A stretch of 38,816 bases of DNA from Clostridia bacterium (GTDB lineage: Bacteria; Bacillota; Clostridia; Oscillospirales; CAG-272), in NCBI GenBank assembly GCA_017463665.1, contig JAFTOT010000090.1:1-38816 (forward strand), in the 5' to 3' direction. Both the position numbers and the translations under genes were made by a program. This document shows positions 1 to 38,816 of this stretch, one piece after another (positions within the stretch are counted from its first letter, which is position 1; each line of letters starts with the position of its first letter). The notes beneath the pieces are model-generated. The model was not told where the DNA came from and searched no databases. It saw only the letters and a program-made list of their open reading frames with translations.

Positions 1-1
1 T

Positions 2-784
2 GAATATGAGTTTACCGGTACCTCGCACATCACCGTAGAGGGCGGCGATATCGCATCTGTTTACGGCGCGTGCGTCAACGGTAACTATGCCGGCAGCGCA
101 GTGATCAATATCAAGGGCGGTAACATCACGAATGTTTACACCGCAGGCGACGGCTCCCGCCGTCTGAACGGCGATTGCACAGTCAACATCACCGGCGGTA
201 TGATCGGCGGTCTGGTCATGAACAACGTTATGGGCAAGACCACCGTAAACTTTTCCGGCGGAGCTATCGGCAGCGCATCGAAGTCTGTCGAAGGCGCTAT
301 TGCAGCATTCGTAGTAGACGGCACTGCAACGCTGAATGCAACGCCCAATGTGGATACCAAGCTGATCTCCCTCTTCTTTGACAAGGTCAACTATGTCAGC
401 GCGATCTCCTCGGGCGTTGAGCTCAAGATGACGCTCGGCAAGACCGCGTACACCCTCAACGGCGAGACCAAGACCATGGACGTTGCTCCCATCATCCGCA
501 ACGAGCGCACCATGCTGCCCGTACGTTACGTAGCAGAAGCTCTGGGTGCTGAGATCGCTTGGGATGGTGCAACTTCCACCGCAACGCTCAAGACCGCTGA
601 CACCGAGATCAAGATCACGGTCGGCGCTAAGGATGCAACCGTAAACGGCAAGAGCGTAGCACTGGATTCCCCCGCGTTCATCGAAAATGACCGCACCTAC
701 ATGCCCGTACGCTTCGTAGCGGAAACGCTCGGCGGTACCGTAGCATGGGACGGCGCAACCTCCACCGCAACCATCACGAAGTAA
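2..784 (+). CDS. Secreted/surface protein, C-terminal part, with copper amine oxidase-like (stalk) domain; 5' end outside window
   Basis: The reading frame is open from the left edge, so only the last 260 residues are seen. Residues about 1-110 are short Gly-rich beta-strand repeats of the type VNITGGMIGG and VNFSGGAIGS, which suggest a parallel beta-helix. The last about 120 residues hold two half-repeats of the copper amine oxidase N-terminal-like domain (PF07833 type). Each half has an NGE/NGK strand, then an RTMLPVRYVAEALG-like or RTYMPVRFVAETLG segment, then WDGATSTAT. In Clostridia this domain is usually a cell-surface stalk, not an enzyme. The gene ends just before a strong terminator. 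The export signal must lie upstream of the window. The domain assignment is confident; the substrate or ligand is unknown. Confidence 0.85.
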   Translation, partial: EYEFTGTSHITVEGGDIASVYGACVNGNYAGSAVINIKGGNITNVYTAGDGSRRLNGDCTVNITGGMIGGLVMNNVMGKTTVNFSGGAIGSASKSVEGAIAAFVVDGTATLNATPNVDTKLISLFFDKVNYVSAISSGVELKMTLGKTAYTLNGETKTMDVAPIIRNERTMLPVRYVAEALGAEIAWDGATSTATLKTADTEIKITVGAKDATVNGKSVALDSPAFIENDRTYMPVRFVAETLGGTVAWDGATSTATITK

Positions 785-800
785 ACCGTAAAACAAAAAA

Positions 801-833
801 CAGGCATCGAGCCCGGGCTCGATGCCTGTTTTT
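801..833 (+). terminator. Rho-independent terminator, probably bidirectional
   Basis: A perfect inverted repeat spans 801-828 (CAGGCATCGAGC on the left arm) and is followed by five T on the plus strand. An A-rich tract precedes it, so it can also end the convergent lipoprotein gene. Confidence 0.9.
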
Positions 834-843
834 ATATCTTCAC

Positions 844-1803
844 TTAATTTCCATATACCGAACGCAGACAGTACGGTTTGTACGGCGAGGTTTGCAAAAT
901 CTCGCAGCCGAGGAACCGATCTGCACTGTCGATGCGGTATGCTGCCTTGTACGATTGCAAAAACTTATTGCAATCGGCATAGAATTGCACCGTGACCGTG
1001 AAAACGCCGCCCTCGACCGTCACACTTACAATGTCGAAGCAGGGCACCATGTTTCCGCCCTCGGAAGTGATATACAGCTTGCCGGCCTCGATCAACAGTT
1101 GTGCGCCGGACATATAGTCCTCTTTTTGCACGTCGGCACCGAATTTTTCTTTTGCCAACGTTTCAAAATCGGCATACAGCAGCTTGCCCGATGCATCCGC
1201 GTAGCGCGTGCAGAGGTAATGCTTGAATTGATCGGTCTCCCACTTGCCGTAGTCACAGAAATCGTAGTACAGCGCGGTGGTCAGCCAAGCCGCTATCGTC
1301 TCCGTTGCCGCGGAGGACGGAGCGGTGATTGTGCTTTCGACACGCGGGGACTTTACAAAATGCATGCTGCAATCTACCGCGTCGGTCACGATCGTCTGAT
1401 AGTCGCCGACGGGGATGGTGTCAAGCTCGGATGCCGTCACCGTAAAGTTGAATGCGAGGTCAAGACCGTAGATCTCGGGATCGCGAATGATCTCCCAGTT
1501 GCCGAGGTGCACGGTGTTAAACTCGAAATATTCCGAGTCATTTTGGATGAAATTGCGTAAAAACTGCAGGCAGTTGTCCGAAAAGTTGCCGTCGTGGTTG
1601 AACGCCTCCCAGTTTTCGAGAGAAGTGATCGTGATGCGCTCATCCTCGGTCACGATCGTGTCCGACGTGTCACCGCTGTTTTCCGCCGCCGTGGTTTCGA
1701 TGGAGACTTCACCCGGCTTCAGCGTGGGCGTCTCCTCCTTTTTTTCGCAAGAGACGAGCAGAATTGCCGAGCAGGCTGCCAAAATCAAAAGAAATCGTTT
1801 CAA
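844..1803 (-). CDS. Putative lipoprotein of unknown function
   Basis: The product has 319 residues. It begins with a short basic and hydrophobic signal peptide that ends in a lipobox, LLVSC, with Cys19 as the expected lipidation site. An acidic, Thr/Ser-rich linker (about residues 20-60) follows, as in surface lipoproteins. The rest is a folded extracytoplasmic domain that I do not recognise. The start is supported by a GGAGG Shine-Dalgarno a few bases upstream and by a sigma-A promoter inside the end of the upstream gene. It converges with the surface protein gene across a shared terminator. It may be a solute-binding or envelope protein, but no motif decides this. Confidence 0.8.
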   Translation of the reverse strand: MKRFLLILAACSAILLVSCEKKEETPTLKPGEVSIETTAAENSGDTSDTIVTEDERITITSLENWEAFNHDGNFSDNCLQFLRNFIQNDSEYFEFNTVHLGNWEIIRDPEIYGLDLAFNFTVTASELDTIPVGDYQTIVTDAVDCSMHFVKSPRVESTITAPSSAATETIAAWLTTALYYDFCDYGKWETDQFKHYLCTRYADASGKLLYADFETLAKEKFGADVQKEDYMSGAQLLIEAGKLYITSEGGNMVPCFDIVSVTVEGGVFTVTVQFYADCNKFLQSYKAAYRIDSADRFLGCEILQTSPYKPYCLRSVYGN

Positions 1804-1832
1804 TGTGGAACCTCCGATAGAAAACTACCCTC

Positions 1833-1861
1833 AGTGTACCACATTTTCCGCCGCTTTTCAA
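1833..1861 (-). promoter_or_regulatory. Sigma-A promoter of the lipoprotein gene
   Basis: Read on the minus strand: -35 TTGAAA (1856-1861), a 17-bp spacer, and -10 TACACT (1833-1838) preceded by TGG, an extended -10. It overlaps the 3' end of the oxidoreductase gene. Confidence 0.7.
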
Positions 1862-3174
1862 TGCTTTTTGCGTTGCGGTGGCTTTTTCTTTAAATCTCCC
1901 GTGGCGGGATTGTTCAGCAGCCTGCCGTCCGCGTCAAAGCGGGAACCGTGGCAGGGACAGTCCCAGGAGTGCTCGCGCGGATTCCACACGAGAGCACAAC
2001 CGAGGTGCGGGCAGCGAGGTGCCGTCGGGCGCAGGAGCCCGGACACGGCGTCGAAGGCGTTGACCGCGAGCTGCGGGTGCAAAATCGAGCGCGACGGCGA
2101 AAAAACCGCAGCATACTCGTTTTCTTTGCCGCAGACGAGGTCGGCGAGCAGCTCTGCCGCCGCCATAGCCGACGTCATCCCCCATTTGTTAAACCCGGTT
2201 GCAACATACAGGTTCGGTGTGCGGGCAGAGTACCGCCCCACGTAAGGGATGCCGTCCAGCGTCATGCAGTCCTGCGTTGCCCAGCGGTATGCGATCTGTG
2301 CTGTGGGATAATACCGCGCCGCGGCGTCTTCCGCATCCTGCCAGCCGTTGCTTTGCTTACCGGTGCGGCTGCTGCCGCTGCCGATCAGCAACAGGTCGCC
2401 GCAGTTGCGAAAAGACAGCCCCCCGTCACCGTCGATATACATGCCGCCGACATCCGCACCGCCGCGCAGGGCAGTTACATACGCGCGCTGTTGATACAGC
2501 TTTAAAAAGTAACTGCCGTGCTTGTTGAGCATGGGGAAGTGCGTTGTGATAATAATAGCTTCGGCGCGAATGGTGCCGTGCGGCGTGCGTGCGATGCCGT
2601 CTTGCAGCTCGGTGACCTCGGTGTGCTCATAGATGTGCAGATCTTTTGCGATTTCACACAGAAATCGCAGGGGGTGAAACTGCGCCTGTCCCGGAAAGCA
2701 TACCGCGCCCGCAATCGCAAAGGGAAGAGCCGCGCAGTCGGAAAATCTTGCGGGATAGCCGAGCTGCTCCAGCGCGCGCAGCTCTCGCTCCACCTTGCGC
2801 GGATCGTCGAGCGAATAGGCAAAAGCGTCCTTCTGCTCAAAATCGCAGGAGATCGACGCGCAAAGCTCGTGATATCGCGCGAGTGCCGCTTGGTTGGCTT
2901 GCAGATACAGCTTTGCCGCCTCCGCGCCGTGGGTGCGGATCAGCTTATCATAGAGAAATCCATGCTGCGAAGTGATCTTCGCCGTGGTATTTTGCGTGAC
3001 GCCGCCGCAGATGGTCTGCGCCTCGGCAATGACGCAGTTCACGCCGCGGCTGCCAAGGAAATATGCCGTGAGCAGCCCCGCAATACCGCCGCCGACGATC
3101 AACACATCGGCGCGAGTGTCGCCTCGAAGTGCCGCAAATCGCGGCATGGAAACCTCCGTCCAGACTGACTTCAT
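1858..3174 (-). CDS. FAD-dependent oxidoreductase with C-terminal Rieske [2Fe-2S] domain (YhfW-like)
   Basis: The product has 438 residues. Near the N terminus there is a dinucleotide-binding motif, VLIVGGGIAGLLTAYFLG, typical of the DadA/DAO family of FAD oxidoreductases. The C-terminal about 60 residues are a Rieske domain with the paired ligand motifs CPH and CPCH about 16 residues apart. This is the domain order of Bacillus subtilis YhfW, although the present protein is shorter. The substrate is unknown; an amine or amino acid oxidised with electron transfer to the cluster is a family-based guess. I place the start at the ATG at 3174, which has a GGGGGTG Shine-Dalgarno and lies just before the conserved region. 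An in-frame upstream extension to 3333 runs through the divergent promoter region and looks spurious. The gene is divergent from the ABC exporter. Confidence 0.88.
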   Translation of the reverse strand: MKSVWTEVSMPRFAALRGDTRADVLIVGGGIAGLLTAYFLGSRGVNCVIAEAQTICGGVTQNTTAKITSQHGFLYDKLIRTHGAEAAKLYLQANQAALARYHELCASISCDFEQKDAFAYSLDDPRKVERELRALEQLGYPARFSDCAALPFAIAGAVCFPGQAQFHPLRFLCEIAKDLHIYEHTEVTELQDGIARTPHGTIRAEAIIITTHFPMLNKHGSYFLKLYQQRAYVTALRGGADVGGMYIDGDGGLSFRNCGDLLLIGSGSSRTGKQSNGWQDAEDAAARYYPTAQIAYRWATQDCMTLDGIPYVGRYSARTPNLYVATGFNKWGMTSAMAAAELLADLVCGKENEYAAVFSPSRSILHPQLAVNAFDAVSGLLRPTAPRCPHLGCALVWNPREHSWDCPCHGSRFDADGRLLNNPATGDLKKKPPQRKKH

Positions 3175-3266
3175 TTCTTCACCCCCGAAAGTAGTATGCA
3201 CCGCAAAAGCAGAATTATAATTTTGATGTAAAGAAAAAGATTTACCGGTGTGTTTAATACAACAAC

Positions 3267-3292
3267 CGGCTGTTGCTTTTTTACAACAGCCG
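3267..3292. promoter_or_regulatory. Inverted repeat in the divergent promoter region
   Basis: Perfect 9-bp arms, CGGCTGTTG and CAACAGCCG, are separated by an 8-base T-rich loop. The repeat lies just upstream of the -35 box of the ABC operon and between the two divergent genes, so it could be an operator. No T tract follows the second arm, so it does not look like a terminator. Confidence 0.45.
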
Positions 3293-3297
3293 ATCGC

Positions 3298-3326
3298 TTG
3301 CATTGGAGCGTGTATTGTGGTAAAAT
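3298..3326 (+). promoter_or_regulatory. Sigma-A promoter of the ABC exporter operon
   Basis: -35 TTGCAT (3298-3303), a 17-bp spacer, and -10 TAAAAT (3321-3326), about 35 bp before the first start codon. Confidence 0.75.
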
Positions 3327-3360
3327 AAGACATACGGAATTTTTACGATCATGACAACGG

Positions 3361-5091
3361 GTGAATGTGATGCTGAAGGGGTTTTTCAAAAAATACGGCT
3401 GGTGGTATCTGCCGGGCATGCTGTTTTTGTTTATCGGCGCCCGACTCAAAACAAGCATACCGAATATACTCGGCAGTGCGATCGACCTGCTTTCGGACGT
3501 GGCGAATGTTGAGGCGGGGGAGATCTATACCGTGGCGATCCGGCTGTTTTTTACGGCGGTGGGCGTGTTTTGCTCCGTGTTCGTCTGGCGTATGTGCGTG
3601 ATCGGCAACGGCAGACGGCTGGAGCGGCATTTGCGCACCGAGTTTTTTAAAAAGCTGCAGTCCCTGCCCGAGGAATTCTTTGAGCGCAGGCGCTCGGGCG
3701 ATCTTTTGTCCTATGTCATCAGCGATACCAATGCGGTGCGCATGGCGTTCGGCTCGGTGCTGGCGCTGGGCATCAACGGTATTTTGACCGCGCTGTTTTC
3801 CATCCTCTCGATGGCAGGGGAGGTCGATCCGCGGCTGGCATTTTTCGCGCTGATCCCCGTGCCGCTTGCGGTTGCCTGCCTTGTGCTGCTCGGGCAGATC
3901 GTGCGTCGCCGTTTTAGCCGTGTGCAGCAGTTGTTTTCGGGCATTTCGGGTTTTGTCAACGAGTCGATCATGGGCATCAAGGTGATCAAGACATTTGCCC
4001 GCGAGGAAGAGCGGCACGACGCGTTCAACGCCATCTCGGATGAGCTGCGCGATGCCCATGTCAAGCTGGTCAATGCATCGTCGCTCATCTCGCCCACGGT
4101 CAGCATCCTTTTCGGTTGCAGCTATCTGATCAGCATTATTTACGGCAGCGGACTTGTGCTGGGCGGCAGCATCACCGTCGGGGACTTGGCAGCTTTTTTG
4201 AGCTATCTTGCGCTTGTGCAGACGCCTGTTACGCAGTTCGGCAAGATCATCAACAATGTACAGCGCGGCGTAGCGAGCTACAGGCGCCTCAAAACCGTCA
4301 TGGACGAGCCGTCCATCCCGCAAAAGGAGCTTGAATTTACCGAGTCGGTGTCGGGGGATATCGAGGTCAAGCATTTGACGTTTCGGTATACCGATGCCGA
4401 GGAAGACGCGTTGCGGGATGTCAGCTTTACGCTGAAACAGGGGCAGAAGCTCGGCATTGCGGGCACCACGGGTTGCGGAAAGACCACGCTGCTGAGTCTG
4501 CTGCTCAAGTTTTATGAGCCGCCGCGCGGCTGTATCTTCATCGGGGGCAGGGATATTTGTGACATCCCCGCCGCGAACATTCGCCGCAGTACGGGATACG
4601 TCATGCAGGACGGTTTTTTGTTCTCGGACACCGTCAGCGGGAATATTTCCTTTTATTCGGGCAGCTCCGAGGGGCAGATCGAGCATGCCGCCGATCTTGC
4701 CGATGTAGCGGCGGATATCGTCGGCTTTTCAGACGGGTACGAGACTGCCGTCGGCGAGCGCGGTACGCGCCTGAGCGGCGGGCAAAAGCAGCGCATTTCG
4801 CTCGCCCGCGCACTCGTGCGCGATCCCGCGATGCTGTTCCTCGACGATACGCTCTCGGCGGTGGACAATCTCACCGAGGAGAAGATCATTGCAAATCTAA
4901 ACGGTGTTTTGAAAAGCAAGACCGCCATCATCATCAGCCACCGTCTGTCCGCGATCAAGGATTGCGACTTGATTTTGTATATGGATAACGGCGTTGTCAC
5001 CGAGCGCGGCACGCATGACGAACTGATGAAAATGGGCGGCAGCTATGCCGCGGCATACAACGAGCAGGCGGAGGTGGACCATGCAGACTAA
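3361..5091 (+). CDS. ABC exporter half-transporter (ATPase plus permease), subunit with degenerate catalytic site
   Basis: The product has 576 residues: an N-terminal six-helix exporter membrane domain (about 1-310) and a C-terminal nucleotide-binding domain. The latter has Walker A GTTGCGKTT near residue 367, signature LSGGQKQR near 471, Walker B LFLDD near 491 and the H-loop ISHRLS near 523. The residue after the Walker B aspartate is Asp, not the catalytic Glu. This is the hallmark of the non-catalytic subunit in heterodimeric exporters such as BmrCD, LmrCD and TM287/288. The start is GTG at 3361; GTG 3367 and ATG 3370 are in-frame alternatives, and the Shine-Dalgarno is weak. The gene overlaps the partner subunit by 11 bp. 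The likely role is drug, peptide or lipid export; the substrate is unknown. Confidence 0.93.
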   Translation: MNVMLKGFFKKYGWWYLPGMLFLFIGARLKTSIPNILGSAIDLLSDVANVEAGEIYTVAIRLFFTAVGVFCSVFVWRMCVIGNGRRLERHLRTEFFKKLQSLPEEFFERRRSGDLLSYVISDTNAVRMAFGSVLALGINGILTALFSILSMAGEVDPRLAFFALIPVPLAVACLVLLGQIVRRRFSRVQQLFSGISGFVNESIMGIKVIKTFAREEERHDAFNAISDELRDAHVKLVNASSLISPTVSILFGCSYLISIIYGSGLVLGGSITVGDLAAFLSYLALVQTPVTQFGKIINNVQRGVASYRRLKTVMDEPSIPQKELEFTESVSGDIEVKHLTFRYTDAEEDALRDVSFTLKQGQKLGIAGTTGCGKTTLLSLLLKFYEPPRGCIFIGGRDICDIPAANIRRSTGYVMQDGFLFSDTVSGNISFYSGSSEGQIEHAADLADVAADIVGFSDGYETAVGERGTRLSGGQKQRISLARALVRDPAMLFLDDTLSAVDNLTEEKIIANLNGVLKSKTAIIISHRLSAIKDCDLILYMDNGVVTERGTHDELMKMGGSYAAAYNEQAEVDHAD

Positions 5092-6832
5092 GAAGCATAT
5101 CGGCGGGATCCGCGGCTTGGTTTCGTGGATGCTGCCGTACAAAGGCAAGTTTGTCCTCTGCGGCGTCAATGTCATCATTGCCAACATCGCAGAGCTGGTA
5201 AACCCGCTGCTCACCGCCATCATCATCGACGATTTTCTTACAAACGGCGCCCGGAGCCGCGGACTCTACTCGATCGCGGGCATCGCTCTGGTCTACTTTT
5301 TGCTGCAGATGATCGGCTCGCTCTGCAACATGTACGAAAGCCGACTCATTTCCCGCGTGTCACAGCGTATCCTGTATCAGATGCGCTCCGAGGTATTTGA
5401 CAAGATTCTGCACATGTCCCTCGGCGAGCTGGATAAAAGCGGAACGGGCAGGCTGATTACCCGCTCGACCAACGATGTCGAGACCATCAACGAGTTTTAC
5501 TCGGATGTGTTTATCAACCTTTTTAAGGATATCTTCCTCTTGATCGGCATTCTGATCGCCATGTTCGCCGTGGATGCACATCTTGCAGTGATTGCATTCG
5601 TCGGTATTCCCATCATCGCCGCGATCGCATTTTCCATCAAGCGCGTGATCAAGGAAAATCACAAGAAGATCAAGTCGCTGACAGGTGCGATGAACGGCTT
5701 TCTCGCCGAGAGCGTCAGTGGCATGCGGCTGATCCATGCGTTTTCGGTGATGAAAGAGAAGCTTGGGGAGTTCAAGGCGCTCAATCAGCAACTCTACCGC
5801 GCCAATATGACGCAGGTGTTCTTCAACACCATCCTGCGCCCGTCCATGGAAGTTGTCAACAACTTTGTCATTGCGCTGCTCATTGCTTTTTCGTACAACC
5901 GCGTTGCGGGCGGCGCGCTTGAAGTCGGTGTGCTGTATGCGTTTACCACCTACGTCACCAAGTTTTTTGCCCCGATCAACGATCTTGCCGATAAATACAC
6001 CACAGTGCAGTCCGCATTTGTTTCGATGGATCGCATCAACGAGGTGCTCAACACCGAGGACACCGAAGATATGGACGTCGGCGAGCAGTATGGGCGCGTG
6101 GTGGGCGACATCGAGTTCCGCGACGTGTGGTTTGCATACAATGCCGAGCAGTGGGTGCTGAAAGGCGTCAGCTTCCACATTAAAGCCGGGCAGAAAGCCG
6201 CGTTCGTGGGCGCGACGGGAGCAGGGAAAAGCACCATCATTTCGCTGATCAGCCGATACTACACGCCCCAGCGGGGTGAGATCCTGATTGACGGCGTGAA
6301 CATCAACGATTGGTGCCTGAAAGACCTGCGCCGCAGCTGTGCGACCGTTTTGCAGGATGTGTTTCTGTTCACCGGCACGGTGCGGGAAAACATCGACATG
6401 CAGACGGGGCTCACGGACGATGACATTGTCACTGCGCTTAAAACGGCGCAGGTCGGCGAGTTCTTGCGCCTGCCTGAGGGGCTGGAGAATACAGTCTACG
6501 AGCAGGGTGTGAACTTCTCCACGGGTGAGCGGCAGCTCTTGTCCTTTGCGCGCGCCATCGCCGAGGATCCGTCGGTGCTGGTGCTCGATGAAGCGACCGC
6601 GCATATCGACTCGCATACCGAAAGCATTCTGCAAAAGGCGATCGACAGCATCAGCCGCCATCGCACCTGCATTTTTATCGCGCACCGCCTCTCCACCATC
6701 CGTAGCTGCGACTGCATCTACGTCCTGCAAAACGGCACCATCGCCGAAAGCGGCACGCACGAAACCTTGATGCAGCAAAACGGCCTGTACGCCGAGCTGT
6801 CGAAGAAAAAGGATTTCTTGCAGGGAATGTAA
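5081..6832 (+). CDS. ABC exporter half-transporter (ATPase plus permease), catalytic partner subunit
   Basis: The product has 583 residues, with a membrane domain (about 1-320) followed by a nucleotide-binding domain. Motifs are Walker A GATGAGKST near residue 376, a divergent signature FSTGERQ near 477, Walker B VLVLDEATAHID near 500 with the normal catalytic Glu, and the H-loop IAHRLST near 532. The divergent signature faces the degenerate site of the partner, so the two proteins should form one active and one inactive ATP site. The start chosen is ATG 5081, with GAGGTGG 4 bp upstream inside the end of the previous gene. The 11-bp overlap implies translational coupling and equal subunit supply. 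A strong terminator follows. Confidence 0.93.
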   Translation: MQTKKHIGGIRGLVSWMLPYKGKFVLCGVNVIIANIAELVNPLLTAIIIDDFLTNGARSRGLYSIAGIALVYFLLQMIGSLCNMYESRLISRVSQRILYQMRSEVFDKILHMSLGELDKSGTGRLITRSTNDVETINEFYSDVFINLFKDIFLLIGILIAMFAVDAHLAVIAFVGIPIIAAIAFSIKRVIKENHKKIKSLTGAMNGFLAESVSGMRLIHAFSVMKEKLGEFKALNQQLYRANMTQVFFNTILRPSMEVVNNFVIALLIAFSYNRVAGGALEVGVLYAFTTYVTKFFAPINDLADKYTTVQSAFVSMDRINEVLNTEDTEDMDVGEQYGRVVGDIEFRDVWFAYNAEQWVLKGVSFHIKAGQKAAFVGATGAGKSTIISLISRYYTPQRGEILIDGVNINDWCLKDLRRSCATVLQDVFLFTGTVRENIDMQTGLTDDDIVTALKTAQVGEFLRLPEGLENTVYEQGVNFSTGERQLLSFARAIAEDPSVLVLDEATAHIDSHTESILQKAIDSISRHRTCIFIAHRLSTIRSCDCIYVLQNGTIAESGTHETLMQQNGLYAELSKKKDFLQGM

Positions 6833-6838
6833 GCAAAA

Positions 6839-6873
6839 CAAAGCACATCGCGACGGCGATGTGCTTTGCTTTT
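6839..6873 (+). terminator. Rho-independent terminator after the ABC operon, probably bidirectional
   Basis: A perfect 13-bp stem (6839-6851 with 6856-6868, left arm CAAAGCACATCGC) has a GACG loop and is followed by a T-rich stretch. The A-rich left side suits termination of the convergent acetyltransferase gene too. Confidence 0.9.
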
Positions 6874-7375
6874 AGTTGAACTTGTCGGTTGTTAAATCAT
6901 ATGCATATACACGTTGCTCCGCACCGAAACGGACTAATACGCTGTCTAATGTATACCCCAAACGCTCCAACAATTTGCAGGAATTTGTGTTTGCACTTTG
7001 CGTTTCGGATACGACAGAAGAAAGTTGAAGATTTGCACGGCAGTGTGCTAAAACCCATCGCATAGTTTCGGTTGCATAGCCTTTTCCCCAATATTCGGGC
7101 AGAAACTGATAGGAGACCTCTTTTCGCACCGCATCGTGGTGCGGCGCAACTGCAATAATACCGATCAAAGCCTGCGTGTCCTTGAGTCTGATCGTATAGT
7201 GGATGCTGTCCGCTTCTTCGATCCAAAAATGCAGACGGCGGTATGCATCTTCTTCGGTGAGCGGTCCTCCCAAATAGACTCTGACTTGTTCGTCTGTCAG
7301 CAAGCGAAGCGATTCCGAGAAGTCATTTTCCTGTAAAAGCGATACTGTACAACGGTCGGTTTCATAAGAATTCAT
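6872..7375 (-). CDS. GNAT family N-acetyltransferase (RimJ/RimL-like)
   Basis: The product has 167 residues. It shows the GNAT acetyl-CoA-binding motif with YWGKGYATETM (the Q/RxxGxG/A type) and the downstream NTNSCKLLERLGY motif typical of the RimJ/RimL (Acetyltransf_3) group. It transfers an acetyl group from acetyl-CoA to an amine; the acceptor is unknown. The start at ATG 7375 has a clear GGAGGA Shine-Dalgarno. The same reading frame stays open upstream and encodes the last helix of an AraC-type DNA-binding domain, so the gene may have been the C-terminal half of an AraC-GNAT fusion that is now split by a frameshift. Gene and strand are certain. Confidence 0.85.
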   Translation of the reverse strand: MNSYETDRCTVSLLQENDFSESLRLLTDEQVRVYLGGPLTEEDAYRRLHFWIEEADSIHYTIRLKDTQALIGIIAVAPHHDAVRKEVSYQFLPEYWGKGYATETMRWVLAHCRANLQLSSVVSETQSANTNSCKLLERLGYTLDSVLVRFGAEQRVYAYDLTTDKFN

Positions 7376-7724
7376 GTTTTGTTCCTCCATAGTGTCGATT
7401 GAAATCGAGATACCATGTTCTTGAATATAGGCTGTGGGAGAACAACTGAACATCAGCATAAACGCTTTGTAAAAAACCGGCATAAGTTTCAAATCCGTAA
7501 TACAGAATTACATCAATCGCTCGATTCCCGGATTGTATCTCATGCAGGATGCGCAGAAGTCTCTGCTGTTTTATGAAATGTCCGACAGGTTGTCCCACTG
7601 TTTGTTTAAAAAGATGGCAAAAATGATATTTTGAATATTTGCTGTGTTTTGCCAATTCTTCTATGGTGATCTCTCGATGCAGATTGTTCTCGATATATCG
7701 AATCGTGTCCTCGAATGCAAACAT
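7362..7724 (-). pseudogene. AraC-family DNA-binding domain, frameshifted
   Basis: The frame encodes the first about 80 residues of an AraC/XylS double helix-turn-helix domain (IEELAKHSKYSKYHFCHLFK, then YYGFETYAGF). The conserved continuation, YKAFMLMFSCSPTAYI, is in a different frame. The switch falls at a run of six A on the plus strand (7471-7476). Removing one base restores a full AraC domain and also fuses it in frame to the downstream acetyltransferase, giving about 283 residues. As written, the frame ends with about 40 unrelated residues and a TGA just inside the acetyltransferase gene. It could be a true pseudogene, a sequencing or assembly error, or slippage on the homopolymer. The family call is firm; functional status is open. 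Confidence 0.75.
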
Positions 7725-7755
7725 AAGGGATGTACCTTTCCTATAGGATGTATTT

Positions 7756-7764
7756 ATTATAACA
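7756..7764 (-). promoter_or_regulatory. Extended -10 promoter element of the AraC/GNAT unit
   Basis: On the minus strand, TGTTATAAT is a consensus -10 with the extended TGn element, about 30 bp before the AraC start. No good -35 box is seen at the usual spacing. Confidence 0.55.
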
Positions 7765-7822
7765 TGTCAGTAGCGGAAAAACATTTCCTTGGTTGCGAAA
7801 GTTATAGAAACGAAATATTTTA

Positions 7823-7996
7823 GTGAAATCGTTCGCTTGCTCACGGTGAAATCTTCGCTAACGCTCAGGTGAAATCGAAAGCTGACGCTTTCGGTGAAAT
7901 TAAATCCGTCCACCAACCGCCGCAGCGATTTCACCCGACCGTAGGGAGGATTTCATCTGCGCAGCAGATTTCACCTGTCCGATAGGACGGATTTAG
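7823..7996. repeat. GTGAAAT/ATTTCAC interspersed repeat element (non-coding, foldable)
   Basis: Four GTGAAAT copies at 7823, 7846, 7869 and 7894 face three inverted copies (ATTTCAC or ATTTCAT) at 7928, 7950 and 7968. An outer pair, AAATCCGTCC (7902-7911) and GGACGGATTT (7985-7994), is also inverted. Small hairpins sit inside units, for example CGAAAGC/GCTTTCG and TCTGC/GCAGA. No convincing reading frame runs through it. It resembles mosaic hairpin repeats dispersed between genes in several Clostridia. It lies between the AraC promoter and the ssrA terminator. Confidence 0.7.
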
Positions 7997-7999
7997 TTG

Positions 8000-8027
8000 A
8001 AAAAAGCACGCGAAAGCGTGCTTTTTT
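8000..8027 (-). terminator. Rho-independent terminator of ssrA
   Basis: A perfect 12-bp stem with a 4-base loop (arms AAAAAAGCACGC and GCGTGCTTTTTT on the plus strand) immediately follows the 3' end of the tmRNA on the minus strand and ends in a T run. Confidence 0.92.
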
Positions 8028-8028
8028 C

Positions 8029-8394
8029 TGGTGGAGGCGGGGGGAATCGAACCCCCGTCCGAAAATCCCTTGATATAACTTTCTCCGGGTGCAGGACACC
8101 TTTATTGTTTCCCTTACCGTACTCCGGTGCACGGGGGTAACGGTTCGGTAGCTTTTTTATTTATGACCGCTTCAAAGCTAAAGGGCGGTGCACATTTACC
8201 ACTGCATGACGCCGGAGCCAAGGTCGTGGTCCTCCTCGGTCCGACGGGCTGCTTGAAAAAGCAGCGGCACAGCTTACGCTGCCAGTGCTACGTTATTGTT
8301 AGCGTTTAATTTTAAGTTGGAGCTTTTTAAGAGGATCCCCGACCTCTACCCGCTTATCATACCTCAAAATCCCCGTCGAAACCTTTACGCCCCC
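8029..8394 (-). ncRNA. ssrA: tmRNA (SsrA), tag peptide ANNNVALAA
   Basis: The RNA is about 366 nt and rescues stalled ribosomes. It starts with GGGGGCG followed by the tmRNA-typical GGTTTCGACGGGG. It ends with a T-arm (GGTTCGATTCC), a stem pairing with the 5' end (CGCCTCC), and an encoded ACCA tail. The tag frame lies at 8303 to 8274: GCT AAC AAT AAC GTA GCA CTG GCA GCG TAA, which gives ANNNVALAA. The ALAA end is the usual degradation signal. The partner gene smpB lies on the same strand, upstream, with one gene between. The ends are set from the acceptor stem and should be right to within a base or two. Confidence 0.95.
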
Positions 8395-8436
8395 ATGGGA
8401 CGGCACTTTTGTGCCGTGATCTATCGGTAGGTAAAT

Positions 8437-8465
8437 ATTTTAACACGCGCGCGGCGCGATGTCAA
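8437..8465 (-). promoter_or_regulatory. Sigma-A promoter of ssrA
   Basis: Minus strand: -35 TTGACA (8460-8465, overlapping the stop codon of the hydrolase gene), a 17-bp spacer, and -10 TAAAAT (8437-8442). Transcription from here gives a precursor leader of about 35 nt containing a CGGCAC/GTGCCG hairpin (8402-8417), to be removed in 5' processing. Confidence 0.78.
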
Positions 8466-9322
8466 GTGGATTTCTTTGGCGCAAGGCGCGTGTCCCAGCA
8501 CCAATCACACGCAAGATCGAGCCATGCGCCGTAGCGATGCTTTTCGATGCAGGTAACTTTATCGCCCGTAGCGCCGCCGTGCGGCCCTTTTTCAAACACA
8601 TGCAATTCAAACGGAATGTGCAGTTTTTGCAGTGCGGACGCAAACAGCATTGTATTCTCAAAGGGAACAAGCCCATCCTCGAATGTTGTCCAGAGGAAGG
8701 CGGGAGGCGTGCTCTCGGTGACGTGCTTTTCCAACGAGAACATATCGCGCAAGGTCTCATCCTGTCTGCCGCCGAGCAGTTTTTGAATCGACCGCTCATG
8801 TGTAAGTGCCGGATCACTTGTGATCACGGGGTAGGAGAGGATCAGACCGTTCGGACGAACGGCTTCGGTATCGCCGAAATAGTTTTTGGAGATCTCCTTA
8901 TCCCAGTATACGCCGACGCTTGCCGCAAGGTGACCGCCTGCGGAAAAGCCGCAGACATACACTTTATCCGCCGCACCTTGCCATGCGGTCAGATTTTCGC
9001 GTATGTACCGGATCGCGGTGAGCGCCTCCAGCATGGCAACGGGGAAAGGCGTGTCTTCTACGGTGTAGTGCAGGATGCAGACATTGCATCCGCGCGCGAG
9101 GAAACGCATGGCGATCGGTTCTGACTCTCTCTCGGAGGTGAAACTATAGCCGCCGCCGGGCAGTACCAACACGGTCGGACGTGTGCCGACGTTGTATTTT
9201 TGTACATCGCCGCTAAGGTTGGGCACGAACACCTGCATATACGGTGCATACGGTGCGTTTTGCGGTTTCGCCACATCAATCTTGGAATAATCGAGTTCAA
9301 TATTTTTTACTTCGTAAATCAT
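8462..9322 (-). CDS. Alpha/beta hydrolase (esterase/acetyl-esterase-like)
   Basis: The product has 286 residues and no signal peptide. It has an alpha/beta hydrolase core with an oxyanion segment PGGGY (55-59), a nucleophile elbow GFSAGG with Ser127, a probable acid at Asp216 (FEDGLVP) and a catalytic His at 248 (GPHGG). The overall pattern matches the carboxylesterase/acetylxylan-esterase-like group (COG0657, BD-FAE type). It would cleave an ester, perhaps acetyl groups on plant polysaccharide, but the substrate is not shown. Its ATG overlaps the smpB stop codon, so the two are co-transcribed. The ssrA promoter starts inside its stop codon. Confidence 0.88.
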   Translation of the reverse strand: MIYEVKNIELDYSKIDVAKPQNAPYAPYMQVFVPNLSGDVQKYNVGTRPTVLVLPGGGYSFTSERESEPIAMRFLARGCNVCILHYTVEDTPFPVAMLEALTAIRYIRENLTAWQGAADKVYVCGFSAGGHLAASVGVYWDKEISKNYFGDTEAVRPNGLILSYPVITSDPALTHERSIQKLLGGRQDETLRDMFSLEKHVTESTPPAFLWTTFEDGLVPFENTMLFASALQKLHIPFELHVFEKGPHGGATGDKVTCIEKHRYGAWLDLACDWCWDTRLAPKKST

Positions 9323-9783
9323 GATCTTCTGTCCTTCATAGCACGGTCAATATCGCGGGAAGCCTGCCGCTTGGCATCCGACTCGCGTTTATCGTATAAT
9401 TTTTTACCTTTGCAAAGTCCGACCTCGACTTTTACATGCGAACCTGAAAAGTAGAGCGACAGCGGAACGAGAGTGAGTCCATCCTCCTTCACCTTGGAGA
9501 ACAGACGGATGATCTCGCGCTTGTGCATCAGCAGTTTCTTCGCGCGAAGGGGTTCGCGGTTGAAAATATTGCCTTTTTCATACGGGCTGATGTGCACGCC
9601 CAGTGCAAACAACTCGCCGTCCTTGATCTCGCAGTAAGAATCCTTGAGGTTTACTGCGCCCTGGCGCAGGGATTTTACTTCGGTGCCGTAGAGCGCCACG
9701 CCTGCCTCGTATTTTTCCAGCACGAAGTAGTCGTGGTATGCTTTTTTATTCTGCGCGATGATCTTGCCGGTCTTTTTTTCCAC
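9319..9783 (-). CDS. smpB: SsrA-binding protein SmpB
   Basis: The product has 154 residues, the normal length. It binds tmRNA and brings it to stalled ribosomes. Family motifs are visible: NKKAYHDYFVLEKYEAGVAL and GTEVKSLRQG at the start, ISPYEKGN in the middle, and a basic C-terminal tail (KGKKLYDKRESDAKRQASRDI). The start is a GTG at 9783 with a GGAGG Shine-Dalgarno at 8-bp spacing. A long in-frame upstream extension exists but crosses the promoter and is not part of the gene. It is the first gene of a unit with the hydrolase, and ssrA follows on the same strand. Confidence 0.95.
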   Translation of the reverse strand: MEKKTGKIIAQNKKAYHDYFVLEKYEAGVALYGTEVKSLRQGAVNLKDSYCEIKDGELFALGVHISPYEKGNIFNREPLRAKKLLMHKREIIRLFSKVKEDGLTLVPLSLYFSGSHVKVEVGLCKGKKLYDKRESDAKRQASRDIDRAMKDRRS

Positions 9784-9813
9784 GGCGCATACCTCCTTTC
9801 GGTGTTCCAGTTT

Positions 9814-9842
9814 ATTATACAATGAAAAAGCAGTGAAAGCAA
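9814..9842 (-). promoter_or_regulatory. Sigma-A promoter of smpB
   Basis: Minus strand: -35 TTGCTT (9837-9842), a 17-bp spacer, and -10 TATAAT (9814-9819). Confidence 0.8.
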
Positions 9843-9855
9843 GTATAAATTGTTG

Positions 9856-9885
9856 TTTACAAACATGCTCTTTCTGTGGTATACT
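9856..9885 (+). promoter_or_regulatory. Sigma-A promoter of the rimM-trmD operon
   Basis: -35 TTTACA (9856-9861), an 18-bp spacer, and -10 TATACT (9880-9885) with an upstream TGG (extended -10). It is divergent from the smpB promoter. Confidence 0.78.
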
Positions 9886-9928
9886 ATATTTTAATATAGA
9901 AAAAAGATACAGCAGAAAAGGAAACAGG

Positions 9929-10432
9929 ATGAAAGAGTATTTGGAATGCGGAAAAATCGCCAACACGCATGGCGTGCGCGGCGATGTACTCATAGAGTCG
10001 TGGTGCGACAGCCCCGAGGTGCTTGCTGCGCTCAAAACAGTATATACCGAAAAAAACGGCGTTTATGCGCCCGTCAAGATGCAAAAAGCATCCGTCTACA
10101 AGGGCAGAGTGCTTGCGGCGCTGGAGGGCATTACGGTGCTGGAGCAGGCAGCGGCGCTCAAAAACACGGTGCTGTATGCCGCGCGCGGGGATCTGCCGCT
10201 CGGCGAGGGCGCCTATTTTGTGCAGGATCTGCTCGGTTTGCCCGTGTATGAACTGGAAACGGGCGAAAAATACGGTGTGCTGACCGATGTGATCTCGGGT
10301 GCGGCCTCCGATCTGTACGAGGTAAAGACAGAGAAGGGGAAGTTTTTGATCCCCGTTGTGCCTGCGTTTATCAAGAAGATCGATCCCGAAAGCGGGATCT
10401 ATATACAAGCGATCGAAGGGATGTTTGACTGA
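9929..10432 (+). CDS. rimM: 16S rRNA processing/ribosome maturation factor RimM
   Basis: The product has 167 residues and is needed for 30S subunit assembly around S19. The N-terminal RimM barrel has the typical CGKIANTHGVRGDVLIES start. The C-terminal PRC-barrel has VYELETGEKYGVLTDV and FLIPVVPAFIKKID. The start is the ATG at 9929, with AGGAAACAGG just upstream. The stop codon shares a base with the trmD start. The pairing with trmD is the classical order; the usual upstream neighbours rpsP and ffh are not here, and the operon begins at rimM. Confidence 0.95.
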   Translation: MKEYLECGKIANTHGVRGDVLIESWCDSPEVLAALKTVYTEKNGVYAPVKMQKASVYKGRVLAALEGITVLEQAAALKNTVLYAARGDLPLGEGAYFVQDLLGLPVYELETGEKYGVLTDVISGAASDLYEVKTEKGKFLIPVVPAFIKKIDPESGIYIQAIEGMFD

Positions 10433-11181
10433 TGCGTTTTGACATTATGACGCTGTTTCCCGATCTTGTGACGGGAATTCTCGGCGAGAGCATCATCGGC
10501 AGGGCGCAGAAAAGCGGCGCGATCGAGGTGCATGCGCACAACATCCGCGACTATTCCGAGGATAAGCATCGCCGTGTGGACGATACGCCTTACGGCGGCG
10601 GCATGGGCATGCTGATGGCGGCACCGCCGATCGACAATTGCTTTCGTGCGATCTGTGCCATGCAGCCCGAGGATGTGCGCCGCAGGGTGATCTACATGTC
10701 GCCGCGGGGCAGCATTTTCAATCACCGAAAGGCGTGCGAGCTCGCGGCATACGATAACGTTGTGATCCTGTGCGGACACTACGAGGGCGTGGATGAGCGG
10801 ATCCTCGAGGAGGTCGTGGATGAAGAAATCTCCATCGGCGATTTTGTGCTGACGGGCGGTGAACTGCCCGCTTGCATTGTGACCGATGCGGTGGCGCGCC
10901 TTGTGGACGGTGTGCTTTCGGACACGGAATGCTTTGAAAAAGAGAGTATTGCGAGCGGACTGCTGGAGTATCCGCAGTATACCCGCCCGTATGAATTTCA
11001 TGGCAAAAAAGTGCCCGATGTGTTGATCTCGGGGCATCACGAAAATATTGACAAATGGCGGCTTGCGCAGTCGATGGAATTGACGAAGAAAAATCGCCCC
11101 GACCTCTATGCGGTCTGGGAGGCGGCGCATCCGCCCGTGGAAAAGAAGAAAAAAGCAAGGCGGAAAGGAGAAGAGGCGTGA
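10432..11181 (+). CDS. trmD: tRNA (guanine37-N1)-methyltransferase TrmD
   Basis: The product has 249 residues. It methylates G37 next to the anticodon with SAM and so prevents +1 frameshifting. The start MRFDIMTLFPDLV and the trefoil-knot SAM site, with CGHYEGVDERI, SIGDFVLTGGELP and DAVARL, are diagnostic. The C-terminal helical domain (YTRPYEFHGKKVPDVLISGHH) is complete. Translation is coupled to rimM by a TGATG overlap and to the next gene by a GTGA overlap. Confidence 0.97.
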   Translation: MRFDIMTLFPDLVTGILGESIIGRAQKSGAIEVHAHNIRDYSEDKHRRVDDTPYGGGMGMLMAAPPIDNCFRAICAMQPEDVRRRVIYMSPRGSIFNHRKACELAAYDNVVILCGHYEGVDERILEEVVDEEISIGDFVLTGGELPACIVTDAVARLVDGVLSDTECFEKESIASGLLEYPQYTRPYEFHGKKVPDVLISGHHENIDKWRLAQSMELTKKNRPDLYAVWEAAHPPVEKKKKARRKGEEA

Positions 11182-13106
11182 AAAGCGGATTTGGAACATG
11201 GCTTTCGGGCTTTTTGCAAGGCAGCGCGATCATTCGCGGGCTGGACAAACTCGGCGGCTTTCTCTATAAAAAGCTTGGGCAGGGCGCATACAGCTTTGCG
11301 TTCGGCTCGTACGACACGATGTGCGAGACCTTTGAAGACAGCGCGATCGGATCGCGGCAGAGAAAAAAACGCGGACGTGTCAGCCGATTCTTGGCATCCA
11401 ATATTGAGGAAAGCGTATATGTGACCGCAACTTCTTCAATGATGCGTTATCTCAGCCGACTTTCGATGCGTGTTATCGGCGTATTTTTGATGTCGGCGGG
11501 ATTCTACTCACTGCTCGCACAGCTCATTTTGTACCTGTTGGCACCGAGCGATCAAACGCTCCTGTACGGCGCGATTTCGGTTGCGATCATTCTGCTGAGC
11601 ATTCCGTTTTTGTTTTCCAAACGGGCGCTTTGCAGCGTTGTGTATGACAGTGCGGTATTCGGCAGGATCGCGCGGGATTTCTGTGGCTTTCGGCAGAGGA
11701 GCTTCCGCGTGGAGGATAAGCCGACAGGACGTAAAAATGCGGCGTTCATTCTGGGATTGCCGTTCGGTATTCTCTCCTGCTTCATCAATCCCGCTTGGGT
11801 GCTGATTCTCATGCTCGGATTGATCTTTGCATACATTATTTTGTTAAACCCGGAGTGCGGCTATCTTTCGATCTTGCTGATCCTGCCGTTTTTGGTGGTA
11901 CTGCCGCATCCGAGCATCTTGCTGGCACTGCTCACGATGTACACTTTCGCTTGCTTTGCGATCAAAGCGATTTTAGGCAAGCGATCCTGCAAGTTTGAAC
12001 TGCTGGATGCGTTGGTGATCAGCTTCATGGCGGTCATGCTGCTCGGCGGTTTGATCTCCTACGGCGGTATGCAATCGATCAAGGCTGCGTCTATCTATGT
12101 GATTTTGATGCTTGGCTATTTCTTGACGGTGGGACTGGTCAACACCAAGGATATGCTGAAAAAGTCGGCTGCGGTACTTTGTGTATCTCTGCTTCTGGTT
12201 TCAGTATACGGTTTGTATCAGAATTTCACCGGCAATATTTCCGCAGAGTGGATCGACACCGAAATGTTTGAATCGATCGGCGGTCGCGTAGTTTCCACGT
12301 TTGAAAACCCCAATATGCTGGGGCTTTATCTGATCCTGCTACTGCCTTTGCTTGCGGCGGAGATGATCGGAGAAAAGAATTGGTGGAAAAAGCCGCGGTA
12401 TATTCTCACGTTTGCAGCCGGTGCAGCTTGTTTGATCTATACATGGGCGCGCGGTGCGTGGCTCGGCTTCCTGTTTGCCGCGGTCGTCTTTTTGCTCATG
12501 TGGAACAAGCGCACGATGGGCGTACTGATGGCGGGGATTCTCGCACTGCCTATGTTGATTCCGTATCTGCCGGCAAGTATCGTTTCCCGCTTTTCGAGCA
12601 TCGGCGATCTTACCGATACCTCTACCAATTACCGCGTGTACATTTGGCGCGGCAGCACCAAGATGGCGGCGGACTATGCGCTGACGGGTATCGGCATCGG
12701 GGAAGACGCATTCAACCGTATCTATCCGTATTATTCGTTTGCGGGCATCGAAAAAGCACCGCATGCGCATAATCTGTTCTTGCAGCTGTTTATCGAGGTC
12801 GGCATTTTCGGCTTTATCATATTCCTTGCGCTTTTGATCTGCCTGTTCCAATGCGGTTTTTCGATTGCAAAGCACGGTGCAGACAAAGAGGTGCGGCTGA
12901 TCGGCTGCGGCGCACTTTGCGGTGTGTTGGCGGCACTGGTGCAGGGTATGACCGATTATGTTTGGTATAACTATCGTGTGTTCTTTGTATTTTGGTTGGT
13001 GATCGGATTGGTTGCCGCTGCACGGCGGATCGATCATGCCGCGCGGCAAAAGCATATGTACGAAAGCAGCGCATACAGCGTAGACTTAACATTGGGGGAA
13101 GACTGA
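11178..13106 (+). CDS. O-antigen ligase-like polytopic membrane protein (Wzy_C family)
   Basis: The product has 642 residues, with a cytosolic N-terminal part of about 90 residues and roughly a dozen membrane helices. Family signatures in the second half are FENPNMLGLYL, TWARGAWLGF, a long extracytoplasmic loop with TDTSTNYRVYIW, and HAHNLFLQLFIEVGIFGF. This pattern is that of O-antigen ligase/polymerase-like enzymes that move undecaprenyl-linked glycans at the outer face of the membrane. In a Gram-positive cell the substrate would be a surface polysaccharide or glycoprotein. The start is GTG 11178 with AAAGGAG upstream, overlapping the trmD stop; longer versions read trmD in another frame. 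Two DUF4330 genes follow at once. Confidence 0.83.
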   Translation: MKSGFGTWLSGFLQGSAIIRGLDKLGGFLYKKLGQGAYSFAFGSYDTMCETFEDSAIGSRQRKKRGRVSRFLASNIEESVYVTATSSMMRYLSRLSMRVIGVFLMSAGFYSLLAQLILYLLAPSDQTLLYGAISVAIILLSIPFLFSKRALCSVVYDSAVFGRIARDFCGFRQRSFRVEDKPTGRKNAAFILGLPFGILSCFINPAWVLILMLGLIFAYIILLNPECGYLSILLILPFLVVLPHPSILLALLTMYTFACFAIKAILGKRSCKFELLDALVISFMAVMLLGGLISYGGMQSIKAASIYVILMLGYFLTVGLVNTKDMLKKSAAVLCVSLLLVSVYGLYQNFTGNISAEWIDTEMFESIGGRVVSTFENPNMLGLYLILLLPLLAAEMIGEKNWWKKPRYILTFAAGAACLIYTWARGAWLGFLFAAVVFLLMWNKRTMGVLMAGILALPMLIPYLPASIVSRFSSIGDLTDTSTNYRVYIWRGSTKMAADYALTGIGIGEDAFNRIYPYYSFAGIEKAPHAHNLFLQLFIEVGIFGFIIFLALLICLFQCGFSIAKHGADKEVRLIGCGALCGVLAALVQGMTDYVWYNYRVFFVFWLVIGLVAAARRIDHAARQKHMYESSAYSVDLTLGED

Positions 13107-13107
13107 C

Positions 13108-13596
13108 ATGACAGAAGAAAAAAGATCGTTTCGGATCAATATCGTGGATGTTTTGATCACGATCGTGATCGCATGTGTGATCGCGGTGGGCGCGATCATG
13201 ATCGCAAACGCTTTCGGTGTGGATGCATCCACGGATAAGGAAAGCCTGACAGTAGAATATACGTTGCAGTTCAACGGCTTGCAGCCCGAATTTGCCGAGA
13301 AGGTACAGGCGGGTGATGCGGTCGTCGAGGCGGCTAAGCGTCTTGGTCTCGGTACGGTAGTATCCGTGCAGAGTGAGCCGTATACAAAGGATGTATATAA
13401 TGAAGAAACCGGTATGATGCAGGTGGCAGAGCATCCCGATTATGTCACTGTTTATATCACAATTGCGGCAGACGGCTATACATCGGATGAGATGTATTAT
13501 GTCAACGGCGTGAAGATGGCAGTCGGTACGGGTATCAGCATCCATACCAAGAACTTCTGCGGTACGGGCTATGTCAGCGAAATGCTGGTTAAGTGA
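13108..13596 (+). CDS. DUF4330-like membrane-anchored protein (first copy)
   Basis: The product has 162 residues. A short basic N terminus is followed by the motif FRINIVDVLI, one membrane helix (about 12-35) and an extracytoplasmic domain of about 125 residues rich in beta-strands. It matches the DUF4330 pattern of a leading R-N-x-x-D motif before the helix. Function is unknown. It starts one base after the stop of the ligase-like gene. It is paralogous in layout to the next gene, so the two may form a pair that works with the ligase-like protein. Confidence 0.78.
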   Translation: MTEEKRSFRINIVDVLITIVIACVIAVGAIMIANAFGVDASTDKESLTVEYTLQFNGLQPEFAEKVQAGDAVVEAAKRLGLGTVVSVQSEPYTKDVYNEETGMMQVAEHPDYVTVYITIAADGYTSDEMYYVNGVKMAVGTGISIHTKNFCGTGYVSEMLVK

Positions 13597-13607
13597 GGAG
13601 AGAAACG

Positions 13608-14084
13608 ATGAGTAAAAGAAAACTTCGTGTAAATATCCTTGATTTCCTGATCGTGGCTGCGGTGGTGCTTTGCATCGCGGGTGCACTTCTGCGCGGCGGT
13701 GTGAAAAGCACGGATGAAAAGCTCGAGACGCAGACTGCCGTGATCACGTTCAAGGTATCCAATGTGCAGAGCGCATCGCAATACTGCTTCCGTGACGGTG
13801 ACAAGATCTACAGCCAGTCGCTTGGCTGTGACATGGGCAGGATCGTCGGCGAGATCACGGCTACCCCCTCGGTATACTATTACGAGCAGAACGGCGAGAT
13901 CTTCAAAGCGTATTCCGAGGCAGGACGTGTGGATCTTGTCGGTACCTTTGAATGCGTGGGACAGATGAGCGAGAGCGGCTTCTTGATGGGAGGTACACAG
14001 TATATTGCGCCCGGTATGACCACCTACGCCTACCTGCCGAATATCAACGTAAATATCCTGATTACCGATATTACGCTCAAATAA
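13608..14084 (+). CDS. DUF4330-like membrane-anchored protein (second copy)
   Basis: The product has 158 residues. It begins MSKRKLRVNILDFLI, echoing the RINIVDVLI start of the preceding protein, and has one membrane helix (about 11-28) and an outer domain of about 125 residues. Both copies share the order basic start, R-x-N-x-x-D motif, helix, beta-rich domain. The start at ATG 13608 has a GAGGAG Shine-Dalgarno; a start 15 bp earlier is less likely. It is the last gene of the rimM-trmD operon. No clear terminator follows before the ptsH promoter. Function is unknown. Confidence 0.78.
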   Translation: MSKRKLRVNILDFLIVAAVVLCIAGALLRGGVKSTDEKLETQTAVITFKVSNVQSASQYCFRDGDKIYSQSLGCDMGRIVGEITATPSVYYYEQNGEIFKAYSEAGRVDLVGTFECVGQMSESGFLMGGTQYIAPGMTTYAYLPNINVNILITDITLK

Positions 14085-14127
14085 TGCTTAAAAAGTATTG
14101 AAAATTTAAAAAATATTGAAAAGTGCT

Positions 14128-14155
14128 TGCATTTTTTTAATGGATTTGCTATACT
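14128..14155 (+). promoter_or_regulatory. Sigma-A promoter of ptsH
   Basis: -35 TTGCAT (14128-14133), a spacer of about 16 bp made of a T run and ATGGATTTGC, and -10 TATACT (14150-14155). The flanks are AT-rich. Confidence 0.75.
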
Positions 14156-14226
14156 AAATTACAGTAATATACGCATCATTGTGTACTTATGTACCTTTTT
14201 TTGGAATGAAGGAGCGATTTTCTGAT

Positions 14227-14490
14227 ATGATGACGCAAGAAGTTACAATTACCAACAGTGTCGGTTTACATGCGAGACCTGCAACCTTCTTTATCCAGAA
14301 GGCAAATTCTTACAAGAGTTCGATCTGGGTAGAAAAAGACGATCGCAGCGTAAATGCAAAGAGCCTGTTGGGCGTTCTTTCCCTTGGTATCGTAAGCGGT
14401 ATGACCATTACGTTGGTTGCAGACGGTTCCGATGAGGAAGAGGCGATTGCGGGACTCAAGGAGCTTATCGAAAACGGTTTCAACGAATAA
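14227..14490 (+). CDS. ptsH: Phosphocarrier protein HPr
   Basis: The product has 87 residues, the normal HPr length. It carries phosphate from enzyme I to sugar-specific IIA domains of the phosphotransferase system. The catalytic site is GLHARPA with His15 and Arg17. The regulatory site is Ser46 in NAKSLLGVLSLG, the target of HPr kinase/phosphorylase in Gram-positive catabolite control. Numbering from ATG 14227 puts both residues at their classical positions, which supports this start; a GGAG lies about 12 bp upstream. It is a single gene with its own promoter and terminator and no enzyme I gene beside it. Confidence 0.95.
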   Translation: MMTQEVTITNSVGLHARPATFFIQKANSYKSSIWVEKDDRSVNAKSLLGVLSLGIVSGMTITLVADGSDEEEAIAGLKELIENGFNE

Positions 14491-14511
14491 GCAAAAGGGT
14501 GATTATTGAAT

Positions 14512-14553
14512 GGCGGGCATAACGATATTCGTTGTGGTCGCCTTTCTTATTTT
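14512..14553 (+). terminator. Probable rho-independent terminator of ptsH
   Basis: An imperfect stem (GGCGG...AACGA with TCGTT...TCGCC, with G-T pairs and one mismatch) is followed by TTTCTTATTTT. It ends just before the uvrC Shine-Dalgarno. Confidence 0.6.
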
Positions 14554-14565
14554 GCAGGAGGCTGT

Positions 14566-16428
14566 ATGGCAAAAGGAGCAGAAACCCGCGAGGAGCGCAC
14601 GGCGCGCCTTTTGGAGAAGGCGAACTCTCTGCCGCTGCGTCCCGGCGTTTATATTATGAAAAACGCATTCGGTGAGGTTATCTACGTCGGCAAATCGCGA
14701 AAACTGAAAAATCGCGTGTCGCAGTATTTTCAAAACAGCGAAAAGAATATCAAGACGGAAAAAATGGTGGCGGCGGTACAGGATTTTGACTTTTTCCTGT
14801 GCGACACCGAGATGGAGGCGCTCACGCTGGAGAATGTTCTGATCAAGGAGCATTATCCGCGCTACAATATCAATTTAAAGGATTCCAAAAGTTATCCTTA
14901 TATTAAGGTGACAACAGGTGAGGAATATCCGCGGCTGGTCGTTACACGCACTCGCGGAGCGGACCGCGCGAAGTATTTCGGTCCGTATTCGGGAGCGAGC
15001 GTGGCATATAATATCGTGGACACGCTTTGTAAAACGCTTGGGATCCCGAACTGCAAGCGCGTCTTCCCGCGAGATATCGGCAAGGAGCGTCCCTGCATGT
15101 ATTACCAGATCGGGCAGTGCATGGGTGTGTGCCGCAAGGGAAGCGTAAAGGAAGAGTACGACGCCGCTGTTTCGGCAGCGCTTCGCGTACTCGGCGGCGA
15201 CTTCGCTCTGGCGAAAGATGAGCTGGAAAAGCGCATGTATCACTGCGCCGAAACGGAAAACTTTGAGGCGGCGGCAAAATGCCGTGACAGCATCGCGGCG
15301 CTGGAGAAGATCTCCGAGCGTCAGAAGGTGGTTTCTTCCCCCAAAGCGGAGCAGGATGTGGTCGCGTTGTACAGCGATGAAAAATGCAGTGTGATCTCGG
15401 TGTTTTATGTGCGCGGCGGCATGCTCGTGGATAAGGGCGAGTATGTTTTTTCCGCCGATGAGATCCTTTCGGATGAGGATATTCCGAGCTTTCTTTGCGG
15501 ATTATATTCCACGCGTGAGTATATTCCGCGTGAGATCCTTTTATATAATGATACGGATGCCGAAAGTATTGAGGCGCTCGCGGCGCTGCTCAGCGAAAAG
15601 GCGGGAAGAAAGATCAGCGTGCATCGTCCGCTGCGCGGCGAACTGAAAAAGCTGTGTGAAATGGTGCGTGACAATGCCGCAGAGAAGGCTGCCAAGTTTG
15701 CACAGGCGAGTGAACGCGACAATAAAATGCTGGCGAAGCTCGCGGCGCTGCTTGCACTGCCGAGTCCTCCCCAGCGTATAGAAGCATACGACATTTCCAA
15801 CCTCGGCAAGGAGCATATCACGGCGGGAATGATCGTTGCCGAAAACGGAAAACTGAAGAAAAAAGAATACCGTTCTTTTTCAATTCGTACAACCGACGGC
15901 ATCGACGACTACGGCGCTATGCGCGAGACGCTGTCGCGCCGCCTTGCGCATCTTGCGGATGAAGAGGGAAGCTTTTCGCATCGTCCCGATCTGATTTTAC
16001 TGGACGGCGGTGCGGGGCACGTCGGAACCGTGCGCGCACTGCTCCGCGAACTGGGCATCTCGATCCCCGTATACGGCATGGTCAAAGACGAGCACCACAA
16101 GACGCGTGCGCTGACCGATGGCGAGCGAGACATCAGCATCGCCCGTGAGCAGAGTGTATTTGTTTTTATCTACGGACTGCAGGAAGAGGTGCATCGCTAT
16201 GCGGTCAGCCGTATGGACAGCGCCAAGCGGAAGACATTGAAGCGCTCGGTACTGGAGGATGTCCCCGGCATCGGTCCTGCGAAGGCAAAGAAGTATATGA
16301 AGGCTGCGGGAAGTCTTACCGCGCTGAAAGGCGCGGATATCGGCAAACTCGCCGAATGGGGGATCCCGCCCAAAGATGCTGCGGCGATCGTGGCATATTT
16401 TCATCAAAAACAGGAGAATGACACATGA
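14566..16428 (+). CDS. uvrC: Excinuclease ABC subunit UvrC
   Basis: The product has 620 residues and makes both incisions in nucleotide excision repair with UvrA and UvrB. Domains in order: GIY-YIG endonuclease (about 20-105; GVYIM, VIYVGKSRKLKNRV), a Cys-rich segment (CKRVFPRDIGKERPCMYYQIGQC), the UVR motif that binds UvrB (about 220-255), the RNase H-like endonuclease (from about 400; YDISNLGKEHITAGMIV, LDGGAGHV), and a C-terminal helix-hairpin-helix (LEDVPGIGPAKAKKYM). The start is ATG 14566 with CAGGAGG; a longer frame to 14506 includes the terminator region. The stop overlaps rsmD by ATGA. Confidence 0.97.
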   Translation: MAKGAETREERTARLLEKANSLPLRPGVYIMKNAFGEVIYVGKSRKLKNRVSQYFQNSEKNIKTEKMVAAVQDFDFFLCDTEMEALTLENVLIKEHYPRYNINLKDSKSYPYIKVTTGEEYPRLVVTRTRGADRAKYFGPYSGASVAYNIVDTLCKTLGIPNCKRVFPRDIGKERPCMYYQIGQCMGVCRKGSVKEEYDAAVSAALRVLGGDFALAKDELEKRMYHCAETENFEAAAKCRDSIAALEKISERQKVVSSPKAEQDVVALYSDEKCSVISVFYVRGGMLVDKGEYVFSADEILSDEDIPSFLCGLYSTREYIPREILLYNDTDAESIEALAALLSEKAGRKISVHRPLRGELKKLCEMVRDNAAEKAAKFAQASERDNKMLAKLAALLALPSPPQRIEAYDISNLGKEHITAGMIVAENGKLKKKEYRSFSIRTTDGIDDYGAMRETLSRRLAHLADEEGSFSHRPDLILLDGGAGHVGTVRALLRELGISIPVYGMVKDEHHKTRALTDGERDISIAREQSVFVFIYGLQEEVHRYAVSRMDSAKRKTLKRSVLEDVPGIGPAKAKKYMKAAGSLTALKGADIGKLAEWGIPPKDAAAIVAYFHQKQENDT

Positions 16429-17027
16429 GAATCATTACGGGTACTGCAAAAGGTACAAAGCTCTTTACACTCGAGGGGGATGCGACGCGCCCGACCTCGG
16501 AGCGCGCAAAAGAAGCGCTTTTTTCTATGATACAGTTTGAAATCGAGGGGCGGCGGGTTCTGGATCTGTTTGCGGGATCGGGGCAGCTCGGACTGGAGGC
16601 GATCAGCCGCGGAGCCGCGTACTGCATGTTTACTGATGCTTCGGCGGACGCGATTGCCATTGTTCGCAAAAATATTGAGAAAACCCGCTTTTCCGAACAG
16701 ACAAAGACCTTGATCACGGACTACCGCAGCTTTTTGCGCAAATCCGCAGGACGTGAGGGATTTGACATTATTTTTTTGGATCCGCCCTATGCTTCGGGGG
16801 CGCTGACGGATGCTTTGCTGCGTCTGTCGCGCACCAAACTGATGAAGCGCGGATGCCTGCTGGTGTGCGAAAGCGAAAACGAGGATATGCGCATCTTTGA
16901 AAAAGAGCCGCAGCTCGCCGAGATGTATACCTCCGTACGGCAAAACGGCTACGGCAGAGTGCACATCGAGCTGCTGACGCCCTCCGAAAACTATTTTGCA
17001 AAGAACGAGGCAGAAGATGAAACATAA
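16425..17027 (+). CDS. rsmD: 16S rRNA (guanine966-N2)-methyltransferase RsmD
   Basis: The product has 200 residues and methylates G966 of 16S rRNA with SAM. The start MRIITGTAKG and the motif TRPTSERAKEALFSMI are typical. The SAM site is VLDLFAGSGQLGLEAISRGA and the catalytic motif is DIIFLDPPYASG (about residues 112-123). It is followed by coaD with an 11-bp overlap, which is the widespread rsmD-coaD pair. It is coupled to uvrC by an ATGA overlap. Confidence 0.95.
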   Translation: MRIITGTAKGTKLFTLEGDATRPTSERAKEALFSMIQFEIEGRRVLDLFAGSGQLGLEAISRGAAYCMFTDASADAIAIVRKNIEKTRFSEQTKTLITDYRSFLRKSAGREGFDIIFLDPPYASGALTDALLRLSRTKLMKRGCLLVCESENEDMRIFEKEPQLAEMYTSVRQNGYGRVHIELLTPSENYFAKNEAEDET

Positions 17028-17508
17028 ACTGGCACTGGTGACAGGCAGCTTTGATCCGATCACCAACGGACATGTCGATATCGCGCGCCGTGCGGCAGCG
17101 CTCTTTGACCAGGTGATCGTTTTGGTGGCGCAGAACGCGGAGAAGCAGTACATGTTTACGGCGGTCCAGCGCGCGGAGATCGCAAAAGCAGCGCTCGCCG
17201 ATATTCCGAATGTCACTGTAGAAACTTGCGATGGTTATGTCGCGGATTTTGCCAAGGCTCGCGGTGCCGATGCGTTTGTGCGCGGTATTCGCGGCGGTGC
17301 GGATGTTACCTACGAGCAGACGATGGCAGATGCAAATTTTTCGCTTTGCGGTCTGGATACCGTACTGCTGTTTGCCAAACCCGAGTACCATACGGTGAGT
17401 TCCACCGCTGTGCGGCGTTGCCTTACAGCGGGGCAGGGCGCGGAGGAGATGATGCCGCCTGCGGCATTGCAGCTCGCGCGATCTTTTTTGGAGCGGCGGC
17501 AGGGATAG
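17017..17508 (+). CDS. coaD: Phosphopantetheine adenylyltransferase CoaD
   Basis: The product has 163 residues. It joins ATP and 4'-phosphopantetheine to form dephospho-CoA, the penultimate step of CoA synthesis. The nucleotidyltransferase motifs are GSFDPITNGHVDI (the HxGH-type site, here NGH), RGIRGGADVTYEQTMADAN and the TVSSTAVR motif. The chosen start is ATG 17017, which begins MKHKLALVTGSFDP as in the family; an in-frame start 21 bp upstream is less likely. Last gene of the uvrC operon, followed by a terminator. Confidence 0.95.
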   Translation: MKHKLALVTGSFDPITNGHVDIARRAAALFDQVIVLVAQNAEKQYMFTAVQRAEIAKAALADIPNVTVETCDGYVADFAKARGADAFVRGIRGGADVTYEQTMADANFSLCGLDTVLLFAKPEYHTVSSTAVRRCLTAGQGAEEMMPPAALQLARSFLERRQG

Positions 17509-17514
17509 CTTTAT

Positions 17515-17569
17515 GAGAGTCGAATACATCGCGTTTTGTCGTTGATCGTGTTCGGCTCTCTTTCTTTTT
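17515..17569 (+). terminator. Rho-independent terminator after coaD
   Basis: The stem GAGAGTCGAA (17515-17524) pairs with TTCGGCTCTC (17551-17560) with one G-T pair. The T-rich tail runs to 17569. The loop is long (26 bases) and may contain a smaller hairpin. Confidence 0.7.
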
Positions 17570-17659
17570 AAACGTATTCGTTCTGCGCGGGATGAACAAA
17601 CAGGTTTGATTTATACGAATAGATGTGTTGTTTTTGAACAAACATCTTGATTTTTTGTA

Positions 17660-17688
17660 TTCAATTCAAGATGCGAATGGTGTATATT
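17660..17688 (+). promoter_or_regulatory. Probable sigma-A promoter of the first surface protein gene
   Basis: -35 TTCAAT (17660-17665), a 17-bp spacer, and -10 TATATT (17683-17688). The same GTG-TATATT context occurs in the promoter of the paralogous gene. The rest of the 245-bp gap holds the coaD terminator and no gene that I can support. Confidence 0.55.
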
Positions 17689-17753
17689 TATGTTGAGCGA
17701 TGGATAGTTCCTCGCGATTACAGGATGATTTGATTTCTACGGAGGTATGCACT

Positions 17754-19685
17754 ATGAAAAAACTTTTGACCATCGTAATTGCATCGATCCTGCTCGTATG
17801 CGGCATGGCTATGACCGTGGGTGCGGCAGAATATGTGTATTACGAAAATGACTTCTCGGATCCGAAAACACTTTCCGATTTTACACAGTATCGCGGCGAA
17901 TGGGATATTGTTGACGGACAGTTAATGCTGGTTGGCATGGGCGATGTTGATGACCTGAGTAAATTTGCGTTCATGCTGTACACTGCGGATCCTGCTGTTA
18001 TGAATCTGACCGACTATATTGCAGAAGTGGATCTGACCAATACACAGTCTGCGGCTGCTTTGCTTTCTCGTTGCGATATCACGCAGGCACAGGGAGAAAC
18101 GGCTGACGGCTGGTACGGCTACATGGCATTTCTCAGCAACAACGGTACTTTGAGTGCGTTCGGTCGCGGCAACGGTCTTGGCGCATATGCGGGCAATTTG
18201 CACGTCAGCTCGGCGGTTACCGCCCCCGGTTCGAATCTGCATCTCAAGGCAACCTACCAGGGAACGCATATTACATATGTAATGTCGGATCTGAATACCG
18301 GCAGTGAGCTGTACACGATCGAGTTGGATAATGATGAATGGGCGTACGGCTCGTTTGGTTTCCGTGCTGCGATCATGCAATCCGGTTTGACTAACCTTGG
18401 CGTTCTCGGCTTTGACAATCTCAAGATCACTGCTATCGGCGAAGTCGGCGATTGGCTTGCAGCGGGTAAGTCTCTTGCGGATTACAAGCCCAGCGTTACC
18501 TCGAATGTTATAGTTCCCAAGGTTACCGAGGCAATCGAAGTAACCGTTCCCGAGGTCGTAAAGGTGGAAGCTTCTAAGCTTGACGTGACCAAGACGGAGT
18601 ATGTATTCTACGAGAATGACTTCTCGGATCCTGCTACGATTGCGGATTTTACGCAGTATCGCGGCGATTGGACGATCAAAGACGGACGCTTGTATTACAG
18701 CGCGGTAACCACCGGCTTTGAAGCGACCAGCAACTTCGCCTTTATTCTGTATTCCGGAAATCACGATGCAAATCTGCTGCAGAATTACACATTGGAAGTC
18801 GATGTATACAATTCGCAGACGTCATCCGGCGTGATCACGCACGCTGATCTGTCGCAGGCGGACAGTGATACCGCGAACTCTTTCTATGGATATGTTTCTT
18901 TCATTTCCAATGACGGTACCAAGGGTGCGACCGGTTATTGCGATTGGCAGGGTGCCTGGGGTGGTAACTTGGCAGTCGGCGAACCTCTTCTGAATCCCGG
19001 CGGAAATTATCACATTAAGGTCGAGTGCGCAGACGGTATGATGATCTACACGATCACCGCTGTCGGCAGTGACGACGTCATTTGGACGGATACACAGGTT
19101 GCTGCCGAATGGCCGGCAGGTTCTTTCGGCTTCCGCATGCGTGTGGCTATGGACAGCCTGGTTTCGCTGGATAATACCGCATATGACAACCTCAAGGTTA
19201 CGGTATATGGTGAAGAGGCGGTTCTCTTGAATGCAGGCTATCATCCCAACGCAGAGATCGTTGGTACGCTCGATCTTCCTGCCGAGAGTACCGCAGCTCC
19301 TGTTGAGACTACTGCAGCTCCTGCTGAGACTACCGTAGCTCCCGTAGTTACTACCGAGGCTCCCGCAGTTACCACTGCTACTCCTGTAGTTACTACCGCT
19401 GCTCTTGCAGTTACCACCACAGCTCCTGTGGCTACTACCGAGGCTCCTGTAGTTACCACTGCTGCTCCTGTAGTTGCCACTACCGCAGCGCCCGAGACCA
19501 CCGAGGCTCCTGTGGCTACCACTGCTGCTCCCGCTACTACCACTGACGCTCCCGTTACTACTGTTGCTCCTGCACCCACGCAGACCGAGGGCGGTGTAAA
19601 TGTCGGCTTGATCGTCGGCATCGTCATCGCAGTTGTTGCGGCGGTTGTAATTGTGGCGGTTGTTTCCAAAAAGAAGAAAAATTGA
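17754..19685 (+). CDS. Surface-anchored protein with two tandem ConA-like domains and a Thr/Ala/Pro stalk (paralog 1)
   Basis: The product has 643 residues. A signal peptide (about 1-24, ending near VGAA) is followed by two homologous domains of about 220 residues, near 26-250 and 281-500. Each opens with YENDFSDP and FTQYRG(E/D)W, a beta-rich layout that resembles concanavalin A-like or DUF1080-type folds (an inference). A stalk of about 100 residues made of TTAAP/TTEAP-like hexapeptides follows (about 505-607). The protein ends in one hydrophobic helix (about 614-636) and a KKKKN tail. No LPxTG motif is present, so the anchor is the membrane. The start has GGAGG upstream. It probably binds extracellular glycan or another ligand; no catalytic residues are recognised. 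A close paralog follows in tandem. Confidence 0.85.
   Translation: MKKLLTIVIASILLVCGMAMTVGAAEYVYYENDFSDPKTLSDFTQYRGEWDIVDGQLMLVGMGDVDDLSKFAFMLYTADPAVMNLTDYIAEVDLTNTQSAAALLSRCDITQAQGETADGWYGYMAFLSNNGTLSAFGRGNGLGAYAGNLHVSSAVTAPGSNLHLKATYQGTHITYVMSDLNTGSELYTIELDNDEWAYGSFGFRAAIMQSGLTNLGVLGFDNLKITAIGEVGDWLAAGKSLADYKPSVTSNVIVPKVTEAIEVTVPEVVKVEASKLDVTKTEYVFYENDFSDPATIADFTQYRGDWTIKDGRLYYSAVTTGFEATSNFAFILYSGNHDANLLQNYTLEVDVYNSQTSSGVITHADLSQADSDTANSFYGYVSFISNDGTKGATGYCDWQGAWGGNLAVGEPLLNPGGNYHIKVECADGMMIYTITAVGSDDVIWTDTQVAAEWPAGSFGFRMRVAMDSLVSLDNTAYDNLKVTVYGEEAVLLNAGYHPNAEIVGTLDLPAESTAAPVETTAAPAETTVAPVVTTEAPAVTTATPVVTTAALAVTTTAPVATTEAPVVTTAAPVVATTAAPETTEAPVATTAAPATTTDAPVTTVAPAPTQTEGGVNVGLIVGIVIAVVAAVVIVAVVSKKKKN
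19276..19575 (+). repeat. Degenerate hexapeptide-coding repeat array (Thr/Ala/Pro stalk of paralog 1)
   Basis: About 300 bp built of 18-bp units of the form ACTACCGCAGCTCCTGTA, with the pattern TTxAPV in translation. The units are imperfect, so this is an old repeat array inside a gene. Confidence 0.75.
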
Positions 19686-19694
19686 TCAACATTA

Positions 19695-19737
19695 ACAAAC
19701 AAGGCTGCATGATTTCATGCAGCCTTGTTTGTTTTGT
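19695..19737 (+). terminator. Rho-independent terminator after surface protein 1
   Basis: A near-perfect long stem (ACAAACAAGGCTGCATGA with its complement) with a 2-base loop is followed by T-rich sequence. Confidence 0.92.
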
Positions 19738-19833
19738 TTAAATCGCGCGTGAGAAAATATACAAAGTGAACAAATTCTGCAAACTTTTTTCTCAAATATT
19801 TATTTTTTTTGAATGGAATATTTAATTTCCGTA

Positions 19834-19862
19834 TTTACTTTAACCACAAAATAGTGTATATT
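19834..19862 (+). promoter_or_regulatory. Probable sigma-A promoter of the second surface protein gene
   Basis: -35 TTTACT (19834-19839), a 17-bp spacer, and -10 TATATT (19857-19862), about 40 bp before the start codon. Confidence 0.6.
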
Positions 19863-19902
19863 GGAATTGTAATATATTCAAAATGTACGGAGGTATGTAC
19901 AA

Positions 19903-21888
19903 ATGAGAAAAATTATGGCAATTGCAGTTGCTACCATTCTGCTCGTTTTCGGTATGGTTATGACTGCGAACGCGGCGGAGCATGTGTACTACGAAAATGA
20001 CTTTTCGAGTGCAGATTCTCTCGCGGATTTCACCCAGTATCGTGGTGAATGGGGCATTGTTGACGGACAGCTGATGCTGACCGGCATGGGTGATCTGGAT
20101 ATGAGCGCGCAGGCATTCCTGCTGTACACCAAGGATCCCGGCGTTATGAACCTCACCGACTATGTCCTGGAAGTGGATATGCTGAATATCCAGACGCAGG
20201 CAGGTCCTTTGCTTCGTTGCGATATCACGAAGGCAAACAGCTCTACTTCTAATGCTTTTTACGGCTATCAGATGTTCCTGAGCTTTACCGGTACCAAGCC
20301 CGCTATCGGTCGTGCAGATGCTTCCGATGGTTGGAAGGGTAATCTGCATGTTGGTACGGACGTAACCGCTCCCGGCTCGAATCTGCATCTCTACTGCAAA
20401 GTTGAGGGTAAGAACCTTACATACATCGTAACCGACAAGGATTCCGGTACTGAGATCTTCAACCATACTCTCGAGAACGATGAGTGGGCACTTGGCTCTT
20501 TCGGTTTCCGTGCAGTTATTATGAACAGCGGTATTTTGAACGTCGGTATTCTCGGCTTCGATAACCTCAAGGTTACCGCTATCGGCGAAGTAGGCGATTG
20601 GCTCGCAGCAGGCAAGTCCCTTGCAGATTACAAGCCCGGCGTTGAGAACAACGCAGTTGTTGTTGCACATACCGATGCGATCCAAGTAACTGTTCCCGAG
20701 GTCGTTAAGGTTGAGTCCTCCAAGCTGGATGCAAGCAAGAACGAGTATGTATTCTATGAGAATGACTTCTCGGATGCTGCAACCATCAGCGATTTCACCC
20801 AGTATCGCGGTGAGTGGACCATCAAGAACGGCGGTCTGTACTACAGTGCAACCACTTCCGGTTTTGATGCAACCTCCAACATGTCCTACATTCTCTACTC
20901 TGCTAACCATGATGCAAACCTGCTGAAGAACTATACCGTTGAGGCGGATATCTGCAATGCACAGACTGCTGCAGGTATCATCTCGCATGCAGACTTGTCT
21001 CAGGCAGCAAGCCGTCCGAATGGTAACTCTTTCTACGGTTATCTTTCCTTCATTTCCAACGATGCTACCAAGTTTGCAGTTGGTTATTGCGATTGGCAGG
21101 GTAACTGGGGTGGAAACCTGGTTGTCGGCGAGCCTATGGCAAATATCGGCGGTAACTATCACATCAAGGTTGCATATGCAGAGGACGGCACGTTCACCAC
21201 GACCGTTACTGCTGTAGGCAGCGATGAAGTTATGTGGACGGATACGCAGGTTATTTCCGATTGGACCGCAGGTTCCTTCGGTTTCCGTATGCGCGTAGCT
21301 ATGGATGCTGCTGTTAACCTCGACACGGCTTATTGGGATAACCTCAAGGTTACCGTATACGGCGAAGAAGCAGTTCTCTTGAACGCAGGTTATCATCCCA
21401 ATGCAGAGATCGTCGGCACGATCGAGATTCCTGCTGAGACCACTGCTGCTCCTGCAGTTACTACCGCAGCTCCTGTAGAGACCACTGCAGCTCCTGCTGT
21501 TACCACGGCGGCTCCTGTAACTCCCGCAGTTACTACCGCGGCTCCCGTAGTTACCACCGCAGCTCCTGCAGAGACCACTGTTGCTCCCGCAACTACCACT
21601 GCCGCTCCTGCAGTTACCACCGGCGATGTTGCAGTTACCACCGCAGCTCCCGTTGCTACTACTGAGGCTCCCGTAGTTACCACTGCAGCTCCTGTAGAGA
21701 CCACTACCGCAGCTCCCGAGACCACTGAGGCTCCCGCAGCTACCAGTGCTCCCGCTGCTACCACTACCGCTCCTGCTGCTACGCAGACCGAGGGCGGCGC
21801 AAATGTCGGCTTGATCATTGGCATCGTAGTCGCAGTTGTCGTTGTAGCTGCAATCGTTGCAGTTGTTCTCAAGAAAAAGAAGAACTAA
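19903..21888 (+). CDS. Surface-anchored protein with two tandem ConA-like domains and a Thr/Ala/Pro stalk (paralog 2)
   Basis: The product has 661 residues with the same plan as its upstream neighbour: signal peptide (1-24), domain one (about 26-250), domain two (about 281-505), a stalk of about 120 residues of TTAAP-type units (about 510-628), a membrane helix (about 633-656) and a KKKKN end. Shared blocks include YENDFS, FTQYRGEW, EVGDWLAAGKSLADYKP and AVLLNAGYHPNAEIVGT. The stalk is longer than in paralog 1. The start is ATG 19903 with GGAGGTATGTAC. It has its own promoter and terminator, so the pair can be expressed separately. The duplication is clear; the ligand is unknown. Confidence 0.85.
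   Translation: MRKIMAIAVATILLVFGMVMTANAAEHVYYENDFSSADSLADFTQYRGEWGIVDGQLMLTGMGDLDMSAQAFLLYTKDPGVMNLTDYVLEVDMLNIQTQAGPLLRCDITKANSSTSNAFYGYQMFLSFTGTKPAIGRADASDGWKGNLHVGTDVTAPGSNLHLYCKVEGKNLTYIVTDKDSGTEIFNHTLENDEWALGSFGFRAVIMNSGILNVGILGFDNLKVTAIGEVGDWLAAGKSLADYKPGVENNAVVVAHTDAIQVTVPEVVKVESSKLDASKNEYVFYENDFSDAATISDFTQYRGEWTIKNGGLYYSATTSGFDATSNMSYILYSANHDANLLKNYTVEADICNAQTAAGIISHADLSQAASRPNGNSFYGYLSFISNDATKFAVGYCDWQGNWGGNLVVGEPMANIGGNYHIKVAYAEDGTFTTTVTAVGSDEVMWTDTQVISDWTAGSFGFRMRVAMDAAVNLDTAYWDNLKVTVYGEEAVLLNAGYHPNAEIVGTIEIPAETTAAPAVTTAAPVETTAAPAVTTAAPVTPAVTTAAPVVTTAAPAETTVAPATTTAAPAVTTGDVAVTTAAPVATTEAPVVTTAAPVETTTAAPETTEAPAATSAPAATTTAPAATQTEGGANVGLIIGIVVAVVVVAAIVAVVLKKKKN
21430..21780 (+). repeat. 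Degenerate hexapeptide-coding repeat array (Thr/Ala/Pro stalk of paralog 2)
   Basis: About 350 bp of imperfect 18-bp units that encode TTAAPV/TTAAPA-like hexapeptides. It is longer than the array in paralog 1 and has one irregular stretch (TTGDVAVTT). Confidence 0.75.
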
Positions 21889-21902
21889 TTAAACATTAGC
21901 CT

Positions 21903-21938
21903 AAAAGCACTGCATGGTTCCATGCAGTGCTTTTGTTA
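21903..21938 (+). terminator. Rho-independent terminator after surface protein 2
   Basis: A perfect 15-bp stem (AAAAGCACTGCATGG and complement) with a TT loop ends in TTTT. Confidence 0.92.
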
Positions 21939-21972
21939 TATCAAGTTGTGTCCGTCTTTTGATTTATGATCG

Positions 21973-21990
21973 AAGTGTTGAAAAGTGGAT
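21973..21990 (+). promoter_or_regulatory. MraZ-box-like repeat, distal copy
   Basis: AAGTGTTGAAAAGTGGAT holds two GTG half-sites at a 10-bp period. It matches 14 of 18 positions of the proximal mraZ operator about 210 bp downstream. A TATGAT hexamer lies just before it (21965-21970). Confidence 0.4.
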
Positions 21991-22004
21991 AGAAAACGCC
22001 TCCG

Positions 22005-22042
22005 AAAACGCGCCCTGAACGAAGTTTGGGGTGCGTTTTTTT
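22005..22042 (+). terminator. Terminator-like hairpin between the two MraZ boxes
   Basis: AAAACGCGCCC pairs with GGGGTGCGTTTT (one G-T pair), followed by a T run. It is the second hairpin in a row after the surface protein gene. The rest of 21939-22234 holds a T-rich tract (about 22089-22120) and the mraZ promoter, with no gene. Confidence 0.7.
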
Positions 22043-22147
22043 ATGTTGGAGCAGTGCAGTGGGGGACGATCCCGCGAAAAGGGGAGTTTTGCTTTTTTTT
22101 TCTTTCTTTATTTTAGTACAGAAAACTCGGTTTTTTTAGAAAAAGTA

Positions 22148-22176
22148 TTGCAATTTGGAAAAGATTCCTTTATAAT
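22148..22176 (+). promoter_or_regulatory. Sigma-A promoter of the dcw cluster
   Basis: -35 TTGCAA (22148-22153), a 17-bp spacer, and a consensus -10 TATAAT (22171-22176). The MraZ operator starts 10 bp downstream, as expected for autorepression. Confidence 0.85.
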
Positions 22177-22186
22177 AAAAGCATAG

Positions 22187-22224
22187 GTGGGGAAAAGTGG
22201 GTGATTTTCTCATCAAAGTGTTGG
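22187..22224 (+). promoter_or_regulatory. MraZ operator (repeated GTGGG boxes)
   Basis: GTGGG at 22187-22191 and 22197-22201, at a 10-bp period, plus a weaker GTGTTGG at 22218-22224 two turns further on. Direct repeats of this type are the known MraZ binding sites in the mraZ leader. Confidence 0.7.
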
Positions 22225-22234
22225 AAAAAGGGGG

Positions 22235-22678
22235 ATGAGCGGCGTGGAAAGCAAGCAGACGTTCGTTGGCGAATATCGCCATTCGCTTGATGCAAAGAAC
22301 CGCTTGTTCATTCCTGCTAAGTTCCGCGAACTCCTTGGCGAGAATTTTGCAATTTCCCGCATTAACGAAAAATGTCTTCTTCTGTTTTCCGAGGAAGAAT
22401 GGATCCGCTATACGGACAAGCTGCTCAACGGTGTCCCCGCGGATACAAAGCGTATAGCCCGCAAGGTCTTTTCCAAAACGACATATGCAACGCCCGATGC
22501 GCAGGGAAGAGTGATCATTCCCGCTAAGCTTTGTGAGCTTGCCGAGCTGCAAAAAAATGCAGTGATCGTCGGTGCCGGCAATCATGCCGAGATCTGGTCT
22601 GAGGACAACTGGGATGCACTGGAAGCTGAACTCAGCGACGAGGCACTTGCAGAGACCTTCAATGCTCTCGGATTTTAA
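22235..22678 (+). CDS. mraZ: Transcriptional regulator MraZ
   Basis: The product has up to 147 residues and contains two SpoVT/AbrB-like half-domains. The first has GEYRHSLDAKNRLFIPAKFRE and the second TPDAQGRVIIPAKLCELA, both the DxxGR(x)xIPxx type. MraZ forms a ring and binds direct repeats in its own leader to control the dcw genes. Two starts are possible. ATG 22235 touches the GGGGG tract and has no room for a ribosome site. GTG 22244 has the GGGGG tract at about 9 bp and gives 144 residues. I list the longer form but favour the GTG on spacing. Confidence 0.93.
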   Translation: MSGVESKQTFVGEYRHSLDAKNRLFIPAKFRELLGENFAISRINEKCLLLFSEEEWIRYTDKLLNGVPADTKRIARKVFSKTTYATPDAQGRVIIPAKLCELAELQKNAVIVGAGNHAEIWSEDNWDALEAELSDEALAETFNALGF

Positions 22679-22689
22679 GGTGGTAAGCG

Positions 22690-23634
22690 ATGGAAGAAGT
22701 AAAGTTTTCACATGTTTCGGTGCTGCTGCCTGAATGCATCGAGAATTTAGATATCAAACCGAACGGTATTTATGTAGACGGTACGACGGGCGGCGGCGGA
22801 CATTCGCTCGAAATCGTTAAGCGCCTGACGGACGGCGGCAGGTTGATCTGCATTGACCGCGACACGGATGCACTTGCAGCGGCGGCAAAGCGGCTGGAGC
22901 AATATGCAGACCGCATCACCTTTGTGCACAGCAATTATTCCGAACTGGATGCTGTGCTGCGCGACCTCGAAATCGACACTGTGGACGGGGTCTTGCTTGA
23001 CCTCGGCGTTTCCTCCTATCAGTTGGATACCGCAGAACGCGGTTTTTCCTATATGCAGGATGCGAGACTGGATATGCGCATGGATCAAGAGAGTTCGCTC
23101 AGTGCCTACGAAGTCATCAATGAATATTCAGAAGAAGAGCTTCGCCGGATAATTTACGAATACGGTGAAGAGAAATTTGCCAAAAACATTGCGGCAAACA
23201 TCGTAAAAGCACGCGCCGAAGCGCCGATCGAAACGACCTTACAGCTCTCGGAGCTGATCAAGTCCTCAATGCCTAAAGCAGCAAGGGAAGGCGGGCATCA
23301 TCCCGCAAAGCGAACCTTTCAGGCGATCCGCATCGAGGTTAATGCTGAGCTCACAGGGATTCCGCCTGTAATCGAGGCTGCCGTTTCCCGCATGAATGTA
23401 GGCGGTAGGCTCGCGATCATCACCTTCCATTCGCTGGAGGACAGAATTGTAAAACAAACCTTTGCAACGCTTGCAACCGGATGCACCTGCCCGCGGGAAT
23501 TTCCGGTTTGCATTTGCAATAATAAACCGAAAATTAAAACCGTGTGTAAAAAACCGATCACGGCGAGCGATGCAGAACTGGAGGTCAATCCCCGTTCAAG
23601 AAGCGCGAAACTCCGTGTGGCAGAGAAACTTTAA
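22690..23634 (+). CDS. rsmH: 16S rRNA (cytosine1402-N4)-methyltransferase RsmH (MraW)
   Basis: The product has 314 residues and methylates C1402 in the 30S P-site with SAM. Diagnostic motifs: FSHVSVLLPECIENL at the start, VDGTTGGGGHSLEI (SAM loop), GVLLDLGVSSYQLD, RGFSYMQDARLDMRMD, KRTFQAIRIEVNAEL and the end piece NPRSRSAKLRVAEK. AAGGTGG lies 9 bp upstream. It follows mraZ by 11 bp, the standard dcw order. Confidence 0.97.
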   Translation: MEEVKFSHVSVLLPECIENLDIKPNGIYVDGTTGGGGHSLEIVKRLTDGGRLICIDRDTDALAAAAKRLEQYADRITFVHSNYSELDAVLRDLEIDTVDGVLLDLGVSSYQLDTAERGFSYMQDARLDMRMDQESSLSAYEVINEYSEEELRRIIYEYGEEKFAKNIAANIVKARAEAPIETTLQLSELIKSSMPKAAREGGHHPAKRTFQAIRIEVNAELTGIPPVIEAAVSRMNVGGRLAIITFHSLEDRIVKQTFATLATGCTCPREFPVCICNNKPKIKTVCKKPITASDAELEVNPRSRSAKLRVAEKL

Positions 23635-23649
23635 GTTGGGGGAACAAAA

Positions 23650-24345
23650 ATGGATATGCAGAATCAGAGTACATTTCAAAACGGCAGATATACCACTACC
23701 GTCCGTGATGTCCTGGTAGCAAAAGCGATTCAAAACGGATATAATCCGTTTTGCAGAAGCACAGATGCAAATGCGCGTAAAGTCACTAAGGAGATGCGCG
23801 CAAGAGTACAAGGCATTTCTATCCCCAAGACCGCAGTGGCACCCGCTGCGAAGAATCAGACTGCGGTTGTACGCGAGCTGAAAGTAGCTCCGGTACGCCG
23901 CGAGAATATGGCGCACAGAGAAGTGGTCGCTATTGAGAATTTTGAGTTGGTCAGACGTAAAAGCCCGTCGTTCTCGCTCGGCATGCTTGTTTCTGTGATG
24001 GTTACCGCGATGGTTCTTGCCATAGTCGTGTTCAGCGGATCGCTGATCAACGAAGAAGCGCGCCGCTATTCCGATCTGATAAACACGCTGGAAACTCTCG
24101 AAGCGGAAAATGCGACGCTCACGCTCGAACTTGAAGAGAAAAACGATCTCACGGTGATCGAGGATATTGCAAAGAATGAACTTGGCATGGTCAAGGTTGC
24201 TGAGGCGGAGCAGAAGTATATTTCGCTTGCCGACGGCAATTCGATTCAGACATATACTGCGGAAACAGAGGATACTTCGGTAACCTTCCATATGCTGAAT
24301 GCTTTTGGGGAAAAGATCAGCAATTTTTTAGAATATCTTGATTGA
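23650..24345 (+). CDS. ftsL: FtsL-like cell division protein
   Basis: The product has 231 residues. A basic cytosolic N terminus (about 1-107) leads to a single membrane helix (about 108-130). A leucine-heptad coiled coil follows (about 135-175, with LINTLETLEAENATLTLELEE) and then an acidic tail. The IEDIAKNELGMVKV motif is typical of FtsL/DivIC-family proteins. Its place between rsmH and the transpeptidase gene is that of ftsL, a divisome scaffold with DivIB and DivIC. The cytosolic part is long for an FtsL. A GGGGG site stands 8 bp upstream of the ATG. FtsL is assigned mainly from architecture and location. Confidence 0.82.
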   Translation: MDMQNQSTFQNGRYTTTVRDVLVAKAIQNGYNPFCRSTDANARKVTKEMRARVQGISIPKTAVAPAAKNQTAVVRELKVAPVRRENMAHREVVAIENFELVRRKSPSFSLGMLVSVMVTAMVLAIVVFSGSLINEEARRYSDLINTLETLEAENATLTLELEEKNDLTVIEDIAKNELGMVKVAEAEQKYISLADGNSIQTYTAETEDTSVTFHMLNAFGEKISNFLEYLD

Positions 24346-24399
24346 TTCCGAATATCTTTATAAGGAGAATACTCTACTTGGCGCAAAGGAGAAAGAACG

Positions 24400-26715
24400 A
24401 TGGCGCAGCGAAATGTGAACAGTGTAACAGCTAAGCGTGGCTTTATATTGCTCGCATTTTTTGCGTTATTGGCGGCTGCGCTTGTCTGCGTTATTTTTAA
24501 GATGCAGGTGTTCGAGTATGACAAATATCAGCAAGAAGTCATTGACCAAATTACAGTAGAGAATTCCGTTGCCGCGAAACGCGGCGATATTTACGATCGC
24601 AATATGAATGTGATCGCCACCAATCAGACTACATGGCGCGTTTTTATTTCGCCTGTTGATATTCAAACCGCGGTTTATTCGTCGGCGATCGAACGCGCTA
24701 TTTATCGTGTTCGTTACGGCGAAAGCCTTTCGGTTTCGGCGAAAGGTGACAGACAGGATGAATTGATCGCGGACGGTCTTTCGGAAATTCTCGGCGTAGA
24801 CCGCGACTCTATCCTTGCCAAAACTGCAAAGGCAGGGCGGCGCGATGAGACGATCAAAAAGAATGTGGATAAAGAAACGGCTGACAAGGTGCTTGCCTTT
24901 ATCAAGGAAAACGGTCTTGAACGGCAGATACACCTTGAAGCTACCAACAAGCGCTATTATACCTATAGCAGCCTTGCCGCCCAGACGATCGGTTTTACGG
25001 GCGCTGACGGTCAGGGGCTTTACGGTCTCGAATACATGTACAACGAAGAGTTGACCGGCGTTGCAGGTAAATATATCATCGCGCAGGATGCACACGGCGA
25101 TGAAATGGCATATAATTACGAGAGCTATGTTGAGCCGATCAATGGATATAATATGATCACCACGATCGACGAGCGCATTCAGCAGGAGTTGGATACGCAA
25201 GTCAAGGCGACCGTTGAAGAGAATGCCCCGAACAACCGTGCGGTCGGTATAGCCATGAATCCCAAGACCGGTGAAATATATGCAATTTCGGTGCAGCCGG
25301 ATTTTGACTTGAATGATCCCTATACGCTCGATGCACTGTCGCAGGCGACGCTGGAAGCCAGCGGCTTTGAGGAGGGCAGCGAGGAGTATAAAAAGCTGTT
25401 GTCCGAACTTCGGCAGGTTATGTGGAGCAATAAGGTAACTACCGATGCATATGAGCCGGGTTCTACCTTCAAGCCGATCACGACTGCCATGGCGCTGGAG
25501 GAAGGTGTCGTTACTCCTACCGAGACCTTTACTTGCACAGGCGGTCTGCTTGTCAGCGGATGGCCGCATCCGATCAAATGCCATAAAACCACGGGGCACG
25601 GTACAGTGACCTTTACACGCGGCTTACAGCAGTCCTGCAACCCTGTGCTGATGACCATCGCGGCAAGAGTCGGTGTAGAAAAATTCTGCAGCTACTTCGA
25701 GTCGTTCGGTTACTTGGAAAAGAGTGGGATCGATCTTCCCGGTGAAGCGAAGACGATCTTCTTTGATCGCAACACGATGGGCAACGTTGACCTCGCCGTC
25801 GCATCCTTCGGTCAGCGCTTCAATGTCAATCCCGTTACGCACTTAACGGCGCTTTGCGCGATCGCAAACGGCGGCTATCTGGTTACACCGCATTTGCTGG
25901 ATAAGTTTGTGGATGACGAAGGCAATGTAGTGTATGAATATGACAACGCACCGAGACGGCAGGTGATCAGCACCGCGACCGCGAAGACTATTACCGAGAT
26001 TCTGGAAGCAGGTGTTTCGGGGGATGGCGGTGCAAAGAATGCTTACGTTAAAGGATATAAGGTAGCGGCGAAAACGGGTACGACCGAAAAGGGTACTACG
26101 AATGATTCAAAACGCATCAGCTCTACAATTGCGTACGCGCCTGCGGATGATCCGCAGATCGCTGTGCTCATCATGGTAGATGAACCGACCGGAGACAGCG
26201 TATACGGCAGCGTGGTCGCGGCTCCGTATGTTTCGGCATTTTTGGCAAATGTTCTGCCGTACATGGGCATCCAACCGACCTACAGCGATGAGGAACTTGC
26301 CACTATGCAGGTGACCGTTGCGCGCTACATCGGCAGCAGTGTTTCCGACGCAAAGGCACAGATCGAAAAGCTCGGACTTAAAGTGGACGTCATCGGCGGC
26401 GGAGATACCGTCACCGCGCAGGTTCCCAAGCGAGGCAGTGCGGTTTCCAAAGAAAGCGGAAAGGTGATCCTTTACACCAACGATGCCGATCCGGAGAGCA
26501 AAACAGTTACGGTACCGAGCGTGCTCGGATTGACCGCGGCGCAGGCGAATACGAAGCTTGTGAATGCGGGGCTGAATATAGAGATCAAAGGTGCGCAGAA
26601 TTATGATAAAGGCAGCGGTGCGATCGTGACATCGCAATCCTATGCCGCCGGCGCTTCGATACCGTACGGCACGGTCATCACCGTGGAAGTATTGCACATG
26701 GATGCAACGGATTAA
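24400..26715 (+). CDS. spoVD: Class B penicillin-binding protein with PASTA domains (SpoVD/Pbp2-type transpeptidase)
   Basis: The product has 771 residues. An N-terminal signal-anchor helix (about 14-36) is followed by the dimerisation domain with AAKRGDIYDRN. The transpeptidase domain has the Ser355 nucleophile in PGSTFKP (SxxK), the SCN motif in LQQSCNP, and KTG at Lys558 (AAKTGTTEKG). Two PASTA domains complete the protein (about 640-705 and 706-768). It cross-links septal or spore cortex peptidoglycan. The start is ATG 24400 with AAAGGAG upstream. In the dcw clusters of sporulating Firmicutes this position is held by pbp2b and/or spoVD; one gene is here, so it may do both jobs. Which of the two it is cannot be told by eye. 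Confidence 0.92.
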   Translation: MAQRNVNSVTAKRGFILLAFFALLAAALVCVIFKMQVFEYDKYQQEVIDQITVENSVAAKRGDIYDRNMNVIATNQTTWRVFISPVDIQTAVYSSAIERAIYRVRYGESLSVSAKGDRQDELIADGLSEILGVDRDSILAKTAKAGRRDETIKKNVDKETADKVLAFIKENGLERQIHLEATNKRYYTYSSLAAQTIGFTGADGQGLYGLEYMYNEELTGVAGKYIIAQDAHGDEMAYNYESYVEPINGYNMITTIDERIQQELDTQVKATVEENAPNNRAVGIAMNPKTGEIYAISVQPDFDLNDPYTLDALSQATLEASGFEEGSEEYKKLLSELRQVMWSNKVTTDAYEPGSTFKPITTAMALEEGVVTPTETFTCTGGLLVSGWPHPIKCHKTTGHGTVTFTRGLQQSCNPVLMTIAARVGVEKFCSYFESFGYLEKSGIDLPGEAKTIFFDRNTMGNVDLAVASFGQRFNVNPVTHLTALCAIANGGYLVTPHLLDKFVDDEGNVVYEYDNAPRRQVISTATAKTITEILEAGVSGDGGAKNAYVKGYKVAAKTGTTEKGTTNDSKRISSTIAYAPADDPQIAVLIMVDEPTGDSVYGSVVAAPYVSAFLANVLPYMGIQPTYSDEELATMQVTVARYIGSSVSDAKAQIEKLGLKVDVIGGGDTVTAQVPKRGSAVSKESGKVILYTNDADPESKTVTVPSVLGLTAAQANTKLVNAGLNIEIKGAQNYDKGSGAIVTSQSYAAGASIPYGTVITVEVLHMDATD

Positions 26716-26771
26716 AAGAAAGCGGAATTTCATAAAAACGGACGTGAAAGTATCAACTTTCGGAGGTTTTT

Positions 26772-28268
26772 ATGGAGCTTGCAAAACTTTTAGCCAATAC
26801 AGATATCCCTCTCGGCGAGGAACTCGCAGCGCTGGAGGTGCACGGTGTATCCTATGATACCCGCCGCTTGCAGCCGGGCGATGTGTTTATTGCTCTCGGC
26901 GGTACCAAGACCGATGGCAGCCGATACGCGCTCGATGCAGAGCAGCGCGGCGCGGCGGTGTATATCGGAGAAAAAGCCGTCAGCGGTTTGCACATTCCGC
27001 AGCTGCTGACCGAGAACGCGCGCCGCACGCTGGCTTTTGCCTGCGCTAACCAAAATGGGAATCCCCAAAATCGCATGCGTGTTATCGGCGTCACGGGCAC
27101 CAACGGAAAGACTACCACCGCCTACATGCTGCGCACCATTCTCGCGCACAGCGGCTATAAAACCGCTTTGATCGGTACGGTCAAAAGCATGATTGGGGAG
27201 CAGGACTACTTACCGAGACTTCCCGAGGCGCAGCAGGACAACTTCACTACCATGACAACGCCCGATCCCGATGTTTTATATATGGCAATGCGGGAGATGG
27301 CGGAGCAGGGGGTGGAGATCCTGGTTATGGAGGCTTCTTCGCACGCGCTCGCGCTGGAAAAACTGGCGCCGATCGCATTTGCGCTCGGCATATTTACCAA
27401 CCTCAGTGAGGAGCATCTCGATTTTCACGGCACGATGGAAAACTATCTTGCCGCCAAGGCAAAGCTCTTTCGGCGTTGCCGCCTGGGGCTTTACAATGCG
27501 GACGATGCGTATGCCGCGGCGCTGTTGGAAAAGGCAAACTGTAAAACCGTCGGCTTCGGCATGCGGCAAAAAAGTGACTACTACGCGGAGCAGATCCGTC
27601 AAAACGGTGTGTTCGGCAGTGAGTATATCCTACATTCCAAGAACGCAAGATTCAAAATTAAAACGACAATTCCCGGCGATTTCACGTTGTACAATACACT
27701 TGCCGCCGCAGCTGCGGCACGGGAGATGGGCGTGGATCTGATGAATATTCAAAACGCGCTGTATTCGCTCAACGGCGTCTGCGGCAGGCTGCAGAGAGTG
27801 GATCTCGGCTTCGCGGGGAATGCATTTACGGTGTTTATTGATTATGCACATACGCCGTACGCCCTCGAAAATCTGCTGCGCACCGTTAACGGTTTTCGCA
27901 GTGCGGGGCAGAGGATCGTGACACTCTTTGGCTGCGGCGGTGACCGCGACAAGGAAAAGCGCCCGATCATGGGAGCACTCGCCGTTCGCATGAGCGACTA
28001 TGTGATCCTCACGGGCGACAACGCGCGTACAGAAGATCCGCAAGCGATCCTATCGGATGTGCTGGAGGGCATGCAAGGCGCGAAAAATTACACTGTGATC
28101 GAGGATCGCCGCGAGGCGATCGAATATGCGATCGAAAACGCTCTGGAGGGCGACATTATCCTGCTCGTGGGCAAGGGACATGAGCAATATGAAATTGATA
28201 AAGACGGTCTGCATCCGTTTTCCGAAATTGAGATCGCGGAAAAGGCTGCGGAAAAAAGAAGAAAATAA
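26772..28268 (+). CDS. murE: UDP-N-acetylmuramoyl-tripeptide synthetase MurE
   Basis: The product has 498 residues. It adds the third amino acid to UDP-MurNAc-L-Ala-D-Glu using ATP. The ATP P-loop is GVTGTNGKTTTAYML (about 107-120). Other family motifs are DNFTTMTTPDP, MEASSHAL, LTNLSEEHLDFHGTMENY and FIDYAHTPYALENLL. The specificity loop reads GDNARTEDP where meso-diaminopimelate enzymes usually have DNPR. The Arg that binds the DAP carboxylate is kept, so meso-DAP is the likely substrate. Start ATG 26772 has GGAGG. A small inverted repeat (GAAAGT/ACTTTC, 26746-26761) lies just before that site. Confidence 0.96.
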   Translation: MELAKLLANTDIPLGEELAALEVHGVSYDTRRLQPGDVFIALGGTKTDGSRYALDAEQRGAAVYIGEKAVSGLHIPQLLTENARRTLAFACANQNGNPQNRMRVIGVTGTNGKTTTAYMLRTILAHSGYKTALIGTVKSMIGEQDYLPRLPEAQQDNFTTMTTPDPDVLYMAMREMAEQGVEILVMEASSHALALEKLAPIAFALGIFTNLSEEHLDFHGTMENYLAAKAKLFRRCRLGLYNADDAYAAALLEKANCKTVGFGMRQKSDYYAEQIRQNGVFGSEYILHSKNARFKIKTTIPGDFTLYNTLAAAAAAREMGVDLMNIQNALYSLNGVCGRLQRVDLGFAGNAFTVFIDYAHTPYALENLLRTVNGFRSAGQRIVTLFGCGGDRDKEKRPIMGALAVRMSDYVILTGDNARTEDPQAILSDVLEGMQGAKNYTVIEDRREAIEYAIENALEGDIILLVGKGHEQYEIDKDGLHPFSEIEIAEKAAEKRRK

Positions 28269-28293
28269 GACACAAAATGAGAGGAGGCGCAGT

Positions 28294-29697
28294 ATGAAAA
28301 TTGAACTCAAACTCGGAGCCCTGACGGCGAAAGAGCTTGCGGAATATATGGGAGCGGAGCTGGTGGCTCTGTCCGAACATGCGCCGATGCAGCCGATAGA
28401 GCTGCTGACAAATGAGATTCCCGAAATTACAAAGAATACGCTGTTTATCATAGATGCGGATAACTCGCTTGCCGAAATGATGGCGGCGGCAAAGAAGGGG
28501 GCATATTGTGTACTGTGTACCAAAGCTCCCGCTTCGCTGGAGAAGATTCCCGATACGGCAGTGATCGTCTGCGACAACGTACACGCTGCCATGGAGCGCT
28601 TCGCTAATCGTTATGTCAAGCGCGGAAAGCATCGCACGATCGCTCTGACAGGGGCAAAGGGCAAAACGCGTACGGGCGAGTTCGTGTATTCTGTGTTGGA
28701 AGAGATGTATAAGGTGCACAAGGCTACCGACAAAAAAAGTACGGAGAAGAATGATGCACTCATGCTGCTCGATATTCCCGCAGATGCTGATTTTTTTCTT
28801 GTGGAACTCAAAATTCGTGACAAGCGGGACGTTGCTCGCCTTGCCAACCTTGTGGATTGTGATCTCGGCATTATTACCGCTGTGCACAGTCAAATTACCG
28901 AGACGGCAAACATCGACGTGCTCGCAGGGCTTAAGGATGGCGGCGAGATCGCGCTCTCTGCCGATGATGAGGAACTGTCATTGGTTTGTCGTACGGGCAG
29001 TGTGACAAGGACGGTTTCTGTGAAAAACGCGGATGCGGAGCTGCATGCGGAGAATATCCGCTCGTATAAGGAGCGCACTGTATTTGACATTTGCGGTAAA
29101 GATGTGCGTATCGAGAATGTGGAGATCCATTTTGCCGGCATTGAAAATGTATACAGTGCACTGTTCGCGGCGCTGGTGGGATTGCGCTACGGCGTATCGA
29201 CCGAAAAGATCCGCACGGGACTGAAAAACTATCATTCCTCCGAGCTTGGCGTAGAGATCTTTACGGTTGGCGGAATTACTTTTATCGCAGACAGCTCCTC
29301 AGCGACGGTCGAGAGTGTCAAGAGCGGTATTGATACACTGTGTGACATTGCAAAGCTGCATAAGCACTCGCGCAAGATCGCGCTGGTTGGTGATATCCGC
29401 GACTTCGGACAGGATACGCGCGAACTGCATGAGCGCATGGGCGCGTATATTGTCGAAAAGAAGATCGATAAGCTCTTTACCTTCGGCGTTGCCGCTGAAC
29501 AGATCGGCGTTGGCGCGCGGCGGGCGGGTATGCCTGCGGGAGATGTTTCGGGCAACCTCGAATTGTTTTCTCCTTTGAAGAGTGCAGAGGCGGTCGCCGC
29601 CGTACTGAAAGAAGGCGATGTACTGCTGATCCGCATGGGCAGGCAAAATGCCGCGGCGGAGATCGTGCAGTATCTTCGCGCAAGATTTGAAAAATAA
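28294..29697 (+). CDS. murF: Divergent MurF-like UDP-MurNAc-tripeptide:D-Ala-D-Ala ligase
   Basis: The product has 467 residues, in the usual place of murF after murE. It has the Mur ligase plan with the ATP P-loop LTGAKGKTRTGEF (about 118-130), a middle FLVELKIRDKRDVARLANL and the late motif LVGDIRDFGQDTRELHERMG. Several family motifs are degraded: the P-loop reads GAKGKTRT instead of GSNGKTTT, the YNANP-type segment is SSSATVES, and the NIGPAHLE segment is AVHSQITE. It may be a diverged but active MurF, or a paralog with another substrate while a normal MurF lies elsewhere. Start ATG 28294 has GGAGG; longer in-frame forms read murE in another frame. Confidence 0.75.
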   Translation: MKIELKLGALTAKELAEYMGAELVALSEHAPMQPIELLTNEIPEITKNTLFIIDADNSLAEMMAAAKKGAYCVLCTKAPASLEKIPDTAVIVCDNVHAAMERFANRYVKRGKHRTIALTGAKGKTRTGEFVYSVLEEMYKVHKATDKKSTEKNDALMLLDIPADADFFLVELKIRDKRDVARLANLVDCDLGIITAVHSQITETANIDVLAGLKDGGEIALSADDEELSLVCRTGSVTRTVSVKNADAELHAENIRSYKERTVFDICGKDVRIENVEIHFAGIENVYSALFAALVGLRYGVSTEKIRTGLKNYHSSELGVEIFTVGGITFIADSSSATVESVKSGIDTLCDIAKLHKHSRKIALVGDIRDFGQDTRELHERMGAYIVEKKIDKLFTFGVAAEQIGVGARRAGMPAGDVSGNLELFSPLKSAEAVAAVLKEGDVLLIRMGRQNAAAEIVQYLRARFEK

Positions 29698-29718
29698 CAC
29701 GGAAAGCTGGAAAACGGT

Positions 29719-30699
29719 ATGACAGTAATATATGTAGCAGTAGCGGCACTTGTGTTTCTCGCAACTGTGATCGCACTGCGCTTCTTGATCCCAAAGCTGC
29801 GCAGCATGAAAATGGGGCAGAAGATCCTGGATATCGGTCCCCGTTGGCACAAGTCCAAAGAGGGAACGCCGACGATGGGCGGTCTTGCTTTTGCGATTCC
29901 CACGGTGGTGGTCTGCATCGCTGCAATATTGTATATCCATTTCAGCGGCAAGAGCACATCCGTACTTCCTTTGCTGCTTACACTGCTTTTGGCGGTCGGC
30001 AACGGTGCCATCGGTGTGATCGACGATCTAACCAAGTTTAAGAAGCAGCAAAATGAGGGATTGACCGCACCGCAGAAATTTGCTTTGCAGCTTGCAATGG
30101 CGGGCGCGTTTATTGCACTGCTCAATTTGTACGGCGAGATCGACACCTCGCTGCCGATCCCGTTTATCGACTGCGAACTGGAGCTCGGCTGGTTGTATTA
30201 TGTGTTTGCGCTGGTGTTTATCACCGGTATCATCAACAGCGTCAACCTTACCGACGGTATCGACGGTCTGGCAAGCTCGGTCACTTTCGTTGTCGCGATC
30301 TTTTTGTCGGTGCTGGCATTTACCAGCCGCGGTGTTGAGCTTGCGGTGCTCGGCGCTGCAATGGTCGGCGCGACGCTCGGATTTTTGGTGTACAACTTTT
30401 ATCCGGCGCGCGTATTTATGGGCGATACAGGCTCGCTGTTCCTCGGCGGACTGGTCGCGGGCGCGGCGTTTATGATCGACGATCCGCTGCTCGTTGCGAT
30501 CGTCGGCATCGTATACATATGTGAGGCACTGTCGGACATTATTCAAGTGGGCGTTTACAAGCTCACACATAAGCGCGTCTTTAAGATGGCGCCCATTCAC
30601 CATCACTTTGAAAAGTGCGGCTGGAGCGAGCGCAAAATTGTATTTGTTTTTTCTGCAGTTACTTTGATCTGCTCGGTAATTGCATATTTCGGCGCATAA
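29719..30699 (+). CDS. mraY: Phospho-N-acetylmuramoyl-pentapeptide-transferase MraY
   Basis: The product has 326 residues and about ten membrane helices. It transfers phospho-MurNAc-pentapeptide to undecaprenyl phosphate to make lipid I at the inner membrane face. Diagnostic motifs are GTPTMGGLAF, IDDLTKF (the DDxxK loop), NLTDGIDGLA, FMGDTGSLFLGG and MAPIHHHFEKCGWSE. It is complete. GGAAAACGGT precedes the ATG as a modest ribosome site. murD, which usually follows, is absent and ftsW comes next after 23 bp. Confidence 0.97.
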   Translation: MTVIYVAVAALVFLATVIALRFLIPKLRSMKMGQKILDIGPRWHKSKEGTPTMGGLAFAIPTVVVCIAAILYIHFSGKSTSVLPLLLTLLLAVGNGAIGVIDDLTKFKKQQNEGLTAPQKFALQLAMAGAFIALLNLYGEIDTSLPIPFIDCELELGWLYYVFALVFITGIINSVNLTDGIDGLASSVTFVVAIFLSVLAFTSRGVELAVLGAAMVGATLGFLVYNFYPARVFMGDTGSLFLGGLVAGAAFMIDDPLLVAIVGIVYICEALSDIIQVGVYKLTHKRVFKMAPIHHHFEKCGWSERKIVFVFSAVTLICSVIAYFGA

Positions 30700-30722
30700 C
30701 TTGAAAACAGGGGGAGCGGCAA

Positions 30723-31931
30723 ATGGAAATGAATAAAAGTATAAGAAATGCCGCGCCCGTGCCGGCAGAAAACACGGAAAAAACGAAAACGCATTTTAAT
30801 CCGGATGCATACAGGGTAGTGCGCGGGGGCGTAGACAACTTTTTATTGTTCACTATACTGATCTTAGTCGCTTACGGTTTGATCATGGTGTTCAGTGCCA
30901 GCTACGCGGACGCGCAGAGCCGTTACGGTGACAGCTACTATTTTATTAAGCGGCAGAGCGTAATGGTCGTGATCGGCTTAATCTGCATGGTTGTTGCCTC
31001 GCGGTTCCCGCTGCGGTTTTATAAGATGGCTGCCATTCCCGTATACTGCCTTTCTGCGGTTATGCTGGTTGCGGTTCTGGTGGTCGGCGATACAGGCGGC
31101 GGTGCACAGCGTTGGATCGATCTTGGATTTGTACGGTTTCAGCCGTCCGAGATCGCTAAGTATTCGCTCATTTTGATGCTTGCATGGTATTATTCCAAAT
31201 ATTGCGATAAGGCGTTCGATTTTAAAAGTCGGCGGAATTCCAATCTGTACGGTACGGTCTATCCGCTGTGTCTGATCGGTTTTATCTGTGTTTTGGTACT
31301 GCTGGAAAAACACCTTTCGGGTATCATCATCATCGGCTGCATCGGTCTGATGGTTATGTTCGCTTCCGGAATCAAGCTCAGATTGCTTGCGATTATGGGC
31401 GGCGCGGCAGGTGTATTCGTGGTTGCTTTTGCGATGCTCACGGACTATACAAAACGCCGTATTGACATTTGGCTCAACCCCGCAGCGCATCCGCTGGACG
31501 GCGGATGGCAGACTTTGCAGGGGATGCGTGCGATAGGCTCGGGCGGATTCTTCGGTCTGGGGCTTGGGAACAGTCGTCAGAAGTACAGTTACGTTTCCGA
31601 ACCGCAGAACGACTTCATTTTCACCATTATCTGTGAGGAGCTCGGATTTATCGGCGCACTTGCGGTGTTCGCTTTGTTCGGCATTCTGGTGTGGCGCGGC
31701 TATGTGATCGCGATGCGCTCGCCCGACCGCTTTGCACAGCTTGTGGCGATCGGCATCAGCAGCAAGATCGCTTTGCAGGTCATTCTGAATATTGCCGTTG
31801 TTACCAATTCTATCCCGAATACCGGTATTGCGCTTCCGCTGTTCAGCTACGGCGGTACGGCAATGGTCGTGCAGCTTGTGGAGCTCGGAACCTTGCTGGC
31901 GATCTCCAGGTACACCCTCGAAAAGAAGTAG
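30723..31931 (+). CDS. ftsW: Lipid II polymerase of the SEDS family, FtsW/SpoVE-type
   Basis: The product has 402 residues, with a charged cytosolic start of about 37 residues and about ten membrane helices. SEDS motifs seen: IMVFSASYADA, QRWIDLGFVRFQPSEIAKYSLIL, RRIDIWLNPAAHPLDGGWQ, AIGSGGFFGLGLGNSRQKYSYVSE, NDFIFTIICEELGFIG and FSYGGTAM. It polymerises glycan strands with a class B transpeptidase, here most likely the SpoVD-type protein of the same cluster. It is closest in context to ftsW/spoVE and unlike a rodA. GGGGAGCGGC precedes the ATG. Confidence 0.95.
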   Translation: MEMNKSIRNAAPVPAENTEKTKTHFNPDAYRVVRGGVDNFLLFTILILVAYGLIMVFSASYADAQSRYGDSYYFIKRQSVMVVIGLICMVVASRFPLRFYKMAAIPVYCLSAVMLVAVLVVGDTGGGAQRWIDLGFVRFQPSEIAKYSLILMLAWYYSKYCDKAFDFKSRRNSNLYGTVYPLCLIGFICVLVLLEKHLSGIIIIGCIGLMVMFASGIKLRLLAIMGGAAGVFVVAFAMLTDYTKRRIDIWLNPAAHPLDGGWQTLQGMRAIGSGGFFGLGLGNSRQKYSYVSEPQNDFIFTIICEELGFIGALAVFALFGILVWRGYVIAMRSPDRFAQLVAIGISSKIALQVILNIAVVTNSIPNTGIALPLFSYGGTAMVVQLVELGTLLAISRYTLEKK

Positions 31932-31942
31932 TTTTCTTCCTA

Positions 31943-31975
31943 TATATTATATATATTATATATATTATAATACGT
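31943..31975. repeat. Three 11-bp AT-only repeats (TATATTATATA)
   Basis: Three tandem copies of TATATTATATA occupy the gap between ftsW and murG. The last copy turns into TATAAT (31966-31971), a possible -10 for an internal murG promoter, though no good -35 is seen. Confidence 0.5.
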
Positions 31976-31994
31976 ATGTGAAAACATACACGAA

Positions 31995-32011
31995 AGTCAA
32001 GAAAGGTCAAA
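31995..32011 (+). promoter_or_regulatory. CtsR-like operator before murG
   Basis: AGTCAAG-AAA-GGTCAAA matches the CtsR heptad pair (RGTCAAA NAN RGTCAAA) at 13 of 14 defined heptad positions. It also overlaps the AAAGG ribosome site of murG (32002-32006). Confidence 0.5.
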
Positions 32012-32015
32012 GAAT

Positions 32016-33125
32016 ATGCGTGTGCTGATGACAGGAGGCGGTACAGGCGGGCATGTGTACCCCGCACTTGCAATCGCTTCGGTAATTAAACAAAATGACC
32101 CGCAGGCAGAGATCGCCTTTGTCGGTACGCCGAGCGGTATGGAGAATAAGCTGGTCGGCGCGGCAGGGTACAAGATGTATCATGTGGATGTCAAGGGATT
32201 CAGACGCAGTCTGTCCCCAAAGAACATTAAGGCGATGTATCTTGCGCTGGTGTCGCCGCAGCGCGCTAAAAAAATCATTCGTGAGTTTAAACCCGATATC
32301 GTGATCGGTACGGGCGGGTATGTTTCCTGGCCGATCCTTGTGGCAGCATCCAAACTCGGTGTGCCGAGCGCTGTGCACGAGTCAAATGCAGTGCCGGGTG
32401 TTACGGTCAGAAGACTTGCCGCGTATGTGGACCGTGTGTATGTCAACTATGCCGAAAGCATCGATATGCTTTCGCACAAAGAAAAGGCAATGCGCGTGGG
32501 ATGTCCGCTGCGTCTTGATTTTGAAGCGATCGATAAGCAGACAGCCCGCAAGATGCTCGGCATTGCCCCCGATCGCAAGGTGATATTGTCCTTCGGCGGT
32601 TCGCTCGGAGCGGAGCAGGTCAACTTTGCCATGCTCGATTTTATGGAGGACTATGTACAGCATCATCCCGAGGTGCTGCATGTGCACGCCACCGGTTCGA
32701 TCGAATGGGAGATCGCAACCGCGATCTTTAAAGAGCGCGGATTGGATAAAAAAGAGAACATCCGCTTTGTGGAGTATATCAACGACATGCCGCTGCAAAT
32801 GGCGGCAGCGGATGTGGTGGTTTGCCGCAGCGGCGCCAATACGGTTTCCGAACTGGCACTTCTGAAAAAAGCGGCAGTTTTTATTCCTTCGCCGAATGTC
32901 ACCGATAATCAGCAGTTTAAAAACGCAAACGCAATTGCCAAAAAGGGCGGTGCGCTGTTGATCGAAGAAAAGGATATCACCCGCGATAAAATTCAGGAAC
33001 TTATTGTTTCGGTACTGGAAGATCAGCAAAAGCAAAAAGAGATGGGCAAAAAGATCCATGACTTTGCTGTGCCGGATGCAAACCGAAAAATTTACGAGGA
33101 TATTTGTTGCTTAATCTGTCGATAA
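32016..33125 (+). CDS. murG: UDP-GlcNAc:lipid I N-acetylglucosaminyltransferase MurG
   Basis: The product has 369 residues, a membrane-associated GT-B enzyme that makes lipid II. The N-terminal motif GGGTGGHVYPALAIA and the segments IGTGGYVSWP and HESNAVPG belong to the acceptor domain. SFGGSLGAEQVN and CRSGANTVSELALL form the UDP-GlcNAc site. VTDNQQFKNANAIAKKGGA completes the C-terminal domain. Start ATG 32016 has AAAGG 9 bp upstream. The gap before it is extremely AT-rich and may hold an internal promoter. Confidence 0.96.
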   Translation: MRVLMTGGGTGGHVYPALAIASVIKQNDPQAEIAFVGTPSGMENKLVGAAGYKMYHVDVKGFRRSLSPKNIKAMYLALVSPQRAKKIIREFKPDIVIGTGGYVSWPILVAASKLGVPSAVHESNAVPGVTVRRLAAYVDRVYVNYAESIDMLSHKEKAMRVGCPLRLDFEAIDKQTARKMLGIAPDRKVILSFGGSLGAEQVNFAMLDFMEDYVQHHPEVLHVHATGSIEWEIATAIFKERGLDKKENIRFVEYINDMPLQMAAADVVVCRSGANTVSELALLKKAAVFIPSPNVTDNQQFKNANAIAKKGGALLIEEKDITRDKIQELIVSVLEDQQKQKEMGKKIHDFAVPDANRKIYEDICCLICR

Positions 33126-33126
33126 A

Positions 33127-33143
33127 AGTCAATAAAGGTCAAA
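33127..33143 (+). promoter_or_regulatory. CtsR-like operator before divIB
   Basis: AGTCAAT-AAA-GGTCAAA, again 13 of 14 heptad positions of the CtsR consensus. With flanks it matches the murG copy at 19 of 21 bases. Here it does not serve as the ribosome site, which is the separate GGAGGTGGG at 33147-33155. Confidence 0.5.
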
Positions 33144-33158
33144 AACGGAGGTGGGACC

Positions 33159-34004
33159 GTGCGCGATAATCGAGGGAAGAACAGACCGCAAAACGGGCGC
33201 GGTCCGTCCTTCAGTGTGCAGGATGAGATCCGTCGTGATCGGCGCATGCGTCGGACAAGCCACGTTCGCCGTGCACGATCTGCAACACAGACGGTGCTGA
33301 CCGCCGTATTATGTCTGGCCATTTGTGCCTTGCTCATCATTGCGGTTGTATGCATTGTCACCCGTGCCGCATCGGTTACCGTCAGCGGAAACGGGCGGTA
33401 TTCAGCTGCAGAGATTCTGGAGGCGGCGGATGTAGACGGCGATATATTGCCGCTGCTCCGAGAGCAGACGGTATATAAGCGTGTTGCCGCAGCATGCCCC
33501 TATGTGGAGAGCATCGAGCTTGTAAAAGTATATCCTTCGTCCGTGGAGATCATCGTGCATGAAACAGAGCCTGTGTACGTTACGATAACGCACGGACGGC
33601 AGTTGACACTGGATAGGGAACTGCGGGTTATGGACTTCACCGAAACTGCCGACGGTCTGATCCGGCTGGTTCTTCCGGAATTCAAAAATGCCGTCGAGGG
33701 CAGCCGTGTGGTTTTTACCGATGCGGAAAGTGAGAGCTTCGTTGTACAAATGCTAGACGCATTCTTTACCGAGGATCTGTTGGGACTCACATCGCTGGAT
33801 CTGACGGATCGTTATGCTTTGACGGCTACCGTCGGCGACGGAGTGAAGATTCTGTTCGGCGATTATCGCAATATCGATGTAAAGTTGTCGCTTGCGAAAA
33901 AGATTATGGCAGATGCCGAGGCGGCGTATTCCGCGCGCACTTTGATCGATGTATCCGAGCCTTCCCGCGCCAGTGCACAGTATGACTATAACGGCGAATT
34001 TTAA
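33159..34004 (+). CDS. divIB: Cell division protein DivIB/FtsQ
   Basis: The product has 281 residues. An Arg-rich cytosolic start (about 1-42) leads to one membrane helix (about 45-67), then a POTRA domain (about 71-140; VTVSGNGRYSAAEILEAADV, PYVESIELVKVYPSSVEIIVHE) and the FtsQ/DivIB beta-domain. The order and size fit DivIB, which links FtsL and DivIC in the divisome. The start is GTG 33159 with GGAGGTGGG. It is the last gene before the ftsZ promoter. Confidence 0.9.
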   Translation: MRDNRGKNRPQNGRGPSFSVQDEIRRDRRMRRTSHVRRARSATQTVLTAVLCLAICALLIIAVVCIVTRAASVTVSGNGRYSAAEILEAADVDGDILPLLREQTVYKRVAAACPYVESIELVKVYPSSVEIIVHETEPVYVTITHGRQLTLDRELRVMDFTETADGLIRLVLPEFKNAVEGSRVVFTDAESESFVVQMLDAFFTEDLLGLTSLDLTDRYALTATVGDGVKILFGDYRNIDVKLSLAKKIMADAEAAYSARTLIDVSEPSRASAQYDYNGEF

Positions 34005-34044
34005 TATATTTTTTAATATTTATTATTAAATTTGCTGAAAATAC

Positions 34045-34073
34045 TTGCAAAATAACAGAAAATAGTTTATGAT
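34045..34073 (+). promoter_or_regulatory. Sigma-A promoter of ftsZ
   Basis: -35 TTGCAA (34045-34050), a 17-bp spacer, and -10 TATGAT (34068-34073). The region is AT-rich, about 65 bp before the ftsZ start. Confidence 0.78.
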
Positions 34074-34138
34074 ATATATGTATTGCTCCATTAACGCAGT
34101 TTTTAAAGATTTATCATAGATTTCGGAGGACAGAAAAA

Positions 34139-35242
34139 ATGAGTTTTGAACTGGATGAAGCCATGGACAACGGCGTTTGTCTGAAGGTTGTCGGCGTAGG
34201 CGGCGGCGGAAACAATGCTGTCAACAGAATGGTCGCTACAGATATTCGCGGCGTTGAGTTTATTTGTGTCAACACGGACAAGCAGGTGCTTGTAAATTCG
34301 GGCGCAACGCAGAAGGTCACCATCGGCGAAAAGATCACGCGCGGTCACGGCGCGGGTGCAAATCCCGAGGTTGGTAAGCGCGCTGCCGAGGAGAGCATCG
34401 ACGATATCAAGAACGCTCTTGCAGGCGCAGACATGGTATTCATTACTGCCGGCATGGGCGGCGGTACCGGTACGGGCGCAGCCCCCATCGTTGCGAGAAT
34501 TGCAAGAGAAATGAACATCCTCACGGTCGGTATCGTTACCAAGCCGTTTAGCTTTGAGGGCAAGAGAAGAATGGATCAGGCAGAGGTCGGTATCGAGGCT
34601 CTGCGCGAGTTTGTTGACTCTCTGATTGTTATTCCCAATGAGAGACTCAAGCAGGTTACCGATGAGCGCATCACACTTGCAAACGCATTCAGCATCGCAG
34701 ATGATGTACTTCGCCGCGGTGTACAGAGCATTTCCGAGCTGATCAGCGTTCCCCAGTTCATCAACCTTGACTTTGCAGACGTGACCGCGATCATGAAGGA
34801 TGCGGGCAACGCACACATGGGCGTCGGCAGCGCAACCGGTAAGGACAAGGCTGTTCTGGCTGCAAAGGCTGCAATTTCCAGCCCGCTGCTCGAGACCTCT
34901 ATCGAGGGCGCTACCGGTATTCTGATTTGCATTACTGCTTCTCCCGACATCGGACTGGAAGATGTAGATATTGCTTCGCAGATGGTAGCAAGCGAGGCAC
35001 ATCCCGATGCAAACATCATCTGGGGTGCCGCACTGGATCCCAGCCTCGAGGACGAAATGCGCGTAACCATCGTTGCAACCGGTTTCAAGAAGGATAAGTC
35101 CGAGAAGGTACACGGCAATCCCAAGCCTGCAGATGCTCCCGCACCCAAGGTACAGGATGTTCCCGTAGCAGAGGAGCCTGCTGCCCCCAAGGATGACGAC
35201 GATATCAGCGATCTGATCAAGATGCTCAACGGCGGCAGATAA
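34139..35242 (+). CDS. ftsZ: Cell division GTPase FtsZ
   Basis: The product has 367 residues, a tubulin-like GTPase that forms the Z-ring. The nucleotide-binding [11 protein letters not shown] (about 21-31) and the tubulin signature [10 protein letters not shown] (about 108-117) are intact, as is the T7 loop region with [16 protein letters not shown] Pro/Ala-rich linker ends in a short acidic tail, [10 protein letters not shown]. There is no ftsA next to it, so membrane tethering may depend on SepF encoded elsewhere. It has its own promoter, GGAGG before the ATG and a strong terminator. Confidence 0.98.
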
Positions 35243-35256
35243 GTAACCGAATACAT

Positions 35257-35284
35257 AAAGGCAGTTCGATCGAACTGCCTTTTT
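35257..35284 (+). terminator. Rho-independent terminator after ftsZ
   Basis: A perfect palindrome with left arm AAAGGCAGTTCGA and its complement TCGAACTGCCTTT, followed by T residues to 35284. Confidence 0.93.
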
Positions 35285-35285
35285 C

Positions 35286-35315
35286 ACGCATTCCTCCCCT
35301 CGCTCATATTCTGTA
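35286..35315 (+). promoter_or_regulatory. Candidate sigma-K/sigma-E-type promoter of dpaAB
   Basis: AC at 35286-35287, a 17-bp spacer and CATATTCT (35305-35312) fit the loose sporulation consensus AC-N16/17-CATANNNT. The -10 lies in the loop of the hairpin below. dpaAB is sigma-K controlled in B. subtilis; no sigma-A promoter is seen here. Confidence 0.4.
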
Positions 35316-35328
35316 AGCGAGGGGAGGA
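35292..35328 (+). promoter_or_regulatory. Hairpin that sequesters the dpaA Shine-Dalgarno
   Basis: Perfect 13-bp arms, TCCTCCCCTCGCT (35292-35304) and AGCGAGGGGAGGA (35316-35328), with an 11-base loop. The right arm contains the ribosome site GGGGAGG of dpaA. No T run follows, so it is not a terminator. Confidence 0.7.
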
Positions 35329-35336
35329 TGCTTTAC

Positions 35337-36233
35337 ATGTATGCAACTGTAAAAATTGGAATACTTGGCGGCGATATGCGCCAAACTGCATTGGCACGCC
35401 GCCTCTCGGAAATGGGGTTTGAAACTGCGACATGGGGACTTTCGCGCGATGCGGACATCGGGCAGGCGGTGCGGTGCAGCGATTGGCATGATGCCGTCCG
35501 ACAGTGCAAAGCGGTGATACTGCCGCTGCCTGTGTCCAAAGACGGTGTGCGGATCAATGCGCCGTTTGCTGCGGGAGAAGAACTGCGCATGTCGCATTTG
35601 ATACATGCAATCTCCGCCGATACATTGCTGATCGGCGGTAAATTTGATTTTGGAATCAAGGAAGCCGCAAAGGAAAATGCGATATCTTTGCTGGATTATT
35701 TCGAATGTGAGGAACTGCAGATCAAAAATGCGGTGCCGACAGCGGAGGGCGCACTCGAGATCGCCATGCATGAAATGCCGATCACGGTGTTTGGCTCCAA
35801 GGCGCTTGTCTGCGGCTACGGACGCATCGGCAAGGTGCTTTCTGCAATGTTGAAAAATATCGGCGCGGAAGTGACCGTATCCGCAAGGCGGCAGGAAGAT
35901 CTCGCGTATATTGCGGTCTCAGGACATCGGGCGGTGCGTTTCGGCAGCGAAGAATTCCGCAGTGCTGTCGAACAGGCAGATGTGGTCTTCAACACCGCGC
36001 CCGCCAAGATCTTAGACCGAGCATTGATCGAGAGTATGCGCCGTTGCTGCTTGATCGTGGATCTCGCATCGGGCAAGGGCGGTGTGGATTTCGGCGCGGC
36101 AGAGTCCTGCGGCATCAAAGCGATCCATGCGCTGTCGCTGCCCGGCAAGGTGGCACCTGTGACAGCCGGCGGCATCATTTGCGATTGCGTACTCGAACTT
36201 TTGGCAAGAGAGGGAGTGATCGCAAGGCTATGA
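35337..36233 (+). CDS. dpaA: Dipicolinate synthase subunit A
   Basis: The product has 298 residues. With DpaB it makes dipicolinic acid from a dihydrodipicolinate-pathway intermediate in the mother cell of sporulating cells. It has an N-terminal domain (ILGGDMRQTALARRLSEMG) and a Rossmann NAD(P) domain with ALVCGYGRIGKVLSAMLKNIG, then VDLASGKGGVDF and LPGKVAPVTAGG. I chose ATG 35337, which is 9 bp after GGGGAGG; an in-frame ATG at 35328 touches the ribosome site and is unlikely. The site is locked in a hairpin. The stop overlaps the dpaB start. Confidence 0.93.
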   Translation: MYATVKIGILGGDMRQTALARRLSEMGFETATWGLSRDADIGQAVRCSDWHDAVRQCKAVILPLPVSKDGVRINAPFAAGEELRMSHLIHAISADTLLIGGKFDFGIKEAAKENAISLLDYFECEELQIKNAVPTAEGALEIAMHEMPITVFGSKALVCGYGRIGKVLSAMLKNIGAEVTVSARRQEDLAYIAVSGHRAVRFGSEEFRSAVEQADVVFNTAPAKILDRALIESMRRCCLIVDLASGKGGVDFGAAESCGIKAIHALSLPGKVAPVTAGGIICDCVLELLAREGVIARL

Positions 36234-36790
36234 TCGGATATGCATTTTGCGGATCGTTCTGCACGCTTGGAAAATCCTTTTCATTGTTTCAAAAAATGAT
36301 CGCAGACGGCAAAGAAATTCTGCCGATCGTCAGCGAAAATGTATATACTATAAATACCCGCTTTCAAGATGCCAAATCATTTTGCGCGAAGCTGGAAAGT
36401 GCGAGCGGAAACAAGGTGATACATACTATTGCCGATGCGGAGCCGCTCGGACCGAAGATCGCTTTGGAATGCCTCGTGATCTGCCCCTGCACGGGCAATA
36501 CGCTTGCCAAAATTGCAAACGGGATCACCGACACCGCGGTTACAATGGCTGCAAAAGCGCATCTGCGCTCCGACCGCACCCTCGTCATCGCGCTTGCTTC
36601 CAACGATGCGCTGTCTGCCAATTTAAAAAACATCGCGACGCTGCTGGAGCGTAAAAACGTCTATTTTGTTCCGATGGTGCAGGATGATCCCGTGAACAAA
36701 CCGCACTCGCTGGTTGCTGATTTTTCAAAATTGGAGGAGACGCTGGAGCTCGCAAAACAGGGAAGACAACTGCAAAAAATCTTTATTTGA
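36230..36790 (+). CDS. dpaB: Dipicolinate synthase subunit B (flavoprotein)
   Basis: The product has 186 residues of the flavoprotein fold seen in DpaB/UbiX-like proteins. GYAFCGSFCTLGKSF at the start and CPCTGNTLAKIANGITDTAVTMAAKAHLR-like motifs (the FMN-type site) are visible. It is the partner of DpaA in dipicolinate formation, which gives spores heat resistance. Start ATG 36230 overlaps the dpaA stop by ATGA. A longer frame reads dpaA in another phase and is not real. The 135-bp gap after it contains a candidate spore promoter. Confidence 0.93.
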   Translation: MIGYAFCGSFCTLGKSFSLFQKMIADGKEILPIVSENVYTINTRFQDAKSFCAKLESASGNKVIHTIADAEPLGPKIALECLVICPCTGNTLAKIANGITDTAVTMAAKAHLRSDRTLVIALASNDALSANLKNIATLLERKNVYFVPMVQDDPVNKPHSLVADFSKLEETLELAKQGRQLQKIFI

Positions 36791-36832
36791 GTCAAGGAAA
36801 ATCCTGCAACATTTACGTGCTGAAATTGCCAT

Positions 36833-36861
36833 TCATAACGAAAAACGATTTGTTTATAATA
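36833..36861 (+). promoter_or_regulatory. Candidate forespore (sigma-G/F-like) or sigma-A promoter of the SASP gene
   Basis: TCATA (36833-36837), a 17-bp spacer and TATAATA (36855-36861). It fits the sigma-G pattern gyATr-N17/18-cATnhTA with one mismatch in each box, but the -10 is also a sigma-A consensus. Confidence 0.45.
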
Positions 36862-36925
36862 ATAGCAGAGGACGCGAAAGCGAACTCAATTATATAGATC
36901 AATCAAACAAAGAGGAGAACAAACA

Positions 36926-37123
36926 ATGGCAAGCAACAAGACTCTTGTTCCCGAAGCAAAGGCTGCTCTCGAGCAGTTCAAGATGGAAGCGGCAAGCGAG
37001 GTCGGCGTAACCCTGAGCCAGGGCTATAACGGTAACCTCACTTCCAAAGAGGCGGGCTCTATCGGTGGCCAGATGGTCAAGAAGATGGTAGAGAAGTACG
37101 AGAACGAAATCAAGACCAAATAA
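36926..37123 (+). CDS. Small acid-soluble spore protein, alpha/beta type
   Basis: The product has 65 residues. It coats forespore DNA and changes UV photochemistry. Typical motifs are ALEQFKMEAASEVGV, which contains the GPR protease cleavage region, then GYNGNLTSKEAGSIGGQMVKKM with the conserved TS(K)xxGSxGGxMVKKM core. The length is normal for the family. ATG 36926 has GAGGAGA upstream. It has its own terminator. Its place next to dpaAB groups two spore-protection functions, though the two have separate promoters. Confidence 0.95.
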   Translation: MASNKTLVPEAKAALEQFKMEAASEVGVTLSQGYNGNLTSKEAGSIGGQMVKKMVEKYENEIKTK

Positions 37124-37148
37124 CAAAACCTTTTATCAAAACGGTTTT

Positions 37149-37175
37149 AGGCACCCGATCATCGGGTGCCTTTTT
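37149..37175 (+). terminator. Rho-independent terminator after the SASP gene
   Basis: The stem AGGCACCCG / CGGGTGCCT (extendable inward) is followed by five T. Confidence 0.93.
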
Positions 37176-37188
37176 CGTTGGAAGCCGC

Positions 37189-37217
37189 TTGACTTTTTTG
37201 CGGCTATACCATACAAT
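37189..37217 (+). promoter_or_regulatory. Sigma-A promoter of the nucleotidyltransferase-fold gene
   Basis: -35 TTGACT (37189-37194), a 17-bp spacer and -10 TACAAT (37212-37217). The -35 is flanked by the inverted repeat AGCCGC (37183-37188) / GCGGCT (37200-37205), which could be an operator. Confidence 0.7.
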
Positions 37218-37261
37218 ATTAACAGTACATTCAGATGATTTGCAAAAAAACGGAGAATATA

Positions 37262-38428
37262 ATGAATACGATAGAACGTGTAATTGTTTCACTTGTAAAA
37301 AGTGCGATCGACGGTTCGCGCGCTGAAGTGCCCGCGGATGCAAATTGGAAAGATATCCTTCGGATTGGTGAGAGGTACAAGGTTATTCCGCTGCTGTATC
37401 AGGGAGTGACTAATTCGGAAATTTCCGTACCGGAGACGGTTATGGGTCGGATGCAAAACATTGTGCTTTCCAACCTCATGTTGGATCAAAAACAGCTGTA
37501 TGAACTTTCAAATTTGCAAAAAGCATTTGATGAAAACGGAATCGACTACATGCCGGTAAAAGGGATACTGATGAAGGATTTGTACCCCAATACCGAATTG
37601 CGTCCGATGGGGGACGGCGATATCCTTATCCGAATGACACAAAAGGAAAAGATCGCCGATGCCATGGATCGCTTGGGGTATGTGTTTGCGTATGAATCCA
37701 CGCATGAATGGGCGTTTGACAAAAACGGTGTGCATGTGGAGCTGCACAAACGTTTGATCCCTTTGCAGAACACCGATTATTGCGCCTATTACGGTGACGG
37801 TTGGAAATTCGCAAAAGAAACGGGGAACGGCACGCGCTACGCCCTGAGCGATGAGGATCATTATATATATATATTTACGCATTTTGCAAAGCACTATCGT
37901 GATGGCGGTATAGGTGTGTTGCACATGGCGGATCTGTGGATCTATACGCGCGAAAAAAACGTGCAGACCCCCTATGTGCGTGCGGAACTCGAAAAGCTGG
38001 ACTTGCTTCGTTTCTATGATAATGTTTTTGAAACGATCCATGCATGGTTTGAGGGCGGACCGCAAACGGAGATGACGGAGTTTATTACCCGGCGTATATT
38101 CAGCTATGGAAGATGGGGGACGGAGACCAGCCGGATCATGGCAAAAGGGGTGCGGGATTCAAAGTCCGTTCCTTTGGGAAAACTGCGCGTGAAGCAGATC
38201 ACAGAGGCGATGTTTCCCGGCATGCTGAGAATGCAGTACCGTTATCCCATTTTGCAAAAATACGGTTTCTTATTGCCCGTCATGTGGATCGCACGGTGGT
38301 TTGATTTTTTACTTTTTAAGCACGACCGCATACGCGACAAAGTGAAGGCGATCAAAATATCGACTGAGGACAATGTTTCGGCTTATCAAAACGAGTTGGA
38401 TTATGTGGGATTGGACTATAACTTTTAA
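37262..38428 (+). CDS. Nucleotidyltransferase family protein (NTP_transf_5-like)
   Basis: The product has 388 residues. The central motif PVKGILMKDLYPNTELRPMGDGDILI, seen around residues 95-120, matches the PF14907 pattern of a KG motif followed by R..GD.DIL, a member of the Pol-beta nucleotidyltransferase superfamily. HVELHKRLIP and FTHFAKHYRDGGIGVLHMADLWIY continue the family pattern. Members often lie in polysaccharide or peptide biosynthesis loci, but the function here is unknown. Start ATG 37262 has GGAGAA at good spacing; a 9-codon longer form is possible. It stands alone between the SASP gene and an rRNA operon. Confidence 0.8.
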   Translation: MNTIERVIVSLVKSAIDGSRAEVPADANWKDILRIGERYKVIPLLYQGVTNSEISVPETVMGRMQNIVLSNLMLDQKQLYELSNLQKAFDENGIDYMPVKGILMKDLYPNTELRPMGDGDILIRMTQKEKIADAMDRLGYVFAYESTHEWAFDKNGVHVELHKRLIPLQNTDYCAYYGDGWKFAKETGNGTRYALSDEDHYIYIFTHFAKHYRDGGIGVLHMADLWIYTREKNVQTPYVRAELEKLDLLRFYDNVFETIHAWFEGGPQTEMTEFITRRIFSYGRWGTETSRIMAKGVRDSKSVPLGKLRVKQITEAMFPGMLRMQYRYPILQKYGFLLPVMWIARWFDFLLFKHDRIRDKVKAIKISTEDNVSAYQNELDYVGLDYNF

Positions 38429-38452
38429 ATAAACCGCGTTAAATGTATTGTT

Positions 38453-38497
38453 TTCGGCACTTGCAAAAACAAGTGCCGAAATTTTAAATTTTTTTGC
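38453..38497 (+). terminator. Rho-independent terminator before the rRNA operon
   Basis: The stem TTCGGCACTTG (38453-38463) and CAAGTGCCGAA (38470-38480) with a CAAAAA loop is followed by A/T-rich sequence with a run of eight T. Confidence 0.88.
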
Positions 38498-38506
38498 AAA
38501 AAAGTG

Positions 38507-38535
38507 TTGACAAAAGGGGGATAAAGTGATAGAAT
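38507..38535 (+). promoter_or_regulatory. rRNA operon promoter P1
   Basis: -35 TTGACA (38507-38512), a 17-bp spacer and -10 TAGAAT (38530-38535). Confidence 0.85.
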
Positions 38536-38611
38536 AAACAAGCTCACCTCGGGAGAGGTTGAGGGGCGAAAGAAACTCGAAAAACTTTTTTAAAAAAGTT
38601 TCAAAAACCTC

Positions 38612-38640
38612 TTGACAAATCAAACGAGATGCAGTATAAT
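38612..38640 (+). promoter_or_regulatory. rRNA operon promoter P2
   Basis: Perfect consensus: TTGACA (38612-38617), a 17-bp spacer and TATAAT (38635-38640). The P1-P2 interval contains a long A/T palindrome (AAACTTTTTT / AAAAAAGTTT). Confidence 0.92.
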
Positions 38641-38816
38641 AGAAAAGTCGCCGCGAGCTGAGCTCGAAGCGATGAAAAAAGATTCGGTCATTGAAAATTG
38701 AACAACAAAGAGAAAGAAACACTGAACTGAAAAGTAAGTGTAGATCTCGAACAATTCTTTAGAGAAACCAAGTAAAGAAACTTATGCGAAAGAGCAAGCG
38801 ATTGCTTGAGTAGGAA
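38641..38816 (+). other. rRNA operon leader (upstream of the 16S or first rRNA gene, which lies beyond the edge)
   Basis: The stretch contains CGGTCATTGAAAATTGAACA, a sequence typical of Firmicutes pre-rRNA leaders and spacers. A weak boxA-like ATTCTTTAGAG follows (from 38754), then a hairpin CAAGC/GCTTG near the right end. No mature rRNA sequence is reached. No gene is visible in 38429-38816 apart from these signals. Confidence 0.75.

Follow-up and report, generated by a model that had tools for sequence, protein, structure and literature searches.

A hairpin enclosing a sigma-K-type promoter probably locks the dpaA ribosome site in read-through RNA of a Clostridia bacterium

The window analyzed here covers positions 1 to 38,816 of contig JAFTOT010000090.1 (assembly GCA_017463665.1), from a Clostridia bacterium placed in CAG-272 of the Oscillospirales. 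The vegetative gene ftsZ is followed on the same strand by dpaA and dpaB, which encode the two subunits of dipicolinate synthase, and the interval between ftsZ and dpaA holds an intrinsic terminator, a putative mother-cell promoter and a hairpin that takes in the dpaA Shine-Dalgarno (SD) sequence (Table 1). The identity assigned to the gene behind ftsZ in a first-pass annotation, made from the letters alone, is borne out by its NCBIfam profile match; the score against another model, TIGR02853, is below that model's cutoff. The 5' end of dpaB overlaps the 3' end of dpaA. A minus-strand ORF at 34103-35287 was taken as a shadow of ftsZ, and the in-frame TGA flagged in several dpaA genes is the normal stop. 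Further downstream lies a gene (37235-38428) for which NCBIfam gave no match. CATACAAT stands ahead of it, with AC 16 bp farther upstream (window 37150-37260), and these elements make it a possible further mother-cell gene.

Table 1. Coordinates of features in the ftsZ-dpaA-dpaB region of the window
Feature	Position	Strand	Evidence or remark
ftsZ, co-directional vegetative gene upstream of dpaA	34139..35242	+	NCBIfam TIGR00065, 418.7 bits vs cutoff 295.2
Intrinsic terminator, 11-bp stem then TTTTT	35257..35284	+	fold -16.2 kcal/mol, z -5.0
AC, sigma-K-type -35 element	35286..35287	+	17 bp before CATA
Lock hairpin, left arm (core 35292-35304, extension 35288-35291)	35288..35304	+	sequence, folding
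CATATTCT, sigma-E/K-type -10 element, inside the loop	35305..35312	+	CATAnnnT conserved in dpaA leaders
Lock hairpin, right arm, contains the dpaA SD	35316..35331	+	sequence, folding
Predicted transcription start (~+/-2 nt)	35319..35319	+	set 14 nt downstream of the first CATA base
dpaA, dipicolinate synthase subunit A	35337..36233	+	NCBIfam NF006162, 282.7 bits vs cutoff 261
dpaB, dipicolinate synthase subunit B	36230..36790	+	NCBIfam NF006161, 241.1 bits vs cutoff 156

The dpaA leader contains a hairpin in which the left arm TCCTCCCCTCGCT (35292-35304) and the right arm AGCGAGGGGAGGA (35316-35328) form 13 perfect pairs around an 11-nt loop, CATATTCTGTA (35305-35315). The stem is extended past a bulged T by pairing of GCAT (35288-35291) with ATGC (35328-35331). 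The SD, GGGGAGG (35321-35327), lies within the right arm, ahead of the ATG at 35337, so that sequence and folding both confirm the 13-bp stem with the ribosome site as its right arm that was described at first pass. Folding of 35270-35360 gave -34.5 kcal/mol (z -5.3 against dinucleotide shuffles), and folding of 35285-35350 gave -31.3 kcal/mol (z -6.1). The stem sequence has no second copy within the sampled third of the genome, and an Rfam search for riboswitches, thermometers and sRNAs returned only two matches, both far below the gathering score.

In order to place this hairpin among other leaders, the SD opening cost was computed as the energy needed to free the SD in a transcript with 65 nt upstream, using a 587-kb sample (about one third of the genome) in which 471 genes were scored. 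The predicted cost for dpaA in read-through RNA is 25.7 kcal/mol, which ranks first of the 471; the runner-up stands at 14.4 kcal/mol and the 99th percentile at 12.8. For a short RNA starting near 35319 the predicted cost falls to ~2.4 kcal/mol, and 35319-35370 has only a weak predicted fold, which supports the earlier expectation that such an RNA would leave the SD free. When upstream parts were shuffled, three of 398 genes of this genome, dpaA included, exceeded a z of 4. The extreme SD lock with its nested sigma-K-type promoter is probably functional. Two other structured start regions were observed. In the leader of a Mur-ligase-like gene at 26772 (window 26690-26775) the start region is sequestered (z 4.9 with shuffled upstream parts), and on contig C46 of the same genome (L155:12740-12830) the start region of a gene beginning MYKFGVFFKK is strongly structured (z 6.0), with CATACGGT located 29 nt upstream of its SD.

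The promoter was compared across 93 dpaA leaders from the same taxonomic family and order. In 85 of them CATAnnnT occurs no more than 110 nt from the SD, and in most leaders AC lies 16-17 bp upstream of CATA. The leader in the window, with AC, a 17-bp spacer and CATAnnnT, matches the sigma-K pattern. The start at 35319 was placed by distances from -10 element to start that we take to be general. In published C. difficile data, the -35 element is AC for sigma-K and ATA for sigma-E, the -10 elements are very similar, and dpaAB is under sigma-K control (PMC3789822). These elements and the 85 leaders agree with the first-pass suggestion of a mother-cell sigma promoter built on AC and CATA, and conservation makes a sigma-K-type mother-cell promoter in the dpaA leader well established at the level of sequence.

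An intrinsic terminator that had escaped the first-pass annotation stands between ftsZ and the hairpin (35257-35284). A terminator-like hairpin and T-run, read from the sequence, likewise occur just before AC in all four of the genus relatives whose dpaA follows ftsZ. A strong terminator in this position means that only leakage should arrive at the lock. The proposal that the hairpin guards dpaA against read-through from ftsZ thus keeps its predicted SD-hiding structure, but narrows to leakage. The SD stem itself does not have the form of an intrinsic terminator in the window or in the sister species G005, where it is followed by ATGCTTTACATG and no U-tract.

The search for loci related to the window returned the sister species only. 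G005, whose species is also represented by the goat-caecum MAG record L055, has a dpaA that is 91% identical. Of its 17 pairs, 15 are intact despite six differences in the left arm, and one pair has undergone a double change from C-G to T-A. Three leaders from other species of the genus (L003, L004 and L019) share the order ftsZ, terminator, promoter and dpaA and retain AC and CATA, and in them the SD lock is weak or absent (z -2.0, 1.3 and -3.4, respectively, by the SD-only measure with a motif-based start). The first-pass annotation had proposed a comparison of related leaders for a conserved loop motif and a covarying stem; the CATA is conserved and the G005 stem carries its paired change, but the strong stem is not kept in these three species. 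In the L019 leader (dpaA of G001; L019:1400-1520), the left arm seems to base-pair with the opening codons of dpaA and not with the SD, possibly as a different lock on the start region.

Locks were scored by three measures: the SD only with a motif-based start, the SD through the start codon, and a motif-free SD. By the motif-free measure, the number of leaders that exceeded every one of 49 shuffles was 8/93 for dpaA, 16/71 for spoIVA, 1/28 for spoIIIAA and 0/29 for ftsZ. Locks with unrelated stems enclose the dpaA promoter in other genera (L011, L083, L016 and L021). L021 belongs to a different family, and the gene upstream of its dpaA looks like clpX, with the domains AAA_2 and ClpB_D2-small. 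A similar layout is found at spoIVA in many genera, as in CCTCCCATATATT...GGGAGG. Swapping upstream parts between leaders separated the two genes: nine dpaA leaders lay beyond all 40 swaps where 2.3 were expected, versus two spoIVA leaders where 1.7 were expected. This indicates that in spoIVA a shared CCTCC element, able to pair with any SD, makes up part of the left arm, and that dpaA locks are leader-specific. L071 scored high by the motif-based measure, but its CATA assignment is doubtful and it is not beyond all shuffles in the motif-free test; it was dropped.

Some individual leaders are recorded here as observations. Perfect SD stems surround the -10 element at spoIVA of G001 (L129; 10 bp, ATCCTCCGCT/AGCGGAGGAT) and of G003 (L128; 9 bp, TTTTCCCTC/GAGGGAAAA), and the spoIVA lock is weak in the window's own genome. 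On contig C1 of that genome (L096:13425-13480), the leader of an Amidase_3 (Pfam) gene reads CCTCGC ... CATATACT ... GCGAGG, with the -10 element in the loop, and forms a second, weaker SD lock. The CCTCGC/GCGAGG pairing is present in two of three relatives (L157 and L159) and lost in L158.

If the locks act on read-through, they would be expected behind co-directional genes. Calls of upstream genes rested on codon score and not on annotation, and kinship was collapsed at genus level only. By the motif-free measure, the upstream gene is co-directional in 15/15 locked versus 29/48 unlocked spoIVA leaders (p 0.002), and in 7/8 locked versus 43/81 unlocked dpaA leaders (p 0.06). Collapsed per genus, the association is p 0.12 for dpaA alone; with dpaA and spoIVA pooled, 17/18 locked and 43/86 unlocked genus units have a co-directional upstream gene (p 0.0003). 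When the start codon is counted in the measure, the dpaA association falls short of significance (p 0.12-0.49). Together, the dpaA and spoIVA leaders support the recurrence of such locks, with a co-directional gene upstream.

The locked leaders appear in two forms. The SD stem is followed by a T-run, which constitutes the spacer between SD and ATG, in most spoIVA leaders with a lock and in some of the dpaA leaders (L083 being the best). The longest T-run is greater in locked than in unlocked leaders, both at spoIVA (4.25 vs 1.76, p 2e-5) and at dpaA (3.25 vs 1.28, p 8e-5). In many T-run leaders the distance from stop codon to ATG is only 54-112 nt and a separate terminator is not seen. Taken with the T-run, this spacing suggests that the hairpin in such leaders is probably the upstream gene's own terminator with the SD and promoter folded in. 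The spoIVA leaders L162, L203, L208, L210 and L214 have terminator-like hairpins of this kind, in which the SD forms the right arm, the U-tract fills the gap from SD to ATG and a mother-cell -10 element lies inside. The window and G005 differ, having a separate terminator and no U-tract behind the stem. We tentatively suggest, as an idea that may or may not hold, that overlap of promoter, SD and hairpin is a recurrent, re-invented insulation of sporulation genes behind vegetative genes in this gut Clostridia family. It would take two forms, a terminator with the SD as right arm and a U-tract spacer, and a plain SD lock preceded by a separate terminator, with RNA from the nested promoter escaping both.

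With regard to sporulation capacity, spoIVA and spo0A were found in the window's genome, and neither this assembly nor G005 yielded genes for sigma-E or sigma-K (completeness 84% and 75%, respectively). An rpoD-like match was likewise absent from both, and for this reason the missing sigma-E and sigma-K genes are read, in an unproven interpretation, as missing sequence and not as loss. Both genes are present in G002, and a sigma-E-type match in G003 exceeds the family cutoff.

It is hypothesized, and we consider it likely, that the dpaA leader is a lock against read-through, with the promoter nested inside it, serving as a second layer of insulation behind the terminator. In growing cells, RNA leaking past the terminator would fold, the SD would be hidden and DpaA would not be translated. 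During sporulation, sigma-K RNA polymerase would start inside the right arm, giving an mRNA that lacks the left arm and has a free SD. Dipicolinate synthase production would in this way be confined to the mother cell. The switch envisaged in the first-pass annotation is partly supported. The first rank among 471 genes, the conserved promoter, the predicted release from 25.7 to 2.4 kcal/mol, the pairing in G005, the recurrence, the gene context and the presence of spoIVA and spo0A argue for a lock. On the other side, the upstream terminator may leave little read-through to block, the three other species of the genus lack a significant lock, the context association is weak for dpaA alone, and no sigma-E or sigma-K gene turned up in the assembly.

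That strong pairing arose as a local accident, from a strong SD beside pyrimidine-rich promoter DNA inherited by two sister species, is unlikely. It would account for the weak or absent lock in the three other species of the genus, and the spoIVA pairing, much of which survives upstream-part swaps, would suit it. The top rank of the dpaA opening cost, the excess of dpaA leaders beyond all swaps and the persistence of pairing through six left-arm differences in G005 all speak against it. It is quite unlikely that the hairpin is an intrinsic terminator overlapping the SD, with a sporulation promoter nested in it and the translation block as a side effect. The T-runs behind the SD stem in most locked spoIVA and some dpaA leaders, and their greater length in locked leaders, fit that explanation, but the window and G005 have ATGCTTTACATG in that place and a separate terminator just upstream.

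Two further explanations concern the inverted repeat itself and the origin of the transcript. The repeat encloses the -10 element, as a DNA operator for a promoter regulator such as SpoIIID or GerE might. A fixed protein site would be expected to conserve its sequence, yet the stems are unrelated between species while pairing to the local SD is maintained, and an operator in place of an RNA device is therefore very unlikely. Least credible is a thermosensor or ligand switch, with the hairpin acting inside a sporulation transcript that begins farther upstream; the conserved promoter places the start inside the right arm, and no Rfam family matched.

If the favored reading of a read-through lock is true, it shows how bacteria can hold spore genes silent immediately downstream of housekeeping genes, and RNA-seq coverage of dpaA or spoIVA during growth need not imply protein. 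What has been a side remark about B. subtilis sigG and a trick of phage T4 would then become a general plan for sporulation operons that can be tested. Searches confined to open-access literature returned no report of such an SD lock at dpaA or spoIVA.

The dpaA lock would follow a logic already known from two systems, and a wider design in the family is possible. In B. subtilis, a hairpin of 20+ bp was proposed to block translation of read-through RNA at sigG (spoIIIG), and it cannot form in RNA from sigG's own promoter (PMC5942855). Both are sporulation genes behind another operon, with a proposed read-through hairpin that own-promoter RNA would lack. However, sigG is a forespore gene with a sigma-F/G promoter and dpaA a mother-cell gene; the operon upstream of sigG, spoIIGA-sigE, is sporulation-specific and ftsZ is vegetative; and dpaA, unlike sigG, has a terminator in between and a -10 element in the loop. 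The dpaA-dpaB order and the AC and CATA elements are shared with C. difficile dpaAB, where the promoter is sigma-K-dependent and the consulted portion of the report mentions no SD lock (PMC3789822). In phage T4, the ribosome sites of the late genes e, soc and 49 and of the intron gene I-TevI are sequestered in long early RNA (PMC3014915, PMC2988022), and for gene e the structure was demonstrated to lower synthesis ~100-fold (PMC3014915). The late promoter and the 5' strand of this structure overlap, which leaves late T4 RNA free. The predicted dpaA arrangement shares the logic of gene e, with the SD hidden in long RNA and free in RNA from its own promoter, although the T4 case concerns phage timing and T4 late promoters, with no sporulation sigma factor and no homology.
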